Shown: one piece after another, positions 1 to 64,000 of the stretch | Numbering within the stretch: the stretch's first letter is position 1 | Layout: the number at the start of each line of letters is the position of its first letter | DNA from: Olivibacter sitiensis DSM 17696 | GTDB taxonomy: Bacteria; Bacteroidota; Bacteroidia; Sphingobacteriales; Sphingobacteriaceae | DNA: 64,000 bases | Reading direction: 5' to 3' | Assembly (NCBI RefSeq): GCF_000427965.1 | Contig: NZ_ATZA01000020.1 | Span: 1-64,000 of the forward strand | Program-made: the position numbers and the translations under genes | The notes under the pieces: generated by a model | Databases searched by the model: none | What the model was told of the DNA's origin: nothing | Seen by the model: only the letters and a program-made list of their open reading frames with translations

Positions 1-216
1 CACTTTTACCATCCAGAAGAACTTATCGAAGCCCTGGGAAACTTTGTGGACAACTATAACAACAGACGTTATCACGAATCGCTGCAAAACTTAACACCTG
101 CAGATGTCTACTGTGGACGATCTGAAAGAATTTTGGAAAAAAGACAACAGGTAAAAATCGATTCTCTGAATAAAAGAAGACAATTGTATAATCAACAAAA
201 ATTAATAAATTTATAA
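1..216 (+). pseudogene. IS3-family transposase, C-terminal part (cut by window edge)
   Basis: An open frame enters from the left edge and stops at 214-216, giving 71 residues. It carries the end of an IS3-type OrfB integrase core: a YNNRRYHESL stretch followed by LTPADVY, then a basic tail. This part lies after the last catalytic glutamate, which is outside the window, so I cannot tell whether the complete gene is intact. The inverted-repeat-like end at 249-274 fits this being the 3' end of an insertion sequence. Confidence 0.85.
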
Positions 217-274
217 CTCGAAAGTCTCCTTAAGGTTTCATCCTAATGTGTCTAATTTAGTTTGAAGACGTACA
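1..274 (+). mobile_element. Right end of an IS3-family insertion sequence
   Basis: After the transposase stop, the sequence from TGTCTAATTTAG at 249 to GACGTACA at 274 has the TG...CA form of an IS3-family terminal repeat; read backwards it starts TGTACGTC. The left end is outside the window, so the repeat pair and target duplication cannot be checked. The boundary at 274 is inferred. Confidence 0.6.
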
Positions 275-361
275 GATACGATTATTCGTGTTTACTCTCT
301 AGCAATTTTTCATTTCTATTAGTTTCAATTATTAGATAACCTATTGTTTCCCTTTTTTGCC

Positions 362-1048
362 ATGTATCGTACAATTATTTTTGCCGCTTTTTTACTTTGG
401 TGTGTTCGTCTACAGGCTCAGAGTTCGGTTGAGGAAACGTTATATACGATACGTTTAAACGATCAACTGTATAACGGCAGGGAGTACGTTTTCCAATTTC
501 AAAATGCGGTAGGTTCACAAGGCTATGGAGATCTAGGCTTTGTTGATAATGGTACCATACTTTTTGGAAATGTCATTTTTCGTAATGTGCCGTTAATGTA
601 TGACATAGTTGCTGATGAAGTGATAACTAGACATCCCGATAGGTTGATGAATCTGGTTTTGGTAAAGCAGTTTATTCGGCATTTTACAATTGGGGATAAC
701 CGCTTTGTTTACCTAGATGAAAATCATACTGGACTGAAATCTGGTTTCTATCACGAGATATATTATTCTAACAATTTGTGCTCTTATGAAAAACGCGCCA
801 AAATTGTTAAGGACTTTGCAACAGGGACAACACGTGAGAAACGGTTTGTTGAGTCCGTTTATTTTTATATAAAGCGAAAGGAAGATTCGGATTTCATTGA
901 AGTTAAGAGCCAAAATGTACTGTTAAACCTATTTGGAGAAAAAAAGAAGGAGCTAAGAATCCTATTGCGTGAAAATGATTTAACCTTTAAACAGAATCCT
1001 TTAAAAACTATCTCAACGGTTCTGGCATACGTAGACAACGCTAATTAA
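362..1048 (+). CDS. Small secreted protein of unknown function, first gene of a TonB receptor operon
   Basis: About 228 residues. I start at ATG 362 because the frame further upstream opens only with TTG; this gives a clean signal peptide ending near LQAQS. The body is mixed, with many basic and aromatic residues and no enzyme motif that I recognise. It resembles the protein at 15939-16655 in length, in an N-terminal GN(V/E)xFxNxxLxYDxVA-like block, and in a late block where a hydrophobic LF(G/F) turn is followed by a basic segment. Both sit next to TonB-dependent uptake genes. The TonB receptor starts about 50 nt downstream. A surface or periplasmic accessory role is inference. Confidence 0.7.
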   Translation: MYRTIIFAAFLLWCVRLQAQSSVEETLYTIRLNDQLYNGREYVFQFQNAVGSQGYGDLGFVDNGTILFGNVIFRNVPLMYDIVADEVITRHPDRLMNLVLVKQFIRHFTIGDNRFVYLDENHTGLKSGFYHEIYYSNNLCSYEKRAKIVKDFATGTTREKRFVESVYFYIKRKEDSDFIEVKSQNVLLNLFGEKKKELRILLRENDLTFKQNPLKTISTVLAYVDNAN

Positions 1049-1098
1049 TCTTTCTCCAAAACTCTGATAATTTTTTTGGAATTGACTTTTTGATTTAT

Positions 1099-3876
1099 AT
1101 GAGGATATATTACATCAAACCTAAAATAGAGACGTTCATATTAATCGGCTTTATATTCTTTTTTTGCAATAAGTCATTTGCCCAAGACAATTTAATATCC
1201 TTGAGTCTAAGTGATGCTAGTTTTAAAGAGTTTATAAATCAAATAGAAAAGCAGAGCAATTATAAATTCTATTATGATAATACGCAAACAGATAGTGTCT
1301 TAATTGATTTAAATGTAGAAAAAGGCAGACTCGAAGATGTATTGGATAAAGTGCTTACACTACATAATCTGTTCTTTGCTATTGATGGTCATAAGCAGGT
1401 ATTTATAACAAAGGGCCAAGGATTGATTACAGCTTTACCTATGTTTAATGAGGTGATAGGGACGGTGAAGGATAGTGCAGCGATTGATCTAACCCATATC
1501 TCTGACTATAAGGAAGAGGATGTAAGTTTAGTTCCTATTGAAAATAAACTGTATGAAATAGGTAGTCGAAGCAATATACGGGTTGGAACTAAGTTATTAA
1601 CTGGATATGTGACAAGTGCTGTTACTGGTTTGCCTATAGCTTTGGCAACAGTAAACCTAGTTGGAACTAATATCCAAGTACAGACCGATCGTTTTGGCTA
1701 TTATTCTATTAGTGTGCCGGAGGAGAGAAGTGTGATTAAAGTTTCGACTGTGGGGATGAAAGAAACCCAAAGACAGCTGATCATGTACTCAAGTGGCCGA
1801 TTAGATATTGCAATGAATGATCAAGTCTATGCACTTAATGAGGTCATAGTATCTGCCGAACAAGGTAATAATGTTAAGCGGACACAGATGGGGGTCGAGC
1901 TATTAAGTATTAAAACCATCAAGCAGACGCCTACCGTATTGGGCGAGGCAGATCTTGTTAAAGTGATTCTTACGTTGCCAGGCGTACAAACCGTGGGCGA
2001 GGCAGCAAGTGGGTTTAACGTTCGTGGAGGAGCTACAGATCAAAACTTAGTGCTGTTCAACGATGCAACTATCTACAACCCGGCTCATTTTTTTGGTTTT
2101 TTTTCCGCTTTCAATGCTGATGCGGTTAGTAATGTTGAATTGTATAAAGGAAGTATCCCCTCTCGATATGGAGGACGTTTATCCTCTGTACTCGATGTAA
2201 CAGCAAAAGAAGGAAATCGTAGTAAATTCAGTGGTTCTGGCGGCATTGGCCTGTTGACGAGTAGATTGTCTTTCGACGGACCAATTGGTAAGAAAACATC
2301 CTATTTTATTGGAGGAAGGAGTACTTATTCCGATTGGTTGTTAAATCTGATTCCAGACGATAGCTACAAAAATAGTAACGCATCATTTTACGATGTCAAT
2401 GTACAATTGGAACATCAAGCCGATGAAAGAAACGTCATCTATTTGACGGGTTATTCTAGCAATGATCGCTTTTCGCTCAACAGCGATACATCATACCGTT
2501 ACAAAAATGCTAATGTAAACGTTAAATGGAAAAAGACGTTCAATAATGAACTCTATGGAATATTTAAAGTGGGTATTGATACCTATAACTTCAATGTAGC
2601 TAGCGATGAAAATCCTATAAATGCATTTGATCTCAAGTATAATATAGGCCAAGTGTTTTTAAAAGCAGATATTTATCAGCATGTTAACGATAAGCATAAT
2701 CTAAATTATGGCTTTAATGGGGTTGGTTATAAGCTAAATCCGGGAAGGATGGCACCCGTCGGCACGGAATCTGACGTACTATTACGCGACTTGGAATCTG
2801 AACAGGCTCTGGAAACCGCATTGTATTTTTCAGATGTATACAAAGTGAACGACCGTTTTACATTGGATATGGGAGTGCGCTATTCCATGTTTAATTATTT
2901 GGGACCGCGTCGAGTAAACTACTATGCACCTAATTTGCCTAAAAGTGAGACTACTATTATTGAAACAAAGGACTTTAGTTCAGGGGAACCTATCAAAACC
3001 TATCATGCGCCAGAATTTAGGATTTCTGCCAGATATGCTTTCAATGATAACAGTTCAGTTAAAGGAGCTTACAATTCACTGAGACAGTATATTCATATGT
3101 TGTCTAATACTACTGCAATCACGCCTACAGACACTTGGAAATTAAGTGATGCTCACATCAAACCACAGTTTGGAGATCAGGTTTCTTTAGGTTATTACCA
3201 AAATTTTGCCTCAAATATTATCGAGGCATCTATCGAGCTCTATTATAAACGTATGAATAATTATTTGGATTACAAGAGCGGAGCGCAATTGCTGTTGAAT
3301 GAAGCAATTGAAACTGATGTTATTAACACAGAGGCAAAGGCTTATGGAGCCGAGTTTCTAATAAAAAAAACGTCTGGAAAGCTGAATGGATGGCTTAGTT
3401 ATACTTATTCCAGGGTTCAGCAACGGACGGTAAATGTTGAAGATGCTGACATGATCAATAATGGTGAATTTTATCCAAGCAATTATGATAAGCCCCATGA
3501 TATTACACTTGTAGGTAACTATAAATTTTCCCATCGTGTAAGTTTTTCCTTAAATGTAACCTATAGCACAGGTCGGCCTATTACTTTGCCGATCGGAAGG
3601 TACTATTATGCAGGATCTGAAAGGGTGTACTATTCACAAAGGAACCAATATCGTATTCCAGATTTCTTTAGAACGGATGCCTCTTTTAATATCGAAGGAA
3701 ATCACAAAGTAAAAAAATTGGCTCATAGTTCCTGGACAGTAGGTGTTTATAATTTGACAGGAAGGAGAAATCCATTTTCTATTTTCTATGCATCGGAGGG
3801 TGGTAATTTAAACGGGTATAGGCTTTCCATTTTTGGACATCAGATTCCATTTGTCACGTATAATTTTAGATTCTAG
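1099..3876 (+). CDS. TonB-dependent outer membrane receptor with N-terminal STN domain
   Basis: About 925 residues from ATG 1099; an in-frame TTG at 1090 is less likely. Order: signal peptide (about 1-30, ending SFAQ), STN domain (about 32-85, SFKEFINQIEKQ then FYYD), a spacer, a carboxypeptidase-regulatory-like beta domain (about 165-245), a plug (about 265-380, with GFNVRGG and VELYKGSIPSRYGG), and a long beta barrel ending in aromatic Phe. STN domains in FecA-type receptors signal to anti-sigma factors, but no sigma/anti-sigma pair is visible here. DUF4249 follows after 6 nt, a pairing common in Bacteroidota. The substrate is unknown. Confidence 0.92.
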   Translation: MRIYYIKPKIETFILIGFIFFFCNKSFAQDNLISLSLSDASFKEFINQIEKQSNYKFYYDNTQTDSVLIDLNVEKGRLEDVLDKVLTLHNLFFAIDGHKQVFITKGQGLITALPMFNEVIGTVKDSAAIDLTHISDYKEEDVSLVPIENKLYEIGSRSNIRVGTKLLTGYVTSAVTGLPIALATVNLVGTNIQVQTDRFGYYSISVPEERSVIKVSTVGMKETQRQLIMYSSGRLDIAMNDQVYALNEVIVSAEQGNNVKRTQMGVELLSIKTIKQTPTVLGEADLVKVILTLPGVQTVGEAASGFNVRGGATDQNLVLFNDATIYNPAHFFGFFSAFNADAVSNVELYKGSIPSRYGGRLSSVLDVTAKEGNRSKFSGSGGIGLLTSRLSFDGPIGKKTSYFIGGRSTYSDWLLNLIPDDSYKNSNASFYDVNVQLEHQADERNVIYLTGYSSNDRFSLNSDTSYRYKNANVNVKWKKTFNNELYGIFKVGIDTYNFNVASDENPINAFDLKYNIGQVFLKADIYQHVNDKHNLNYGFNGVGYKLNPGRMAPVGTESDVLLRDLESEQALETALYFSDVYKVNDRFTLDMGVRYSMFNYLGPRRVNYYAPNLPKSETTIIETKDFSSGEPIKTYHAPEFRISARYAFNDNSSVKGAYNSLRQYIHMLSNTTAITPTDTWKLSDAHIKPQFGDQVSLGYYQNFASNIIEASIELYYKRMNNYLDYKSGAQLLLNEAIETDVINTEAKAYGAEFLIKKTSGKLNGWLSYTYSRVQQRTVNVEDADMINNGEFYPSNYDKPHDITLVGNYKFSHRVSFSLNVTYSTGRPITLPIGRYYYAGSERVYYSQRNQYRIPDFFRTDASFNIEGNHKVKKLAHSSWTVGVYNLTGRRNPFSIFYASEGGNLNGYRLSIFGHQIPFVTYNFRF

Positions 3877-3882
3877 ACTGTT

Positions 3883-5070
3883 ATGAAATTCACAGGTACA
3901 ATAAAATTTATTATACTTTCTCTGTTTTGTGCTTTGGTATTCAGTTGTAAAGATTCTTATGAACCCAATTATGAATCAAGGGACAATGAACCGATATTGG
4001 TAGTGGAGGGCTATATTAATGCTTTGGGCGCGAGTAGTAGGTATAAGTTGAGTCAAACGGTACCCATTTCAGCTAAAACTGAAGATGGAATCCCTATATC
4101 TATTGTTCCGGTAACGGGCGCTATATTGATCATTGAAAGTGAGAGTGGTGAGATCTACCAGCACCAACAATCGGATGCTGACGGAAATTATACCTTTTAT
4201 CACCCTATTTTAGATACAGAAACAAGGTATCGCTTGAGGATTAGAGTAAACAATGAAGAATATCTGTCTAGTTATGTAGACGTGAGGATTAGTCCGGAAA
4301 TAGAGCGTGTAGATTGGGAAGAGACTGCGGATGGCGTGCAGTTGTATGTAAGCACGCAGGATCCAAATAATGATTCGCACTACTATCGTTGGGAATATGA
4401 AGAAACATGGCGCTTTTTTTCTAGATTTAATAGTGAACTTATCTATACTAATGGGGCAGTTCGCGATCGTACACGAGAAGAACAGGTTTCCATTTGCTTT
4501 TTTTCTGAAAATTCCAGCGACATTCAAATTGCTACTTCCGACGGGCTTTCTGGTGATATTATTTATAATTATCCTATAAGGGATATACCACGCTTGTCTG
4601 AAAAGCTAGAAATTCGCTATTCCATACTCGTAAAACAGTATGTACTTAGTAAAGAGGGGTATACCTACTGGGACGAGCTTCGGAAAAATTCTGAAAATTT
4701 GGGCGATATATTTGGGACTATGCCCACCGAGCTTAGAGGTAATATCTCAAATGCCAATGATCCACAGGAGGCTGTCATAGGCATGATAGAGGCAGTTGGG
4801 GTCAGGGAGAAGAGGATCTTTATCGATAATAGGGAACTGAGTGAGCAGTGGTTGGTCGAGAGTGAGTATTACAGTGGCTGTGCTTTATCAGACACTACTA
4901 TAAACGCAGCAATACAGGTTTTTAGGGATTTTCCTGGCCTTATGCCTGTTTATGGTTTTTCAGTTAACCCCGCAAGCCTTGGGTATACCCATTATGCATA
5001 TTCATCACGTCGGTGCGCCGATTGTACGGTGAGGGGGACATTGACAGCTCCTGATTTTTGGCAGGACTAA
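3883..5070 (+). CDS. DUF4249 family lipoprotein
   Basis: 395 residues. The N-terminus is a lipoprotein signal with lipobox LVFSC near residue 21, followed by an acidic, beta-rich domain with the DUF4249 start pattern (PILVVEGYIN) and a late cysteine-rich CADC segment. These proteins are usually encoded directly after an STN TonB receptor and are thought to be its outer-membrane partner, loosely like SusD, but with no defined biochemistry. It is 6 nt from both neighbours, so the three genes are probably cotranscribed. Confidence 0.85.
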   Translation: MKFTGTIKFIILSLFCALVFSCKDSYEPNYESRDNEPILVVEGYINALGASSRYKLSQTVPISAKTEDGIPISIVPVTGAILIIESESGEIYQHQQSDADGNYTFYHPILDTETRYRLRIRVNNEEYLSSYVDVRISPEIERVDWEETADGVQLYVSTQDPNNDSHYYRWEYEETWRFFSRFNSELIYTNGAVRDRTREEQVSICFFSENSSDIQIATSDGLSGDIIYNYPIRDIPRLSEKLEIRYSILVKQYVLSKEGYTYWDELRKNSENLGDIFGTMPTELRGNISNANDPQEAVIGMIEAVGVREKRIFIDNRELSEQWLVESEYYSGCALSDTTINAAIQVFRDFPGLMPVYGFSVNPASLGYTHYAYSSRRCADCTVRGTLTAPDFWQD

Positions 5071-5106
5071 CTCTTTATGAATGACGATGCTTTTAACATA
5101 ATAAAG

Positions 5107-7461
5107 ATGATAAGAAATATAATCCTATTCCTGATAATGTCAATATTAGCCAAGAAAGCTTTGACACAGTCTTTGGCTGCGGTGGAAGATGGGCAATATA
5201 AATATGACAGTTTGTATGAAAAAATGTATGTGCATACAGATAAGGAATTCTATATGCCAGGGGAGATATTGTGGTTTAAGGTTTATGTGGTAGATGGTCG
5301 TACAATGGAGCCCCTAGGCCTAAACAGCGTAGCTTATATTGATTTATTGAATGATGAAAATAAGAGCGTATTGCAGGCTAAGATAGATTTGGGAAAAACT
5401 GTTAGGAATGGTTCTTTATATATACCCAATCAATTGCCAAGTGGTATTTATCGAATGGTCGGATATACCAATTCTATGAAAAATTATGGTGATGAGACTT
5501 TGTTTCTGAAAGCCATTGAAATAGTTAACCCTTACATTTCAGGAGAGAACCTGTTGTCAGAAAACCTGGCGGTTAAGAATGCACTTCAGTTATTTCCCGA
5601 GAGTGGGATTTTACTTGATAATATAGCATCTAGGTTGGCTTATAAGCTTTCTGGTATTAATAGCAACGAGCGGTTCGAAATTGTTGTCCTTGAGGGCGAT
5701 GGGACAGAGGTTTATAGAGAGGTGTCGAATGCTCAGGGAATGGGTAGTTTACCCATCCTGCCAAAATCTGACAAAAAATACAAGGTGCGTGCTATCCTTT
5801 CAGATAAATCCATTGTAGAGGCCCAATTCCCAAAGATTTATGACAATGGATATTTGTTCAATGTTATAAGGGACGATCAAGGTGGATGGAATATTGCTAT
5901 TTCTGCCTCTAAACAGCATATTGGTGAGGCTATTAGGTTGTCGGCTAAGAATCGTTATCAATCTGCTCACAGTGTAGGTCTCATTCTTAATGGTGAAGGA
6001 AAAGCGAGCACACATATCGCTTATGAATCTTTGCCTGTAGGAGTAAACGTTTTGACATTAACAGATGAAATGGGAGAACCACTTGCTGAAAGATTGCTGT
6101 TTAAGTACCCAGACAACGAGCTTGATATCGTTACAAAGTTGGATGCTGAAATGGCAGATAAAAGGAGCCTGATTAATATGGATCTTCAATCGCTTGTCAA
6201 TGGGCAGCAGGTTGAATCAGATCTTTCTGTCTCGGTTTATAAAGTTGATGCTCTGCAAAATTTACCACGTCAGAATATACACTCTTACCTGTGGTTGCAG
6301 TCAGAAGTAAAAGGATATATAGAAAATAGCGCTTATTACTTTTCAGATAAGGAGAATGAACAAGTACAGCGTGATCTGGATGTCCTTTTGCTTACGCAAG
6401 GTTGGCGTAGGATAACTAGTAGGGCAACTGATAAAGAAAAGTTCTTGACCGAGATAGCATACCATCATGTACGGATACGCTATACCGACAGGGATTCCCG
6501 TCGGCCGTTCACAGGCGAAAATGTGTTTCTGAGTGTACTTGGTAAAACTCCAAAAATCTATACCGCTACGACAGATAGTGCAGGGATAGCGACCTTTTTG
6601 GCGAAGAATATTTTTGGAGAAAGTCAAATGGCTACACAATTAGCTGGTAATAAGGAATCAAATATTGAATTATTGTCGTCATTTATTACTGATTACGAGC
6701 TTAATAAGCAACAGCTTTTTTTTAGGGGATATTTAGATTTAAAGGATGCCCTATTAAATCACAGTATCAATGTACAGGCCGAAAATGCCTTTCATCAGGC
6801 ACGGAGAGCCCAATTTCTTTCTGCAAGGCTGGACAATTTTCCTTTTTACGGCAAAGCAGATGTAAGGTATCAATTGGACGACTATACCCGTTTCGTAGTG
6901 ATGGAAGAGGTGTTGCGAGAGTATGTGAAAGAGGTAAACGTGCGAAGAAGCAATTCAAGATACGGGTTAAGGGTGTTCGATGGGCCTAGGGGCTATTATT
7001 TGTCAAATGATCCACTTATACTTTTGGACGGCGTACCTATATTGGATGCCGATGAGATTATGCGTTATGACCCCTTGAAGGTAAAGAGCATAGATGTAGT
7101 GACGGGCAGATATGTTTATGGGCCATTTATATATGATGGTATAGTGACCTTTAATACATATGAGGGCTTGTTGAAAGGTTTTGCGCTCAATCCTACGGTT
7201 ACTTTGATTGACTATGAAGGCTTACAACGAGAGCGAGAGTTTTACGTTCCAACCTATGAAACACCTGAGCAAAGGCAATCTAGGCTACCAGATAGACGTA
7301 ACGTGCTATTTTGGGAGCCAAATATAACAATGGATAGTTCGGGAAAGGTAAGTCTGACAATTACGACATCGGATCTTAAGGGCGACTATGTGATAGTGAT
7401 AGAAGGGATGGATAAACAAGGGCACATTGGGAGTGCAATAAAGAACATTGTGGTGGAATGA
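5107..7461 (+). CDS. MG2-domain secreted protein with C-terminal TonB-plug-like segment
   Basis: About 784 residues from ATG 5107, which gives a signal peptide ending ALTQS; ATG 5077 would add ten residues before it. Residues about 35-140 form a macroglobulin MG2-like domain (VHTDKEFYMPGE, then WFKVYV). A region near 610-720 reads like a TonB-receptor plug (LLDGVPI, IDVVTGRYVYG, GIVTFNTYEG) but no barrel follows. The end resembles the extended beta domain of alpha-2-macroglobulin-like proteins. Third gene of the receptor/DUF4249 operon, 6 nt or 36 nt downstream depending on the start. Probably anchored at the outer membrane or periplasmic; role unknown. Confidence 0.75.
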   Translation: MIRNIILFLIMSILAKKALTQSLAAVEDGQYKYDSLYEKMYVHTDKEFYMPGEILWFKVYVVDGRTMEPLGLNSVAYIDLLNDENKSVLQAKIDLGKTVRNGSLYIPNQLPSGIYRMVGYTNSMKNYGDETLFLKAIEIVNPYISGENLLSENLAVKNALQLFPESGILLDNIASRLAYKLSGINSNERFEIVVLEGDGTEVYREVSNAQGMGSLPILPKSDKKYKVRAILSDKSIVEAQFPKIYDNGYLFNVIRDDQGGWNIAISASKQHIGEAIRLSAKNRYQSAHSVGLILNGEGKASTHIAYESLPVGVNVLTLTDEMGEPLAERLLFKYPDNELDIVTKLDAEMADKRSLINMDLQSLVNGQQVESDLSVSVYKVDALQNLPRQNIHSYLWLQSEVKGYIENSAYYFSDKENEQVQRDLDVLLLTQGWRRITSRATDKEKFLTEIAYHHVRIRYTDRDSRRPFTGENVFLSVLGKTPKIYTATTDSAGIATFLAKNIFGESQMATQLAGNKESNIELLSSFITDYELNKQQLFFRGYLDLKDALLNHSINVQAENAFHQARRAQFLSARLDNFPFYGKADVRYQLDDYTRFVVMEEVLREYVKEVNVRRSNSRYGLRVFDGPRGYYLSNDPLILLDGVPILDADEIMRYDPLKVKSIDVVTGRYVYGPFIYDGIVTFNTYEGLLKGFALNPTVTLIDYEGLQREREFYVPTYETPEQRQSRLPDRRNVLFWEPNITMDSSGKVSLTITTSDLKGDYVIVIEGMDKQGHIGSAIKNIVVE

Positions 7462-7636
7462 AGTTGGATTAGATGCATTGTCCGTTCTATGACTCAAAAA
7501 GAATAGATTTTGCCTCAAGCAAAGATATGAAATTCAGGAGTAGTGCTGTTGCGGAAATAATAATTCTGAATAGCTAAGCTGATAGGCAAAAATAGGTCGG
7601 CTTTCAGAAAGGAAACTACATCCACTGGGTATTCAG

Positions 7637-8347
7637 TTAGCATCCCGGGTATAGTGTAACGTGTAACGCGAACTGTGCCATCTGGATCAACCTATTCCTA
7701 AAAGCTATCATGTCCCAGTCGTAGTCTGTCACCAAATTTAATATGGAGTTCTGAAATGGATATACCTCGGTTTCTGACAGTATAGGCCTATCAGGTCCTT
7801 GCGGCATCGGTATCGACCCCAAGGATATTGTAGATCGCACGGGTCTCCATCGTCCCGTTGTGGTGGATCTTTTAATGCATACAGTCCAGAAATACAAAGG
7901 GATATACTGCATCCAGCGGACGGTTCCACCATCGGTGACCTGCGGAAGCACCGCATCGGTGGTACGCGATATTTCCGTGGCAGATATCTCCATGGCGTAC
8001 ATGCTCAAAACACTGCCTTCCAGCTCCTCGATGAGGATCAGCTGCCGCTTTGGGACAATCTTCGGCTCAAAGGATCTTTCTCGGTCACGGCCGGTCTCCA
8101 GCTCGAAACTGCCGCCGCTCATGCTCCTGACTGTTTTCTTGCTCTTGCCGTTGCGGCGGTTCGGCTGACCAGAGCCCTTTTCGTCGTCCAGATGGTTGTT
8201 CAGCTCGCCATCCAGCATCGATTCCAATAAATGATTCATCAACGGTGCAAAAACACCGTCCGTACCGACGGCCTTCTTGCCCGCGTACAATCCTTCCATT
8301 GTTTCCTGTTTGAAGCGCTCGAAGTCAAAGGGTTCTTTATCTTTCAT
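7637..8347 (-). pseudogene. IS256-family (mutator-type) transposase, frameshifted and truncated
   Basis: The first ~130 codons from ATG 8347 match the N-terminus of IS256-family transposases (MNHLLESMLDGEL, RNGKSKKTVRS, YAMEISATEI). After VLPQV the homology breaks between frames: DLIGLY appears in one frame (within 7738-7956) and LSETE in another. The reading frame then joins sequence near the left terminal repeat and stops at 7637. About 400 residues are expected and the catalytic region is not continuous in any frame, so the transposase is dead. Confidence 0.85.
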
Positions 8348-8415
8348 TTGTCACTTGGATTTACGAATTTATCATTTTTTATTCGTCTCTCCTGTGACAC
8401 GGTTTAGGTTACACT
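7653..8415 (-). mobile_element. Internally deleted IS256-family element
   Basis: AGTGTAAC occurs at 7653-7660 and, inverted as GTTACACT, at 8408-8415, bracketing the broken transposase. These are plausible terminal inverted repeats; the flanks just inside are only partly similar (GTGTAACG against a GTGTCACAGG-type run). The distance, about 760 bp, is well below the roughly 1.3 kb of a full element, matching the missing transposase middle. Exact ends are uncertain. Confidence 0.55.
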
Positions 8416-8421
8416 CTCTGC

Positions 8422-8751
8422 TCAGACCAACTCAAACCCAAGATTCCTGCTTAGGTCCTCTATCTGCGGAACTAATTCTGGTAAATTATTCAGGTTATCT
8501 TTTTTTGTTGCAATACTGATATTGATGGTAATACGGGGGCTGCTTTCCAAATATTTCAATTTGGAATCTTCTGACATGCTGTCCATGATATCCTTGTATA
8601 CATAATGGGTGAAATCTAGGCCGGAAGCATCTTTTAAAGATTGTAAAAAAGCGATATCAAATTTTTTCCTGGTATCTATCTGGTTGATCGTTTGCCTGGA
8701 TACATTCATCTTTCTAGCGACCACAGATCCCTTTATACCCCGTTCTTTCAT
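8422..8751 (-). pseudogene. HTH regulator, first copy, start codon lost
   Basis: 109 codons from ATG 8751. The helix-turn-helix is near the N-terminus (VARKMNVSRQTINQI). It is almost identical to residues 17-125 of the protein at 10081-10458, with six differences by eye. Homology continues upstream of 8751 in frame (KSLGEIIRET), but the codon matching the other copy's ATG reads ATC and one codon has been gained, so the proper start is missing. It may still be made from the internal ATG, without the first 16 residues. It is divergent from the ATPase gene at 8915. Confidence 0.65.
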
Positions 8752-8811
8752 GGTTTCTCTTATGATTTCTCCTAGTGATTTCCCTTTTTCTATTTGGCAG
8801 ATGTTAATGCC
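8422..8811 (-). repeat. Direct repeat, copy 1 (HTH gene)
   Basis: About 380 bp matching 10081-10458 in the same orientation with scattered substitutions. The two copies flank the ATPase gene. The homology starts at the stop codon of the HTH gene and fades just beyond its start. Confidence 0.85.
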
Positions 8812-8848
8812 TGATTGACAAACGGATCAGGTATGAATAACGTTACCG

Positions 8849-8903
8849 ATTTTTATTTTTGACAAATACGGAATCACATTCCGTATTTGTCAAAAATAAA
8901 AAT
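8849..8903. promoter_or_regulatory. Perfect 26-bp inverted repeat with 3-nt centre, upstream of the ATPase gene
   Basis: Arms 8849-8874 and 8878-8903 are exact reverse complements around CAC; the core is GACAAATACGGAAT. The repeat lies between the divergent HTH copy and the ATPase start at 8915. It could be an operator for the HTH protein, a transcript hairpin in the ATPase leader, or the end of a mobile unit. TAGCTTTG at 8904-8911, directly after it, matches the Bacteroidota -7 element. The structure is seen in the sequence; its function is inference. Confidence 0.8.
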
Positions 8904-8914
8904 TAGCTTTGCAT

Positions 8915-10078
8915 ATGATAGCAAGGATAGCGGCAGATAAGCTAAAGGATTTGGCGAGGAAATTTCCTGCCATTGGCTTGTTGGGACCTAGACAAAGTGG
9001 AAAAACCACTTTAGCAAAGGCATTGTTCAGTGATAAGCCATACGTGAGCTTCGAAAATCAAGACAATCAATTGGCGGCAGATACGGATCCCAACGGTTTC
9101 CTAAAAGGATTCCCGATGGGTGCGGTATTTGATGAAATACAGCGAGTACCCCTTTTGTTCTCCTATCTACAAGGCATTATAGACGAGCAACCGGACAAGA
9201 CGGGCCTGTTTATCCTCACGGGCTCACAAAATTTCCTTTTGCTGGAAAGTATTACGCAGAGCTTGGCGGGTAGGATTGCATTTGTCCATCTTTTGCCGTT
9301 CAGTTATCCGGAACTAAAGCATACGCCTTTTGGCGATGGCCCTATTGACCACTTGTTGTTTTGGGGCGGTTATCCCAGGCTATATGACAAGGGCATGCTA
9401 CCGAGCGACTATTATCCCAATTATATTCTTACCTACGTAGAAAGGGATGTAAGACAAATAAAGAACATAAGCAATCTGACCTTGTTTCAGCGCTTTTTGA
9501 AGATATGTGCCTCCAGGGTCGGTCAGGTGGTCAACTATGCCTCTATCGCCAACGACTGCGGAATAGACCAAAAAACAGTTGCGGTATGGATTGGGATACT
9601 GGAGACCAGTTTCATAGCCTTTACACTTAGACCTTATTATAACAATTTCAGCAAGCGATTGATACAAATGCCCAAGCTTTACTTTTATGATACGGGCTTG
9701 TGTTGTTCCCTGCTGGAAATGGAAGAAGTGGGGCACCTGTCAAACCATCCGTTAAGGGGGAGCATTTTTGAGAATTTTGTGGTACTGGAGCTTTTGAAAA
9801 AGCGGTTGAACAGTGGACAAAGGGCCAATCTATATTTTTGGCGCGATCGTACCGGGCATGAGATCGATGTGTTGGTGGACAAGGCAGGTGGCGCCATGCC
9901 CATTGAGATAAAGGCATCCCAGACCTATAATAAGGATTTTTTGAAAGGGATAAGCTATTGGAAGGGGATACAGCCCGCTAGCACCGCATCGTTCGTTATA
10001 TATACTGGTAGTGGTGGTCTGATTCAGCATGATACTCAGGTACTGAACTGGAGACAGATTGATGATATACCCGTATAG
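8915..10078 (+). CDS. AAA_14/DUF4143 family ATPase
   Basis: 387 residues from ATG 8915; a TTG at 8909 is the only earlier start. Walker A is GPRQSGKT (24-31), Walker B is VFDEIQ (D73/E74), and LTGSQN near 100 is sensor-like. The C-terminal half is DUF4143, with a HEIDVLVD...PIEIKAS stretch that has the ExD...ExK spacing of PD-(D/E)XK folds. This family is highly repeated in Bacteroidota and its cellular role is not established. The gene ends 2 nt before the convergent intact HTH gene and is preceded by the 26-bp inverted repeat. Confidence 0.9.
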   Translation: MIARIAADKLKDLARKFPAIGLLGPRQSGKTTLAKALFSDKPYVSFENQDNQLAADTDPNGFLKGFPMGAVFDEIQRVPLLFSYLQGIIDEQPDKTGLFILTGSQNFLLLESITQSLAGRIAFVHLLPFSYPELKHTPFGDGPIDHLLFWGGYPRLYDKGMLPSDYYPNYILTYVERDVRQIKNISNLTLFQRFLKICASRVGQVVNYASIANDCGIDQKTVAVWIGILETSFIAFTLRPYYNNFSKRLIQMPKLYFYDTGLCCSLLEMEEVGHLSNHPLRGSIFENFVVLELLKKRLNSGQRANLYFWRDRTGHEIDVLVDKAGGAMPIEIKASQTYNKDFLKGISYWKGIQPASTASFVIYTGSGGLIQHDTQVLNWRQIDDIPV

Positions 10079-10080
10079 TG

Positions 10081-10458
10081 CTACACTAACTCGAACCCCA
10101 ATTTCCTGCTTAGGTCCTCTATCTGCGTAACTAATTCTGGTAAATTATTCAGGTTATCTTTTTTTGTCGAAATACTGATATTGATGGTAATACGTGGGCT
10201 GCTTTCCAGGTATTTCAATTTGGAATCATCTGACATGCTGTCCATGATATCCTTATAGGCATAATAGGTGAAATCTAGGCCGGAAGCATCTTTTAAAGAC
10301 TGTAAAAAAGCGATGTCAAATTTTTTCCTGGTATCTATCTGGTTGATCGTTTGCCTGGATACATTCATCTTTCTAGCGACCACAGATCCCTTTATGCCCC
10401 GTTCTTTCATGGTTTCTTTTATGATTTCTCCTAGCGATTTCGCTTTTTTATTTGACAT
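10081..10458 (-). CDS. HTH DNA-binding protein, intact copy
   Basis: 125 residues from ATG 10458. A basic N-terminal tail (MSNKKAKSLGEIIKET) leads into a helix-turn-helix (VARKMNVSRQTINQI); the rest is helical with an ITINISISTKK strand and an acidic/Leu end. It is probably a small transcriptional regulator of XRE-like architecture. It converges on the ATPase gene with a 2-nt gap. The upstream DNA holds TTGCTTT at 10472, 10494 and 10535 that could be binding sites (inference). Its duplicate at 8422-8751 lacks the first residues. Confidence 0.75.
   Translation of the reverse strand: MSNKKAKSLGEIIKETMKERGIKGSVVARKMNVSRQTINQIDTRKKFDIAFLQSLKDASGLDFTYYAYKDIMDSMSDDSKLKYLESSPRITINISISTKKDNLNNLPELVTQIEDLSRKLGFELV
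10081..10458 (-). repeat. Direct repeat, copy 2 (HTH gene)
   Basis: Same-orientation partner of 8422-8811. Together the copies enclose the ATPase gene, so homologous recombination between them would delete it. Confidence 0.85.
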
Positions 10459-11136
10459 GTTCTAATTTATCTTGCTTTTTGTAAACTTTATTTTGCTTTA
10501 TAGATGTTTTTGCGGAAGAAAATGTATTTTTTTCTTGCTTTATGGCTTTTTATTGTTTACATTTGGCTTATATATATTAGGAATTACGCAAGATTCGTTC
10601 TTTTTTATGTGCTAAATCTTGTTTTGGTGCGTTCATTACCGTTTCCGTGACCGCATATTGGAGAAATGAATAGATTTGTTTTTTATTTATATTTTCAACT
10701 AAATTATACGTACAATCAACAAACACACACACAGTCAACAAACACACACATGAAAACTAAATTATTGTTCCAATCCGATTCGTCTATTAATGAATAAATA
10801 GGTTCTGTCTTGAATTTCCTCTTTCAAAGAATTTGCTAGTGATGGCGTGGGTCTGTGTTGCCCATCTTCCTTGTGAATGATTGCAAAAGGGGGTGAAAAT
10901 AATAGTAGATCAATTTATTAATAGTCGCCAACACACATGAAAACCTACTTTACAACACAACTTAACTCGTTCCTTACCCTGCAAAGGTGCAAGTCGTATG
11001 TGATATCTAATAAAAATTGCCGCTGGAAAAATAGGGATAGAATTGTATTGTCCAGATTTTTTTGAAGGTAAGGGTATCAGGCGTGAAAATTATTTAATAT
11101 CAATTTTTTATTCACTATTAACTCAAACAATCACAC
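10459..11136. other. 678-bp gene-free stretch before susC, with two aborted start regions
   Basis: There is no convincing gene. TAGATTTG at 10671-10678 is a possible -7 box, without a good -33. Two short frames begin in a context like that of the real susC start (ACACATGAAA): 10750-10797 (15 codons, MKTKLLFQ...) and 10937-11065 (42 codons, MKTYFTTQ...). The DNA is A/C-rich before each, with CAACAAACACACAC repeats at 10710-10750. They may be remnants of earlier susC 5' ends or leader peptides. Confidence 0.5.
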
Positions 11137-14100
11137 ATGAAACAAAAATTACTATGCTTCCTGCTGTTATGCGGTGTGCTCATAAGCCACGGCTACGCAC
11201 AGGAAAGGAGAATTAGTGGGAAGGTAACCTCCCAAGCCGATGCAACCCCATTGCCAGGGGTGTCTATTGTAGTAACGGGTACGTCGTTAGGAACGCAAAC
11301 GGATAATAACGGTAACTATTCCATTACCGTTCCATCTACGGCTAAATCACTTACGATTCGCTCGATTGGGTATTTAAGTCAAACAATTAATATTGGATCG
11401 GGAAGTGTTATTAACGTAGACTTAATAAGTGATGAGTCGCAGTTATCAGAAGTTGTTGTTACAGGGTATGGGAGTGCTAGGAGGGTTGATCTTACTGCAT
11501 CGATTGGATCTATTAAAGGAGAGGCTCTTCAAAATATAGCGGTGCCCTCTTTTGATAAATTTTTACAGGGACAAGTGGCAGGCGTGCAAGCATCCGTCAG
11601 TTCTGGGATTTTGGGACAACCGGCTAGGATTAGGGTGAGAGGGACTAATTCAATCTCCGGAAGCTCAGAACCTTTATATGTAGTGGACGGAGTTCCTTAT
11701 ATCACTGGAAACCAAAGTGGAGCAACGCCTTATAACCCGTTGGGAGATATTAATCCAAATGATATCGCCAATGTTGATGTTTTAAAGGACGGTGCGGCTA
11801 CAGCTATTTATGGCTCTAGAGCTGCAAATGGCGTGATATTAATCACTACAAAAAGGGGACAAGCAGGTACTAAGAAATTGACCTACGATAACTGGTTTGG
11901 TGTTGCAAAAACTGCGAAACGTTATGATTTGATGAATGCTCAGGAGTTTATGGATATAACGAATGAAAAATTGACTAATGTTGGTCAGCCAGCCGCAGCA
12001 TTTCCAATGGATAATCCTGCTGGAGGTATTTATGACACCGATTGGTTGGATGAGATTTTTAGAACAGCGTTTCAGCATAACCATAACCTTTCTGTAAGTG
12101 GCGGAACCAATGCTGGCACTAATTATTATTTTTCTTTGGGATATACGAATCAAAATGGTATTGTGGACGCAAACAGTTTGACTAGATACAGCGCCCGAGC
12201 CAATGTGGATCAAAAAGCCTTCAACGATAAACTGACAGTAGGTGCTAACGTTGCCATCACTCATAGCACAAACCGTGGTTTGAATACAGGTACAAATGCA
12301 CTTTCTGGAAACGTAATAGCGGGAATCTATGCTTTGCCGAACGTTCCTGCCATATTTTCCGACGGTTCCTATAATATTTCTGCATCGGGGTTAGGCCAAG
12401 GAAATAATACCATGCCTATAGTATCTAATTTTACTAACCAACGTTATGTGTTGGATAACAATGTATATAGAAGTATGGGATTAAACGTAACTGGTAACAG
12501 TTATGCAGACTTGGAAATAGTTTCTGGCTTACATGCCAAGACACAAATCGGTATTAACATGATCAACAATGAGGATTATGTTTATTGGACGAGGGAGCAT
12601 GGAGATGGAAGAAGTAACGATGGCTACATTTATCAGCAATATCTGCCTACGTTTCGATACAATTGGCAAAACACTTTGAGTTATGATAATGTGATCGCGG
12701 AAGATCATAGAATAAGTGTGTTGGCGGGACAGGAATTTCAAAAAACGCTTACAAGAAGCTTCTCTGCGTCCGGAACGGGACTTTCTGCTGATTATTTTGG
12801 CGAGAATTTTAATATTATTAGTAATTCACTGGCTAATCAGTTTATTGGCGGCGCAGCTAATGAGCGTACTTTTGCCTCTTATTTTGGAAGATTGGAATAC
12901 GGTTATAAAAACCGGTATTTGCTCAGTGGCTCCTTGCGCTACGATAAGATTTCTTCTTTGCCATGGGGCAATCAAGGAGCTACCCTGCCTGGAGCATCTT
13001 TGGGATGGAGGATATCTCAAGAAGAGTTTTTTCAGGTTAGCTGGCTTAATGAATTAAAGCTCAGAGGAGGTTATGCTAAGGTAGGTAATGTGGAAATAGG
13101 TTCTTATCCATATGCTGGAAATTTCTCTGCGGCGCAATATGGCAGTTATTCTGGTATTCGGTATAGTCAAGCTGGTAACAGTGACTTGAGCTTCGAAACA
13201 AGTAAAAAATATGACATAGGCGTTGATTTTGGCTTTTTGCAGGATAAAATCACCTTAACGGCTGATTGGTTCTTGAATGATGTGGATAATTTGATATTAG
13301 GTGTACCTACACCACCGTCTTTGGGGGTTCCAGGAAATGAAATAAACCAAAATATCGGTCGAATGAAAAATAGGGGATTTGAGTTTACGATTGGCGCTAC
13401 GGTCATTGAAAATGACAGATTCAGTTGGACTACTAACTTAAACACTACTTTCACGAAAAATGAAGTGATTACTTTGGTAGACGGTAATCCGATCGACTAT
13501 TCGGCACATACTATACGCGAAGGAGAATCGATAGGATCGTTTTTCGGTTATGTATGGCATGGCGTGAATGCTGCAAATGGAAATCCAATTTACGAAAAAG
13601 CCGACGGCTCATTGGTTCAGCAAAGGGTTGGGGCGACATCTTTCGCCGTATACGATCCCGCAAATCCGTCGGACGTGAGTCAGAATGCTGTTGCTTTGAA
13701 CTATGCTGATAAAAGAATCCTAGGCGTATCTATGCCAAAGTGGTTTGGAGGGTTTAACAATACTTTTAGGTATAGAGATTTTGATTTAAACATATTTCTA
13801 TCATTCTCTGGAGGAAATTATATTTACAATCAAACAAGGCAAAATATACTGCTAAACCAAGCTTTCGGTAATGGCTCGACAGAATTGCTAAATCGCTGGA
13901 CGGAGGAAGGACAGCAAACTGATATTCCAAAATTGGCGTATGGCTATGCAGCACAGATTTATCAAACTGGTAACGCAACAACGCAGTTTGTGGAGAAAGC
14001 TGATTTTCTTAGGGCTCAAAATATAGGACTTGGATATAGTTTCCCAAAACAGTTGCTGAACAGCGTTAAAGTAAATAATCTAAGAGTGTTTGCGCAGATA

Positions 14101-14244
14101 CAAAATGCCTTTGTAATTACGGGCTACAAAGGTATCGATCCTGAGATGAATAACAGCCCAACAACAAATACTCAGCCAAACGTTGATATAGCGACAAACT
14201 TTATACCAAGAACGTTTACTTTTGGTCTGAATGTAGGATTTTAA
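11137..14244 (+). CDS. SusC/RagA-family TonB-linked outer membrane protein
   Basis: 1035 residues, the usual size. Signal peptide 1-21 (ending GYAQ), carboxypeptidase-regulatory-like domain about 24-100 (ISGKVTSQ...PLPGVSIVV), VVVTGYG segment, plug about 110-235 (LYVVDGVPY, VLKDGAATAIYGSRAANGV), then a large beta barrel ending in NVGF. It imports oligomers, usually glycans, across the outer membrane with TonB energy, using the SusD-like lid encoded 17 nt downstream. No glycoside hydrolase or regulator is adjacent, so the substrate cannot be inferred. Confidence 0.96.
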   Translation: MKQKLLCFLLLCGVLISHGYAQERRISGKVTSQADATPLPGVSIVVTGTSLGTQTDNNGNYSITVPSTAKSLTIRSIGYLSQTINIGSGSVINVDLISDESQLSEVVVTGYGSARRVDLTASIGSIKGEALQNIAVPSFDKFLQGQVAGVQASVSSGILGQPARIRVRGTNSISGSSEPLYVVDGVPYITGNQSGATPYNPLGDINPNDIANVDVLKDGAATAIYGSRAANGVILITTKRGQAGTKKLTYDNWFGVAKTAKRYDLMNAQEFMDITNEKLTNVGQPAAAFPMDNPAGGIYDTDWLDEIFRTAFQHNHNLSVSGGTNAGTNYYFSLGYTNQNGIVDANSLTRYSARANVDQKAFNDKLTVGANVAITHSTNRGLNTGTNALSGNVIAGIYALPNVPAIFSDGSYNISASGLGQGNNTMPIVSNFTNQRYVLDNNVYRSMGLNVTGNSYADLEIVSGLHAKTQIGINMINNEDYVYWTREHGDGRSNDGYIYQQYLPTFRYNWQNTLSYDNVIAEDHRISVLAGQEFQKTLTRSFSASGTGLSADYFGENFNIISNSLANQFIGGAANERTFASYFGRLEYGYKNRYLLSGSLRYDKISSLPWGNQGATLPGASLGWRISQEEFFQVSWLNELKLRGGYAKVGNVEIGSYPYAGNFSAAQYGSYSGIRYSQAGNSDLSFETSKKYDIGVDFGFLQDKITLTADWFLNDVDNLILGVPTPPSLGVPGNEINQNIGRMKNRGFEFTIGATVIENDRFSWTTNLNTTFTKNEVITLVDGNPIDYSAHTIREGESIGSFFGYVWHGVNAANGNPIYEKADGSLVQQRVGATSFAVYDPANPSDVSQNAVALNYADKRILGVSMPKWFGGFNNTFRYRDFDLNIFLSFSGGNYIYNQTRQNILLNQAFGNGSTELLNRWTEEGQQTDIPKLAYGYAAQIYQTGNATTQFVEKADFLRAQNIGLGYSFPKQLLNSVKVNNLRVFAQIQNAFVITGYKGIDPEMNNSPTTNTQPNVDIATNFIPRTFTFGLNVGF

Positions 14245-14261
14245 TTAGAGGATAAAGAGAA

Positions 14262-15857
14262 ATGAAAAATATATATAGAAATATAATACAAGGGAAAGCC
14301 AAACAGTTGTTTTGTCTTGGTTTAGCGGTTACGTTGACAGTGAGTTCTTGTAGTGACTTCACGGAGTTGCAGCCACTATCTGCACTATCTGAAACGACAG
14401 CCTTTTCAACATCGGCAAACGTTGAATTGGCAATGAACGGGATGTACTGGGCCGCCGCTATAGGTACTTATGCCGGTGGAGGAGGAAGAGGTTACCCGTT
14501 TGGCGCAGCATCTATTCAGCAGGGCGATATGAGGGGTGAAGATATGGTGAATCTTCAGGCTTTTTATCAGATAACTTATGAAGGCACGTATACGGCTACA
14601 TCAGCAAATAATGTGAATCATTGGTCAACACTTTATTTTCTAATCAATGAGGCAAATATAGTTATAGATGGAGTTCAGCAAGCATCCGGAAATGGCGTGA
14701 TAACATCTGAGCAAGCATTGGTTTATGAAGCCGAAGCTAAATTTTTAAGAGCCTTAGCCCACCATGAACTGCTTATTCATTTTTGTAGGCCCTATGCAGA
14801 CAATAATGGAGGAAATATGGGGGTTCCTTATCGTACCACTCCAGTAACAGGTGGTACAGCTGTGGAAGAGGGACTGGCACAAGGACGAGGTACTGTGGCA
14901 GAAGCATATGCAAGAGTTTTGGAAGACTTAAACTTCGCAGAACAAAACCTTCCGGCTACAGGAGGAGAAAGTATTTCTCGTGCGAGAAAGGGGGCTGCCA
15001 TAGCCTTGAAAACAAGGGTATATCTTCATATGCAAGATTATGCTAATGTCATATCAGAAGCTACGAAGCTAGGTGCAACTGGTTCGGCTCCATTTACTAG
15101 CCCAATTGGAGGTTATGCGTTGACTGCAACTCCCGATGGTCCTTTTACCAATTATTCATCCAATACCGAATCAGTTTTCTCAATTGCCAATAGTGCGGCT
15201 TCAAATGGTGGTGTTAATGGTGCTCTTGCTTCTCAATATGGTGCATCAGACTTTGGATTCCGTGATCTGGTGGCCATCAGTCCAAATTTCTATAATATCG
15301 GTTTTTGGCATGAAGATGACCTTAGGAGGAATATGACGTATCGTCAAAGTGCTGGTATATCTGCATTATATACAACCAAATATTATGAAAGCGATCGTTC
15401 TGATTGGGCGCCAATTATTCGCTATGCGGAAGTGATTTTGAATGCTTCAGAAGCTTATGCAAGGCAAGGAAACAATGGACAAGCCTTAGTTCTTTTGAAT
15501 TCAGTTAGGGATCGGGCTGTTCCAGCAGCAGCTTCTTATGGTACTACTGCTCCACCGGATTTGCTTCAAGTTATTTTTAATGAAAGACGTATAGAGTTTT
15601 TGGCTGAAGGACGTCGCTGGCCGGACATCCATCGATTGGCCTTAGATCCTCAGTATTCTACGGGTGGAATACCAGCGAAGGTGCTGGCTTCACAAATATC
15701 AGCAAATGGTGGACAAGCGGTATACGATGGTAGCACTATATTAACGCCTGCTTGGGTGGCGATACCTTACAGTGACGACAGGTTTGTTTGGCCAATATCT
15801 TCTGATGAGGTTAACTCCAATCCTACGCTTAGGGAACAGCAGAATCCGGGTTATTGA
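14262..15857 (+). CDS. SusD/RagB-family nutrient-binding outer membrane lipoprotein
   Basis: 531 residues. Lipoprotein signal with TVSSC as lipobox (Cys near 30), then FTELQPLS and a TPR-rich helical body. The C-terminal signature NERRIEFLAEGRRWPDIHRL is typical of SusD. It forms the surface lid over the SusC barrel encoded just upstream and is cotranscribed with it. A small secreted protein follows 81 nt later, after a hairpin at 15875-15897. Confidence 0.96.
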   Translation: MKNIYRNIIQGKAKQLFCLGLAVTLTVSSCSDFTELQPLSALSETTAFSTSANVELAMNGMYWAAAIGTYAGGGGRGYPFGAASIQQGDMRGEDMVNLQAFYQITYEGTYTATSANNVNHWSTLYFLINEANIVIDGVQQASGNGVITSEQALVYEAEAKFLRALAHHELLIHFCRPYADNNGGNMGVPYRTTPVTGGTAVEEGLAQGRGTVAEAYARVLEDLNFAEQNLPATGGESISRARKGAAIALKTRVYLHMQDYANVISEATKLGATGSAPFTSPIGGYALTATPDGPFTNYSSNTESVFSIANSAASNGGVNGALASQYGASDFGFRDLVAISPNFYNIGFWHEDDLRRNMTYRQSAGISALYTTKYYESDRSDWAPIIRYAEVILNASEAYARQGNNGQALVLLNSVRDRAVPAAASYGTTAPPDLLQVIFNERRIEFLAEGRRWPDIHRLALDPQYSTGGIPAKVLASQISANGGQAVYDGSTILTPAWVAIPYSDDRFVWPISSDEVNSNPTLREQQNPGY

Positions 15858-15874
15858 TGCTTGATTTATATTTG

Positions 15875-15897
15875 GTTGGGGGTACAATACCCCCAAC
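15875..15897 (+). terminator. GC-rich hairpin after susD (terminator or mRNA stabiliser)
   Basis: A perfect 10-bp stem GTTGGGGGTA/TACCCCCAAC with a CAA loop, 18 nt after the susD stop. No T-run follows, so full termination is doubtful; it may protect the 3' end of susCD mRNA or reduce expression of the next gene. Confidence 0.45.
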
Positions 15898-15938
15898 TAA
15901 AATCGCTATTGAATAAAGAATTTTAAATCTTTGATCTT

Positions 15939-16655
15939 ATGAATTGCTTAGTCCGTTTTACCATGAGTCGACGCCAGGTTTGGTGCATGATTATAGGAAG
16001 CCTGTCTTTGTTCCGTGTAGCATCTGCACAAGAACAGCTTACTGCTGATGAGACTTTAATGAGTAGTCTTGGTGGGTCTCTGATGACGCAGATGTTAGTG
16101 GATAACCTTGGAAAGCCTTTTATGACAAGTAAGTATGAAGGCGCAATAGGTAGTCCTTATCTGATTGAAGATTGGCAAAAAGGGAGCGTGGAACATTCTA
16201 ATGGAGAAAAATTTGAAAATCTTGATTTGCTTTACGATGCGGTAGCTAAGTCACTTTTATTCAAAAATGCACAGGAAAAGGTGATGGCATTTGTAAAGCC
16301 CGTAACGGCGTTTACAATTCAAGATATCAATGAAAGGTTCTTCAAAAGAATGCCTAATGGCGATTATTTTGAAATAGTAACGGATGGAGAAAAACCTCTT
16401 TATAAAGCCTGTGAGAAGAAGATTTTAGAAAAAAAAACGTATGGAGGAATTGGGGTGCAAAAGGAGATCATAACTTCTTATAGTTATTATTCAGAAGTTG
16501 ATGGGGAGCCGATAAAGCTGAAATTGAATAAATCTATATTTCAATTCTTTGGTGCTAAAGCTAGCGAGGCGGAAAAATATAGCATCGACAAAAAGCTTGA
16601 CATAAAGAAAGAGGAAAATTTGATTTTGTTGTTCAAGTATATGAATAGCCATTGA
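15939..16655 (+). CDS. Small secreted protein, paralogue of the 362-1048 product
   Basis: 238 residues with a signal peptide ending near VASAQEQ. An N-terminal LMSSLGGSLMTQML block is followed by a soluble domain with EKFENLDLLYDAVAKSL, then YSYYSEVDGEP and a FQFFGAKASEAEKY turn, and it ends in a short hydrophobic LILLFKYM segment. Layout and several blocks match the protein at 362-1048. Function unknown. It follows susCD, as its relative precedes the STN receptor, suggesting an accessory part of TonB uptake systems (inference). Confidence 0.7.
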   Translation: MNCLVRFTMSRRQVWCMIIGSLSLFRVASAQEQLTADETLMSSLGGSLMTQMLVDNLGKPFMTSKYEGAIGSPYLIEDWQKGSVEHSNGEKFENLDLLYDAVAKSLLFKNAQEKVMAFVKPVTAFTIQDINERFFKRMPNGDYFEIVTDGEKPLYKACEKKILEKKTYGGIGVQKEIITSYSYYSEVDGEPIKLKLNKSIFQFFGAKASEAEKYSIDKKLDIKKEENLILLFKYMNSH

Positions 16656-16765
16656 AATTGAATTGTTAAGAAGAAAATGTAAAAATCTCACATTTAGCTT
16701 TTTTTCAATAGATCATGATGCGAATGTGCTGGTTTGAAAAATTCGTGGATGGATTTTTAGACCAT

Positions 16766-16797
16766 ATCCCGGTGGCACCCTGCCATCGGGATTTTTT
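16766..16797 (+). terminator. Rho-independent terminator downstream of the susCD locus
   Basis: An 11-bp stem ATCCCGGTGGC/GCCATCGGGAT with one G-T pair, a five-base loop ACCCT, and a T6 run at 16792-16797. It ends transcription from the susCD side before the small gene at 16855. Confidence 0.8.
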
Positions 16798-16854
16798 GTT
16801 GAAATCGATGAAATAAAACAATTACGAGAAGAGTTCGTTCTAGGAAAAGAAAAT

Positions 16855-17007
16855 ATGAGGGCAAACAACAGAAAATTGTTATATATTATCCTGGCGGCTA
16901 TAGTGGCGGCCGCAATCATGTACTTCATCACCAAAGATCCTCAGGAGAACCCGGTGCTGGAGCAGCCGAATGGAGAGGCGCCTCATAAGCAGGAACAGGA
17001 CAATTAG
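16855..17007 (+). CDS. 50-residue single-pass membrane protein, unknown
   Basis: A short frame, ATG 16855 to TAG 17005-17007. It encodes a basic start (MRANNRKL), one membrane helix (LYIILAAIVAAAIMYFI) and an acidic, Gln/Pro-rich tail (DPQENPVLEQ... KQEQDN). The basic-helix-acidic-tail design supports a real inner membrane protein with the tail outside. It lies after a terminator and before the rplM promoter, so it should have its own promoter, which I could not identify. Confidence 0.55.
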   Translation: MRANNRKLLYIILAAIVAAAIMYFITKDPQENPVLEQPNGEAPHKQEQDN

Positions 17008-17062
17008 TTGATCAATCATTTGTCATTGGCTGATTGGTGGGTTTCACTCATCTCAAATCTGA

Positions 17063-17097
17063 CGTCTCATATCTCAAGTCTCGCGTCTCATATCTCA
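17063..17097. repeat. 14-bp tandem direct repeat upstream of rplM
   Basis: CGTCTCATATCTCA occurs at 17063-17076 and again at 17084-17097, 21 bp apart, in a run of further CTCA/TCTCA words from 17047. Function unknown. Confidence 0.6.
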
Positions 17098-17117
17098 CTA
17101 AATATTTTCCCGAAACA

Positions 17118-17149
17118 TTTTCTTTAACCAAATAATATTTCTACTTTTG
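17118..17149 (+). promoter_or_regulatory. Probable promoter of rplM operon
   Basis: TACTTTTG at 17142-17149 is a full match to the Bacteroidota -7 element TAnnTTTG. TTTT at 17118-17121 is a weak -33 at 20-nt spacing. The start of transcription would be near 17155, leaving a leader of about 50 nt. Confidence 0.65.
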
Positions 17150-17205
17150 CAGTCCCTTAATTGAGAGGGAATGGTTTATTATATAATTAATTCAAAATCA
17201 AGCTA

Positions 17206-17649
17206 GTGAATACGTTAAGTTACAAAACTGTCTCTGCCAACAAAAACACTGTCAACAAAGAATGGATCGTTGTTGATGCTGAAGGCGAGATCTTGGGGCG
17301 CTTGGCATCCAATATCGCGAAAGTGATAAGGGGTAAGCACAAGTCTTCGTTCACCCCACACGTAGACTGTGGCGATAACGTGATCGTTATCAACGCAGAC
17401 AAGATCAAGTTGACCGGAAACAAGATGAGCGACAAGCGTTATGTACGCTATACAGGCTATCCAGGTGGTCAGCGCTTTACTTCTCCTAAGGAAATGTTGG
17501 CAAAGCATCCAGGACGCATCGTGGAAAAAGCCGTGCGTGGCATGCTGCCCAAAAATCGATTGGGGCACGCCTTGTTCAACAACCTGTTCGTTTATGCCGG
17601 TGCCGAGCATCCGCATGCAGCGCAAAATCCTAAAACTGTTAAATTCTAA
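17206..17649 (+). CDS. rplM: 50S ribosomal protein L13 (uL13)
   Basis: 147 residues from a GTG start at 17206; no ATG fits the conserved N-terminus. The L13 signatures are present: KEWIVVDAEGEILGRLAS, then GDNVIVINADKIKLTGNK, YTGYPGG and GMLPKNRLG. It is an early-assembly protein of the large subunit. It is followed by rpsI after 11 nt, the usual rplM-rpsI pair, here extended by rpsB and tsf. Confidence 0.98.
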   Translation: MNTLSYKTVSANKNTVNKEWIVVDAEGEILGRLASNIAKVIRGKHKSSFTPHVDCGDNVIVINADKIKLTGNKMSDKRYVRYTGYPGGQRFTSPKEMLAKHPGRIVEKAVRGMLPKNRLGHALFNNLFVYAGAEHPHAAQNPKTVKF

Positions 17650-17654
17650 AGGAG
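17648..17654 (+). promoter_or_regulatory. Shine-Dalgarno sequence of rpsI
   Basis: AAAGGAG overlaps the rplM stop and lies 6 nt before the rpsI ATG. Such sites are generally scarce in Bacteroidia, so it is noted separately. Confidence 0.7.
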
Positions 17655-17660
17655 AAAAAG

Positions 17661-18047
17661 ATGTCAGTAACAAACACTTCAGGAAGAAGAAAAACAGCTG
17701 TTGCCCGTATCTATTTGAAGGCTGGTAGCGGCAATATTACCGTAAATGGTAAGGACTATAAAGAATATTTTCCAACATTGCCATTGCAATATATTGTTAC
17801 CCAAAGTACGGAAGTAGCCGGTGCTGCGGGTAATTATGATGTGAAAGTTAACGTTTCTGGTGGTGGCGTAAAGGGCCAGGCAGAAGCCGTGCGTTTGGCT
17901 ATCGCCAAAGCATTGGTAGAGCTAGACCCAGAGGTGAAACCAGCACTACGTGCCAAAGGTTTGATGACCCGTGACGATCGTATGGTAGAGCGTAAGAAAC
18001 CAGGTCGCAAGAAAGCACGCAGAAGATTTCAATTTAGTAAACGTTAA
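17661..18047 (+). CDS. rpsI: 30S ribosomal protein S9 (uS9)
   Basis: 128 residues, normal length. It begins TSGRRKTAVARIYLKAG, contains GGGVKGQAEAVRLAIA, and ends with the basic tail RKKARRRFQFSKR that reaches the P-site tRNA. It sits between rplM (11 nt) and rpsB (18 nt), and is translated from a clear Shine-Dalgarno sequence. Confidence 0.98.
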   Translation: MSVTNTSGRRKTAVARIYLKAGSGNITVNGKDYKEYFPTLPLQYIVTQSTEVAGAAGNYDVKVNVSGGGVKGQAEAVRLAIAKALVELDPEVKPALRAKGLMTRDDRMVERKKPGRKKARRRFQFSKR

Positions 18048-18050
18048 TTT

Positions 18051-18057
18051 AAGGAGG
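18051..18057 (+). promoter_or_regulatory. Strong Shine-Dalgarno sequence of rpsB
   Basis: AAGGAGG, a seven-base match to the anti-SD of 16S rRNA, 8 nt before the rpsB ATG. It stands out because most genes in this window have A/T-rich leaders with no such motif. Confidence 0.8.
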
Positions 18058-18065
18058 ATCAGACA

Positions 18066-18893
18066 ATGGCAAGAACAACATATCAGGAATTACTGGATGC
18101 AGGTGTACACTTTGGTCACCTTACCCGCAAGTGGGATCCGAAAATGGCTAAGTACATTTTCATGGAGCGCAACGGTATCCACATCATCGATTTGAACAAG
18201 ACTTTGGCGAAGCTGGAAGAAGCTGCTTCTGCCATCAAGCAAATTGTGAAGTCGGGACGTAAAGTACTTTTTGTTGCTACTAAAAAACAAGCGAAAGATA
18301 TCGTCGCCAATCAGGCAAAATCAGTCAACATGCCTTATGTTACTGAGCGTTGGCTAGGAGGTATGCTTACCAATTTTGGTACGGTACGTAAGTCTATAAA
18401 GAAAATGTCCAACATCGATAAGATGACCAAAGATGGTACTTACGACGTGCTTTCTAAAAAAGAAAGATTGATGATTCAGCGTGAGCGTATTAAGTTGGAG
18501 AGCCTCTTGGGTGGTATCGCCGATTTGAACCGCCTACCAGCTGCTCTGTTCATCATAGACGTGAAGAAAGAACATATTGCTGTAACTGAGGCTTTGAAAT
18601 TGAGTATTCCTACCTTTGCAATGGTAGATACCAATTCGGACCCTACAAATATCGATTTTCCGATTCCTTCCAATGATGACGCTACTAAGTCTATCACTTT
18701 GATTACAGACATCATCGTGAAAGCTATCCAAGAAGGTTTGGATGAGCGCAAGCGGGATAAGGAAGACGAAGCTGAAAAGGAAGCAGCAGTAGCTAAGGCA
18801 CAAATCGACAATGGTGAAGGTGAGAGTGCTCCGGTAGCGGAAGCTCCTAAGGCTCGCAAGTCTGAGGCTGCTGAGGCCAAAGATGGTGAATAG
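18066..18893 (+). CDS. rpsB: 30S ribosomal protein S2 (uS2)
   Basis: 275 residues. S2 signatures: LLDAGVHFGHLTRKWDPKM, YIFMERNGIHIIDL, and the ERWLGGMLTNF block. The C-terminus is an acidic/Ala-rich extension (EDEAEKEAAVAKAQ... EAKDGE), common in Bacteroidota. It is followed by a terminator-like structure and then tsf, the usual partner. Confidence 0.98.
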   Translation: MARTTYQELLDAGVHFGHLTRKWDPKMAKYIFMERNGIHIIDLNKTLAKLEEAASAIKQIVKSGRKVLFVATKKQAKDIVANQAKSVNMPYVTERWLGGMLTNFGTVRKSIKKMSNIDKMTKDGTYDVLSKKERLMIQRERIKLESLLGGIADLNRLPAALFIIDVKKEHIAVTEALKLSIPTFAMVDTNSDPTNIDFPIPSNDDATKSITLITDIIVKAIQEGLDERKRDKEDEAEKEAAVAKAQIDNGEGESAPVAEAPKARKSEAAEAKDGE

Positions 18894-18907
18894 TAAATAG
18901 ATAGATT

Positions 18908-18982
18908 TGTGGGTTGGGAATTGCCTGGTGTACTTGGTCTTTAGCTCGGTTCACAAGGCAATGCGTAACCCACATTTTTTTT
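18908..18982 (+). terminator. Terminator-like hairpin between rpsB and tsf
   Basis: An outer stem TGTGGGTT (18908-18915) pairs with AACCCACA (18967-18974), and an inner stem ATTGCCT (18920-18926) pairs with AGGCAAT (18956-18962). A T8 run at 18975-18982 follows directly. I see no promoter between this and tsf at 19011, so it probably acts as a partial terminator. Confidence 0.8.
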
Positions 18983-19010
18983 AAAACGTATATAAAAATA
19001 TAAAAATAAC

Positions 19011-19850
19011 ATGTCAACTGTACAAATTTCTGCATCAGACGTAAATAAATTGCGCCAACAAACAGGTGCAGGCATGATGGATTGCAAAAAGGCATTGGTA
19101 GAAGCCAATGGCGATTTTGAAGCTGCTATCGACTATTTACGTAAGAAAGGTGCTAAGGTGGCAGCCAGTCGCCAAGACCGTGATTCAAACGAAGGAGTTG
19201 TTATTGCCAAGACTACTGCCGATGGAAAACGTGGCGTAGTGGTAGAAGTGAACTGCGAGACTGACTTTGTGGCCAAGAATGCCGATTTTATTGCTTTTGC
19301 TGAGAGCGTTGCCGATGCAGCAATTGCGGCAAATCCTACAAATATCGATGACTTGAAATCACTGGAAATAAATGGCGCTAAGATTGCCGACCTATTGATC
19401 GATCAAACAGGAAAAATTGGCGAAAAGATAGATGTTTCCAAATTTGAAACGGTTGAAGCAGTGAAGGTAGTGCCCTATATTCATGGTAACTATCGTTTGG
19501 GTGTACTCGTTGGACTCAGTGCCGATGTAGAAGGTGCGGAAGAGGCCGGCAAGGATGTAGCCATGCAGATTGCCGCAATGAATCCCATCGCCATTGATAA
19601 GGATGGTGTAGACGCGCATACTATTGAAAGGGAAATAGAGATAGCCAAGGAGCAAATCCGCGCTGAAGGTAAGCCTGAAAATATGGTCGAAAAAATTGCC
19701 CTGGGCAAACTGAATAAATTCTACAAGGACTCTACGCTCCTGAATCAGGAATTTGTTAAAGATAGTTCTAAAAACGTTGGACAGTTCTTGGATAGCGTAT
19801 CCAAAGGTTTGACCGTTACCGTTTTCAAACGCGTGCAATTGGGCGCATAA
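19011..19850 (+). CDS. tsf: Translation elongation factor Ts
   Basis: 279 residues. The N-terminal UBA-like part VNKLRQQTGAGMMDCKKALVE is diagnostic, followed by the TDFVAKN block that contacts EF-Tu. It exchanges GDP for GTP on EF-Tu. It lies 117 nt after rpsB and depends on read-through of the intervening hairpin unless an unseen promoter exists. Confidence 0.98.
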   Translation: MSTVQISASDVNKLRQQTGAGMMDCKKALVEANGDFEAAIDYLRKKGAKVAASRQDRDSNEGVVIAKTTADGKRGVVVEVNCETDFVAKNADFIAFAESVADAAIAANPTNIDDLKSLEINGAKIADLLIDQTGKIGEKIDVSKFETVEAVKVVPYIHGNYRLGVLVGLSADVEGAEEAGKDVAMQIAAMNPIAIDKDGVDAHTIEREIEIAKEQIRAEGKPENMVEKIALGKLNKFYKDSTLLNQEFVKDSSKNVGQFLDSVSKGLTVTVFKRVQLGA

Positions 19851-19939
19851 GCTACTGGTTGATTAGTTGATCTGTCATTGGTTAATTAATCATTGTCCTC
19901 TAGCGTTTATTATTCGGCCAACTGGCCAACTAACTTTAT

Positions 19940-19973
19940 AGAAAAGCTTAGTCCATAAGGATTAAGCTTTTCT
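19940..19973. terminator. Bidirectional terminator between tsf and the YifB-type gene
   Basis: AGAAAAGCTTAGTCC at 19940-19954 pairs with GGATTAAGCTTTTCT at 19959-19973 (one G-T pair, loop ATAA). A/T ends on both sides suit the convergent genes. Confidence 0.8.
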
Positions 19974-20016
19974 TGTTTCCGACGACGATTATTAAACTGA
20001 CTCACTAATCAGCCAA

Positions 20017-21561
20017 TCAACCAGCCCATTTTTCCCTATCAAGACTGCGAAACTGAATAGCTTCTGCAAGGTGTTCATTCTGTATGTCTGCGCTACCCTC
20101 TAGATCGGCAATAGTTCTGGCGACCTTCAATATTCTATCATATGCTCTCGCGGATAGGCCGAGGTTTTCCATGGCACTTTTCAAGAGCTTTTGACCAGTT
20201 TCTGGTAGATTGCACGTTTCCCTTAGCATCTTGGTGCTCATTTGTGCGTTATGATGGACGCTGCTCTTCCCTTTAAAGCGTTGTGCTTGGAGTTCTCTTG
20301 CCTTCACTACCCGTTTGCGTATCTCTGCACTAGGCTCTGCCATTCTGTTTGTACTCAACTTATCGAAGTCTACGGGCGTCACTTCAACGTGGAGGTCGAT
20401 TCTATCCAATAGTGGGCCTGAAACCTTGTTCAGATATCGTTGAACAGTATTGGAAGAACAAATACATTCTTTTTCCGGGTGGTTGTAAAATCCGCATGGG
20501 CAAGGGTTCATGGAAGCAACCAGCATAAAGCTGGCGGGATAGATCACGTTGAATCTTGCCCTGGAGATATTGATGGTCCTTTCTTCCAAAGGTTGACGGA
20601 GCACTTCAAGTACAGTGCGTTTGAATTCGGGCAGCTCATCTAAAAAGAGTACTCCATTGTGGGCTAAGGAGATTTCCCCTGGTTGGGGATAGGTGCCACC
20701 GCCCACGAGGGCGATATCGGAGATGGTATGGTGTGGGGCACGAAAAGGTCTCGCGGTTAGGAGGGAAATGCTGGACGAAAGCTTTCCTGCCACGGAATGT
20801 ATTTTAGTTGTTTCCAGCGATTCATCGAGGCTTAGCGGCGGTAGTATACTTGGAAGCCTTTTTGCGAGCATGGTTTTCCCTGCTCCTGGTGGTCCTATGA
20901 GAATAACGTTGTGGCCCCCAGCAGCAGCAATCTCCAGTGCCCTCTTGATGTTTTCTTGTCCGCGTACGTCTGAGAAATCGCTTTCATATTCGCTGGTCCC
21001 ATCATATAGTTCTTTGGCAATGTCTACCTTGGTTGCGTTAAGCACGGTCGTTTCATTGAGGAAGTCGATAACCTCGCGGATATTATCTACTCCGTAGATT
21101 TCCAAACCGCTTACAATGGCCGCTTCGCGGGCATTGGCCTTTGGAAGGAAAATGCCCCTAAAGCCGTCTTTCTGTGCCTGTAGCGCAATGGGTAGTGCAC
21201 CCTTGATAGGCAGTAGGCTCCCATCCAATGACAGTTCCCCCAGAAACAGAAAGTCCATAAAGTGCTCTTTGCTTACCTGAGTCGATGCTCCAAGGATGCC
21301 TATGGCTATTGCAAGGTCATAAGAACTGCCTTCTTTTTTGATGTCCGCGGGAGCCATGTTGACCACGATTTTTTGACGTGGCATGCGATAGTTCGCACAT
21401 TTCAGTGCACTTTCAATACGAAAGGTGCTTTCCTTAACAGCGCTGTCTGGCAGCCCAACAATATAGTATTGTGTGCCGGAGGAGATATTTACTTCGATGG
21501 TTATGGTTGTTGCCTCGATGCCATATACCGCACTTCCAAAAGTCTTTACGAGCATAAGCAT
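20017..21561 (-). CDS. YifB/ComM-type Mg-chelatase-like AAA+ ATPase
   Basis: 514 residues. N-terminal Lon-S16-like domain ([28 protein letters not shown]), AAA+ domain with Walker [10 protein letters not shown] and a [11 protein letters not shown] Walker B, a four-Cys cluster [18 protein letters not shown], and a C-terminal helical domain ([19 protein letters not shown]). Family members act as hexameric helicases; ComM of gamma-proteobacteria promotes branch migration in natural transformation. The start is ATG 21561 or ATG 21555. Divergent from the patatin gene. Confidence 0.93.
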
Positions 21562-21641
21562 TTATTTTTATCCAAAATATGGATAAATCCCATGCGAGAC
21601 AAGATATGTTGGAAAAAATTTCGATATGGCTATGGGATATT

Positions 21642-21649
21642 TATATTTG
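21642..21649 (+). promoter_or_regulatory. -7 element directly before the patatin gene
   Basis: TATATTTG matches TAnnTTTG and ends 4 nt before the ATG at 21654, so a transcript from it would be leaderless or nearly so. No clear -33 element is present. Confidence 0.4.
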
Positions 21650-21653
21650 AGAT

Positions 21654-22442
21654 ATGAGCATGTTTGAACTGTTTTTCAAGAAGAAGCCGAAAGTTGTAGG
21701 ACTTACACTCTCTGGGGGTGGTTTAAGGGGTATTGGCCATATTGGTGCCATTAAAGCATTGGAGGAGCATGGAATGAAGCCCGATATCATATCGGGTGCT
21801 AGCGCGGGTGCTATCATTGGAGCCTTTTATGCCGCGGGTTACAGTCCAGATGAAATGCTCTCCATTGCGCTGAGGTCTACTTTTTTCTCTCCGAGTAGCC
21901 TGCGGTTTCGTGTGGGGGGAATCTTCAACCCTGATTTTCTTGAAAGACTTATCAAAGAACATATCCTAGACAATAGTTTTGAAGCATTGAAGATCCCTTT
22001 GTATGTGGCAGTGACGGATATCGTAAAGGGGAGAACCGAATACATCAGTCAAGGCGAGCTGAGTAAGATGCTGATAGCTTCTGCGAGCATCCCCTTTGTG
22101 TTTCCCTATGTAAACGATGGGGGAAAAATGTTTATGGACGGTGGTATTATGAACAATTTCCCAATCGAGCCAATAAAAAAGAAATGTACAAGGCTTATTG
22201 GCGTTCATGTTAATGCAATTTCCGATGAAAAGGCGGGACCATGGGGAGCTGCCAAGATTTTGGATCGGATAATCCATTTGGCGTTGAGCAATACGGTGTA
22301 CCCAAAGGCAAAGTATTGCAATGTTTTTATAGATCCTCCAAATATGACTACTTTTAGTCTTTTTGAGAAGAAAGACGTTCAGAAGATATACGATTACGTA
22401 TATGACTACACATCCAATTACCTAGCCAAAACGTTGAAATAG
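21654..22442 (+). CDS. Patatin-like phospholipase
   Basis: 262 residues. Oxyanion hole GGGLRG (21-26), nucleophile elbow GASAG with Ser50, and the catalytic Asp in MDGGIMNNFP; this is the Ser-Asp dyad of bacterial patatins of the RssA/YlbK type. No signal peptide, so a cytoplasmic or membrane-associated lipid acyl hydrolase is likely. The substrate is unknown. Confidence 0.9.
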   Translation: MSMFELFFKKKPKVVGLTLSGGGLRGIGHIGAIKALEEHGMKPDIISGASAGAIIGAFYAAGYSPDEMLSIALRSTFFSPSSLRFRVGGIFNPDFLERLIKEHILDNSFEALKIPLYVAVTDIVKGRTEYISQGELSKMLIASASIPFVFPYVNDGGKMFMDGGIMNNFPIEPIKKKCTRLIGVHVNAISDEKAGPWGAAKILDRIIHLALSNTVYPKAKYCNVFIDPPNMTTFSLFEKKDVQKIYDYVYDYTSNYLAKTLK

Positions 22443-22565
22443 GCAGTTTATCCTATCTTTTTACTTATGTGCCCTTTTTGAGGTATGATTTTTCATACCT
22501 ATAAGGTTGTGCGAATAAATTTAGTTAAGTATGCTTATATTCATTAATTTTAATTGTTTAATTTA

Positions 22566-22597
22566 TTTGTTAGAGTGTACTAACTTTTATAAGTTTG
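22566..22597 (+). promoter_or_regulatory. Promoter of the TonB receptor/thioredoxin-like operon
   Basis: TTTG at 22566-22569, 20 nt, then TAAGTTTG at 22590-22597: a full match to the Bacteroidota sigma-ABfr consensus. Transcription would begin near 22603, about 16 nt before the receptor start. Confidence 0.8.
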
Positions 22598-22618
22598 CAT
22601 ATCAAAACAAATTAATGA

Positions 22619-24880
22619 ATGATGAGATCAAAAATTATACTAACATTTCTAACGCTGCTGTTCGGAACAATGGTCATGGCGCAAACAGGCACCATGCGGG
22701 GTTCTGTACGGGATGTAAAGGGCGAAGCTATTGCCTATGCAACTGTCAGCATCCCTAAATTGAAACTGGGTACATCGGCCGACAGTACCGGCAAATATGA
22801 ATTGGCGGATATTCCCTTGGGTACCTGGCAAGTACAGGTAAGTTATATGGGGTACGACAGCTATTTTACTGCTATTGCTGTCAGCAATGCATTGCCGATA
22901 GAAAGAGACTTTACCCTGAATATTGGAGATGCATCACTGGGCGAGGTTGTTATAACCGGAACGATGAAAGATGTGAGCAGATTGGCCAGTCCCATTCCTG
23001 TAGAGGTCTATACGCCTTCGTATTTCAGGAAAAATCCAACCCCAAGCCTATTTGATGCTGTTGGAATGATAAATGGCGTACAACCGCAGCTTAATTGTAA
23101 CGTATGCAATACGGGAGATATACACATAAACGGTATGGAAGGTCCATACACGATGATATTGATAGATGGGATGCCGATAGTGAGTGCATTGTCTTCGGTA
23201 TACGGTTTGAGTGGTATACCCAATAGCATGGTAGAACGAATTGAGGTGGTAAAAGGACCCGCCTCATCCCTTTATGGATCGGAAGCGATGGGAGGTATTA
23301 TAAATGTTATTACCAAGAATCCACTAAGCGCACCTATGCTGAGTGCAGATGTTTTTGGTACATCCTGGGGAGAGATCAATGCCGATGTGGGCACAAAGTT
23401 CAATATCGGTAATGCCACCGGTCTCTTGGGCGTCAACTACTTCAATTATAAGAACAAAGTGGACAACAATGATGACAATTTTACGGATATGACCTTGCAG
23501 GATAGGATATCTGTCTTCAACAAATGGAATTTCAGAAGAAAGGAAAACAGGGTGGCCAGTATTGCTGCTAGGTATGTCTACGAGGACCGTTGGGGAGGAG
23601 AGATGAACTGGAACAAGTCTTTTCGAGGTAGTGATGAGGTTTATGGAGAAAGCATATATACAAAAAGGGCAGAGCTTATAGGACTGTATCAACTGCCAGT
23701 GAAAGAACGGATTTTTACGCAATTTTCATATAATTGGCATGATCAAAATTCCTATTATGGAGATGTACCCTATATGGCTACACAGCGGGTGGCCTTCGCG
23801 CAGGCTTATTGGGATAAACAAATTGGAGCTAATCACGATTTCTTGCTTGGGGTGGCCATGCGCTATACCACTTATGATGATAATACGCCGGCCACTGCCT
23901 CTGCCGATGGTTCGAAAAACGAGGTGGCCAAGACGCCTTTGCCCGGTATTTTTGTTCAGGACGAATGGACTTTGAACGATAAGAATACGGTATTATTGGG
24001 CTATCGCTATGACCACGACAAGAACCATGGTAATGTGCATTCCCCTCGTTTTGCATACAAGTTTTCTCCCAATAACAACAACACTTTACGGGCAAGCTTC
24101 GGCACGGGATTCCGTGTGGTCAACCTTTTTACCGAAGACCACGCTGCCCTTACTGGGTCTAGGGAAGTGGTCATTGCAGAAGAGCTAAATCCAGAGAGGT
24201 CTTATAATGGAAACTTGAATTATGTGCTTAAGATACCCACAGAAAGCTTTTTTCTGGGCTTTGATATCACTGGTTTTTATTCTTATTTTACCAATAAGAT
24301 TATTGGCGATTATGATGTAGATCCAAACCAGATTGTCTACGACAATTTGAGTGGGCACGCTGTTTCCAGGGGTGTATCGCTGAATACGGATTTGACCTTT
24401 ACCTTTCCTTTGAAGGTATTGGCGGGAATCTCCTATATGAACGTGTATCAGATGAGGGAAGATGATTTAGGCGTTAAAGAAAAGGTAGTGCAATGGCACG
24501 CTCCAAAATGGTCTGGTACGTTTGTGGCATCTTATGCTTTCCCTAAGGGGTTTTCGGCAGATTTTACGGGACAGTGGAACGGACCTATGCGTTTGCCCAT
24601 ACAACCCAATGACTATCGTCCAGAATACTCTCCATGGTTTTGCGTGGCCAATGTACAGGTAACGAAAAAGTTCGACAAAGGAATAGAGATATATGGTGGC
24701 GTAAAAAATCTATTTAACTTCATCCCCAAATACCCGCTTATGAGGCCTTTTGATCCTTTTGACAGAACCGTGGACGACCCAGTAAATAATCCTTATGGCT
24801 GGACTTTTGATACCGAATACAATTATGCATCGTTGCAGGGAATTAGGGGGTTTTTGGGCATAAGGTACAATTTGTTTTAG
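22619..24880 (+). CDS. TonB-dependent receptor with Cys pair in the plug
   Basis: 753 residues. Signal peptide ending VMAQ (about 1-21), carboxypeptidase-regulatory-like domain 23-105, plug about 120-235 (ILIDGMPI, IEVVKGPASSLYGSEAMGGIINVIT), then a 22-strand-type barrel ending in RYNLF. The plug holds C160-N-V-C163, a short Cys pair conserved in a subset of Bacteroidota receptors as far as I recall. The next gene, 41 nt downstream, encodes a secreted thioredoxin-like protein. A metal or metal-complex substrate is plausible but unproven. The start is ATG 22619 or 22622. Confidence 0.92.
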   Translation: MMRSKIILTFLTLLFGTMVMAQTGTMRGSVRDVKGEAIAYATVSIPKLKLGTSADSTGKYELADIPLGTWQVQVSYMGYDSYFTAIAVSNALPIERDFTLNIGDASLGEVVITGTMKDVSRLASPIPVEVYTPSYFRKNPTPSLFDAVGMINGVQPQLNCNVCNTGDIHINGMEGPYTMILIDGMPIVSALSSVYGLSGIPNSMVERIEVVKGPASSLYGSEAMGGIINVITKNPLSAPMLSADVFGTSWGEINADVGTKFNIGNATGLLGVNYFNYKNKVDNNDDNFTDMTLQDRISVFNKWNFRRKENRVASIAARYVYEDRWGGEMNWNKSFRGSDEVYGESIYTKRAELIGLYQLPVKERIFTQFSYNWHDQNSYYGDVPYMATQRVAFAQAYWDKQIGANHDFLLGVAMRYTTYDDNTPATASADGSKNEVAKTPLPGIFVQDEWTLNDKNTVLLGYRYDHDKNHGNVHSPRFAYKFSPNNNNTLRASFGTGFRVVNLFTEDHAALTGSREVVIAEELNPERSYNGNLNYVLKIPTESFFLGFDITGFYSYFTNKIIGDYDVDPNQIVYDNLSGHAVSRGVSLNTDLTFTFPLKVLAGISYMNVYQMREDDLGVKEKVVQWHAPKWSGTFVASYAFPKGFSADFTGQWNGPMRLPIQPNDYRPEYSPWFCVANVQVTKKFDKGIEIYGGVKNLFNFIPKYPLMRPFDPFDRTVDDPVNNPYGWTFDTEYNYASLQGIRGFLGIRYNLF

Positions 24881-24921
24881 TTATGGTTACATGGCAGGCA
24901 AATTGATAAGATAGACACGTT

Positions 24922-25422
24922 ATGACGAAGCTATTGGAAAGGACAATATTATACATGCTGATCTTGTTGCAGCTGTTTGGTCTGGCTTATGCACAAGCCA
25001 AGATCGAGCCTCTTCCAATAGAAATGCTCGCAGACAGTATGAACCAAAAGCCCAAGGCCATACTTGTGCTTGTTGCTACAGATTGGTGTAGTTATTGTCA
25101 ATTGCAGAAGGCGCGCATGGCAAAAAGCAAGGAGTTGCGGGATGTGAGTCAGTATGTTTACTACGTGGAATTGAGTGCTGAAGCTAAGGACACGATCGTC
25201 TTTGATGGTCAGCCATATAGCTACCTCAATAATGGGCCTTCGTCAGGCATTCATGAACTCGCCGTACATCTTGCCGAAGAACATGGCAGGGTGGCATATC
25301 CAACATTGGTATTACTGGACAACAATTATCAAGTGGTATTTCGATTCCAAGGATTGCTAAGCAAGGATGCCACCAAGGCTTTAAATAATTATTTTAGAAT
25401 GTTGAGTGCGAGAAAGATGTGA
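24922..25422 (+). CDS. Secreted thioredoxin-fold protein
   Basis: 166 residues. Signal peptide ending LAYAQA, then a thioredoxin fold with active site W-C56-S-Y-C59 and a cis-Pro region at AYPTLVLLD. It probably acts in the periplasm as a thiol oxidoreductase or Cys chaperone. It appears to be in an operon with the Cys-pair TonB receptor upstream and ends at a strong terminator. Confidence 0.85.
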   Translation: MTKLLERTILYMLILLQLFGLAYAQAKIEPLPIEMLADSMNQKPKAILVLVATDWCSYCQLQKARMAKSKELRDVSQYVYYVELSAEAKDTIVFDGQPYSYLNNGPSSGIHELAVHLAEEHGRVAYPTLVLLDNNYQVVFRFQGLLSKDATKALNNYFRMLSARKM

Positions 25423-25445
25423 TGGCGATTTGGTTGGAAAATAAA

Positions 25446-25476
25446 AAAGAGGCTGTCTTTTTGAGACAGCCTCTTT
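25446..25476. terminator. Bidirectional terminator between the thioredoxin-like gene and infB
   Basis: A perfect 13-bp stem AAAGAGGCTGTCT/AGACAGCCTCTTT with loop TTTTG, flanked by A and T runs. It serves both convergent operons. Confidence 0.92.
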
Positions 25477-25498
25477 CTTTGTTGGGCATATCTGAGTG

Positions 25499-28474
25499 TT
25501 AGAGTTTCCTCTTCACCTCTACTTGCTCATAAGCTTCCACGATGTCTCCGACCTTTATGTCGTTGAAATTCTGTATGTTAAGACCACATTCATAGCCCGT
25601 GGCTACCTCTTTCACATCATCTTTGAAGCGTTTCAAGGAAGCCAGCTGGCCAGTATAGATTACCACGCCATCCCTGATTACGCGAACATCGTGATTGCGA
25701 TTTATCTTTCCATCCAACACCATACATCCGGCAATAGTACCTACTTTGCTGATTTTGAACGTTTCCCTGATTTCCACATTGGCAACGATCTTTTCTTCGA
25801 ATTTAGGCGCCAACATGCCTTCCATGGCCGCTTTGATCTCGTCAATAGCATCATATATGATCGAGTACAAACGAATATCAATTTGTTCGTGCTCTGCCAG
25901 TTTCCTGGCACCCTGTGATGGCCTTACTTGGAAGCCAATGATGATGGCATCGGATGCAGAAGCTAGCAATACATCCGATTCTGAAATTTGACCTACGGAT
26001 TTGTGTATGATGTTTACCTGAATCTCTTCAGTTGAGAGCTTTAACAAGGAATCGGACAACGCTTCGATGGAACCATCCACATCACCTTTTACAATGATAT
26101 TCAGTTCCTTGAAATTACCAATTGCCAAACGGCGTCCAATTTCATCCAAGGTAATATGTTTCTGTGTACGCAGGCCTTGTTCCCGCTGCAATTGGAGTCT
26201 CTTGTTGGCAATTTGTCTTGCCTCCGATTCACTTTCCATTGCGTAGAATTTGTCGCCTGCCGTAGGGGCTCCGCTCATTCCCAGGATCTGCACTGGCGTA
26301 GAAGGTCCTGCTGCCGAAACCTTTTGGCCTCTTTCGTTCGAAAGGGCTTTCACTTTCCCGCTATGGGAACCTGCCAGTATAGGGTCTCCTACGCGTAAGG
26401 TTCCTCCCTCGATGAGTACCGTGGTCACAATGCCTCGGCCTTTATCTAAGGCAGCCTCAATGACGGTACCCACGGCACGTTTCTTAGGATCTGCCGTTAG
26501 TTCCAGCATATCGGCTTCCAAAAGTACTTTCTCAAGAAGAAGGTTGACATTTAACCCTGTTTTACCAGAGATCTCTTGGCATTGGTATTTCCCACCCCAA
26601 TCTTCTACCAAGATATTCATAGTAGAAAGCTGCTCGCGTATCCTGTCGGCATTGGCTCCTGGCTTGTCGATTTTTGTGAATGCAAATACAATAGGAACGC
26701 CTGCCGCCTGCGCGTGATTGATGGCCTCCCTGGTTTGTGGCATGACACTGTCGTCTGCAGCGATGACAATGATAGCGATATCGGTTACTTTTGCACCTCG
26801 GGCACGCATAGCAGTAAATGCCTCGTGACCAGGAGTATCAAGGAAGGTGATCTTGCGTTCGTTTTCCAAAGTAACTTCGTATGCACCTATATGCTGTGTT
26901 ATTCCACCAGCTTCTCCGGCGATGACGTTCGTATGTCGCACATAGTCCAAAAGAGAGGTCTTACCATGATCCACGTGCCCCATTACTGTCACGATAGGTG
27001 CGCGAGGAACCAAGTTTTCTGGATTGTCAGGTTCTTCCAAGGAGTGCGTCTCCTCATCTTCAGGTTTTATGAACTCTACTTCATAACCAAATTCGTCTGC
27101 AACGATGGTCAATGTTTCGGCATCCAAACGCTGATTGATGGAAACGAAAATACCGAGGCTCATGCAAGTGGAAATGATCTGAGTGACAGATACATCCATC
27201 ATGTTGGCAAGGTCATTTGCCGTTACAAATTCCGTAACGCGTAATACTTTTGATTGAAGCTCTTTTTCAAGTGCCGCCTCTTCTGCAGAAGAAGCAACAT
27301 CATCTCTTTTTTGCCTTCTCAATTTTGCACGTTGTGCAAATTTTCCAGACTTTCCTGCACCACTTAATCGGGCAAGGGTTGCCTTGATCTGGTCTTGTAT
27401 TTCTTTTTCTGATGGTTCTTCCTTTGTTGGTTCAGTACCGCGTCTGCCTTTGAAATCTTTTCCTTTGAACCGATCTGGTCTGGTGTTTCCGCCGTGGCGA
27501 GCTTGGCCTTGTCCAGCGTTTTGCTGGCCGCTATTGCTTTGCGGGGTTGTGCTGGTCCTTTTTCGCTTCCTTTTGTTATGATCGGCTCCAGTACCTACCC
27601 CTCCATTTGAAGAGGAAGCCACGGGTTTGTCCTTGTGCCTAACATGTGGCGTAGGCAATTCAATTTTCCCAATAACTTTAGGGCCAGATAGGTGTTCTGT
27701 TTTTGCTCTATAGATATTGGGGCCTTCGCTTTCTTTAGAACTGGGGGTGGCTGCTTGTTCTTCACTACTTGTCGCTTTGTCGCTTTGGGTAGTGGGTGAT
27801 ACGTTTTCAGACACTTTGTCTGCCACATGCATCGGTGCACTTGGCTGATTCTTGCTTGGTATTTCTGCCGTTTGTTTCACTGGCTCCTTCTTTGGAACTA
27901 CTTCTTTTGGGGTTTCATCGGCAATATCATTGGATGGCAATGCTTCTTTGATGTCATCAACTTGATCTGCCTTAGGGCTTTCTGTTGGGATAATAGGGTC
28001 TTGCTTTTTTTCTTTGTTTTTACCCTTTTGTTTCAAGCTATCAAGATCTATTTTTCCCACCACCTTTACGCCAAAAGAAGGCGAGCTTTGCTCTTCGTCC
28101 TTTTTTGAAGGGGTTTCTTTAGATGTATGAGGCTCTGTTGGGGTAGGCACAGGGGCACTGAAAGCAGTATTTTGTTTGATGAGGATTTCCTCTTGGATAT
28201 CTTGCTTTTCTTCTTGCGCTTTTGGCGTAGGAGTTTCTATAGGAGCCTCATCGCGACGAATCTTTCCAATAACGATTTGATTGGCTTCTTCCTTAACGAT
28301 TTTGTCTCCCTGAAATTCCTTGGAAAGAACCTCATACATATCCGAGGTCAATTTGGTATTTGGTTTTGCGCTCACTTCAAAGCCATTGCTAGCTAAAAAA
28401 TCAGCGGCTGTACCAATTCCAATGTTGAGTTCTTTTGCTGCTTTCAGTAAATTTATGCTCTTGCCTTCTGTCAT
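25499..28474 (-). CDS. infB: Translation initiation factor IF-2
   Basis: 991 residues from ATG 28474, which begins [16 protein letters not shown], the IF2_N helix start. Then a long charged, Pro/Lys-rich linker (to about 400), a second IF2_N ([13 protein letters not shown]), the GTPase domain ([20 protein letters not shown]), and domains II-IV. G4 reads TKID rather than NKID. It places initiator tRNA on the 30S subunit. Third gene after rimP and nusA; CAAAAATA at 28513-28520 is a possible own -7 element. Confidence 0.97.
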
Positions 28475-28654
28475 TAATATAGTTACCTCTGTTGTTTTTT
28501 TTATGTATAATGCAAAAATACATTTTTTTGCCTCATTATTAGAATTATTGGAAATAATGATGACAAAATCCCTTTGGAACATTCTACGAACATCTGGGAT
28601 AAAAGTCGTCTAAGCTGCTTCTATTGCCTAAGTAACAGAAGCAAAATGTCCATT

Positions 28655-29890
28655 TTATTCAAATTCGGCGTTCAGGATGTCGATCACATCTTCTACGGTG
28701 CTCTCTTCCAAATCCGTGCGTCTCACAAGTTCCGTAACGTCCAAAGCCAAGATGGATTTTGCAGTATCCAGACCTACCCGTTTGAACTCGTCAATGATCC
28801 ATCCTTCGATTTCATCTGCGAATTCGTCGAGATCCACATCTTCCTCATTGTCATGATCCTGGCGATATACGTCAATCTCATATCCCGTCAATTTACCGGC
28901 AAGCTTAATGTTGTGTCCGCCACGTCCTATGGCTAAGGATACTTGATCTGCTTCCAGGTAAACGGCCGCTCTCTTATGTTCCTCGTCCAGCTTGATATTG
29001 TTGATACGGGCGGGACTCAGTGCGCGTTGGATATACAATGAGCTGTTCGTCGTAAAATTGATTACGTCAATATTTTCGTTTCTAAGTTCGCGGACGATAC
29101 CGTGGATACGGGAACCCTTCATGCCCACACAAGCTCCTACTGGGTCTATGCGGTCATCATAAGATTCCACAGCTACTTTCGCACGTTCTCCTGGTTCGCG
29201 AACGATTTTTTTGATGGTAATCAACCCATCAAATATTTCGGGGACTTCCAATTCAAATAGGCGCTGTAGGAACTCTGGCGCTGTTCTGGAAATGATGATC
29301 TTTGGCGTGGTATTCATCATATCCACTTTGTGCACTACTGCGCGAATGGTATCCCCTTTCTTGAAATAGTCCGCAGGGATTTGTTCCGATTTGGGGAGGA
29401 TAAGCTCATTGCCTTCGTCATCCAATATAAGGCTTTCCTTCTTCCACGTTTGGTATACTTCTCCGGTGACTATTTCGCCGACGCGATCTTTGTACTTCTT
29501 GAAAATCTCATCTTTTTCCAGTTCCAACACCTTCGATACCAAAGTTTGCCTAGCGGCCAAAATAGCTCTGCGGCCAAAGCTTTCCAAGGTGATTTCTTCG
29601 ATGAAATCATCTCCGACTTCTAAATCCGGATCTACTTTCCTTGCTTCGGATAGTTCGATTTCCAGGTCATCGTCTTCCGAAAATTCGTCTTCTACGACTA
29701 CCCGAGTACGGTAAATTTCCAAGTCGCCGTTGTCGGGGTTCACAATGACGTCACAGTTTTCGTCGGTGTTGAATTTTTTTCGGATCATACTCCGAAATAC
29801 TTCCTCTAGAACACTGATTACCGTTGGACGGTCGATGTTTTTGAAGTCCTTAAACTCCTGAAATGAGTCGATTAAATTGATGTTGCTCAT
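28655..29890 (-). CDS. nusA: Transcription factor NusA
   Basis: 411 residues. N-terminal RNAP-binding domain, S1 domain (RVGEIVTGEVYQ), and KH domains (EPGERAKVAVESYD, GACVGMKGSRIHGI, AIGRGGHNIKLAGKL). A short acidic C-terminus replaces the repeats of E. coli NusA. It modulates pausing, termination and antitermination. It lies 4 nt after rimP and upstream of infB. Confidence 0.97.
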   Translation of the reverse strand: MSNINLIDSFQEFKDFKNIDRPTVISVLEEVFRSMIRKKFNTDENCDVIVNPDNGDLEIYRTRVVVEDEFSEDDDLEIELSEARKVDPDLEVGDDFIEEITLESFGRRAILAARQTLVSKVLELEKDEIFKKYKDRVGEIVTGEVYQTWKKESLILDDEGNELILPKSEQIPADYFKKGDTIRAVVHKVDMMNTTPKIIISRTAPEFLQRLFELEVPEIFDGLITIKKIVREPGERAKVAVESYDDRIDPVGACVGMKGSRIHGIVRELRNENIDVINFTTNSSLYIQRALSPARINNIKLDEEHKRAAVYLEADQVSLAIGRGGHNIKLAGKLTGYEIDVYRQDHDNEEDVDLDEFADEIEGWIIDEFKRVGLDTAKSILALDVTELVRRTDLEESTVEDVIDILNAEFE

Positions 29891-29894
29891 TTTG

Positions 29895-30368
29895 TTATTT
29901 GAATGAAATTATAACCTTTATTTCTGCTATTTCGTCAATTGCCTTGCTCACTTGCTTGGCATATGCCTTTTTTCCTTTTTCCTTTACGCTTGTTTCCAGC
30001 ACTATTTTGTCGGGAGTGACTTCCAGTAGCACGCCCTCTATGCGCTCTCCCTCTTTTGTCTTAAGAGCTATCGTCCTCCCGGTATTTTTTACATATTGCC
30101 TATGCAGGAGTAAAGGGCTGTCTATGCCAGGCGAGGACACTTCGAGGTTATAAGCCTGCTCTATTAGTGCTTCTTCCTCCAAGTGATAGCCTACATGCCT
30201 GCTTATGGCGGCGCAATCCTGAATATTGATGCCTTCATCACCGTCTACACAGATGGCAAGCCTGCCATTTTTCTGTAGCGATATGCTTACCAAAAACAAG
30301 TCTGGCCTGTCCGATATTTTTTCCTCTACGAGCTCTCTTACCCTGTCTTCTACTTTCATCAAAAACAT
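29895..30368 (-). CDS. rimP: Ribosome maturation factor RimP
   Basis: 157 residues from ATG 30368, or 154 from ATG 30359 (MKVEDRVRELVEE). Signatures are LEVSSPGIDSPL and the C-terminal Sm-like domain (RIEGVLLEVTPDKIVLE). It supports 30S maturation. It is first in the rimP-nusA-infB operon, with a terminator-like hairpin ending 8 nt before its start. Confidence 0.95.
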   Translation of the reverse strand: MFLMKVEDRVRELVEEKISDRPDLFLVSISLQKNGRLAICVDGDEGINIQDCAAISRHVGYHLEEEALIEQAYNLEVSSPGIDSPLLLHRQYVKNTGRTIALKTKEGERIEGVLLEVTPDKIVLETSVKEKGKKAYAKQVSKAIDEIAEIKVIISFK

Positions 30369-30376
30369 GCATAATG

Positions 30377-30411
30377 AAAAAGAGGGGCCTAAATTGGGGT
30401 CCCCTCTTTTT
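30377..30411 (-). terminator. Terminator-like hairpin in the rimP leader
   Basis: An 11-bp perfect stem AAAAAGAGGGG (30377-30387) with CCCCTCTTTTT (30401-30411) and a 13-nt loop. On the minus strand it ends in five U, 8 nt before the rimP ATG. It lies downstream of the promoter at 30422-30452, so it is inside the operon's leader, and it also terminates the upstream holin-like gene. Confidence 0.8.
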
Positions 30412-30421
30412 AAAGATTATG

Positions 30422-30452
30422 CAAATATAAAGCTTTTCTTTGGGAATTCAAA
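30422..30452 (-). promoter_or_regulatory. Promoter of rimP-nusA-infB
   Basis: On the minus strand, TTTG (30452-30449), 19 nt, then TATATTTG (30429-30422): a full consensus match. Transcription should begin near 30415, immediately before the leader hairpin. Confidence 0.8.
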
Positions 30453-30518
30453 ATCTTTGAACCTAAGGAGAAAAGACATTCTTGCGGGCAAATTGCGCTT
30501 AAAGACAAAATCGCCCGT

Positions 30519-30872
30519 TTAGTCTGCCTTATTCGTGCCAAAGAGGCTACCAAAGATCATCTGGAAGAAAGCCGTCAATAATGCAAACAATGCCGCCCAC
30601 CAAAAATTGTCTACCACAAAATTGGGCTTTAGGAAATAACTCGTGAGCTGTACCATCAAAACAGTGATGATGAACGAGATCAATCCCAATGTGAGCAGGT
30701 TGAGCGGAAAAGTGAAAAATCGCAAAATGGTACCAATGGTGGCATTGACAAATGCGATGATAAATCCTGCTAATAAAGCATACAAGAAACCGGAAACATG
30801 TGCTCCGGGTAGGATATAGGCAGCTAACAAAATGCTTATTCCCGTAATGAAAAGGTCTACTATAAATTTCAT
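30519..30872 (-). CDS. Phage-holin-family four-helix membrane protein
   Basis: 117 residues with four hydrophobic helices: IVDLFITGISILLAAYI, FLYALLAGFIIAFVN, LLTLGLISFIITVLM and WWAALFALLTAFFQMIF. This matches the mycobacterial-type 'phage holin family' (superfamily IV), which is widespread on chromosomes and not by itself a sign of prophage. No phage gene is nearby. Function unknown. It ends upstream of the rimP promoter. Confidence 0.8.
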   Translation of the reverse strand: MKFIVDLFITGISILLAAYILPGAHVSGFLYALLAGFIIAFVNATIGTILRFFTFPLNLLTLGLISFIITVLMVQLTSYFLKPNFVVDNFWWAALFALLTAFFQMIFGSLFGTNKAD

Positions 30873-31042
30873 TTTGATGTCGATTAATTATTGTTTTATG
30901 TAAAGTAAAAAAAAGTACGTTTTGTTTGAACGGAAGATTTTTTTTCTTGTAGAAATTTAATTTGGATATTTTGTCGCTGTTTGGCTTCTGCGCTGAATAG
31001 ATCGATACACGCCATAAAAAATGAAATTCTAATTACTTGTAC

Positions 31043-31050
31043 TATATTTG
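31043..31050 (+). promoter_or_regulatory. -7 element of the lactonase/lacI genes
   Basis: TATATTTG matches TAnnTTTG, 35 nt before the lactonase ATG. The -33 position lacks a good TTTG. Confidence 0.5.
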
Positions 31051-31085
31051 GAAAATATACTAAAGGTTTAATCATAAATTTATAT

Positions 31086-32219
31086 ATGTCGCACTTGCTT
31101 AAAACCACGATTTGCTTGGTGTTTTCACTATTGACCTATGGTCTTTCCATTGCGCAAACGTATAACTTGTTGGTGGGTACTTATACCAAGCCATCTGCAG
31201 GAGAGGGAATTTACGTGTATTCATTTGACGGAAAAACAGGAAATGCTGTTTTCCGGAGTATGGTACGTACGGAACATCCTTCCTTTTTAGCCTTGGCAAA
31301 CAGCAAGCGGTACCTATATGCTGTCAATGAACAGGGCAACGGCAAAGGAGCGGTTAGCGCCTTTTCGTACAATCGTTATAGTGGAGAATTACGTTTTGTA
31401 GATAGCCAGTATACCGAGGGCGATGCGCCATGCCATATTTCCATTGATAAGAAAGACCAGACGGTTGTCGTATCAAACTACAGCGGGGGAAATTTGAGTG
31501 TCTTTGGCGTTGAACCCAATGGTACCTTGTCTCCCATAGTGCAAAAAGAACAGTACTATGGTTCCAGTGTCAATCGCGACAGGCAGGAAAAATCCCATGT
31601 TCATTCGGCTTTTTTTACACCGAGCAACCAACAGCTCTTGGTTCAGAACTTGGGTACGGATAAGATCTATATCTATCCATTTAATAAACGGGATAGAAAA
31701 AGGCCGGTGGAGTTGGATAAGGTAAAAGAGATAGACGTGAAGCCAGGAAGTGGGCCCCGACATGTTGCCATAAACAAGAAGGGAAACCATATATACTTGG
31801 TTACCGAGATGATTCCTTTGGTACAGGTTTATAAAATGGAAAAAGGAACCTTTGATCTGGTGCAGGAAGAGAGCATTGTTGAATCGGGCTTTGCGGGCAC
31901 GGTGGGGGCTGCGGACATTAAGCTGAGTCCGGACGGAAAGTTTCTTTATGCCTCCAATAGAGGAGATGCCAATGACATGAGCATTTTTTCGATAGACAAG
32001 AAAACTGGTAAGCTCACCTTTTTGAAGCGGATATCGACATTGGGCAAAGGTCCGCGAAATTTTGCGATGACGCCAGACGGCAAGTATCTGCTTGTGGCAC
32101 ATCAGTATACAAATGATGTCGTGGTGTTTGCGCGCGATAAGAAATCGGGATTGCTTGAATATACCGGAAAGAAAATCGAGGTGGGAGCGCCCGTTTGTTT
32201 GGTCTTCGATAAATTATAG
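31086..32219 (+). CDS. Secreted lactonase (6-phosphogluconolactonase-like beta-propeller)
   Basis: 377 residues from ATG 31086, chosen because it gives a signal peptide ending LSIAQ. The seven-blade YbhE/Lactonase pattern is clear: NLLVGTYTKP, HPSFLALANSKRYLYAVNE, GPRHVAINKKGNHIYLV, LSPDGKFLYASNRG and GPRNFAMTPDGKYLLVA. The signal peptide argues for a periplasmic sugar-lactone hydrolase rather than the cytosolic pentose-phosphate enzyme. The LacI-type regulator begins 11 nt later and uronate genes follow, so an aldono- or uronolactone substrate is plausible. Confidence 0.88.
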   Translation: MSHLLKTTICLVFSLLTYGLSIAQTYNLLVGTYTKPSAGEGIYVYSFDGKTGNAVFRSMVRTEHPSFLALANSKRYLYAVNEQGNGKGAVSAFSYNRYSGELRFVDSQYTEGDAPCHISIDKKDQTVVVSNYSGGNLSVFGVEPNGTLSPIVQKEQYYGSSVNRDRQEKSHVHSAFFTPSNQQLLVQNLGTDKIYIYPFNKRDRKRPVELDKVKEIDVKPGSGPRHVAINKKGNHIYLVTEMIPLVQVYKMEKGTFDLVQEESIVESGFAGTVGAADIKLSPDGKFLYASNRGDANDMSIFSIDKKTGKLTFLKRISTLGKGPRNFAMTPDGKYLLVAHQYTNDVVVFARDKKSGLLEYTGKKIEVGAPVCLVFDKL

Positions 32220-32230
32220 ACCAATATGCC

Positions 32231-33289
32231 ATGGCTGTGGGTAAAAAAGAACAACGTTCCAAGAAAACGGGGGCCAGTATAGTAGATATTGCCGAGGCGT
32301 TGAACATATCTGCTGCCACGGTGTCGCGCGCGCTTAATGGTCATGCTCGCATAAGTGAAGAGACAAAAAGGAAGGTCAAGAAGAAAGCCCAGGAAATGGG
32401 CTATGTTGTCAATCGAATGGCTTCCTCCCTTCGTAAAAATCGCTCGGGTATCGTGGGCTTGATCGTGCCCAGGATATCCATGCATTTCCATACTGTTTTC
32501 ATTACTTCTTTACAGCGTCTGCTTCAAGAGGCTGGATATCGCCTAATGATTGCCCAATCGGATGATGACGGCACCTTGGAGCGAGATTTGGTGGAAGCCA
32601 TGTTCTCATCCAGGGTAGATGCATTGGTTATTTCTCTTTCCCTGACATCGGAAGACTATAGCGTTTTCGACAATTTCATAGAAAATCGAATCCCAGTGGT
32701 CTTTTATGACAGGGTGCCGCTGAAGCCGATACCTTATACATACACTTTTGTAGGCGACGATTTTGGAGGAGGATATGCGGTAGCTCGGCATTTGGCAGGC
32801 TTGGGTGCAAAGAAGATCGCTTACATCTCAGGTCCGCTGAGCTGTAACTTGTATCGCGATCGCACGCTTGGTTTCCTAAAGGGCCTACAGGATGAAAGTC
32901 TGTCACTCAAAGACGAGTGGGTGTTTTATCAAGAGCTGACGGTAGAAAATGCACGGAAAAGCATAGAGCTGCTCTTTGCTAAGCGTACGAAGCCCGATGC
33001 CATCTTTGCCGCCAATGATAATACCGCCATTACCATATTGGAATTTGCTAGAAAAGAGAGGATAGCTGTCCCCCATGATTTGAAGATAGTGGGGTATAGC
33101 AATGATCCCAAAGCAGCTATTATCAGCCCGGCTATAACGACCGTAGACCAATACCCCGAAGAAATGGCCAACAAAGTGTCCCAACTCATATTGAAGGTGC
33201 TTCATAAGCAAGAGCAATTAACGGAAAAGCCCTTGCCAGTGGTTACTCCTGTACAGCTGCTGATTAAAGGTAGTACGGACAGGGCTTAG
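32231..33289 (+). CDS. LacI-family transcriptional regulator
   Basis: 352 residues. HTH at about 17-40 (SIVDIAEALNISAATVSRALNG), hinge helix (MASSLRKNRSGIVGLIVP), then a periplasmic-binding-protein-like sensor domain (VFYDRV, ISGPLSCNLYRDRTLGF, AIFAANDNTAI, ITTVDQY). It likely represses the kdu genes and is released by a uronate-derived ligand. A consensus LacI-type operator lies 28 nt downstream of the gene, before kduI. Confidence 0.92.
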   Translation: MAVGKKEQRSKKTGASIVDIAEALNISAATVSRALNGHARISEETKRKVKKKAQEMGYVVNRMASSLRKNRSGIVGLIVPRISMHFHTVFITSLQRLLQEAGYRLMIAQSDDDGTLERDLVEAMFSSRVDALVISLSLTSEDYSVFDNFIENRIPVVFYDRVPLKPIPYTYTFVGDDFGGGYAVARHLAGLGAKKIAYISGPLSCNLYRDRTLGFLKGLQDESLSLKDEWVFYQELTVENARKSIELLFAKRTKPDAIFAANDNTAITILEFARKERIAVPHDLKIVGYSNDPKAAIISPAITTVDQYPEEMANKVSQLILKVLHKQEQLTEKPLPVVTPVQLLIKGSTDRA

Positions 33290-33316
33290 TGTTTTTGGTC
33301 TGTTTTGATTTCTTTG

Positions 33317-33356
33317 TGTAAACGTTTGCATAGTTGTGTCGTAAATACTACCTTAG
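33317..33356 (+). promoter_or_regulatory. LacI-type operator overlapping the kduI promoter
   Basis: TGTAAACGTTTGCA (33317-33330) fits the LacI/GalR-family operator TGnAAnCGnTTnCA exactly. Its TTTG (33325-33328) is also the -33 element, followed after 20 nt by TACCTTAG (33349-33356), one mismatch from TAnnTTTG. Binding would block the promoter. The regulator gene directly upstream is the natural candidate. Confidence 0.75.
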
Positions 33357-33446
33357 CTTTCCAAAGGCCAATTTGCCCAGATAATGAATTGTCTTGCATA
33401 AGAGTAGACTGTCTGATAAATTTTACCAAACATAACAACTTATAAC

Positions 33447-34289
33447 ATGGGGATATTATATAATAGCCGATATGCATCTAGTCCCACGGAGGTGATGGGG
33501 ATGGATACAGAAGCTTTACGCGATCATTTTTTGATAGATAAACTTTTTGTTGCTGATGAGATTCATTTGACGTACACGCATTTTGATCGCTATATAGCTG
33601 GCGGGGCGATGCCGGTAGCTGGAGGGCTGCCCCTGGAGGCGATAGCGCCTTTAAAAGCCGATTATTTTTTGGAGCGTCGTGAGTTGGGGCTTATCAACAT
33701 TGGCGGAGCAGGCAGGGTGGAAGTTGATGGGCTAGTCTACGAAATTGGTCATAAGGAGGCGCTCTATGTAGGCCGTGGCTCTAAACTTGTGGTGTTCAGC
33801 AGCGATGACAGCAACAGTCCAGCCAAGTTTTATATCAATTCTGCGCCTGCCCATTGTTCCTATCCTACAAAAAAGGTGACCAAGGCCGAGGCCGAAATCG
33901 TAGAGCTAGGTTCGTTAGAGACAGCCAATCATAGGATTATCAATAAATTGTTGATAGCGGGTGTAGTGGAAACCTGCCAGCTGCAAATGGGGATGACCGA
34001 ATTGAAACCCGGCAGCGTATGGAATACCATGCCCGCCCATACACATGATAGGCGTATGGAAGTTTATTGTTATTTTGAGGTGCCCCAGGGACAGTCTGTG
34101 TGTCATTTTATGGGAAAACCCAACGAAACTAGGCATATATGGATGCAGAATGAGCAGGCCGTTATTTCGCCACCCTGGTCTATACATGCCGGTGCAGGAA
34201 CTTCAAACTATACTTTTATATGGGGTATGGCCGGTGAAAACCTGGATTATGGCGATATGGATGCTTGTGCTATCACGGATTTGAAATAG
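33447..34289 (+). CDS. kduI: 5-dehydro-4-deoxy-D-glucuronate isomerase
   Basis: 280 residues, typical length. It converts 5-keto-4-deoxyuronate to 3-deoxy-D-glycero-2,5-hexodiulosonate in pectin and glycosaminoglycan breakdown. The cupin metal site is visible as [12 protein letters not shown] (two His and Glu), with a later His in PPWSIHAG. N-terminal [20 protein letters not shown] is characteristic. First gene behind the operator/promoter; DUF4861 and kduD follow. Confidence 0.96.
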
Positions 34290-34323
34290 GAATAGTTTGA
34301 GATCAAGGAAATAGAAGCTGAAT

Positions 34324-35454
34324 ATGGAGAAGATTTTTAGGGGCATAATGCTATGCCTATTATGTACGGGACTATTATCTTGCGCGGATCGCAAAAGCAG
34401 TTATATCGTCGTTTCTAATGCCCTAGGAGTGGACAGAAAGGAGCTCGTAAGCATTGATTATGTCTCTTTTAAGGATGCTTTTGGAAGTGATACCGTGTTT
34501 CGTTTAATGGAACAGGGGTCTGGCAAGGAATTGCCGTATCAATTGGAAAGGCTTGGAGGGAAGGAGGTCAAGAATGTATTGGTATGGGTTGAGCTTGCTG
34601 CCAATGACAGTATTCGTATTGAAGTAGAAAAGGCAGCTGCGGCGCCTGTTGAAGCGCGGACCTATGCCCGTTACGTGCCGGAGCGAAAAGACGATTTTGC
34701 TTGGGAAAACGACAAAGTTGCCTTCCGTATGTATGGCAAGGCCTTAGAAGACTTTCCTGCAGAAAATGCACATGGCACCGATGTATGGGCCAAACGGACA
34801 TCAAAATTGGTAGTGGATGAATGGTACAAGACCGGCGATTATCACCAGGATCATGGAGAAGGGTTGGATTATTATTCCGTAGGTTTGACCTTGGGAGCAG
34901 GAGATATTGCTCCTTTTGTGAACGGGAAGATTAGCTATCCTAAGCACTACAATCGATATGAATTGTTGGATAACGGACCATTGAGGAGTACGTTCAAGTT
35001 GTTTTATGAGCCTTGGAATGTAGGTGATAAGGAGGTGGTGGTAGAAAAAACGATCAGTATAGACGCTGGCTCTCAACTTAATAAAGTGGAGGCAGTATTC
35101 CGTTTTGATGGACAGGATGTACTGCCCGTGGTAGCAGGCATTGTATTGCGCGGCGATAAGGGGCAGGTTATAAAAGACCAAACCAAAGGCATTGCGGCCT
35201 ATTGGGAGCCGCAACATGATGACGATGGGATTTTGGGAATAGCCGTACTCTCTGCCGTTCCTGCAACGAAGATATTCGAGGAGGAAGAACAGCTGTTGTC
35301 ACTTTATACCGCTAGGAATGGAGAGCCCATCACCTATTATAATGGAGCGGCTTGGAATAAAGCCGGGAAGATAAAAACGGAGGAAGAATGGACAGAATAC
35401 TTGGAGGACTATTTGCTCAGATTGAATCAACCATTGATTGTAACGGTTAAATAA
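34324..35454 (+). CDS. DUF4861 family lipoprotein, uronate/pectin locus
   Basis: 376 residues with lipobox GLLSC near residue 20. The body is beta-rich, with YARYVPERKDDFAWENDKVAFRMYG and the acidic/His stretch YHQDHGEGLDYY, as in DUF4861 proteins of pectin utilisation loci. Activity on unsaturated rhamnogalacturonan-type products has been proposed for relatives; I treat it as uncertain. It lies between kduI (34 nt) and kduD (14 nt). Confidence 0.82.
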   Translation: MEKIFRGIMLCLLCTGLLSCADRKSSYIVVSNALGVDRKELVSIDYVSFKDAFGSDTVFRLMEQGSGKELPYQLERLGGKEVKNVLVWVELAANDSIRIEVEKAAAAPVEARTYARYVPERKDDFAWENDKVAFRMYGKALEDFPAENAHGTDVWAKRTSKLVVDEWYKTGDYHQDHGEGLDYYSVGLTLGAGDIAPFVNGKISYPKHYNRYELLDNGPLRSTFKLFYEPWNVGDKEVVVEKTISIDAGSQLNKVEAVFRFDGQDVLPVVAGIVLRGDKGQVIKDQTKGIAAYWEPQHDDDGILGIAVLSAVPATKIFEEEEQLLSLYTARNGEPITYYNGAAWNKAGKIKTEEEWTEYLEDYLLRLNQPLIVTVK

Positions 35455-35468
35455 AAATAAGAACATAT

Positions 35469-36239
35469 ATGGGAATAATTGATAGTTTCTCTTTGGAAGG
35501 CAAAATCGCCTTAGTGTCGGGATGCAAACGTGGCATAGGCAAGGGAATGGCCATCGCGCTGGCGCAAGCGGGTGCCGATATCATCGGCGTGTCGGCCTCT
35601 TTGGAGCTGGAGGGTAGCGAAGTGGCCCAAGCTGTACAGGCCGAAGGAAGGAAATTTTATGCATATCAATGTGATTTTTCGAATAGAGAGTCGTTATATC
35701 TATTCATAGGGAAGTTGAAGGTAGACCACCCTGTCATTGATATTTTGATCAATAATGCAGGTACGATACTACGCGAACCGGCAGTCAGCCATAGCGACGC
35801 CTACTGGGATGAGGTAATCGGCATCAATCAAACGTCGCAATTTATCCTCACGAGGGAAATAGGGCGAGATATGGTGGCCAGAGGGTATGGCAAGATTATT
35901 TTTACGGCTTCTCTGCTCACATTTCAAGGGGGCATTAATGTGCCGAGTTATGCGGCCTCCAAAGGGGCTGTTGGGCAGCTGACCAAGGCATTCGCCAATG
36001 AATGGGCTGGAAAGGGTGTGAACGTAAATGCAATAGCACCTGGATATATTGCCACGGATAATACAACAGCGCTTCGTGCTGATGAAGCTAGAAGTAGATC
36101 CATTTTGGAGAGAATACCTGCAGGCAGGTGGGGCACGCCAGAGGATTTCATGGGCCCCGTGGTGTTCTTGGCCTCCGATGCTTCGTCTTACGTACACGGC
36201 ACCATTCTCACCGTCGATGGTGGATGGATGGGTAGGTAG
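35469..36239 (+). CDS. kduD: 2-dehydro-3-deoxy-D-gluconate 5-dehydrogenase (SDR)
   Basis: 256 residues, classical SDR: nucleotide motif GCKRGIG near 18, NNAG near 95, Ser in TASLLTFQGG, catalytic YAASK, and the end motif VHGTILTVDGGWMGR typical of KduD. It reduces the KduI product to 2-keto-3-deoxygluconate. Last gene of the kduI-DUF4861-kduD set; the kinase and aldolase that would follow in the pathway are not in the window. Confidence 0.93.
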   Translation: MGIIDSFSLEGKIALVSGCKRGIGKGMAIALAQAGADIIGVSASLELEGSEVAQAVQAEGRKFYAYQCDFSNRESLYLFIGKLKVDHPVIDILINNAGTILREPAVSHSDAYWDEVIGINQTSQFILTREIGRDMVARGYGKIIFTASLLTFQGGINVPSYAASKGAVGQLTKAFANEWAGKGVNVNAIAPGYIATDNTTALRADEARSRSILERIPAGRWGTPEDFMGPVVFLASDASSYVHGTILTVDGGWMGR

Positions 36240-36270
36240 ATAGGGGTCGCAAAAACAAGATAGATTGGCA

Positions 36271-37410
36271 TTAGGCGAGAGATTGCACTTCGTCGATTAT
36301 CTGCATATAATACGCCTCATATTGAGGCAGAACATACTTCAGGTCGAAATCTTGAGCTCTCTTGAAGGCATTTTCCTTGAACTGGCTCAAGATCTCCTCA
36401 TTGCTGAGGATGTATAGTGCATGTTGGGCCATGGCATCGATATCGCCTATAGGATCTATATATCCGGAGAATCCATCCTGATTTAGTTCTGGCAGGCCTC
36501 CCGCGTCGGACGAGATAACCGGTACATGGCAGGCCATGGCCTCCAAAGCAGCCAGCCCGAAGCTTTCGGATTCGGAAGGAATGAGAAAAAGATCGGATAC
36601 AGATAGGATATCCTCAATGGCATCCTGTTTGCCTAGAAAACGGACGTCATTGCACACATCAAGCTCGCGGCAGAGTTGCTCCGAATAAACCCTATCTGGC
36701 CCATCACCCACCATAAGCAGCTTACAAGGGATCACATCCCTTACCTTGTGGAATACTCGAATGACGTCTTGGGTTCTTTTGACTTTCCTGAAATTGGAAG
36801 TATGTACCAAAATGCGCTCATTTTCCGGAGCAATCGCCTTTTTGAAATGGTCGGCACGTTTGCGATGGAAACGATTGAAATCTATAAAATTGTAAATGAC
36901 TTTTATGTCGCGCTTGATGTCAAAGTGGGCAAAAGTATCCTCCCTAAGATTGTTTGATACCGCGGTGACACCATCCGATTTATTGATAGAGAAAGTAACC
37001 ACGGGATTGTAGCTAGGATCTTTTCCCACCAAGGTAATATCTGTGCCGTGAAGGGTGGTGACGACAGGGATATGGATGCCATAAGTTGCCAGTATTTGTT
37101 TAGCCATGAAGGCAGCCGAAGCATGGGGAATAGCATAGTGAACGTGCAGGATATCCAGTTGCTCAAATCTTACTACATCTACCAGCTTACTTGCCAGCGC
37201 GAGTTCGTAAGGGGGGAAATCAAATAGGGGGTACTTGGAAATGCTTACTTCATGATAGAACAAGTTGGCGGAAAAGAAATCCAACCGCGCGGGCTGGCTA
37301 TAGGTAATAAAATGCACCTGATGCCCATTCGCCGCAAGTGCTTTTCCCAACTCGGTGGCAACCACACCGCTTCCCCCAAAGGTAGGGTAGCATACTATTC
37401 CTATTTTCAT
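36271..37410 (-). CDS. bshA: N-acetyl-alpha-D-glucosaminyl L-malate synthase (bacillithiol)
   Basis: 379 residues, GT4 family. MKIGIVCYPTFGGSGVVATELG and HVHYAIPHASAAFMAKQI are close to BshA, and the GT-B donor site shows SESESFGLAALEAMACHVPV. It makes the first intermediate of bacillithiol from UDP-GlcNAc and malate. It is convergent with kduD; the other bsh genes are not in the window. Confidence 0.93.
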   Translation of the reverse strand: MKIGIVCYPTFGGSGVVATELGKALAANGHQVHFITYSQPARLDFFSANLFYHEVSISKYPLFDFPPYELALASKLVDVVRFEQLDILHVHYAIPHASAAFMAKQILATYGIHIPVVTTLHGTDITLVGKDPSYNPVVTFSINKSDGVTAVSNNLREDTFAHFDIKRDIKVIYNFIDFNRFHRKRADHFKKAIAPENERILVHTSNFRKVKRTQDVIRVFHKVRDVIPCKLLMVGDGPDRVYSEQLCRELDVCNDVRFLGKQDAIEDILSVSDLFLIPSESESFGLAALEAMACHVPVISSDAGGLPELNQDGFSGYIDPIGDIDAMAQHALYILSNEEILSQFKENAFKRAQDFDLKYVLPQYEAYYMQIIDEVQSLA

Positions 37411-37562
37411 TGATTTTTCTACTATATATTCAATAACAAACTATTCCGTAAAGGGTTCTGCTGGGTAATCAATCTTCTATAGAAATTCGATATGCCCCTA
37501 GACCACTAAGAAAAGCAAAGTAAAGGTATTTTTCTGCCAATAATGTTGTGCAGAAGTCACGT

Positions 37563-39353
37563 TTAATTTGCTTGGCCTGATGTTTTTCCACGCATGGCCA
37601 AATAGATCGCGTCTTCTATACGAGATCGGATATTCATTTGTAAAAGTTTGGTGCTGACTTCGGGATGAACCCTGTTTGAAAGAAATATGTAAGTCAGCTG
37701 ATTGACTGGGTCTATCCAGATACAGGTACCGGTATAGCCCGTGTGGCCAAAGGTAGCTGGAGAGGCAAATTGCGATGGATAATGCTTTGTGGTGTCTGGA
37801 TCCCATCTATCAAAGCCAAGCCCCCTGCGGCTCACCGCAGAATAGCGGGAAGTGAAGGCGTCGATGGTTTCTGGTTTCAGGTAGCGCTGCCCTCCGTAAG
37901 TCCCTTTGTTGAGCAATAGCTGACCGTACTTTGCTAAATCTGAGGCGGTGCTAAATAGTCCGGCATGGCCAGAGACGCCATCCACCATTGCCGCCCCCTG
38001 ATCATGCACGTAGCCTTGTAGTAAGGTTTTGCGAAATTCCTGATCGTTTTCTGTGGGCACTATCTTTCCTTTTGGGAAAAATAGCCGCGGTTGGAAAGTA
38101 CTATGGTACATGCCTAATGGTTTGTAAAAATCCTTTTTTACCAGTTCATTGAGTGCTTGGTGGGTCACCTGCTCAATGACGGCTTTCATCACGTACATGC
38201 TGATGTCGCTATAAACGTATTCGCCCTGTGTTTTCAAGGGTGATTCCATCATCTGTTTCCACATGACATCCTGAAAATAGCCCTTCCGTATATATATGCC
38301 ATCGGCCAATTTGGTGGGATAAGCACTGGACGAATCCCTGCTCGTATCTTTTGGTTGCAAATTTTTATAGAAAGGGATAAAAGGGATGAAACCAGCTTGA
38401 TGCAGCATTACATCGCGGAGCTTTACATTAGCCTTATCTTGGTAGTTTTTTCGTATATCCGGAAGATAGGTTCCCATTGTCTCATCCAGGTTTATTTTGC
38501 CTTCTTCTGTGAGGTGCATTACTTCCAACGTCGTGGCAGCTATTTTGGTGACGGAAGCCATATCGAAGAGATCGTCTACTTTTGTGGCTACTTGCTTGTC
38601 GTATGTATGATAGCCGTAAGCTTTCTCAAAAATGACGTTTCCATTGCGGGCTACCAAAACGACGGCACCGGGAAAGGCTCTCGCAGAGATTCCTTCCTGT
38701 ACAATTTGGTCTATGCTATCTGTCATTAAGGTGCCATCTATACCCTCCGCTTCGGGTTTGCCATAACCCAACCGTGTTTTTTCGGTCGAAAAACCCATTC
38801 CAGCAAAATAATGCTCATTGATGTCTATTGGGAGCTTGTCTTTTATAGTAGTGCCGCCAAATAGTGCAGAGGCAACTTGAGAGGCACTCTCGGGCCGTGT
38901 ATCATTTGTCCATATAGTGGGCAAGGAAGTTTTGTCAAATTGATTCAAGTAACTGAAATCGGCAAAGACTGCCAAAACCAAAGAGTTATTCTTGGTCAGG
39001 ATAGATAACTTGTCTAACGTTTTTCTATTTATGTTATCCTGATCTATCGAGACAATGAACGTATTCCCCTTTTTTTCGGTATAATTATGCGCATCTTCCA
39101 AGGTAATGGATGCTACACTGTCGTATTTGGCCAGCTGTGGAAGGAGCGATAAATGGTCATCCTTACATAGATTGAGATAGAAAAATTGCTGATGATCCAA
39201 ATCTGCAAATGGAATAGTTTGCCCCTCGTTGTGAAGCAGGATGAGGCTGGCTGACGGTGCTTGTTCGGTTTTTTGTTTCACTTGGGCGCAGGCCGTCAAT
39301 ATGGGAAGGATGAAGAGCGCAATAATGTATAGTCGATAAGTGAGGACTTTCAT
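37563..39353 (-). CDS. Serine hydrolase (beta-lactamase fold) with N-terminal GH3-C-like domain
   Basis: 596 residues. Lipoprotein signal with LTAC (Cys22). Residues about 30-200 resemble the C-terminal domain of GH3 glycosidases (SLVLAVFADFSYL, ASQVASALFGGTTIKDKLPI). From about 205 there is a class C-like beta-lactamase/PBP domain: S267-V-T-K270, Y381-S-D, and GHTGYTG. In Bacteroidota this hydrolase is often fused behind a complete GH3 beta-N-acetylglucosaminidase; here the catalytic GH3 barrel is absent. It probably acts on peptidoglycan or its fragments. Confidence 0.85.
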   Translation of the reverse strand: MKVLTYRLYIIALFILPILTACAQVKQKTEQAPSASLILLHNEGQTIPFADLDHQQFFYLNLCKDDHLSLLPQLAKYDSVASITLEDAHNYTEKKGNTFIVSIDQDNINRKTLDKLSILTKNNSLVLAVFADFSYLNQFDKTSLPTIWTNDTRPESASQVASALFGGTTIKDKLPIDINEHYFAGMGFSTEKTRLGYGKPEAEGIDGTLMTDSIDQIVQEGISARAFPGAVVLVARNGNVIFEKAYGYHTYDKQVATKVDDLFDMASVTKIAATTLEVMHLTEEGKINLDETMGTYLPDIRKNYQDKANVKLRDVMLHQAGFIPFIPFYKNLQPKDTSRDSSSAYPTKLADGIYIRKGYFQDVMWKQMMESPLKTQGEYVYSDISMYVMKAVIEQVTHQALNELVKKDFYKPLGMYHSTFQPRLFFPKGKIVPTENDQEFRKTLLQGYVHDQGAAMVDGVSGHAGLFSTASDLAKYGQLLLNKGTYGGQRYLKPETIDAFTSRYSAVSRRGLGFDRWDPDTTKHYPSQFASPATFGHTGYTGTCIWIDPVNQLTYIFLSNRVHPEVSTKLLQMNIRSRIEDAIYLAMRGKTSGQAN

Positions 39354-39473
39354 GGAATGTGTGGTTTTGTATTTTGTATATATGTGTAAAAATAAGACTT
39401 TAAAGTAAAATTACGTTAAGTAGCCATACTGTCGGTTGGAAAATTTTCCAGTAAATTGAACAAGCTCTCAAAA

Positions 39474-40295
39474 ATGTGGTTAATTTGCTGCATGGCAATG
39501 CTACATTCAAAAGGGCTGGATGGAATATTAAGAGAACTGTCAAGTAGCTTAGAGGCCTATTTCATCCCATTTCTTTTGGCACGCGCCACCTATTATTTAC
39601 AATGTGTTGGCCACCGTTTTGCCATTGTTTTTTATTTTCGTGACGCCGATACACTACAAAATGCTATGCTCGCCGAAAGTAACCAAACCGCTCATATTGT
39701 GTATATCTATGAAGACGACTGGCGGAATAAGCAGGCCATTATCATCGGCAGGTTGATGGCATATGTGGGGAAGGCTGTACGAATACATGCAAGGGCGTGT
39801 TCGGTTGTTCGACTTGACAAACAGTGCACAATCGACTTTTTGCGGGAAAACCATTTGCAGGTACCGCTGGCAGGCAAGTACCGATATGGATTGACGTATA
39901 AAGAGCAGCTAGTAGCTATAGCTGTTTTTAGTGGCGCTCGCAGAATGCACAAGGAACATGGCAGCCAACATAGATCTTTTGAACTGATACGCAATTGCAA
40001 TAAAAATGGTAGCCTGGTGGTAGGCGGTCTTAGCAAATTGATAAAGCACTTTGTGAAGGATTTCAGGCCCAATGATGTTATGACCTATGTGGATAGGGAC
40101 TGGTCCGACGGGTCTGCATTTGCCAAGCTAGGTTTTGTGCTAGCAGGTGTTACGGAGCCACACGGTTTTTGGGTAGACGGGCGGACTTGGGTAAGGACCG
40201 AACAAAATAGAATAGACAAGGATCGCTTTGACAGGGAGAATTTTTATTGCCTAAGAAATAGAGGCAGTCTGAAAATGATCTATCACATAGATTAA
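39474..40295 (+). CDS. Conserved protein with Mom/homing-endonuclease-associated GNAT-like domain
   Basis: 273 residues from ATG 39474; an earlier TTG at 39456 is less likely. The N-terminal ~120 residues are unrecognised. The C-terminal part (YRYGLTYKEQLVAIAVFSGARR, FELIRNCNKNGSLVVGGLSKLI, MTYVDRDWSDGSAFAKLGF) matches a domain that I know from phage homing-endonuclease-like proteins and relates by pattern to Mom-type GNAT folds. Here it lies 15 nt upstream of miaA and is probably cotranscribed. A nucleic-acid modification role is inference. Confidence 0.6.
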   Translation: MWLICCMAMLHSKGLDGILRELSSSLEAYFIPFLLARATYYLQCVGHRFAIVFYFRDADTLQNAMLAESNQTAHIVYIYEDDWRNKQAIIIGRLMAYVGKAVRIHARACSVVRLDKQCTIDFLRENHLQVPLAGKYRYGLTYKEQLVAIAVFSGARRMHKEHGSQHRSFELIRNCNKNGSLVVGGLSKLIKHFVKDFRPNDVMTYVDRDWSDGSAFAKLGFVLAGVTEPHGFWVDGRTWVRTEQNRIDKDRFDRENFYCLRNRGSLKMIYHID

Positions 40296-40310
40296 CCCTT
40301 ATCTTGAAGA

Positions 40311-41234
40311 ATGTTATCAACGCAGATGGTTAAGAAATTGATTGTTATCTTGGGTCCCACAGCTTCTGGAAAGACAGCGCTGGCGGTGGCATTGGCCAAA
40401 CGTTGCAATGGAGCGATCATCAGTGCAGACTCCCGTCAGGTATATAGGGGAATGGACATCGGGACGGGAAAGGATTTGGCGGAGTATGGAGACGTACCCC
40501 ATTATCTCATTAATATTAGGGAAGCCGGAGAAAGCTATAACGTAGCGCATTTCCAAGACGATTTTGCCGATGCATATGAGGATATCCTTGCAAAAGGAAA
40601 GCAGCCAATATTATGCGGAGGAACAGGGCTTTATATCCAATCTGTACTGCAGCAATATTCGTTTTTGCACGTGCCAAAAAATGTGGTATTACGTAAGCGG
40701 TTGGAACAGGAAGATACGGAACAGCTGACCAAATTGTTTGTATCGTTGCCACAGCCGCCTTCTTTCAAAGCCGATATCGGTACTAGAAAGCGATTGATAA
40801 GAGCGATAGAAATCGCGGAATGGTCGCGCGAGCACCATTTTGTGCCAATCGAAAAGGATACCATGGATTATATGGTTTTTGGTTTGGCATTGCCTGTTGA
40901 TATCCGTAGAGAGCTGATCAGTCAACGCCTCGATAAGAGGTTGCAGCAAGGTTTGACAGAGGAAGTTGCGCAATTGCAAAAAAATGGTGTGTCGGCAGAT
41001 CAATTGCTGTTCTATGGCCTTGAATATAAGTACATCACCTTATATCTATCGGGAGTGTTGACTTTCGACGCTTTTTACGAAAAGCTGAAAACGGAGATAC
41101 ATCGTTTTGCAAAAAGGCAAATGACCTATTTTAGGAAAATGGAAAAGGACGGCTTATCTATTCATTGGCTAGATGGCCTGCAATCGGTAGAGGATAATGT
41201 AAGGCAGATATTGTCGCTAATGTATCAATCCTAA
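40311..41234 (+). CDS. miaA: tRNA dimethylallyltransferase
   Basis: 307 residues; ATG 40326 (MVKKLIVILGPTASGKT) is an alternative start. P-loop GPTASGKT, ISADSRQVYRGMDIGTGK, and GGTGLYIQSVL are MiaA motifs; the mid-region GTRKRLIRAIEI follows. It prenylates A37 of tRNAs reading U-starting codons. Its last 4 nt overlap the stop of the convergent OstA-like gene. Confidence 0.93.
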   Translation: MLSTQMVKKLIVILGPTASGKTALAVALAKRCNGAIISADSRQVYRGMDIGTGKDLAEYGDVPHYLINIREAGESYNVAHFQDDFADAYEDILAKGKQPILCGGTGLYIQSVLQQYSFLHVPKNVVLRKRLEQEDTEQLTKLFVSLPQPPSFKADIGTRKRLIRAIEIAEWSREHHFVPIEKDTMDYMVFGLALPVDIRRELISQRLDKRLQQGLTEEVAQLQKNGVSADQLLFYGLEYKYITLYLSGVLTFDAFYEKLKTEIHRFAKRQMTYFRKMEKDGLSIHWLDGLQSVEDNVRQILSLMYQS

Positions 41235-43504
41235 TTGTTTTTTACCGATGTGTTTTTGCTCCCTTGCTCTTCAGCGGCTTCATTCTCTTCATTACCCTCT
41301 TCTTGTTCCTCTACCTTTTTTTTCGGAGGTGTTTCATCTTTTTGATCGGATCTTATGTTCTCTGGGATAGGAGATTGAGAAGGTGCGGCTACGCCATTAA
41401 TGACTTCTTCCTTGCTCTTGGGCCTGTTCTCCGGTTTCCAAATGAAACCGGGCAGCACTTCTTTATCCTCCGGGATCAGGCCCACGGGATAGTATACCCA
41501 TTCAGGCTTCCGTATATCGATCATATCGGAAATCTCGTTGTTGTCAAAGAGGATTTTTTTACGGCTACTGACACTGGTCATCATGCCTGTGATTTTATTT
41601 TGGTCTACCGAGTAGTAGTTGCTTTGTGCATTTCCGTCTATGTACATCACGTCCAATTTGTTGTTGGTAAAGAATCCAGAGATTTTTCGACCCTTAACTT
41701 GGTTGAACTTGGTGCTGTCTCCTTCTGCACTTACGATAAAGGCATTTGTTTTCAGAAACATATTGTCGAGTTGCTGGTTTTTCAGCTGCATGTATATAGT
41801 GTCGCCAGATAACTGCGAGCCTTGGGACCATATCATCGGATTGCCAAAGCAGCGTATCACCGAATCGGGATAACCATAGAACGCCGAATCGGCCCTAGCT
41901 TGAAGGTCCGACTTGAATATGCGCATATTATGGTAAGCCATTACGATGCGGGTACGTGCCGTATCGGCAATGGCGGTGCTGTCGCTTTTTTGGGCTGGTT
42001 GCTCAAGGGCCTTCTCTTTCGCTTTTATGTACGAACTGTCTGCTTCGCCCACTTTGGGGATGTAGGACTGTAGCATCATCGCGCTATCGGCCTTGAGGTG
42101 CTCGCCAATATCTGCTCTCAAGGATGCCGGCATGGTGTCTTTGTTTGCTTTCACTATGGCAGGGGCAAGAACCTTCTTAGTAGTATCTACCGCCCTTACC
42201 GTTGAGTCGATTTTTTTTGCAATAGAAGTGCTATCAAGGGCCTCGGGCGGTCTTGATAAACTGTCAAGGCCATGCTGTGTTCTGCTGCTGTCGCCAGTGA
42301 GCTGATTCGTGTCGAGCGAGAGGCTATCTTGCAAGTTGGGGCGTTCTACCTGGTCCTGCGAGCTTGGAAGAATATCTGCAGGATCTTCCTCTTCACCCAT
42401 ACCGAAGGAATCTCCTTCGTCTTCCTCTATCTCCCCGCCATCTCGCGATATGTTCAGGTTTAAAGATTGGTAGTCTTTCAATAAAATGATCTTGGAATAC
42501 AACGTATCGGCAGACATGAAAGCGGAATCTGTCTTGATTTCCGTTTTTTGTGGCGTGAGCAAGGAATCTGGTGGTGTACCAATGCTATCTGTTGCTATGC
42601 TGTCCTGAGCTGCTTCGGGCGACGATGAGCTGTCTGATGTGGTAATGATGGTGAGGTAGGCATTCTGGGTCATTGTAATGCTTTCGTCTACTTCACGATA
42701 TAGCCCTAGTTGCCCGTTCATGATGATTTTCTCCGCAGTGTCTATAAACTCAACATTTTTCACTGCCCTGCCTATGCCCGCTTTCCCGTCGTAATATAAG
42801 CTATCGCCCTTGAGAAATTTGGAACCTTCGGTATAAAGGTTGTTCTTGCCGAATCGGGCTAAATCAGTTTCCGTATGGTAATTGCCATTTTCCGTGTACA
42901 GGTTCCCGTCACTATTGCCTTTTATGTTCGTGGGACCATAGAAATAGGCCATCTTGCGTGGTGAATTGTATCGCAATGTGTCGGTAAAAATCTTTGTCCT
43001 GGGTGTTCTGACCACCACATTGTACCTGAAATAGGCATCTTGCGAATTTTCGAAATAGGTGGCGTTTCTGCTGGTCAGGGTATCGGTGGTGTTTACAATG
43101 CGCCCCCCATTTGTATAGGTCCCAATCTTTGTGTTCAGGTTGTATGTCAAATGATTGGTAGTTAATACGTTTTGTTTGTCTACCATGCGGACATTGTTGG
43201 TGAGTATGGCAATCCTGCTGGCCTTTATATAGTGGAGCTTGTCGGCATAGACAATGGTGCCATTAGGTTGCGTAATGACCACATTTCCATTCGCATCAAA
43301 GAAGCCAGCTTTGTCGTCATAGTCGGCACTATCAGCCGATAGCGTGCTACCTTCATGTAAGAATACAGGATGGTAAATCCTTTCTACCCCCCATTCTTCA
43401 TGGTATTCGGACCTGTCTGAACTAATGATCTTGACAGTTTTTTGCGCCATTGCTGCAAAAGGGAAAAGGAAACAGACCAAAAGCAAATAGAAGATCTTTC
43501 TCAC
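41231..43504 (-). CDS. OstA/LptA-like outer membrane biogenesis protein
   Basis: 757 residues from a GTG start. Signal peptide ending AAMAQ, then an OstA/LptA-like beta-jellyroll region (LSADSADYDDKAGFFDANGNVVITQPNGTI in part, repeated 'GNxxxxxxD' strands to about 290). A long Asp/Ser-rich middle follows, then a second OstA-like block (about 520-650), and a Glu/Lys-rich tail (VEEQEEGNEENEAAEEQ). It is probably part of LPS transport across the periplasm. It is much longer than proteobacterial LptA, as is usual for Bacteroidota. Confidence 0.82.
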   Translation of the reverse strand: MRKIFYLLLVCFLFPFAAMAQKTVKIISSDRSEYHEEWGVERIYHPVFLHEGSTLSADSADYDDKAGFFDANGNVVITQPNGTIVYADKLHYIKASRIAILTNNVRMVDKQNVLTTNHLTYNLNTKIGTYTNGGRIVNTTDTLTSRNATYFENSQDAYFRYNVVVRTPRTKIFTDTLRYNSPRKMAYFYGPTNIKGNSDGNLYTENGNYHTETDLARFGKNNLYTEGSKFLKGDSLYYDGKAGIGRAVKNVEFIDTAEKIIMNGQLGLYREVDESITMTQNAYLTIITTSDSSSSPEAAQDSIATDSIGTPPDSLLTPQKTEIKTDSAFMSADTLYSKIILLKDYQSLNLNISRDGGEIEEDEGDSFGMGEEEDPADILPSSQDQVERPNLQDSLSLDTNQLTGDSSRTQHGLDSLSRPPEALDSTSIAKKIDSTVRAVDTTKKVLAPAIVKANKDTMPASLRADIGEHLKADSAMMLQSYIPKVGEADSSYIKAKEKALEQPAQKSDSTAIADTARTRIVMAYHNMRIFKSDLQARADSAFYGYPDSVIRCFGNPMIWSQGSQLSGDTIYMQLKNQQLDNMFLKTNAFIVSAEGDSTKFNQVKGRKISGFFTNNKLDVMYIDGNAQSNYYSVDQNKITGMMTSVSSRKKILFDNNEISDMIDIRKPEWVYYPVGLIPEDKEVLPGFIWKPENRPKSKEEVINGVAAPSQSPIPENIRSDQKDETPPKKKVEEQEEGNEENEAAEEQGSKNTSVKNN

Positions 43505-43594
43505 AGGTGCAAACTTAAAGAAAATTAGGTTCTCTGCTTATCATTTTAGTTTTTTTAACATGTGTGAAACGGGTCGGCACTATTTGAAAATCCT

Positions 43595-43602
43595 TATCTT
43601 TG
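43595..43602 (+). promoter_or_regulatory. -7 element directly before tilS
   Basis: TATCTTTG fits TAnnTTTG and ends 4 nt before the tilS ATG, suggesting a leaderless mRNA. There is no good -33 match at the usual spacing. Confidence 0.4.
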
Positions 43603-43606
43603 AGCA

Positions 43607-44950
43607 ATGAATTGGGTGAAAGAATTTCTTGGCTTTATACATGATAATTATCTTTTGGATCCTGACGATAAGGTGCTGTTGGCCGTCAGTGGTGGAAGGG
43701 ATTCTATGTTAATGGCCTATCTTTTTGCCCAATCCCCCTTTGCGTTCGGCGTTGCCCATTGCAATTTCGGGCTACGGGGCGAAGAGTCTGATGGGGACGA
43801 AGAACTGGTTCGCAGCTGGAGCGAGGATTTGGGAGTGCCATTCCATGTGAAGCGATTTGACACCAAGAGGTACGCACAGGATATGAAGATCTCCACACAA
43901 ATGGCTGCCCGCAATCTTCGATACGAATGGTTCAGTGAGTTGATGAAATCGGAGGGTTACAACAAATTGGCCGTTGCTCATCACAAAAACGACAGCGTGG
44001 AAACGGTATTGCTCAACCTTTGTCGCGGAACTGGGCTTACGGGCCTACATGGCATCCTTGTGGCAAGGAACCATATTGTAAGACCTCTCCTGTACTTGTC
44101 TAGGCAAGATATTGATCGGGCTATTATGGAATTGGCGGTTACTTATCGCGAAGATTCTTCCAACCTGTCCGATAAATATGCCAGAAATCGCATCCGATTG
44201 CAGGTGATTCCAGAACTGAAAAAGATAAACCCTTCATTGGAAAATACCTTTGAAAAAAACATTGCGCGGTTTGGTGAGGTGGAAGAGCTATTGGACATCC
44301 TCAAGGAGGACGTCATGAAGCGACTCTTAGTCCCGAAAGAAGTGGGCTTTGATATAGATATAGCGGAGTTGAAAGCACTCCGACCGCTTAAGTTGATGAG
44401 CTATATGCTTTTTTCGGATTTTGGTTTTTCAGAGGCTACCATCGATGATTTGTTAACTTTATTGGAAAAAGAGCCACAGTCTGGCAAGCACTTTAGCAGT
44501 TCAAAATTCCAGCTATGGCTAGACAGGGGAAAGCTGCAATTGCGCCAGAAAGAAGAGGATATTGCCGCTGAGCAAAAAACTCTGGGCTTGGGAGAACGGA
44601 TTGTTTGGAAAGGAAGCAAGTTGGGCTTAAGTCCCTTAGGCGATATTTGTGCCGAACAAGCATGTAAGGCAATATCGGTAGACGCAGACAAGCTTGTTCT
44701 GCCGTTGGAGATCAGATCATGGCAACAAGGGGATTATTTTCGACCATTTGGCATGCGCGGGACAAAGAAGATCAGCGATTTCTTTGTTTCGGTGAAATTG
44801 CCGCGTTCAGAAAAACAACAGGTTCCGCTTGTAGTAAATGGCAACGGTGATATTATTTGGGTGGCTCCTTTCCGGATGGACAACCGTTTTCGGGTGCAGC
44901 CAAGCACAAATAAAATTTATAACTTAACTTTTGAGAAATATGAGCAATAG
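43607..44950 (+). CDS. tilS: tRNA(Ile)-lysidine synthetase
   Basis: 447 residues. PP-loop SGGRDS near 29-34, AHCNFGLRGEESDGDE, AHHKNDSVETVLLNLCRGTGLTGL split over the active site, and a C-terminal TilS domain (WQQGDYFRPFGMRGTKKISDF). It changes C34 of tRNA-Ile(CAU) to lysidine, using ATP and lysine. Its last 11 nt overlap the start of the next gene. Confidence 0.97.
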   Translation: MNWVKEFLGFIHDNYLLDPDDKVLLAVSGGRDSMLMAYLFAQSPFAFGVAHCNFGLRGEESDGDEELVRSWSEDLGVPFHVKRFDTKRYAQDMKISTQMAARNLRYEWFSELMKSEGYNKLAVAHHKNDSVETVLLNLCRGTGLTGLHGILVARNHIVRPLLYLSRQDIDRAIMELAVTYREDSSNLSDKYARNRIRLQVIPELKKINPSLENTFEKNIARFGEVEELLDILKEDVMKRLLVPKEVGFDIDIAELKALRPLKLMSYMLFSDFGFSEATIDDLLTLLEKEPQSGKHFSSSKFQLWLDRGKLQLRQKEEDIAAEQKTLGLGERIVWKGSKLGLSPLGDICAEQACKAISVDADKLVLPLEIRSWQQGDYFRPFGMRGTKKISDFFVSVKLPRSEKQQVPLVVNGNGDIIWVAPFRMDNRFRVQPSTNKIYNLTFEKYEQ

Positions 44951-45422
44951 GCCTTTGTTTACAGAAAATCAATATTTGGGAAGAGATAGGATTTGGTTGT
45001 CTGTTCGCTTGATATTGTCGCTGTTTTGCTTCGCGGCCTATTATATCAGCACTGAGCGAGAACGGAGCAACCAGATTTTCCTTATTGTGGGCTGCGGTAT
45101 ACTTGTTGTGAGCATCATCATGATGTATGTATTGCATTATCGTATTACGGTGATCAACAAGAGCATCATATTACAAGGATTGTGGACCACTAGGCTCGTA
45201 AAAATAGACTTAAACAGTATTGAAAAGATAGAAGCTGCTCCCTATAGTAGCTATTTTATCAATAATCCGGTTTACAATTTACATCAGAAGGGAAAAATCA
45301 AATTCTACGCTTCGGGCAATGATGCCATATGGTTGACAGATTATGACGGGCTTGTTTACATCATAGGCACACAACGTGCCCAAGAGTTTTTGCAGGCCAT
45401 TGAGCAGGCCAAGAAATCGTAA
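44940..45422 (+). CDS. Small membrane protein with PH-like domain
   Basis: 160 residues from ATG 44940, inside the tilS end. Two membrane helices (LILSLFCFAAYYI and IFLIVGCGILVVSIIMMYVL) precede a soluble part with ITVINKSIILQGLW and KIDLNSIEKIEAAPY, the pattern of bacterial PH (bPH) domains. Function unknown. Translational coupling with tilS is likely. Confidence 0.7.
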   Translation: MSNRPLFTENQYLGRDRIWLSVRLILSLFCFAAYYISTERERSNQIFLIVGCGILVVSIIMMYVLHYRITVINKSIILQGLWTTRLVKIDLNSIEKIEAAPYSSYFINNPVYNLHQKGKIKFYASGNDAIWLTDYDGLVYIIGTQRAQEFLQAIEQAKKS

Positions 45423-45600
45423 TATTATTGTCAGTAATGTTTTTTATAGGGGAGGCAATGCAATATATGTAAAGGCTTTTTCGTATAATTGTTCGTATTG
45501 CCTCTTCGTAAGGCGGTATGTCTTTGACGTTTTTTATTGTGCATCTTGCCGTCGAAGAATGATTTTTGGATTTTTTGCTTTATAATTTTTACTTTTTAAA

Positions 45601-45906
45601 ATGCTTCTATTAAAGGTTCTATTTATAGCTATTTTGATTATGTGGATAGTACGCATACTTTTTTTGCGGCTATTGCCATATTTACTGGCTAAGTTCTTCG
45701 TCAATCTTCAGCGCAAGGCCCAATATCAACAGCAGGGATATGGATATACGGGGCAAAATAACGGAAGCTATGCCCATACGAGGGATGACTATACACGAGC
45801 TAGCCAGCAAGGCAAGGTGAAAATTGACTATATACCACCACAGGCAAAGCGCAAAGCGAGCACGAATAATGCTGGCGAGTTTGTAGACTATGAGGAAATC
45901 AAATAA
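45601..45906 (+). CDS. DUF4834 family membrane protein
   Basis: 101 residues. One N-terminal helix (VLFIAILIMWIVRILFL) and a hydrophilic tail rich in Gln, Tyr and Lys, ending in GEFVDYEEIK, a hallmark of the DUF4834 family in Bacteroidota. Function unknown. It ends 30 nt before a terminator. Confidence 0.8.
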   Translation: MLLLKVLFIAILIMWIVRILFLRLLPYLLAKFFVNLQRKAQYQQQGYGYTGQNNGSYAHTRDDYTRASQQGKVKIDYIPPQAKRKASTNNAGEFVDYEEIK

Positions 45907-45935
45907 AAGTATATAAAATTATATGATAAAGAAGG

Positions 45936-45957
45936 GCCTCGTTTTGCGAGGCTTTTT
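45936..45957 (+). terminator. Rho-independent terminator after the DUF4834 gene
   Basis: GCCTCG/CGAGGC stem with TTTTG loop, followed by T5 at 45953-45957. Confidence 0.88.
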
Positions 45958-46065
45958 CTGTTTAGTATAAATGGCGGCATGTTCTTAGCCGCTATCTTTC
46001 ATCGATTTATGTCTCTTTAATCGGAATGAAAGGCTGATAAGTGTATTTGCGTGGCACTTTTGTCA

Positions 46066-46097
46066 TTTGCATATGAAAGGCAATTTATCTATGTTTG
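46066..46097 (+). promoter_or_regulatory. Promoter of the yfhO-type gene
   Basis: TTTG at 46066-46069, 20 nt, then TATGTTTG at 46090-46097, a full consensus match. Transcription would start near 46103. Confidence 0.8.
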
Positions 46098-46125
46098 GCC
46101 TTTAGCAAAAAATAATCGACATTAG

Positions 46126-48597
46126 ATGAAGACCTGGTTTAACCGCAATAAAGTCCACTTTGCCATTATCGGCATTTTTATCGCTATTTGTTTTGTCTAT
46201 TTTATGCCCATATGGCAGGGTAAAGTGTTGCAACAAACCGATGTGACGCAGGCTCAAGCCATGCAACATGAGATCATGACCTTCAAGGAAAAGGACGGCA
46301 AGGCGCCTCTTTGGACCAACGCTATGTTTAGCGGCATGCCGTCATACCAGATATGGGTCTCTTTCCCGAAAAATATCGGTACACACATCATGTCTTTTTT
46401 CAAAACGGTGGTACCCTATCCCATGGATGCGGTACTGTTTTACCTCATCGGCGCCTATATATTGTTCTCCGTATTGAAAATCAGGCCTTGGCTGGCGGCC
46501 GTGGGAGCGGTTGCATTTGCATTTACGTCTTATAATTTTATTTATATCGAGGCTGGACATGCCAGTAAAGCCTATGCTATCGGATTCTTTGCACCTGTTT
46601 TGGCTGGCGTGATACTGTCCCTTCGCGGAAGGTATATTTTAGGTGCTTCTTTATTGGCTTTTGCATTGGCTTTAGAGATCCGTGTTAATCATATACAAAC
46701 CACTTATTACCTCTTCATAGCCATATTGATCTTGATGATTATCGAATTGGTATATGCTATTAAGACGAAGGCGTTGCTTGGTTATTTCAAATCGGTAGCC
46801 TTTATGTTCGTTGCCGCGATGATTGCCCTAGGTGTCAATGCAGGTCTGTTATTGACGACTTATGAATACAGTCATGAATCTATTCGTGGGAAAGCCAATA
46901 TCGCCAATGACGGGAAGGAAGCTAACCAGCAAGGTGTAGACCGCGATTATGCTTATAGGTGGAGCCAAGGAGTAGGGGAGTCTATCACTTTCCTTATCCC
47001 CAATGCCTATGGGGGCGGCATGAGGTCTTTGCTAGACGAAGATTCAGAGGTTGCAAAGGTATTGGCCAGCCGAGGTATTCCAGCTGGCCAGGCAAAGTCT
47101 ATTGGCACCTATTGGGGCGATAAGCCTTTTACCTCTGGTCCTTGGTACTTTGGAGCGATTGTGATCTTTTTGTTCGTTCTTGGTTTGTTTATTGTGAAGG
47201 GAAAGTTCAAGTGGTGGATTCTAGCAGCCACCTTGCTAAGTGTATTTCTCTCCTTCGGTAGGCACCTGCCCTTTATTTCGGATCTTTTCTTCGATTATTT
47301 CCCGCTATACAAGAGTTTCCGGGCGGTAGAGTCCAACTTAGTGGTCGCATCTTTTCTTATTCCCATACTGGCTGTTGTGGCCGTGGAGCAGTTGTTGGTT
47401 GATAAAAAGAATATCGTCAACTTAGACAAGAAGTTTTTATATGCTTTGGGAATTGTGGGGGGCATTACCTTGTTGGTGTGGTTTGTGCCCTCGCTGTTCT
47501 TCGATTTCAGGAATGCCGATCACAATGAGCTTGTGCAGAACATTGCGCAGCAGTCTGGGGATAATGGTTTTGCACAGTCCTTGGGTAATGCGCTCATACA
47601 AGACCGCATTGGCATAGCGCAAAAGGATGCGTTTCGTTCCCTGGCATTTGTGCTCTTGGCCGCAGGCCTCATATGGCTGTATATCAAGAATAAGCTGCAG
47701 GCCAGTTTCTTAGTGTTCGGGTTGGGTATTTTGATATTGATTGATATGTGGGGCGTGGATAACCGCTATCTGAATAAGGAGAGTTTTGTAGATAAATCCG
47801 TCATGGCCAATCAAATCAAACCGCGGGAAGTGGACGAATTGATCATGATGGACAAGGACCCCAATTATCGCGTATTGGATCTCACCGACCAATATAACGG
47901 CCCATTCAATACGGCTACTTATGCCTATTACCATAAGATGATAGGAGGCTATCATGCGGCAAAGCTTATGCGTTATCAGGAATTGATTGAGAATCAGTTT
48001 TCCAAATCCATCAACGAAGATGTGCTGGATATGCTGAATACGCGTTATTTGATCGTGAACGATCGTCAGAATAATTCGCAAAGGATACAAAGGCGCTCCT
48101 CCGCATTGGGCAATGCGTGGTTTGTTGATAAAATCACCTATGTAAAAGATGATCAGCAAGAGATGGACGGCATCAACAGTTTTGATCCAAGAAGGGAAGC
48201 TTTCGTTAACGAAGCCTATAAGCCACAAATAGAGGGCAAGAAACTCGGATTAGCCACCAATGGCAGCATCGCATTGACCAGTTACAGGCCAGATTATTTG
48301 GTATACGAATATTCCGTGCCCAATAATGTGTTTGCCGTATTCTCTGAAATTTATTACAGTAAAGGATGGAAGGCTTTTGTAGACGGCGAAGAGACGCCTA
48401 TTATGCGCGCGGATTACCTATTGCGTGCTCTACAGCTTCCAGGAGGTAACCACAAAATTGAGTTTAAGTTTGAACCGCAGTCTTATTATACGGGCGAAAC
48501 CATTTCGCTGATAGCGTCCATTGTTCTGATTATAGGACTCGCTCTTGGTATATGGTTGGAATCCAAGAGAGATAAGGGAAAAGTAAAATCGGCATAA
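46126..48597 (+). CDS. YfhO-family integral membrane protein
   Basis: 823 residues with about a dozen membrane helices. N-terminal TM1 and a following loop (QQTDVTQAQAMQHEI, LWTNAMFSGMPSYQI) are typical of Bacteroidota YfhO proteins with a GT-C-like plan; a soluble C-terminal domain (about 610-790) and a last helix follow. In Firmicutes, YfhO relatives glycosylate teichoic acids; the substrate here is unknown. Glycan-synthesis genes follow on the other strand. Confidence 0.87.
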   Translation: MKTWFNRNKVHFAIIGIFIAICFVYFMPIWQGKVLQQTDVTQAQAMQHEIMTFKEKDGKAPLWTNAMFSGMPSYQIWVSFPKNIGTHIMSFFKTVVPYPMDAVLFYLIGAYILFSVLKIRPWLAAVGAVAFAFTSYNFIYIEAGHASKAYAIGFFAPVLAGVILSLRGRYILGASLLAFALALEIRVNHIQTTYYLFIAILILMIIELVYAIKTKALLGYFKSVAFMFVAAMIALGVNAGLLLTTYEYSHESIRGKANIANDGKEANQQGVDRDYAYRWSQGVGESITFLIPNAYGGGMRSLLDEDSEVAKVLASRGIPAGQAKSIGTYWGDKPFTSGPWYFGAIVIFLFVLGLFIVKGKFKWWILAATLLSVFLSFGRHLPFISDLFFDYFPLYKSFRAVESNLVVASFLIPILAVVAVEQLLVDKKNIVNLDKKFLYALGIVGGITLLVWFVPSLFFDFRNADHNELVQNIAQQSGDNGFAQSLGNALIQDRIGIAQKDAFRSLAFVLLAAGLIWLYIKNKLQASFLVFGLGILILIDMWGVDNRYLNKESFVDKSVMANQIKPREVDELIMMDKDPNYRVLDLTDQYNGPFNTATYAYYHKMIGGYHAAKLMRYQELIENQFSKSINEDVLDMLNTRYLIVNDRQNNSQRIQRRSSALGNAWFVDKITYVKDDQQEMDGINSFDPRREAFVNEAYKPQIEGKKLGLATNGSIALTSYRPDYLVYEYSVPNNVFAVFSEIYYSKGWKAFVDGEETPIMRADYLLRALQLPGGNHKIEFKFEPQSYYTGETISLIASIVLIIGLALGIWLESKRDKGKVKSA

Positions 48598-48604
48598 ACG
48601 CCTA

Positions 48605-49375
48605 TCAGTCGTTTGTTCGGCCATGCTTGATGTAGTAGCCGAGCAAGTTGAATGCAATGATAACGTGGTTGAGGATGGTGGGAAGAAAGCCATAATGCCT
48701 ACAGAATATTGTAAAGCGTTCTTTGAGGCTCTGCCAGTGCCTCTTCTTTGACATTCCGCCTACAAGGTATTTTGCCACATAGCGGTGGGTATTGATTATT
48801 GTTTGTGCCTTTTTTGCCGCCTTGATGATCCAATCGATGTCTGCGCTTAACGTATAACGACGGTCGTAGGGTGTGGTAATGCTTCTTTTGATATATATGG
48901 CTTGATGACTTATGTTCATGCCATATTTGAAACTTTTCCAATCGAACTTATCGGGACTTTTATGTCTCCTCCTTCCGAGGCTATGTCCGTTGTCATCTAT
49001 CATTTCGGTTTCGCCATAGTAGATGTCTGCATCGGGATAGGTAGCAAAGACCTTTTCGACCGTATCCTTTTCATAGATTTCGTCTCCCGAATTCATGAAT
49101 AGCACGTACTTGCCCGTGGCCATTCTAAGCCCTTTGTTCATAGCGTCATATATGCCGCTGTCTTTTTCGCTGACAAGCGTGTGTATTTGTGGTTTATACT
49201 TGTCTAAGATGGCTAGTGTGCCATCTGTAGAGGCGCCGTCAATAATTATGTATTCGATATATGGGTAATAGCTTTGCTCGATGACGCTCTGTATAGTCCG
49301 TTCTATATCCCTTGCGTTGTTGTACACAACGGTGATGACGCTGAGTAAAGGTGTATGTAATCTGGGTATAGACAT
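48605..49375 (-). CDS. Family 2 glycosyltransferase
   Basis: 256 residues from ATG 49375 (MSIPRLHTPLLSVITVVYNN); a TTG at 49399 overlaps the upstream stop and is possible. GT-A motifs: IIIDGASTDGT, SEKDSGIYDAMNKG and FMNSGDE. It is the last gene of a five-gene surface-glycan cluster (minus strand). Acceptor and sugar are unknown. Confidence 0.9.
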   Translation of the reverse strand: MSIPRLHTPLLSVITVVYNNARDIERTIQSVIEQSYYPYIEYIIIDGASTDGTLAILDKYKPQIHTLVSEKDSGIYDAMNKGLRMATGKYVLFMNSGDEIYEKDTVEKVFATYPDADIYYGETEMIDDNGHSLGRRRHKSPDKFDWKSFKYGMNISHQAIYIKRSITTPYDRRYTLSADIDWIIKAAKKAQTIINTHRYVAKYLVGGMSKKRHWQSLKERFTIFCRHYGFLPTILNHVIIAFNLLGYYIKHGRTND

Positions 49376-49395
49376 ATGGACTCCGAAATTTTTTG

Positions 49396-50109
49396 TCAAT
49401 ATTTTATAAACTGACTCCAGAAGCTAGGCTCATATTTTTGCCAGGCGTGGCATCCCATTGGAAGCTGTTCATTAATAAGTTCAAAGGACTTTCGCGGAGA
49501 CCTTTCAAAAGCAAAATGAAGCGCTTCCCTTGCATTTGGTTTTTTAAAGGGCACGAACAAGGTCCACAGCACGTCTTCATTTTTTGGCAGGAATATAAAT
49601 AGGAATCGCGTCCATTTGCTCCAAGCAAGGTGGCTCTTCACCTTCCTCAGGGATAGTCCGCCATTGCCCACTTTGTTCACTAATTTGCTGGAAAGATTGA
49701 TAATCGGCTTTTTGCCAGATGTGATGGGAGGAGCCTCAAGCCATGGTGCTCCTACGTAATCATATCCCTTTCCTGTCCACAGCGCGAGCTCATCTCGAAA
49801 CACCCAGGCATCGAGTTGGTATAACAAAATGTATTCATATGTTAGAAAACGTTTATAAAAGAGACGGCTCACTAACAGTCGGCTGTAACTTGTTATGTCT
49901 AGGAAATATTCGTTTGGAAAGCGCTCTATGATCAATGGCTTTTTTGCCAATGTTTCGTAATAGGTGGTGTTTAAAGATTGCGGCACGACGAGTACTATTG
50001 GATAGCCTACCAAGATATCCATGCATTGCCAAAATGAACGCTTTTCGACTGGGTCGGCGATCTCTTTATATACGGGAATAACAATGGCTACTTTGTGATT
50101 CTCTTCCAT
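49396..50109 (-). CDS. DUF5672 family protein, putative glycosyltransferase
   Basis: 237 residues from ATG 50109 (MEENHKVAIVIPVYKE), overlapping the upstream gene by 22 nt; ATG 50145 would add 12. LLYQLDAWVFRDEL and WTGKGYDYVGAPW are the DUF5672 signature, a GT-A-like fold with the acidic metal motif replaced by LDAW. Cotranscribed with the flanking glycosyltransferases. Confidence 0.85.
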   Translation of the reverse strand: MEENHKVAIVIPVYKEIADPVEKRSFWQCMDILVGYPIVLVVPQSLNTTYYETLAKKPLIIERFPNEYFLDITSYSRLLVSRLFYKRFLTYEYILLYQLDAWVFRDELALWTGKGYDYVGAPWLEAPPITSGKKPIINLSSKLVNKVGNGGLSLRKVKSHLAWSKWTRFLFIFLPKNEDVLWTLFVPFKKPNAREALHFAFERSPRKSFELINEQLPMGCHAWQKYEPSFWSQFIKY

Positions 50110-51002
50110 TGGTTTGTCAAGAATTTCTTTCCTCGTTTGATCCACGACCCTTTTCTGTGCTTATAAAAATGCTTGGTAGCCTCTACTGCTTCTGGACACT
50201 CCTCGATGACGTTTGGAAAAGATATTATGGGCTTGTTGGCCATGCTTACCCTGTAAGTATCTTCAATGATAGAATGTACTCCGCTGCCATCGTGACCTAT
50301 ATTTTCGATTAACGATTCCCTTGGGTATAATACTAAACCATCGTTTAGGAATACGGATGCATGCCATCGTATGGCCCAAGAATCGTTTTTCCCTTTTTTA
50401 AAGTCCATCAACTGTTTCCAGTAGTTCATGCTGCCGTTGAAGGTAAAGCGAGCTTTCTTTTCTTTGTTGAATTTCTGGTAAAGGGATTCAATATCGGGGT
50501 TAAACTTGTCCCATGCCCTTTTCCAGGTGGCCCAGCCCCAGCTATTGGTAGAACGCATAAAAAAACTCTCGGGAAGTTTGTCCGTTTGAGTAAGTGGAAA
50601 GTTATATGCAGCGATTTGCATGACACGTTCTTCCTGTATATAGCGCTCCAATGCTTCGTTAAAGTATTGCAGGGTATAGGGAGATGTGAGCAAATCGTCT
50701 TCCAGGACAATGATCTTCCCGTATTCGTTCACCAAACCACTAATGCCATCAATGATGGAATTGGCAAGTCCCATATGTGTGTCCCGCGTTATCAGCTTAA
50801 CAGATCTAAACCCCTCTATATGTCGGACTTCATTTCTGGTTTCTTGCACTTTTTGCTCGTCGCCCGAGGTCTTAGCTGCATCGGAAAATATGTATAATCT
50901 ACTATCTCCGCTCAACGTGTTCTTACGGAGGTATTGGAGGGTTCGCCGTGTATGCTCTGGACGGTTATATATAAAAAGGGCTATGGGCGCGAGATTTTGC
51001 AT
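50088..51002 (-). CDS. Glycosyltransferase (GT-A fold)
   Basis: 304 residues. APIALFIYNRPEHTRRTL at the start, IIVLEDDLLTSPYTL as the DxD-type metal site, and NSWGWATWKRAWD, a segment typical of Bacteroidota sugar transferases with GNT-I-like fold. Third from the 3' end of the glycan cluster, 3 nt after the methyltransferase gene. Confidence 0.87.
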   Translation of the reverse strand: MQNLAPIALFIYNRPEHTRRTLQYLRKNTLSGDSRLYIFSDAAKTSGDEQKVQETRNEVRHIEGFRSVKLITRDTHMGLANSIIDGISGLVNEYGKIIVLEDDLLTSPYTLQYFNEALERYIQEERVMQIAAYNFPLTQTDKLPESFFMRSTNSWGWATWKRAWDKFNPDIESLYQKFNKEKKARFTFNGSMNYWKQLMDFKKGKNDSWAIRWHASVFLNDGLVLYPRESLIENIGHDGSGVHSIIEDTYRVSMANKPIISFPNVIEECPEAVEATKHFYKHRKGSWIKRGKKFLTNQWKRITK

Positions 51003-51005
51003 ATT

Positions 51006-51644
51006 CTAGATGCCTAAACAATTGTTTGGACGATAGAAAACCGAGGTTTCCTTCCTGTAAAAGAAGCCTGGCGAAATACCGCTAAAGGAAAGTTTTCTAA
51101 ATCCATTTTCATTTAGAAAGGTTGTGCTTTCATTGTATTTTGTTCTTTCCGTATCGTCGAATATAATGACACCTCCCGCATTTAGGGATTGAATAGCTTG
51201 CTTGCAGCAGTTGTTTCTGTCCCGTCCATCGATAAGTATGATGTCATAGGTGCCACCGAGGCAGGTTCTACAGTATTTTCCATCTGTGTCAATGATCTGG
51301 AAAGTTAGATCGACATTTTTGGGAAGGTCTTTGCTAACCTGTTCAAACCATTGCTGGTCGTGTTCTACTGATGTGACATGTTGCACCTTGGAGGCGAAAT
51401 AGCGCGTAGAACTTCCAGACCCATATTCAAATAAACTCATTTGGGCATTGAGTCTCTCATCAAGGAAATCAATAGCTGAATAGGTGAGCCATGGCAGAGG
51501 CTTGCCTTCAATGTCTATCGGTTTTTTCTTGTCATAGGCTTCTATCCAGCCTATTTCCGCCAAATATCCTTTCACCCCAAAGGACAGAAAAGAGCGTAGT
51601 TTTCGCGGGCTGAACAGGCTGAAGTATGAATAATATCTTTTCAA
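51006..51644 (-). CDS. SAM-dependent methyltransferase-like protein
   Basis: 212 residues. Motif I FEYGSGSSTRYFA, VTSVEHDQQW, and DIILIDGRDRNNCC with GGVIIFDD show a class I methyltransferase fold. The first usable start is TTG 51644, since a stop lies 27 nt upstream in frame; it forms a TTGA overlap with the flippase stop. It probably modifies a sugar of the cluster's glycan. Confidence 0.78.
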   Translation of the reverse strand: MKRYYSYFSLFSPRKLRSFLSFGVKGYLAEIGWIEAYDKKKPIDIEGKPLPWLTYSAIDFLDERLNAQMSLFEYGSGSSTRYFASKVQHVTSVEHDQQWFEQVSKDLPKNVDLTFQIIDTDGKYCRTCLGGTYDIILIDGRDRNNCCKQAIQSLNAGGVIIFDDTERTKYNESTTFLNENGFRKLSFSGISPGFFYRKETSVFYRPNNCLGI

Positions 51645-52966
51645 TGGTTTCGCTTTATAATTTTATAAGTCAAATTTAACAATAATAGGGACTTTAGCAT
51701 GGAAAACGCCTGCTCTCGGGTTTTCGGTATAAAGATGAGGAAAAATGTTGACACGAAGTAAGCGATGAGCGTCGCGTAAGCGGCACCAACAATACCATAG
51801 CGAGGTATCCAAAATATATTGAGCAGTATATTAACAATGGCGCCAGCGGCGGTGCGTACCATGGACAATTTTACGTAGCCTTCTGCAATCAGGTATTGGC
51901 TGCTGGCGGTACCCAAAAAGACAAATACGCCAGCCCAGACATGCACGGCAAGCACATGTGCACCACTGGCATATTCGGGTTTATAAAACCATTTGAAAAT
52001 GTATGGTGATAGTATGGTGGTGGCGATTGCAATGGATAAGCTAATGATGCACATGAGGTCATAAAGATTGGATAATCTTTTTTTATAGCGCTGCGCGTTT
52101 TCCTTGCGGGCATTCATCAAAGCTGGGAAGACAGAGGTGGAAATTGCCACTGGGATAAAGTACCAGCTTTCGCTGAGGCTCACTACAGGCGAGTAAATTC
52201 CCAACTGGCTATTGTCGAGATAGTATTCTATCATGATCTGATCGATCTTCATGTACAGTGTAACAAGAATGGCAGAAAAAGCCAGTGGCCATGAGTTTCT
52301 TAGCAGGTGTTTGGCTAATGTTTCATCAAATGACCACGCGCGCAATGAAAATCCGAGCTTAGTATAACTGATGACATAGCCCAGGGCAATGAAAGCTACA
52401 TCGCCCACTAAGCACCAGATGAAATAATCGAGGGGAGCATGAAGTATGATGAGCAGAAGCTTAATGAGTGCCGAGATGATATTACCTCCCACCTGCACAT
52501 ACATGATATATTTTGCCCGTACAGTTGCTTGAAAAAAGCAATCCACAACATTGATTGCCTGTATGACGCAACATAGCGAGACGATGGCAATATAGGAAAA
52601 GGGGATGGCGGGAGTCAAGATGAAATAGGTGAGGAACACCAATGGAATAACCATTAATCCTGCTATGGAACGCAGCATGAAGGCAGTACCCAAAAGGCTG
52701 TCCTTCTTGCTTGGCTGACCTATCAACTCGCGTGTAAGGTAGGCATCTAGCCCCAATGCAGCAGTAGCCATGAAAAAGGTGACAATGGTCATGGGATAAT
52801 TAAGCATCCCATTGGCTTCAGTACCCAAGTAGTTGGGGATAGCAAAAGAGGTGATGATCATCTTGATGAACAATGAGCCGACCCTGGCCATCATGAGCCA
52901 ACCAGTGTTCTTTAGGTATTTCTGAAAAGCCTGCGGGTCAAAGCCAGGGAGTGTAGGAATCCTCAT
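51641..52966 (-). CDS. Oligosaccharide flippase (Wzx-like)
   Basis: 441 residues with about 12 membrane helices and the polysaccharide-biosynthesis flippase start (TGWLMMARVGSLFIKMIITSF split around residue 25). It moves lipid-linked glycan units across the inner membrane. First gene of the cluster; TAGGTTTG at 52981-52974 on the minus strand is a possible -7 element, and the typA terminator lies behind it. Confidence 0.9.
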   Translation of the reverse strand: MRIPTLPGFDPQAFQKYLKNTGWLMMARVGSLFIKMIITSFAIPNYLGTEANGMLNYPMTIVTFFMATAALGLDAYLTRELIGQPSKKDSLLGTAFMLRSIAGLMVIPLVFLTYFILTPAIPFSYIAIVSLCCVIQAINVVDCFFQATVRAKYIMYVQVGGNIISALIKLLLIILHAPLDYFIWCLVGDVAFIALGYVISYTKLGFSLRAWSFDETLAKHLLRNSWPLAFSAILVTLYMKIDQIMIEYYLDNSQLGIYSPVVSLSESWYFIPVAISTSVFPALMNARKENAQRYKKRLSNLYDLMCIISLSIAIATTILSPYIFKWFYKPEYASGAHVLAVHVWAGVFVFLGTASSQYLIAEGYVKLSMVRTAAGAIVNILLNIFWIPRYGIVGAAYATLIAYFVSTFFLIFIPKTREQAFSMLKSLLLLNLTYKIIKRNH

Positions 52967-53001
52967 GTTGATGCAAACCTAACAAAAATAAGCTTCATAA
53001 A

Positions 53002-53035
53002 AAACGGGATATCAACTCTCGTTCATATCCCGTTT
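53002..53035 (-). terminator. Terminator of typA
   Basis: AAACGGGATAT (53002-53012) pairs perfectly with ATATCCCGTTT (53025-53035). On the minus strand a T-run follows. It separates typA from the glycan cluster. Confidence 0.85.
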
Positions 53036-53057
53036 CTGGTATCATCTTTAAAAAAGT

Positions 53058-54863
53058 TTATTGAAACTTCTTCGCATTTACCTTACGTTCATTCTCCGTT
53101 AGGTATATCTTCCTCAAGCGGATGCTTTGTGGCGTCACTTCGATGTATTCGTCTGCCTGAATATATTCCATGGACTCTTCTAGCGAGAATTTAATAGCAG
53201 GTGCAATACGTACGTTGTCGTCACTACCAGAAGCACGCATATTGGTGAGCTGTTTTCCCTTTACGATATTGACCACGAGGTCATTATCCCTAGAGTGTTC
53301 GCCTACAATTTGCCCTTCGTAAATATCCACTCCTGGGTCTACAAAGAAACGGCCTCTATCTTGCAGCTTATCTATAGAATAAGCTGTTGTCTGTCCCTTA
53401 TCCATAGAGATAAGAACGCCTGCCAAGCGGCCAGGAATAGGGCCTTTCCAAGGCTGGTATTCCTTCATGCGGTGTGCCATTACGGCCTCACCTGCCGTCG
53501 CGGTCAGCACGTTGTTACGTAGGCCGATGATTCCGCGAGAAGGAATTTCAAATTCGAGGTGCTGCATCTCACCCTTTGCTTCCATGATGAGCAGCTCTCC
53601 CTTGCGCTGTGTTACCAGCTCAATGACCTTGCCTGATACTTCTGCTGGCACATCTACTACCAATGTTTCAATTGGTTCGCATTTGACACCGTCTATCTCT
53701 TTGACAATAACCTGTGGTTGACCCACTTGCAATTCATATCCTTCTCGGCGCATGGTCTCAATGAGTACGGACAAGTGAAGGATTCCACGTCCATATACCA
53801 AGAACGCATCGGCAGATTCGGTAGGTACGACCTTCAGGGCCAAGTTTTTCTCCATCTCTTTATAGAGGCGGTCTTGCAAATGCCTGGAAGTTACAAACTT
53901 GCCTTCCTTACCAAAGAATGGCGAGTTGTTGATGGTGAAGAGCATGTTCATGGTAGGTTCATCAATATGGATGACCTCCAATTGTTCGGGGTTCTCGAAA
54001 TCGGCAATGGTATCGCCAATATCAAAGCCTTCGATGCCTACAACGGCACAGATGTCGCCCGACTTCACTTCGGGAACCTTGATTTTTCCAAGCCCTTCAA
54101 AAGTATAAAGCTCCTTGACGCGAGATTTTACAATCTTGCCATCCCGTTTCATCAAGGATACAGGTTGATTTTCCTTTATGGTACCCCTAGCTACGCGGCC
54201 TATCGCGATACGGCCTACAAATGAAGAGTAGTCCAATGAGGTGATTTGCATTTGCAAAGTACCCTCATGAATAGGTGCTGAAGGGATATGCTCCAATATA
54301 GCCTCCAATAGGTCTGTGAAATCTTCCGTTGGTTTCTTCCAGTCGGTAGACATCCAACCTTGTTTGGAAGAACCGTATAGTACTGGGAAGTCCAATTGTT
54401 CTTCCGTAGCGTCCAAATTGAAGAATAGTTCAAAAACTTGCTCGTACACCTCTTCGGGCCTGCAGTTTTCCTTGTCCACCTTGTTGACTACTACAATGGG
54501 TTTGAGTCCCAATCCAAGTGCTTTCTGCGTCACAAAGCGGGTTTGTGGCATTGGTCCTTCAAAGGCGTCTACTAGTAGGATTACTCCATCCGCCATTTTC
54601 AACACACGTTCTACCTCGCCGCCGAAGTCGGCGTGACCAGGTGTGTCTATGATGTTGATCTTGACGTCTTTATATTTGACCGATACGTTCTTCGAAACGA
54701 TAGTGATTCCCCTTTCGCGTTCTAGATCATTGTTGTCCAGAATGAGGTCACCAGTTTGTTCGTTTTCGCGAAACAGGTTGGTAAAGTGCAATATTTTATC
54801 CACCAAGGTCGTTTTGCCGTGGTCTACGTGTGCGATGATCGCAATGTTCCTGATTTTCTGCAT
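53058..54863 (-). CDS. typA: Ribosome-associated GTPase TypA/BipA
   Basis: 601 residues from ATG 54863 (MQKIRNIAIIAHVDHGKT); a longer frame upstream lacks conservation. G1 AHVDHGKT, G3 DTPGHADFGGE and G4 NKVD are present, then domains II, III, V and the BipA C-terminal domain (QLTNMRASGSDDNVR). A translation-factor GTPase for 50S assembly and stress. CAAAGATA at 54894-54901 is its -7 element on the minus strand; GGATATATATCC at 54903-54914 is a perfect palindrome next to it. Confidence 0.96.
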   Translation of the reverse strand: MQKIRNIAIIAHVDHGKTTLVDKILHFTNLFRENEQTGDLILDNNDLERERGITIVSKNVSVKYKDVKINIIDTPGHADFGGEVERVLKMADGVILLVDAFEGPMPQTRFVTQKALGLGLKPIVVVNKVDKENCRPEEVYEQVFELFFNLDATEEQLDFPVLYGSSKQGWMSTDWKKPTEDFTDLLEAILEHIPSAPIHEGTLQMQITSLDYSSFVGRIAIGRVARGTIKENQPVSLMKRDGKIVKSRVKELYTFEGLGKIKVPEVKSGDICAVVGIEGFDIGDTIADFENPEQLEVIHIDEPTMNMLFTINNSPFFGKEGKFVTSRHLQDRLYKEMEKNLALKVVPTESADAFLVYGRGILHLSVLIETMRREGYELQVGQPQVIVKEIDGVKCEPIETLVVDVPAEVSGKVIELVTQRKGELLIMEAKGEMQHLEFEIPSRGIIGLRNNVLTATAGEAVMAHRMKEYQPWKGPIPGRLAGVLISMDKGQTTAYSIDKLQDRGRFFVDPGVDIYEGQIVGEHSRDNDLVVNIVKGKQLTNMRASGSDDNVRIAPAIKFSLEESMEYIQADEYIEVTPQSIRLRKIYLTENERKVNAKKFQ

Positions 54864-55066
54864 GAAGCAAAAGTTAATTTCAAAAATTTTGCGCAAAGAT
54901 ACGGATATATATCCAAAGATTTTCAGGTGTTTTCATTTATTTGATGTCTCAAAAACCGCTGACTTTGACCTGTGTAGCAAAGGTATGCCTAGGGTATGGG
55001 ATAGATGCCCATAGACATGAATATTAATATTGAACAAACCTGACATTCCCATAAAAAAAGAAACCT

Positions 55067-55074
55067 TAACTTTG
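55067..55074 (+). promoter_or_regulatory. -7 element directly before the Cys-rich peptide gene
   Basis: TAACTTTG fits TAnnTTTG and ends 5 nt before the ATG at 55080, pointing to a leaderless transcript. No good -33 element. Confidence 0.4.
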
Positions 55075-55079
55075 TTCAC

Positions 55080-55238
55080 ATGGATATCCAGCTAATTATT
55101 GTTTTCTTTCTTTTTGCCTGTGCCGCGTTTTTCTTGGGTCGCATGGTTTACAATAACCTACGTCCTAAAAAGGGCGGTGCCTGTGGCAGTAACTGCAAAT
55201 GTGGAATGGATTTGTCTCAGCCTAAGAAGGGACATTAA
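55080..55238 (+). CDS. FeoB-associated Cys-rich membrane peptide
   Basis: 52 residues, ATG 55080 to TAA 55236-55238. One membrane helix (IIVFFLFACAAFFLGRMVY), a basic linker NLRPKKGG, and the Cys cluster ACGSNCKCG. This is the pattern of the FeoB-associated Cys-rich family, small partners of ferrous-iron transporters. No feoB lies in the window. Its 3' end overlaps the convergent ispF by 17 nt. Confidence 0.75.
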   Translation: MDIQLIIVFFLFACAAFFLGRMVYNNLRPKKGGACGSNCKCGMDLSQPKKGH

Positions 55239-55713
55239 TCTTTTCTATTAGGCACACCGCGTAAGCTACCACTCCTTCTTGCCTACCAACAAATCCCATT
55301 GTTTCGTTTGTGGTAGCCTTGATGGAAATGTCGTCTTCATCAAGCCCCGTCACTTCGGCTATATTTTTCTTCATGCTAGGAATATAAGGCTTTATCTTGG
55401 GAGCCTCCAGGCAGAGCATGGCGTCGATATTGCCGAGTTGGAACTGCTTTTCGTGTAGCAATCGTATGCATTCTTTCAGTAGGACAAGGCTGCTAATTCC
55501 TTTCCACTTGGGATCGGTGTTTGGAAAATGGTAGCCTATGTCTTCCAGGTTGGCGGCGCCCAGTATCGCGTCGCATATGGCATGTACCAGTACATCGGCA
55601 TCCGAATGGCCAAAAGCGCCGGCATGGTGATCTATGGGCGTTCCCCCCAAAATAAATGGATGTCCTTCTTGCATTTGATGCACATCAAAGCCAAAACCCA
55701 CCTTTATCTTCAT
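55222..55713 (-). CDS. ispF: 2-C-methyl-D-erythritol 2,4-cyclodiphosphate synthase
   Basis: 163 residues. Metal ligands in GFGFDVHQM (Asp and His) and the FGHSDADVLVHA motif; ATTNETMGFVGRQEGV near the end. Fifth step of the MEP isoprenoid pathway. Monocistronic by position; 29 nt after the PBP4 gene on the same strand. Confidence 0.97.
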   Translation of the reverse strand: MKIKVGFGFDVHQMQEGHPFILGGTPIDHHAGAFGHSDADVLVHAICDAILGAANLEDIGYHFPNTDPKWKGISSLVLLKECIRLLHEKQFQLGNIDAMLCLEAPKIKPYIPSMKKNIAEVTGLDEDDISIKATTNETMGFVGRQEGVVAYAVCLIEKINVPS

Positions 55714-55742
55714 GTTTTATTGCTTTTAATTGATTTGCTTCG

Positions 55743-57062
55743 TTAATATTCTTTGCGTATTGTCGTCATTATTCTGCCCATTTCATCTCTCACTTCACTG
55801 GTAGGTCTTACGTAATTGTTGTTTTGGAACGAATAGAGCAGTCGCTTGCCCTTTCTGGTGATGATATACCCGCTTTGGTTGTGTACACCGCCCAGCGTTC
55901 CTGTTTTGCCCCAAACGAATACTTCTCCTCTGTCCAGTTTATAGGCGTTTTTCAAGGTACCGCTTTCTCCTCCTGCAGGTAGCATGGAGAAAAGTCTGTG
56001 CTGGTCGGGAATCCGTTTAAGTAATTTTTTCAGGATTTCGATATGGTCCATGGGGGTGAAGAGGTTGGATCGAGAAAGTCCTGATCCGTCAGTCCAGTTT
56101 GGTTTGTGTGGTAGGTCGGACAGGTAGTTGTCCAAGCTATGCTTGATAGCCTTTTGCGTATTGAGCTCTTCTCCAAGTGTGGAAGAGCACACCAATAGCA
56201 ATTGCTCGGCAATAAAATTATCACTAGGCAGCATCAAGGCCTTCAGTACTGAATCTATTGGGTTGGAGTATACGGTGATGGCGTCTTTTGGCATAGGTTT
56301 TTCTATGGGGGTAACAGGCCTCTTCAGGGTATCCTCTAGCAAGGCAGCCGTTAGCCTGGGGCTGGTTTTCCAGGGTATGAATGTCGAAAACGAAGTGGGT
56401 ATATCCATTCGGCTGCGGTAAAACTGATTGCTTGTCAAATCCCTAGTTACCTGAAATCGTCTTGGTATGGTAATGGTATCAGGCTGAATAAACAAGTTGA
56501 AATAGTTTGGTTTTGCCTCAAGTTTGCCCGTAGTATCGTCGCGATAGAAATGTGCTAGGTTGCCTCCAAAGGGCAAAGCGTTTATTTCTGCTTGGTAGTA
56601 GGCGTCATAATCGCCATAAGGCCATCCTCTTCCGTAGAAATTACCTTGGTAATTGTCATAGGCATAATATAGTTTCTGCGAGGCATAGCGCAATAGGCCG
56701 TAAACCTTTTCGGAGTTAAAGTCTTCACGGAAAAGCGTTGGGTCGCCCGTTCCCCAAAAGATGAGGGAATCACCGCTTATGGTATAGCGTATGGATGGGA
56801 TGGAATCGCCAAGCATCTGCAAAGCCGTGTACATGGTGTACAGCTTGGTGTTGGATGCCGGCACAAAATACTTGTTTTCATTTTCACCATAAATCAAGCT
56901 GTCTGCGTCTAGGTCATAAAGAACGAAGCCCGTAAAGTGACTTTGGGCAATTTCCGATTCTTTTAATAATGTGAAAATTTCCTCTCGGGATTGTCCTTTG
57001 GATGTGGTGAAAGAAAAACATAGACTTGAAAAAAACAGGCAATGAAGTACGAATTTGACCAT
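55743..57062 (-). CDS. dacB: D-alanyl-D-alanine carboxypeptidase/endopeptidase, PBP4 type
   Basis: 439 residues. Signal peptide ending about TTSKGQ, S70-N-T-K73 as SxxK, SDN in LPSDNFIAEQ, and KTG in WGKTGTLGG: the S13 peptidase triad. It trims or cleaves peptidoglycan cross-links in the periplasm. The symbol is by family; E. coli DacB is somewhat longer. Confidence 0.92.
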   Translation of the reverse strand: MVKFVLHCLFFSSLCFSFTTSKGQSREEIFTLLKESEIAQSHFTGFVLYDLDADSLIYGENENKYFVPASNTKLYTMYTALQMLGDSIPSIRYTISGDSLIFWGTGDPTLFREDFNSEKVYGLLRYASQKLYYAYDNYQGNFYGRGWPYGDYDAYYQAEINALPFGGNLAHFYRDDTTGKLEAKPNYFNLFIQPDTITIPRRFQVTRDLTSNQFYRSRMDIPTSFSTFIPWKTSPRLTAALLEDTLKRPVTPIEKPMPKDAITVYSNPIDSVLKALMLPSDNFIAEQLLLVCSSTLGEELNTQKAIKHSLDNYLSDLPHKPNWTDGSGLSRSNLFTPMDHIEILKKLLKRIPDQHRLFSMLPAGGESGTLKNAYKLDRGEVFVWGKTGTLGGVHNQSGYIITRKGKRLLYSFQNNNYVRPTSEVRDEMGRIMTTIRKEY

Positions 57063-57171
57063 AATAGTAAAACAAGATGCAATTTTCGCGTAAAGCTATA
57101 AAAAAAGAGCAAAACATGTGAAGGGATTGCAAACCCTTTCGATAAACGTGCGTTATTTATTTTAAAACAGT

Positions 57172-57291
57172 ATGAACGATTTTTTCAGGGCCATCATTGC
57201 TGGCGTTACGGCTAAGAAGTTGGGAGGAGGGTGTCTCTCTACGATTGTTATTTTTATTATTGTTTATTGGGCATTGGGAAAGTGCAATTGA
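57172..57291 (+). CDS. 39-residue membrane peptide, unknown
   Basis: A short frame from ATG 57172 to TGA 57289-57291: MNDFFRAIIAGVTAKKLGGG, then a helix STIVIFIIVYWALG. I recall similar peptides with the AKKLGGGC block in other Bacteroidota, but cannot confirm this. Divergent from dacB, with no visible operon partner. Confidence 0.5.
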   Translation: MNDFFRAIIAGVTAKKLGGGCLSTIVIFIIVYWALGKCN

Positions 57292-57485
57292 GCGAGTTGA
57301 CACCTTTGTGCTCGTTATGTTTAGACTTTTGCTTTATGCTATGCATAGTCAGGTGCATTTATCCCCGTAGGGATGGCGTAGATATATGAGAAGCATGGGC
57401 CGAATGGGAAAGTTCCTTCCCTATTTGAGGAGAAAAAGGAGATAGGCTTGGGCGAGTTTTTGAATGAAGGGTTGGAGTTATAACA

Positions 57486-58295
57486 TTATAATATTGGCTT
57501 TGAGTCTATAAATTTTGTTATGGGCTGATGATAGACCGTGGTATAGGGCTCAACGCTGCTTGTCAACCAAACATTTCCCCCAATTACCGAATGATGACCT
57601 ATTCTGGTCTCGCCCCCCAGTATGGTAGCACCGGCATAAATAATCACATGATCTTCGATTGTGGGGTGGCGTTGCTTGCCTGCTAAGATTTTATCAACAC
57701 TTAAAGCTCCCAAGGTCACACCTTGATATAATTTAACGTGGTCGCCAATGATGCATGTCTCGCCAATAACCAGGCCCGTACCATGGTCTATATGCAGGTA
57801 TTTGCCTATGGTGGCCCCGGGATGTATATCTATCCCAGTTCGTTCATGGGCATATTCCGTTAGAATGCGAGGAATTAAAGGCAGATTTTCTAACCAAAGC
57901 TGATGAGCCATTCTATATATGCAAATAGCCAGAAAGCCCGGATATGTTCGTATTACTTCTTGAATGCTTTGCGCAGCCGGATCTCCTTCCCACATAGCTT
58001 GCGCATCTGTCATCATCGTTTCGTACAAGCTAGGCAGTGATGCAAAAAAATTCGTTACAATATGGGTATGGTCACAGTTTGAACAATCTTTACTTGTTAA
58101 TAATAGATCGCAAAGCTCATTTTCCAAAATCTTAAAATTAGCTTTTAATGCATCTACCGTTATCAATTTTTTTGAATTGCGCTCAGGAAACAGTAAACGG
58201 AATACATCCCTAGCCCATTCCCATATTCGCACATTGCTTGGCATGTCACGGGCTTCTTGATGCTTTACAAATAAATACTGAAAAAATTCCTCCAT
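57486..58295 (-). CDS. cysE: Serine O-acetyltransferase
   Basis: 269 residues. N-terminal helical SATase domain, then left-handed beta-helix hexapeptides with GIDIHPGATIG, HIDHGTGLVIGET, YQGVTLGALS and GGNVWLTSSVEP. It makes O-acetylserine for cysteine synthesis. CAAATATA at 58315-58322 (minus TATATTTG) is its -7 element. The 57292-57485 gap behind it holds nothing I can support. Confidence 0.93.
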   Translation of the reverse strand: MEEFFQYLFVKHQEARDMPSNVRIWEWARDVFRLLFPERNSKKLITVDALKANFKILENELCDLLLTSKDCSNCDHTHIVTNFFASLPSLYETMMTDAQAMWEGDPAAQSIQEVIRTYPGFLAICIYRMAHQLWLENLPLIPRILTEYAHERTGIDIHPGATIGKYLHIDHGTGLVIGETCIIGDHVKLYQGVTLGALSVDKILAGKQRHPTIEDHVIIYAGATILGGETRIGHHSVIGGNVWLTSSVEPYTTVYHQPITKFIDSKPIL

Positions 58296-58534
58296 TATCT
58301 TTTGTCTTTAGGTGCAAATATACCACAATCTATATCAACATGGTAGCATTAATTTGTAAAGCGAAGTAGCAAAAATCGGCCAACCGTCACAATGTAGCAG
58401 GCTATATTGATTAACGCCTTGTCGGAAATTAGCTATAATTGCTTGTTCAACGCATAAAAGCCATCAAGATAAATTCGTCGTTATGTCAAAACAAATTGAA
58501 CTGTCTATGACACTATTTGAGTTGATCTGTAGGG

Positions 58535-58900
58535 CTATTTCTCATGCCACCAAAGCAATACTGCGAAGTAAACCGCATGAATCAGCTGTGCCTCTATGGC
58601 TCCCCAGTTTTCAATGGAACTGCTACCGAGAATCAAGATGCTCATGAGCGCCAACCCTGCATAAAAGGTGTAACGCAACTGAAAACCAATCAATAACAAT
58701 AAGCCTATCGCCGCCTCGATGATGGGCAAGGCATAGCTGAAAGGCGTGACCAAGGCAGCGGGCAACACCGATTTTTCCATACTGCCCACCATCCACTCGC
58801 TGAATGCTTGTAGCTTGGGTAACCTGACTAGTCCGTGTCCCAAGAGCGATATGGCCAAAGGGAGACGGAGAAAGAAAAAATTTAGTTTTTTTGTGTCCAT
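58535..58900 (-). CDS. DoxX-family membrane protein
   Basis: 121 residues, four membrane helices. N-terminal FFLRLPLAISLLGHGLVRLPKL and IIEAAIGLLLLIGF match DoxX. DoxX relatives are linked to thiol and quinone redox balance. Part of a minus-strand array with the ABM-domain lipoprotein upstream. Confidence 0.83.
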   Translation of the reverse strand: MDTKKLNFFFLRLPLAISLLGHGLVRLPKLQAFSEWMVGSMEKSVLPAALVTPFSYALPIIEAAIGLLLLIGFQLRYTFYAGLALMSILILGSSSIENWGAIEAQLIHAVYFAVLLWWHEK

Positions 58901-58965
58901 GATAATATTGAATTAAAAAGTGATTACTCTGCCCGAAAGCGGTAGAAGATTTACTCGCATATTTT

Positions 58966-59778
58966 TTATTGGGATATATCTTTTGCCAGCCAGCGTGTGT
59001 CCATTGGATTTGATACAAAAATACCTTCAATAGCGGCATCCAGTTTCTTCGAATAATCCTGCTCCAAATGCGCTTCATGTACGGCTACGCTTTCCCAGCC
59101 CTCTATCAGTGCAAATTTATTCGGGTCGTCGGCATATTGGAAAATATTGAATCCCAGATTGCCCAGTGCCTGCCTAGCATGAGGAGTTACCTCTGCAATG
59201 GCATCGATAAAAGCCTGTCTCTTCTCAGGTTTGACGTCAAACAACACGATGACATTGCGCTTGCTCTGGTCTTTGGCCGGAACGGGTGTCACCACCGCTG
59301 CTGGGACCTCGGGTACCTCTTTCAGCGCTATGGATGTTATCTCTCCGTCTGCAACCTCTCCTACCACCTCGAGTACTGCTTTTAGGTAATCATATTCCTG
59401 ATGTTTATCATAGGCCGCTTTGTTTTCAAATCGTTCAAACCACAAAGCCTGCTGCTTGCCGTCTTCGGGTTGATATAGCGTAAAAGAGAGATTTTCGGGT
59501 TCTTGTCGGGAATTGGCAATATTGGTTTGCATGGTGGAAAGGTATTTTTCCCACTGCCCTTCCTTGATATTGATGACGCCCAACTCCTGAAAGGATTCCG
59601 TATCTCCTTCGTTTACCGTTATCGTATCTGTCTCTGCCGTTTTCTTGTCATTGCTGTTGTTTTCTGAACCACTTCCACAAGCGGCAATAAATGAAAACAT
59701 AAGCCCACTGGCACATAAACTAAGCCACTTGGACGACCTTGGTAATGATCTTTGTCCGGTTAGATTTTTCTTCTTCAT
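58966..59778 (-). CDS. Lipoprotein with two antibiotic-biosynthesis-monooxygenase (ABM) domains
   Basis: 270 residues from ATG 59778; upstream in-frame codons run into a repeat. Lipobox FIAAC near 33, an acidic Thr/Asn linker, then two ABM-like ferredoxin-fold domains (about 60-150 with WFERFENKAAYDKHQEYDYL, about 170-262 with EGWESVAVHEAHLEQDYSKKL). Such domains often handle quinones. It is probably an envelope oxidoreductase or quinone scavenger. Confidence 0.75.
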   Translation of the reverse strand: MKKKNLTGQRSLPRSSKWLSLCASGLMFSFIAACGSGSENNSNDKKTAETDTITVNEGDTESFQELGVINIKEGQWEKYLSTMQTNIANSRQEPENLSFTLYQPEDGKQQALWFERFENKAAYDKHQEYDYLKAVLEVVGEVADGEITSIALKEVPEVPAAVVTPVPAKDQSKRNVIVLFDVKPEKRQAFIDAIAEVTPHARQALGNLGFNIFQYADDPNKFALIEGWESVAVHEAHLEQDYSKKLDAAIEGIFVSNPMDTRWLAKDISQ

Positions 59779-59815
59779 ATTGATTCTATTTTTGATGTTT
59801 TGTTTTTCATTTCTC

Positions 59816-59945
59816 GTATTTCTCACGGATATCCACGGATCTTTTCTGTGCCTATCTGTGAGAGATTTTTCACTTTTGTTTCTCACGGATCACACGGATT
59901 TGCACAGATTTTTTATTTATCCGTGCGGATCTATGGTATATTTTA
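59816..59945. repeat. Extragenic repeat, two CACGGAT-rich units
   Basis: TTTCTCACGGAT occurs at 59819-59830 and 59879-59890, each followed by more ACGGAT/GCACAGATT words. The first unit can fold: TCTCACGGAT (59821-59830) with ATCTGTGAGA (59854-59863), one G-T pair. This fits a dispersed intergenic repeat type. Confidence 0.65.
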
Positions 59946-59953
59946 GTCTCAAT

Positions 59954-61009
59954 TCATGGAATGATTTTTTCATCCTTTAAGTATTTAAATGTTTTCAGGA
60001 AGATGCTGAGGCTATCTCCATTCATTTCGTGGAACCCGAAACGGCGGGCTTTGTTGACATCCAGAAAAGCGTCGTATTCCACGTTAAAGATGAAATCTCC
60101 AAATCCCCATTGTACCAGCCTGTCCAAGGAATAGGGGCGCAGCTGGTGCTTTTTGGCGATCGCTGCCCACAGCTCTTTTTTTCCGGGCATGTACTCCCGA
60201 AGTGAAAAGGTCTGCGGTTCGGCCACCTCCACGCCAAAAAACTCACCGAACTTGGGCCAGAGCTGCGACCAGCGGAACACATCGCCGTTGGTAACGTTGA
60301 AGATTTCCTTGTCGGCCTCATTATTCAGTGCAGCCCATTCCAATGATTTCGAGAGAATTTCTGTCCCAGTGACATTCACCAGCACCTCATAGGCCTTTGG
60401 CGAGCCGGGAAAGCGCATGGGAATACCCTCTTCCTTGCACAGGGTAGCGTATACGGCAATCAGGTTGGACAGGTTCATGGGATTGCCGATGGTAAAACCA
60501 ATGACGATATCGGGACGTATGGCCGTCCATGACCAACTCTTGCCTTCCGATTGCGTACGTAGGAAATCCTCCTGATCGTAATAGAAATTGGGCGTGATGC
60601 TTCGGGGATCAGTTTCATAGGCCGGAGTCTTATAGATGCCCAGATGTGCACCGTAGGCCTTGCCGCCCTGTATGAACAGGATGCGCTTAAGCTTGGGAGC
60701 CACTTTTTCCAAACCGAGAACCAGGTTCTTGAGCAGTTTCAGGTTGGCCTCCGACTGCTCGTAAGGATCTTGCTTTTCGGTATAGGCCGTGAAGAATACA
60801 TGAGTTACCTGCTTCAGTTTTTCCCCTGTTTCCGAAAGCGAGTCGCTATCGTTGAGGTCCAAGGGTACGAATTGTGCCTCGGTCTCATAGTGCAGCTCGC
60901 TGCGGGTGGTGGCGATCACGTCCCAGTTTTCCTGTGCCGTCAGGTGGTCTACCAGGTTTTTTCCGATGATGCCATTAGCTCCGACAATTAATGCTGTTTG
61001 TTGTTTCAT
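59954..61009 (-). CDS. SDR-family oxidoreductase, PRISE-like
   Basis: 351 residues. Rossmann motif GANGIIGKN, acidic/NADPH region ATTRSELHY, then GGKAYGAHLG and TAIRPDIVIGF, as in progesterone-5beta-reductase/iridoid-synthase-like (PRISE) enzymes that reduce enones. The true substrate is unknown. It lies 12 nt after the MFS gene. Confidence 0.8.
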   Translation of the reverse strand: MKQQTALIVGANGIIGKNLVDHLTAQENWDVIATTRSELHYETEAQFVPLDLNDSDSLSETGEKLKQVTHVFFTAYTEKQDPYEQSEANLKLLKNLVLGLEKVAPKLKRILFIQGGKAYGAHLGIYKTPAYETDPRSITPNFYYDQEDFLRTQSEGKSWSWTAIRPDIVIGFTIGNPMNLSNLIAVYATLCKEEGIPMRFPGSPKAYEVLVNVTGTEILSKSLEWAALNNEADKEIFNVTNGDVFRWSQLWPKFGEFFGVEVAEPQTFSLREYMPGKKELWAAIAKKHQLRPYSLDRLVQWGFGDFIFNVEYDAFLDVNKARRFGFHEMNGDSLSIFLKTFKYLKDEKIIP

Positions 61010-61021
61010 GGTATTGTGTTG

Positions 61022-62206
61022 TTAATAGGCGTTTTCTGATAACGCTATTTGTTTTTCGTGCTTTTGCTTCTGTGTTCTGTTGAAAAGGAGTAGGACTACT
61101 ATACCGAACAGGACCATGCCGATGCCGACTAATAGTGGTGAGGCCATGCTAAACCCAGCGTCGATGGGTAATCCACCCCAATACGCACCCAGTGCGTTGC
61201 CAATGTTAAATGCCGCTTGAGTGAGCGATGCCCCCAACATTTCGGCTCCCTTGGCCGTGCGTATCATAAGCAATTGTATGGGCGAGGCCAGGGAAAAGGT
61301 GACGGCACCGGTCACGAAGGTCATGAACAGCGTTGCTCCTTTGTAAGGGGCTGCGAAGTAATTGATCGACAGGCACAGGACAATTCCCATCAAGATGAAA
61401 AGACAAGCCCTCGAAGGGGGCATGCTATCCGCCATCTTGCCTCCTATGAAGTTGCCCAACACCATACCTGCGCCTGCCAGTATCATAATATAGGGTATCC
61501 AATCTGCATCAAAGCGAGTCACATTGATCATCATGGGTGCGATATAACTCAGCCAGGAGAACAATCCTCCGGTGCCGATGGCCGTCATCAGGATGAGCAA
61601 AAGAGCCTCGGGGCGCTTGAATAGGTTCAGCTCCGACCGTATACCGCCGCTATTTTGTGAGGATAGCGCAGGCATCCACAGCGAGATCGCCGCCAAGGTG
61701 AGCAAACCAATCAAAGCTATTACACCAAAGGTAAGACGCCAAGAGAAATAGTGCCCGATATAGGTGCCCAACGGTACCATCAAGAGGTTGGCAAAGGTGA
61801 GCCCGGAGAACATGATGGAGATGGCTTGTGCTTCCTTTCCTTTTTCGGCCAATCTACCTGCCACCACGGACCCGATCCCGAAAAAGGCCCCATGGGGCAG
61901 TCCGCTCAGCAACCTTGCCAATAGCATCGTGTGGTAATTTGATGAAAGTGCCGATAAAGCATTGAATACGGTAAAGATCAGCATCAGTATCAGGAGTATC
62001 CGCTTGGGCGGATACTTCGCCGTAAAGGTAACCAGTGTGGGTGCCCCAATTACCACGCCCAGGGCATAGGCAGAGATCAGGTGGCCCGCCTCCGGAATGC
62101 TGATGCGCAAGCTGGACGAGATATCGGGCAGCAAGCCCATCATCACAAACTCGGTGGTACCTATACCGAGACCTCCTATGGCAAGGGAAATATGACTTTT
62201 TTTCAT
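61022..62206 (-). CDS. MFS transporter, DHA1/AraJ-like
   Basis: 394 residues from ATG 62206; an earlier TTG at 62218 is less likely. Twelve helices, GIGTTEFVMMGLLPDI at TM1 and LLSGLPHGAFFGIGSVVAGRLA at TM4-5 match AraJ-type drug or sugar efflux permeases. In an array with an SDR and an AKR, it could export a small toxic compound. Confidence 0.88.
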   Translation of the reverse strand: MKKSHISLAIGGLGIGTTEFVMMGLLPDISSSLRISIPEAGHLISAYALGVVIGAPTLVTFTAKYPPKRILLILMLIFTVFNALSALSSNYHTMLLARLLSGLPHGAFFGIGSVVAGRLAEKGKEAQAISIMFSGLTFANLLMVPLGTYIGHYFSWRLTFGVIALIGLLTLAAISLWMPALSSQNSGGIRSELNLFKRPEALLLILMTAIGTGGLFSWLSYIAPMMINVTRFDADWIPYIMILAGAGMVLGNFIGGKMADSMPPSRACLFILMGIVLCLSINYFAAPYKGATLFMTFVTGAVTFSLASPIQLLMIRTAKGAEMLGASLTQAAFNIGNALGAYWGGLPIDAGFSMASPLLVGIGMVLFGIVVLLLFNRTQKQKHEKQIALSENAY

Positions 62207-62278
62207 CCTCGTATCCAAATGATTTTGCCTTTAGGCATGTTTACTCGATCAATTTTTCTAAATGATACGTCGTAGTGT

Positions 62279-63226
62279 CTATTTGCTCGCGTCGTCCAGC
62301 AGTTCCACATCTTCTGCATTCAGATGTAGCTGGGTAGCGGCAAACAGGGTATCCAACTGGCTCAAGCTCGTGGCGCTGGCAATGGGTGCACCGATTCCTG
62401 GTTTTGCTAGTAGCCACGCCAAGGCAACGGAAGCCTGTGAAGTGCCGTGCTTTTCGGAAACCTTGTCCAAGGCCGCCAACACGGCCAATCCTTTCTCATT
62501 AAGGTATTTTTTCAAGTCACCGCCACGGACGCTCTTGCCCAAGTCCGCTTCGCTGCGGTATTTTCCGGTCAGGAATCCTGCCGCCAAAGACCAGTAGGGA
62601 AATACCGTCAGTCCAAATTCAGCTACAATAGGGGCGTATTCTGTTTCATATTTTGTACGTTCCACCAGGTTGTAGTGTGGCTGCAAGGCCTGGTACAGTG
62701 GGTATGAACCGCTTAGGCCCAACTCGATGGATTTTTTGAGACGATCTGCAGGGACATTGGATGCCGCTATATAGCGCACCTTGCCTTCGGCAATGAGGTC
62801 GGCATAGGCGCCCAGGTAGTCTTCCACGGGCACGTCACCTTCGTCAATATGCGTATAGTAGAGGTCTATGGTATCCAACTGAAGTCGCCTAAGGGAATCT
62901 TCGGCGGCTTGCTTGATGTATTCCGGCTTCAATCCCTTCCGGCCATCGCCAAAATCCCAGCCTACCTTGGTGGCCACGACGATGTTGTCCTTGTCGCCGC
63001 GCTTCTTGAGCCATTTGCCGATGATAGTTTCCGACTCGCCGCCCTTGTTGCCTTCGCCCCAGGCGGAATAGACATCGGCTGTATCGATGAAGTTCCCACC
63101 CTTGTCAATAAAAGCGTCGAGTATTTCAAAAGACTTTGGCTCATCCAATGTCCAGCCAAATACGTTTCCGCCCAGGTTGATGCGGCTTACTTCCAAATCT
63201 GTTTTTCCTATTTTTATTTTGCTCAT
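62279..63226 (-). CDS. Aldo/keto reductase
   Basis: 315 residues. FIDTADVYSAWG holds the catalytic Asp and Tyr, VVATKVGWDFG the Lys, and TIDLYYTHID the His region; the NADPH site is at the C-terminus (GAPIASAT). YajO-like subfamily by pattern. It reduces aldehydes or ketones. 72 nt upstream of the MFS gene. Confidence 0.88.
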   Translation of the reverse strand: MSKIKIGKTDLEVSRINLGGNVFGWTLDEPKSFEILDAFIDKGGNFIDTADVYSAWGEGNKGGESETIIGKWLKKRGDKDNIVVATKVGWDFGDGRKGLKPEYIKQAAEDSLRRLQLDTIDLYYTHIDEGDVPVEDYLGAYADLIAEGKVRYIAASNVPADRLKKSIELGLSGSYPLYQALQPHYNLVERTKYETEYAPIVAEFGLTVFPYWSLAAGFLTGKYRSEADLGKSVRGGDLKKYLNEKGLAVLAALDKVSEKHGTSQASVALAWLLAKPGIGAPIASATSLSQLDTLFAATQLHLNAEDVELLDDASK

Positions 63227-63267
63227 GATATGATGTTTTTCGTGGTTAACAATTTCATAATTAAAAA

Positions 63268-64000
63268 TTACTGTAGCCCAACCTGCAAGAGCGCACCATC
63301 CCTGATTTCTTCCGAAGCGTTTTTGATGATGGTATCCTTATACTGTAAATTCCCGAATACCTCGGCCATTTCTTCCGAAGTATTGCCATCCTTGACGGGA
63401 ACCCAAACGGTTTTTCCGTTGCTGACTTTGATCACATAGATACCCTGCGTGCTGTTAAGTACCGCCGTTTTGGGAACAACCAATGCCTTTTGGGATGACT
63501 CAAGGGATAGTTGTACTTCGGCAATCATGCCGGGCACAAGCCGACCGTCACGGTTGTCCACGTCCATCTCGGTACGTTGCGAGCGAATACCCTCGTCCAG
63601 TGCACCTGCGTTGCGACTTACCTTGGCCTCAAATTCCTCGCCGGGCAGTGTGGGAACGGTAAATTTGACCTGTTGCCCCTGCTTTAGGTAAGGCGCATAG
63701 TTTTGCGGCACACCGACGGTCAAGCGTAGTTTCTGATCATCTTTCAGCGAAAAAACCGGCAGCTCCGAGCCTTTTCCCGAAGGGCCCACATAGGCGCCGG
63801 CACTGACATTCCTTGCCGATATGACTCCGGAAAACGGCGCTCGTATTTCCAGATATTGTCTCATATTGCTCACTTCGTTTTGCGAAGCTTTTGCCGATTC
63901 AAATCGGGCGTAATCGGCATCTCTTTTTGCCAGCGCCACATCGAGGTCATTGGGAGATACGGTGCCGGGTGTTTTACTGGTTTCCAGTAAACGTTCATAG
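63268..64000 (-). CDS. RND efflux periplasmic adaptor subunit (HlyD/MFP), partial
   Basis: The frame is open to the right edge, so the N-terminus is missing. Visible: a coiled coil (SPNDLDVALAKRDADYARFESAKASQ), the lipoyl half-motif YLEIRAPFSGVIS, a beta-barrel domain, and the GRLVPGMIAEVQL strand with VVPKTAVLNS. It links an inner-membrane RND pump to an outer-membrane channel. The pump gene should lie downstream or upstream but is not in the window. Confidence 0.9.
   Translation of the reverse strand, partial: YERLLETSKTPGTVSPNDLDVALAKRDADYARFESAKASQNEVSNMRQYLEIRAPFSGVISARNVSAGAYVGPSGKGSELPVFSLKDDQKLRLTVGVPQNYAPYLKQGQQVKFTVPTLPGEEFEAKVSRNAGALDEGIRSQRTEMDVDNRDGRLVPGMIAEVQLSLESSQKALVVPKTAVLNSTQGIYVIKVSNGKTVWVPVKDGNTSEEMAEVFGNLQYKDTIIKNASEEIRDGALLQVGLQ

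What the first reader, a model, noticed from the sequence alone, without database searches (positions are those of the whole stretch)
8849..8903. Perfect 26-bp inverted repeat directly upstream of the ATPase
Both arms match without error around CAC; a 52-base match is far beyond chance. It sits between divergent HTH and ATPase genes, 11 nt before the ATPase ATG. It may be an operator, a leader hairpin that blocks translation, or a recombination site that travels with this ATPase family.
Basis: seen in the sequence. Interest (0 to 1): 0.62.

Follow-up and report, generated by a model that had tools for sequence, protein, structure and literature searches.

The report
Self-read operator of an ATPase-nuclease gene
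The perfect 55-base palindrome is most likely the DNA switch of the solitary ATPase/nuclease-like gene beside it, read by that protein's own DNA-binding domain; the same switch precedes related genes across many bacterial phyla and in an archaeon, and its letters change in step with the amino acids predicted to touch it.

Summary
In detail: 26/26 complementary bases around CAC (8849-8903), the only such inverted repeat in the window. The flanking HTH genes are a side issue: a near relative of them turned up in only one of 60 other family genomes, and no neighbour gene is conserved. The palindrome belongs to the ATPase (AAA_14 + DUF4143, PADLOC candidate defence gene PDC-S01). Homologues at 44-67% identity from many phyla carry a dyad of the same design (half-site TTKACAAATnnGGAAT-like, 3-bp centre) just before the start codon. 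A -7 or -10 promoter box lies between dyad and ATG at a spacing that implies leaderless mRNA, so the dyad is a DNA operator and not a leader hairpin. Variable operator bases co-vary with residues 218-220 (start of the wHTH recognition helix) and with residue 312 (nuclease-like domain): K220 pairs with G(-4) in 58/58 half-sites and H219 with G(-6) in 49/50. The association holds in loci not used to find it and on a tree that excludes those residues. Best explanation: the protein binds and probably represses its own promoter. No binding or expression was measured. I found no earlier description of this operator or code in the searchable literature.

The parts
8849..8903 (.). Perfect inverted repeat, 26-bp arms, CAC centre: operator of the downstream ATPase gene
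   Evidence: conserved design
8857..8874 (+). Left half-site TTTTGACAAATACGGAAT; G(-14), C(-6), G(-4) are the specificity bases
   Evidence: PWM; code
8878..8895 (-). Right half-site, same sequence on the minus strand
8904..8911 (+). Predicted Bacteroidota -7 promoter box TAgcTTTG, 3 nt before the ATG; implies an almost leaderless mRNA
   Evidence: consensus position from PMC9723704
8915..10078 (+). ATPase gene, 387 aa: AAA_14 (aa 18-134) + DUF4143 (aa 176-335); PADLOC PDC-S01
9521..9700 (+). Codes for aa 203-262, core of the winged helix-turn-helix (H1 188-199, H2 208-215, recognition helix 219-231, wing strands 235-238 and 254-257)
   Evidence: AlphaFold model; weak HTH_36 match at aa 207-231
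9566..9574 (+). Codons of D218-Q219-K220, residues that co-vary with operator bases -4 to -6
9848..9850 (+). Codon of R312 (loop in the PD-(D/E)xK-like domain) that co-varies with outer-arm base -14
9830..10075 (+). Codes for aa 306-387, PD-(D/E)xK-like fold; E316, D318, E331, K333 invariant in 17 homologues
   Evidence: alignment; family described as ATPase fused to PD-(D/E)XK in PMC12988326

Best explanation
The palindrome is a dedicated DNA operator of the ATPase gene. Two protomers of the ATPase bind the two half-sites in inverted orientation. The wHTH recognition helix (aa 218-220) reads bases -4 to -6, the wing (aa 248/252) reads base -12, and a loop of the nuclease-like domain (aa 312) reads base -14. 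Because the site covers the -35/-33 region and abuts the -7/-10 box of a promoter that fires at the start codon, binding should shut off the gene: negative autoregulation. Shown by sequence: the site, its conservation with the gene across phyla, its position over a leaderless promoter, and residue-base co-variation. Inferred: physical binding, dimer geometry, repression rather than activation, and any coupling to ATP or to phage attack.
For: Dyad enrichment: score >=9 in 72% of 83 ATPase upstream regions versus 8% of 324 control ORFs in the same loci. A motif trained on 17 own-family loci finds the site in 25 of 44 held-out non-Bacteroidota upstreams at p<=0.01, versus 5 of 110 control ORFs. 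Reverse test: the exact core occurs 11 times in 401 genomes; 6 precede an intact ATPase, 2 an ATPase remnant, 1 lies where sister species carry the ATPase, 2 are inside unrelated genes. No neighbour gene is shared by more than 7 of 83 loci. Promoter geometry: TAnnTTTG ends 3-4 nt before the start in 29 of 69 Bacteroidota-type loci, and a -10 ends exactly 6 nt before the start in 14 of 44 others, often with TTGACA inside the right half-site. Co-variation: the top 3 of all protein-column/operator-base pairs are K220~-4, Q219~-6, D218~-4; window 218-220 has partial r = 0.694 against a background sd of 0.097; held-out loci follow the code at 33/36 (-4), 24/38 (-6) and 39/42 (-14) half-sites. On a tree without those residues, 11 of 13 base -14 changes fall on the branch where residue 312 changes (expected 1.3, p = 0.0002); -4 p = 0.0004; -6 p = 0.0024. 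The operator is unique in its own genome.
Against: No binding or expression data. Roughly a quarter of homologous upstreams show no clear dyad of this design, and distant paralogues have direct repeats or no obvious site. The -6 rule is only 63% accurate out of sample. No good -33 element is visible in this locus. In G307 an almost intact operator persists although the ATPase gene is gone, which pure autoregulation does not predict. The motif and co-variation used the same located sites, although the co-varying positions -4 and -6 carry little weight in the locating matrix (0.22 and 0.14 bits).
Confidence: 0.85

Rival explanations
1. The palindrome is an operator for the neighbouring HTH protein (divergent regulator/target pair).
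For: Two HTH copies flank the ATPase and one is divergent to it.
Against: In 61 family genomes a close HTH relative occurs only once outside this genome, on another contig than that genome's ATPase; the palindrome accompanies the ATPase across phyla without any shared neighbour; operator bases co-vary with ATPase residues. The intact HTH copy has different repeats in its own upstream region (10466-10551).
Confidence: 0.04
2. It is an mRNA leader hairpin that blocks translation or recruits RNase III.
For: It would fold into a very stable hairpin if transcribed.
Against: The conserved -7/-10 box lies between palindrome and start codon, so the transcript should begin after it. Arm mismatches are G.T/T.G 20 versus A.C/C.A 22, with no wobble bias. 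Some loci have direct-repeat or multiple half-sites that do not form this single hairpin (L079, L029). Rfam matches are sub-threshold microRNA models, as any long hairpin gives.
Confidence: 0.04
3. It is a recombination or transposition site (element end) used by the ATPase/nuclease to move.
For: The gene is very widely transferred and occurs on plasmids (386 plasmid records); the protein has a PD-(D/E)xK-like domain; an operator without the gene exists in G307.
Against: No matching second end was detected by repeat search around the gene; at the Pedobacter rsmG locus the gene shows ragged decay (truncations, start-codon loss) rather than precise excision; the site sits at a fixed spacing to a promoter.
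Confidence: 0.06

Closest known systems
PDC-S01 (PADLOC phage-defence candidate, AAA_14 + DUF4143 / COG1373)
   Same: The gene is a member by profile (E 4e-96) and has the ATPase + PD-(D/E)XK architecture described in PMC12988326.
   Different: In the passages I read of two papers that tally PDC-S01, no operator or regulation is mentioned; [quoted passage not shown]
Controller (C) proteins of type II restriction-modification systems
   Same: Autoregulation of a DNA-acting system through symmetric operators at the promoter, as in PMC4824078 and PMC6237814 (titles and abstracts only, plus own knowledge).
   Different: C proteins are small separate HTH regulators; here the enzyme itself is the likely regulator.
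Enzymes that repress their own genes, such as BirA or PutA, and DnaA autoregulation (own knowledge)
   Same: An enzyme or AAA+ ATPase with its own DNA-binding domain controls its promoter.
   Different: Unrelated families; here the operator travels with a solitary gene across phyla and a nuclease-like domain also appears to read bases.
Archaeal Walker-type ATPase PABY2304 (PDB 2QEN) and Orc1/Cdc6
   Same: Best Foldseek matches to the model.
   Different: TM-scores below 0.5, so only a broad relation; no operator known to me.

Membership tests
PDC-S01 / AAA_14-DUF4143 ATPases | AAA_14 and DUF4143 domains above curated cut-offs; PADLOC PDC-S01 match | tested here: met
PDC-S01 / AAA_14-DUF4143 ATPases | PD-(D/E)xK motif conserved | tested here: met
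   E316, D318, E331, K333 invariant in 17 homologues; cleavage itself not testable
PDC-S01 / AAA_14-DUF4143 ATPases | Anti-phage activity | not testable with these tools
   validation pending for most PDCs according to PMC12988326
Autoregulatory operator | Symmetric site at a promoter | tested here: met
Autoregulatory operator | Site specific to the gene it controls and inherited with it | tested here: met
Autoregulatory operator | The gene's own product recognises the site | tested here: inconclusive
   strongly indicated by co-variation; binding itself not measured
Autoregulatory operator | Expression changes when the product is absent | not testable with these tools
   needs reporter or RNA data
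mRNA leader hairpin | Lies downstream of the transcript start | tested here: not met
   conserved promoter box lies downstream of the palindrome; transcript start not mapped experimentally
mRNA leader hairpin | G-U tolerance in the stem | tested here: not met
   20 versus 22
Transposon end / recombination site | Paired ends or target duplication and precise empty sites | tested here: inconclusive
   no second end by repeat search near the gene; decay rather than precise loss at the rsmG locus; empty site of this locus not sought
HTH-protein operator | Regulator gene co-conserved with the site | tested here: not met

The most novel reading that the evidence does not exclude
The palindrome is more than a repressor site: it is the address at which this ATPase/nuclease assembles and is held in check. 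Each copy of this very common candidate defence gene carries its own readable address, set by a small amino-acid/base code; loss or occupation of that site (for example by invading DNA) would release or trigger the enzyme.
Probability: 0.2. Interest if true: 0.88.

Novelty: new variant of a known kind. Interest (0 to 1): 0.74.

Why it matters
PDC-S01-type ATPases are reported as the fourth most common putative defence system in prokaryotes (PMC12988326), yet what they bind was, as far as I could find, unknown. A conserved operator and a residue-base code give the family a first concrete DNA target, a predicted regulatory circuit, predicted DNA-contact residues (including one in the nuclease-like domain) and directly testable swaps. 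The operator also offers a way to find decayed copies: two of the 11 sites flagged truncated ATPases.

Tried and rejected
Exact-sequence search of the palindrome outside this locus: only this site in its own genome, and one unrelated-looking hit in 201 family genomes. Rfam: only sub-threshold microRNA models. PDB sequence search: no useful relative. Viral-contig scans with two operator patterns: no hits. Paper searches on DUF4143, COG1373 and palindromes: nothing on regulation. Conserved neighbours: none. A first -35/-10 scan applied to Bacteroidota was uninformative because their promoters differ. Transposition at the rsmG locus: decay pattern, not clean excision. The Wolbachia and one Runella plasmid copy gave no clear site with this matrix, so the operator is not universal.

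Full report
The observation. The inverted repeat is exactly as described: arms 8849-8874 and 8878-8903, all 26 bases complementary, centre CAC. Nothing comparable exists elsewhere in the window. The ATPase starts at ATG 8915; the protein has AAA_14 and DUF4143 domains and matches the PADLOC single-gene defence candidate PDC-S01.

It travels with the gene. In the same bacterial family, nearly all ATPases with at least about 46% identity have a near-perfect palindrome 0-23 nt before their ATG. The sequence of the arms differs, yet each stays symmetric around GGAAT-NNN-ATTCC. Eighty further homologues from other orders and phyla, including Geobacter, Chloroflexi, Omnitrophota, Spirochaetota and the archaeon Methanoculleus, mostly carry a site of the same design, for example TTTGGACAAATTGTAAAT-CAT-ATTGACAATTTGTCCAAA in L104. 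Dyad scores of 9 or more occur in 72% of ATPase upstream regions and 8% of control ORFs in the same contigs. A symmetric weight matrix gives the half-site TTKACAAATnnGGAAT with a 3-bp centre. A matrix trained only on the own-family set finds the site in 25 of 44 non-Bacteroidota upstreams at p<=0.01, against 5 of 110 controls.

The reverse test. Exact copies of the core occur 11 times in 401 genomes of the order. Six precede intact ATPases, two precede truncated ATPases (L138, L213), one stands downstream of rsmG where sister species carry the ATPase (L214), and two lie inside unrelated genes. In the window's own genome the site is unique. No neighbour gene is shared by more than 7 of 83 loci, and the HTH of this window has one close relative in 60 other family genomes. 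Whatever reads the site must therefore travel with it, and the ATPase is the only candidate.

It is DNA, not leader RNA. In 29 of 69 Bacteroidota-type loci the -7 box TAnnTTTG ends 3-4 nt before the start codon; shuffles give 0.27 on average (3-5 nt allowed). In 14 of 44 other loci a -10 hexamer ends exactly 6 nt before it, often with TTGACA inside the right half-site. Published maps place the -7 box at -12 to -5 and find leaderless or very short-leader mRNAs to be only about 4-6% in this phylum (PMC9723704, PMC7366714). The start point therefore falls at about the ATG, downstream of the palindrome. Arm mismatches show no G-U preference (20 versus 22). In the window the box is TAgcTTTG at 8904-8911; I see no convincing -33 element here.

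Who reads it. AlphaFold (mean pLDDT 88.8) shows a winged helix at aa 188-257 with the recognition helix at 219-231 (domain assignment is my reading of the secondary structure); Foldseek gives only distant matches, 2QEN first. Mutual information over 76 non-redundant loci ranks K220~base -4, Q219~-6 and D218~-4 first, second and third among all pairs; wing residues 248/252 pair with -12 and residue 312 with -14. The table reads like a code: K220 with G(-4) 58/58, H219 with G(-6) 49/50, V/I/T/L219 mostly with T(-6), S/Q219 mostly with C(-6), K/R312 mostly with G(-14), S/N312 mostly with T(-14). This window's Q219, K220 and R312 match its C(-6), G(-4) and G(-14). Forty-four new loci below 85% identity to the training set were checked; in those with a located site the rules held at 33/36, 24/38 and 39/42 half-sites. 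For residue 220 one rule allows two bases, so the first figure is partly easy. On a tree built without the wHTH and residue 312, base and residue changes fall on the same branches more often than expected (p = 0.0004 for 220, 0.0024 for 219, 0.0002 for 312).

Interpretation. The ATPase most likely binds its own operator with its wHTH domain and a loop of the nuclease-like domain, blocking a leaderless promoter. Binding, repression and the role of ATP are inferred. Some relatives have two or three sites (L093, L029) or direct half-sites (L079), and distant paralogues have repeats spaced about 22-24 bp, as expected if one protomer reads one half-site.

What remains open. Why an intact operator survives gene loss in G307, why arms are perfect far beyond the conserved positions in this copy, and whether the defence label is right. 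The literature I could search has nothing on regulation of this family.

Noticed in passing
8422-8751 and 10081-10458: Two 94%-identical HTH genes on the minus strand flank the ATPase as direct repeats; the left copy has lost the full-length ATG (ATC) and may be decaying. How the ATPase came to sit between them is unexplained.
   Followed up: partly
10466-10551: Three imperfect direct repeats around TTGCTTT(A/T) upstream of the intact HTH copy, possibly that gene's own operator.
   Followed up: no
7637-8347: Remnant of an IS256/Mutator-family transposase next to the locus, below the NCBIfam equivalog cut-off.
   Followed up: no
L214:2581 (G307), L213:2736, L138:1501: Operators persist next to missing or truncated ATPase genes; in G307 the near-perfect palindrome stands alone downstream of rsmG.
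   Followed up: partly
L029, L093, L079 upstream regions: Arrays of two or more operators, and in L079 tandem direct half-sites, in place of a single palindrome.
   Followed up: partly
L033-L040, L003, L007: More distant DUF4143 ATPases have 22-24-bp direct repeats (or a repeated palindrome, L007) upstream, probably the same principle with other spacing.
   Followed up: no
L246 (Wolbachia plasmid pWALBA2) and L249 (faecal phage contig): The ATPase occurs on a Wolbachia plasmid, without a clear operator of this design, and on a phage-labelled contig with a good operator.
   Followed up: partly

Follow-up and report, generated by a model that had tools for sequence, protein, structure and literature searches.

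A conserved hairpin in the rimP-nusA-infB leader of Bacteroidota as a probable premature-termination attenuator

What role does a terminator-like hairpin play when it lies directly after the promoter of the rimP-nusA-infB operon? This question is raised by Olivibacter sitiensis, of which we analyzed a 64-kb stretch of DNA (called the window below). Read along its minus strand, a Phage_holin_4_2 gene comes first, followed by the promoter, the hairpin, rimP, nusA, and infB (Table 1). The NusA encoded there shares 83% identity with NusA of Pedobacter frigiditerrae (L063), in line with Sphingobacteriaceae as the most likely family.

Table 1. Features of the rimP-nusA-infB leader and its surroundings in the window
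Feature	Positions	Strand	Basis
-33 element TTTG, Bacteroidota-type promoter	30449..30452	-	Sequence
-7 element TATATTTG (TAnnTTTG)	30422..30429	-	Sequence; same box in relatives
Hairpin 5' arm AAAAAGAGGGG (A5GAGGGG)	30401..30411	-	Sequence, fold, relatives
Hairpin apical part: bulged A, 2 C-G pairs, 8-nt loop	30388..30400	-	Fold
Hairpin 3' arm CCCCTCTTTTT (CCCCTCT5), including U5 tract 30381-30377	30377..30387	-	Sequence, fold, relatives
rimP	29895..30359	-	ATG 30359 by relatives; ORF opens at 30368; RimP_N 7e-17
nusA	28655..29890	-	NusA_N 6e-34
infB (ORF; true start may be further in)	25499..28582	-	IF-2 3.7e-42
Upstream codirectional gene, Phage_holin_4_2 membrane protein (context, outside the element)	30519..30872	-	

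The promoter reads TTTG-N19-TATATTTG and spans positions 30452-30422 of the minus strand. We took the TTTG at 30452-30449 as the -33 element, going by the Bacteroidota -33 consensus. A sigma-70 scan gave this promoter a score of only 9/12 because its model is that of E. coli, and it reported the hairpin on the plus strand only, owing to its loop limit. The original prediction had placed a promoter at 30452-30422, and this was confirmed. The sequence fits the Bacteroidota -33/-7 consensus; the -7 part, TAnnTTTG, is the one given in PMC9723704.

The terminator-like hairpin (30411-30377, minus strand, directly after the promoter) had been described as an 11-bp stem with a U5 end, and both the sequence and the fold agreed with this description. 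The U5 (30381-30377) pairs with an A5, the outer five pairs being A5-U5, and thus has a double role as stem base and U-tract. Two further C-G pairs lie inside the nominal 13-nt loop, past a bulged A. The 65-nt leader folded with a minimum free energy of -20.9 kcal/mol (z score of -3.54), and 1 of 200 dinucleotide shuffles folded equally well. The distance to rimP had to be revised. The rimP start in relatives matches ATG 30359 (MKVEDRV...) and not ATG 30368, from which a distance of 8 nt had been counted; with ATG 30359, the U5 ends 17 nt before rimP. Two places in the 64-kb window, one of them the rimP leader, have a TAnnTTTG no more than 40 nt from a stem that is 8 bp or longer and has a T4 run. 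The second case (34893-34914, plus strand) has TAnnTTTG 5 nt before a hairpin and T-run, lies within a plus-strand ORF, and is probably due to chance. A search of the whole genome with a related pattern gave one match, namely, the rimP leader. At the other end of the operon, a strong terminator-like hairpin with 14 pairs (25446-25476, plus strand) was found just beyond the 3' end of infB, between infB and a plus-strand gene ending at 25422.

For comparison, we searched 60 relatives, from members of the same genus out to other families within the class. RimP was found in 58 of them and not in the other 2, and all 58 loci with RimP were taken. Each of the 58 had a hairpin before rimP, downstream of a -7-like box, and the 45 nt before the stem contained an exact TAnnTTTG in 58/58. 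The consensus of these RimP-anchored hairpins was GAGGGGAC-loop-GUCCCCUC-UUUU. An exact GGGGAC...GTCCCC core was found in 34/58 loci, corresponding to 22/37 in the family of O. sitiensis and 12/21 in other families, and RimP identity was 27-44% in the relatives outside that family. The 8-bp GAGGGGAC...GTCCCCTC stem occurred in 28/58 loci, and loop lengths ranged from 3 to 7 among the exact-core leaders. The G-rich arm came first in 54/58 relatives; one locus (L029) had the stem arms swapped and kept the hairpin, and three others (L035, L036, and L051) failed the GGG/CCC test. A T4 run was present at the stem in 50/58 leaders. The other 8 kept the hairpin without a T4, and strong intrinsic termination is therefore not the sole constraint on this element. 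A strict hairpin-plus-T score was passed by 44/58 leaders, compared with 2/1160 shuffles and 0/55 stretches taken further upstream.

Covariation of the stem in relatives, which the original prediction had suggested looking for, was found. In the alignment of the 58 hairpins, compensatory changes on both sides were present at 8 of 10 pairs (2.7 in shuffles), with 24 compensatory cells compared with 3.9 in shuffles. Pairing cells amounted to 94.9%, compared with 89.8% after shuffling, and pairing fell to 45-71% when the partner was slid by 1-3 columns. All of these shuffles ignore the relatedness of the sequences. The pair counts were lowered because MAFFT misplaced a few alignment rows (e.g., L023, L029, L041, L049, and L057). 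Compensatory changes in the stem argue against the palindrome being a DNA operator to which a transcription factor binds. Such an operator would account for the near symmetry of the element in the family of O. sitiensis, A-run included, but the spacer between the half-sites varies from 3 to 7, and many other families have the T-run without a matching A-run. We consider this explanation extremely improbable.

A covariance model was built from the same 58 hairpins. In the genome of O. sitiensis, it placed the rimP leader second of 27 matches at an E value of ≤10. The model also matched ordinary terminators in 93/118 genomes of the phylum, often several per genome, and was dropped as a regulon definition for being unspecific. 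By structure alone, the leader therefore resembles many terminators.

The sequence pattern GAGGGGAC-N3..8-GTCCCCTCTTTT was scanned in one genome per species (84,980 species), giving at least 119 stretches. RimP was tested for with a profile made from the 58 RimP proteins, no more than 400 nt downstream and on the same strand. Among the matches listed, 113 of 119 stretches stood directly before rimP. In Mesonia phycicola (L110), a RimP-like protein starts just past the hairpin, where the locus ends, which brings the number to 114/119 among the matches listed. Four stretches (L064, L066, L112, and L118) were near genes other than rimP. In a Rhodospirillaceae MAG (L103:192-218), the exact Bacteroidia hairpin precedes a dnaJ-like ORF instead of rimP.

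The surroundings of these hairpins allowed two further explanations to be weighed. In 101 of the 113 pattern loci listed, the 80 nt before the stem included a TAnnTTTG, compared with 5.7% in shuffles. Of these 113, 82 had a divergent longest nearby upstream ORF and 24 a codirectional one, with 7 unscored; the corresponding numbers in the 58 RimP-anchored loci were 19, 37, and 2. Since most pattern loci listed have a divergent upstream gene, terminating that gene is not the general role of the hairpin. The gene upstream in the window does point the same way as rimP, and the scan listed no further terminator-like site on the minus strand from 30519 to the hairpin, as would suit an ordinary terminator for that gene or an insulator that blocks read-through. 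Nevertheless, the hairpin is positioned after the promoter, and we judge this role to be very unlikely. A 5' stem-loop for mRNA stability or translation control appears highly improbable, too. The position of the hairpin near the 5' end fits such a function in the family of O. sitiensis, where the stem starts 6-24 nt past the -7 box, and in the 113 pattern loci listed the T4 run mostly ends 6-20 nt ahead of the predicted ATG. However, in the latter loci the stem is mostly 20-31 nt from the -7 box and the distance to the ATG ranges from 1 to 141 nt, and neither stability nor translation would need the conserved U-run.

We also compared the U-tracts. An intact T6 was present in 10/33 RimP-anchored leaders with a T4 after the stem, compared with 57/92 other terminator-like hairpins from the same loci, which form a rough control of related sequences. 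Set against the same 57/92, and subject to the same limits of a rough control and relatedness, the 113 pattern loci listed had an intact T6 in 5 cases. The tail of the U-tract in the window is UUUUUCAUUAU. In B. subtilis, terminators that depend on NusA and NusG are described as having distal interruptions of the U-tract (PMC8060035). Among the other terminator-like hairpins in the studied loci, AGAGGC was the commonest 3' end of the stem (16/107).

A phylum-wide set comprised 61 genomes, with RimP in 61/61, and 56 of them were new. The strict hairpin-plus-T score was passed by 41/56 leaders, compared with 6/1120 shuffles and 1/56 control stretches, and missed by 15/56. The stem type varied with the family, the GAGGGGAC type being found in several genomes of the same class. 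Family f35 had a GUGGGG...CCCCAC stem, and 13/13 passed the score. Two families had a C-first stem with a U-run and thus a reversed arm order: UCGCCC...GGGCGA in f34 (L255, L259, L266, L267, L268, and L274; 6/6 passed) and CGUCCGU...GCGGGCG in f31 (L272, L275, L276, and L279; 4/4 passed). The strict score was missed in families f30 (0/4) and f41 (0/5). The rimP leaders of f41 (L282, L283, L280, L254, and L270) have a very weak hairpin, GAAGGC...GCUUUU or alike, possibly a reduced form. Among genomes grouped around a Selenomonadales MAG, 29/30 had RimP_N, and 25/29 leaders had GGG...CCC stems, mostly GAGUGGG...CCCACUC. In this group (L185-L212 and L183), GAGUGGG...CCCACUC was followed by a weak U-run, often with CUUA soon after.

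Taken together, the rimP-nusA-infB leader is probably a premature-termination attenuator, with NusA as its plausible controller. That the leader acts as an attenuator had been proposed in the original prediction, and it is strongly supported by the position, conservation, covariation, and gene specificity of the hairpin, along with the termination mapped in the Streptococcus agalactiae leader as reported in PMC4448216. RNA polymerase would start about 5-7 nt past the -7 box, and the first ~40 nt to be transcribed would contain the GGGG/CCCC hairpin and the U-tract. The polymerase would then either stop, freeing an RNA of ~40 nt, or continue into rimP-nusA-infB. The leader is too short for an antiterminator fold, and the decision would therefore most likely be set by elongation factors that promote termination. 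Abundant NusA would stimulate termination at this putatively suboptimal terminator, and its own operon would thereby be lowered. We thus infer premature termination at the window hairpin; by analogy, NusA may be the sensor at this leader, with negative feedback. Control by NusA is plausible given the precedents in B. subtilis and E. coli (PMC12288461, PMC4448216) and the interrupted U-tract. Both NusA and IF2 are core factors, and with this leader NusA feedback could readily be tested in Bacteroidota. The leader would be a brake close to the promoter, almost unchanged in sequence throughout a class with little known RNA regulation.

The sequence of the stem also suggests a different function, which we regard as unlikely: the GAGGGGAC/GUCCCCUC stem might be a sequence-specific RNA operator that binds a product of the operon (NusA KH/S1, RimP, or IF2). 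The bound product would act on termination, translation, or decay, and terminator strength would be secondary. This would explain why the exact GGGGAC...GUCCCC core is kept in 34/58 loci, including the 12/21 outside the family at RimP identities of 27-44%, and why 8 leaders without a T4 run still keep the hairpin; the frozen stems that other groups have of their own (GAGUGGG...CCCACUC, and GUGGGG...CCCCAC in f35) point in the same direction. On the other hand, the U-run is also kept in most loci, and L029 retains the hairpin with swapped arms. A premature-termination attenuator remains our preferred reading. Still, the stem is frozen in sequence well beyond what a terminator requires: pairing matters, according to the covariation, yet most lineages leave that sequence freedom unused. 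The frozen stem poses the question of what reads it. Tentatively, and with more doubt than confidence, we suggest that GAGGGGAC/GUCCCCUC could be a class-specific code read by Bacteroidia NusA (or RimP or IF2), and that other groups could have co-evolved frozen codes of their own, the putative ones being GAGUGGG/CCCACUC, GUGGGG/CCCCAC, and the C-first UCGCCC/GGGCGA. If this were true, the transcription-translation machinery would possess, in the rimP leader, an autoregulatory element that is sequence-specific and nearly universal.

The attenuator hypothesis itself is not new: Naville and Gautheret put it forward for other phyla in 2010 (PMC2965389), and in their list no gene has an attenuator before it more often than rimP. 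They describe a rimP-leader with a GGGc...gCCC stem and NusA as the best candidate. What the present analysis adds is the class-wide consensus, gene specificity, covariation, and distribution of the rimP-leader hairpin. Like the rimP-leader of PMC2965389, the element described here belongs to the same operon and has a short G-first/C-second terminator stem, a U-run, and no antiterminator. In the window, rimP is the first gene of rimP-nusA-infB, the stem is GGGG...CCCC, and the U5 at 17 nt fits the 4-130 nt at which PMC2965389 places the U-stretch before the gene. Unlike that motif, given as GGGc...gCCC for Firmicutes and Gammaproteobacteria (PMC2965389), the Bacteroidota core is GAGGGGAC...GUCCCCUC; the c after GGG is mostly not kept in the relatives, which have GGGGAC here. 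Words beginning with Bacteroid or Flavobact are absent from the main text of PMC2965389. RF01770 of Rfam (102 positions) is likewise a rimP leader and does not find the Bacteroidota form. It had no match in the genome of O. sitiensis, nor one at an E value of ≤10 in the scan of the region, where the 6 Rfam matches at this threshold were all far below gathering scores; among 14 control genomes, it matched E. coli alone. An RNA-family model for the Bacteroidota leader is therefore missing. E. coli has a GGGC...GCCC hairpin with a T7 run immediately before rimP. The expression of E. coli rimP 5' UTR-plus-ORF fusions was decreased in a Rho mutant, for a cause that the authors left open (PMC7815308).

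Another known case is a structured, transcribed 5' element of rimP in Flavobacterium psychrophilum, reported as conserved in Flavobacteriaceae and without an Rfam match (PMC9723704). It shares the phylum and the gene with our element, and the main text of PMC9723704 gives it without sequence, mechanism, or wider distribution. Judged by titles, the literature on rimP leaders in Bacteroidetes, including B. thetaiotaomicron, offered nothing nearer than PMC9723704. A search for literature on premature termination at nusA/infB in Bacteroidota found none. In B. subtilis, attenuation in the NusA leader was reportedly shown by NusA depletion (by Mondal, in 2016) and is said to involve no antiterminator. 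According to a 2025 review, B. subtilis NusA controls its own expression by stimulating termination in the 5' leader (PMC12288461), the same logic as that which we propose here by analogy. In S. agalactiae (gbs0413-0418), which belongs to another phylum, the same operon has an early mapped 3' end: transcripts of rimP-nusA-infB stop at a predicted terminator 31 nt past the transcription start site, for which the authors suggest feedback by NusA (PMC4448216). The leader described here is best read as the Bacteroidota form of the rimP-leader described in PMC2965389.
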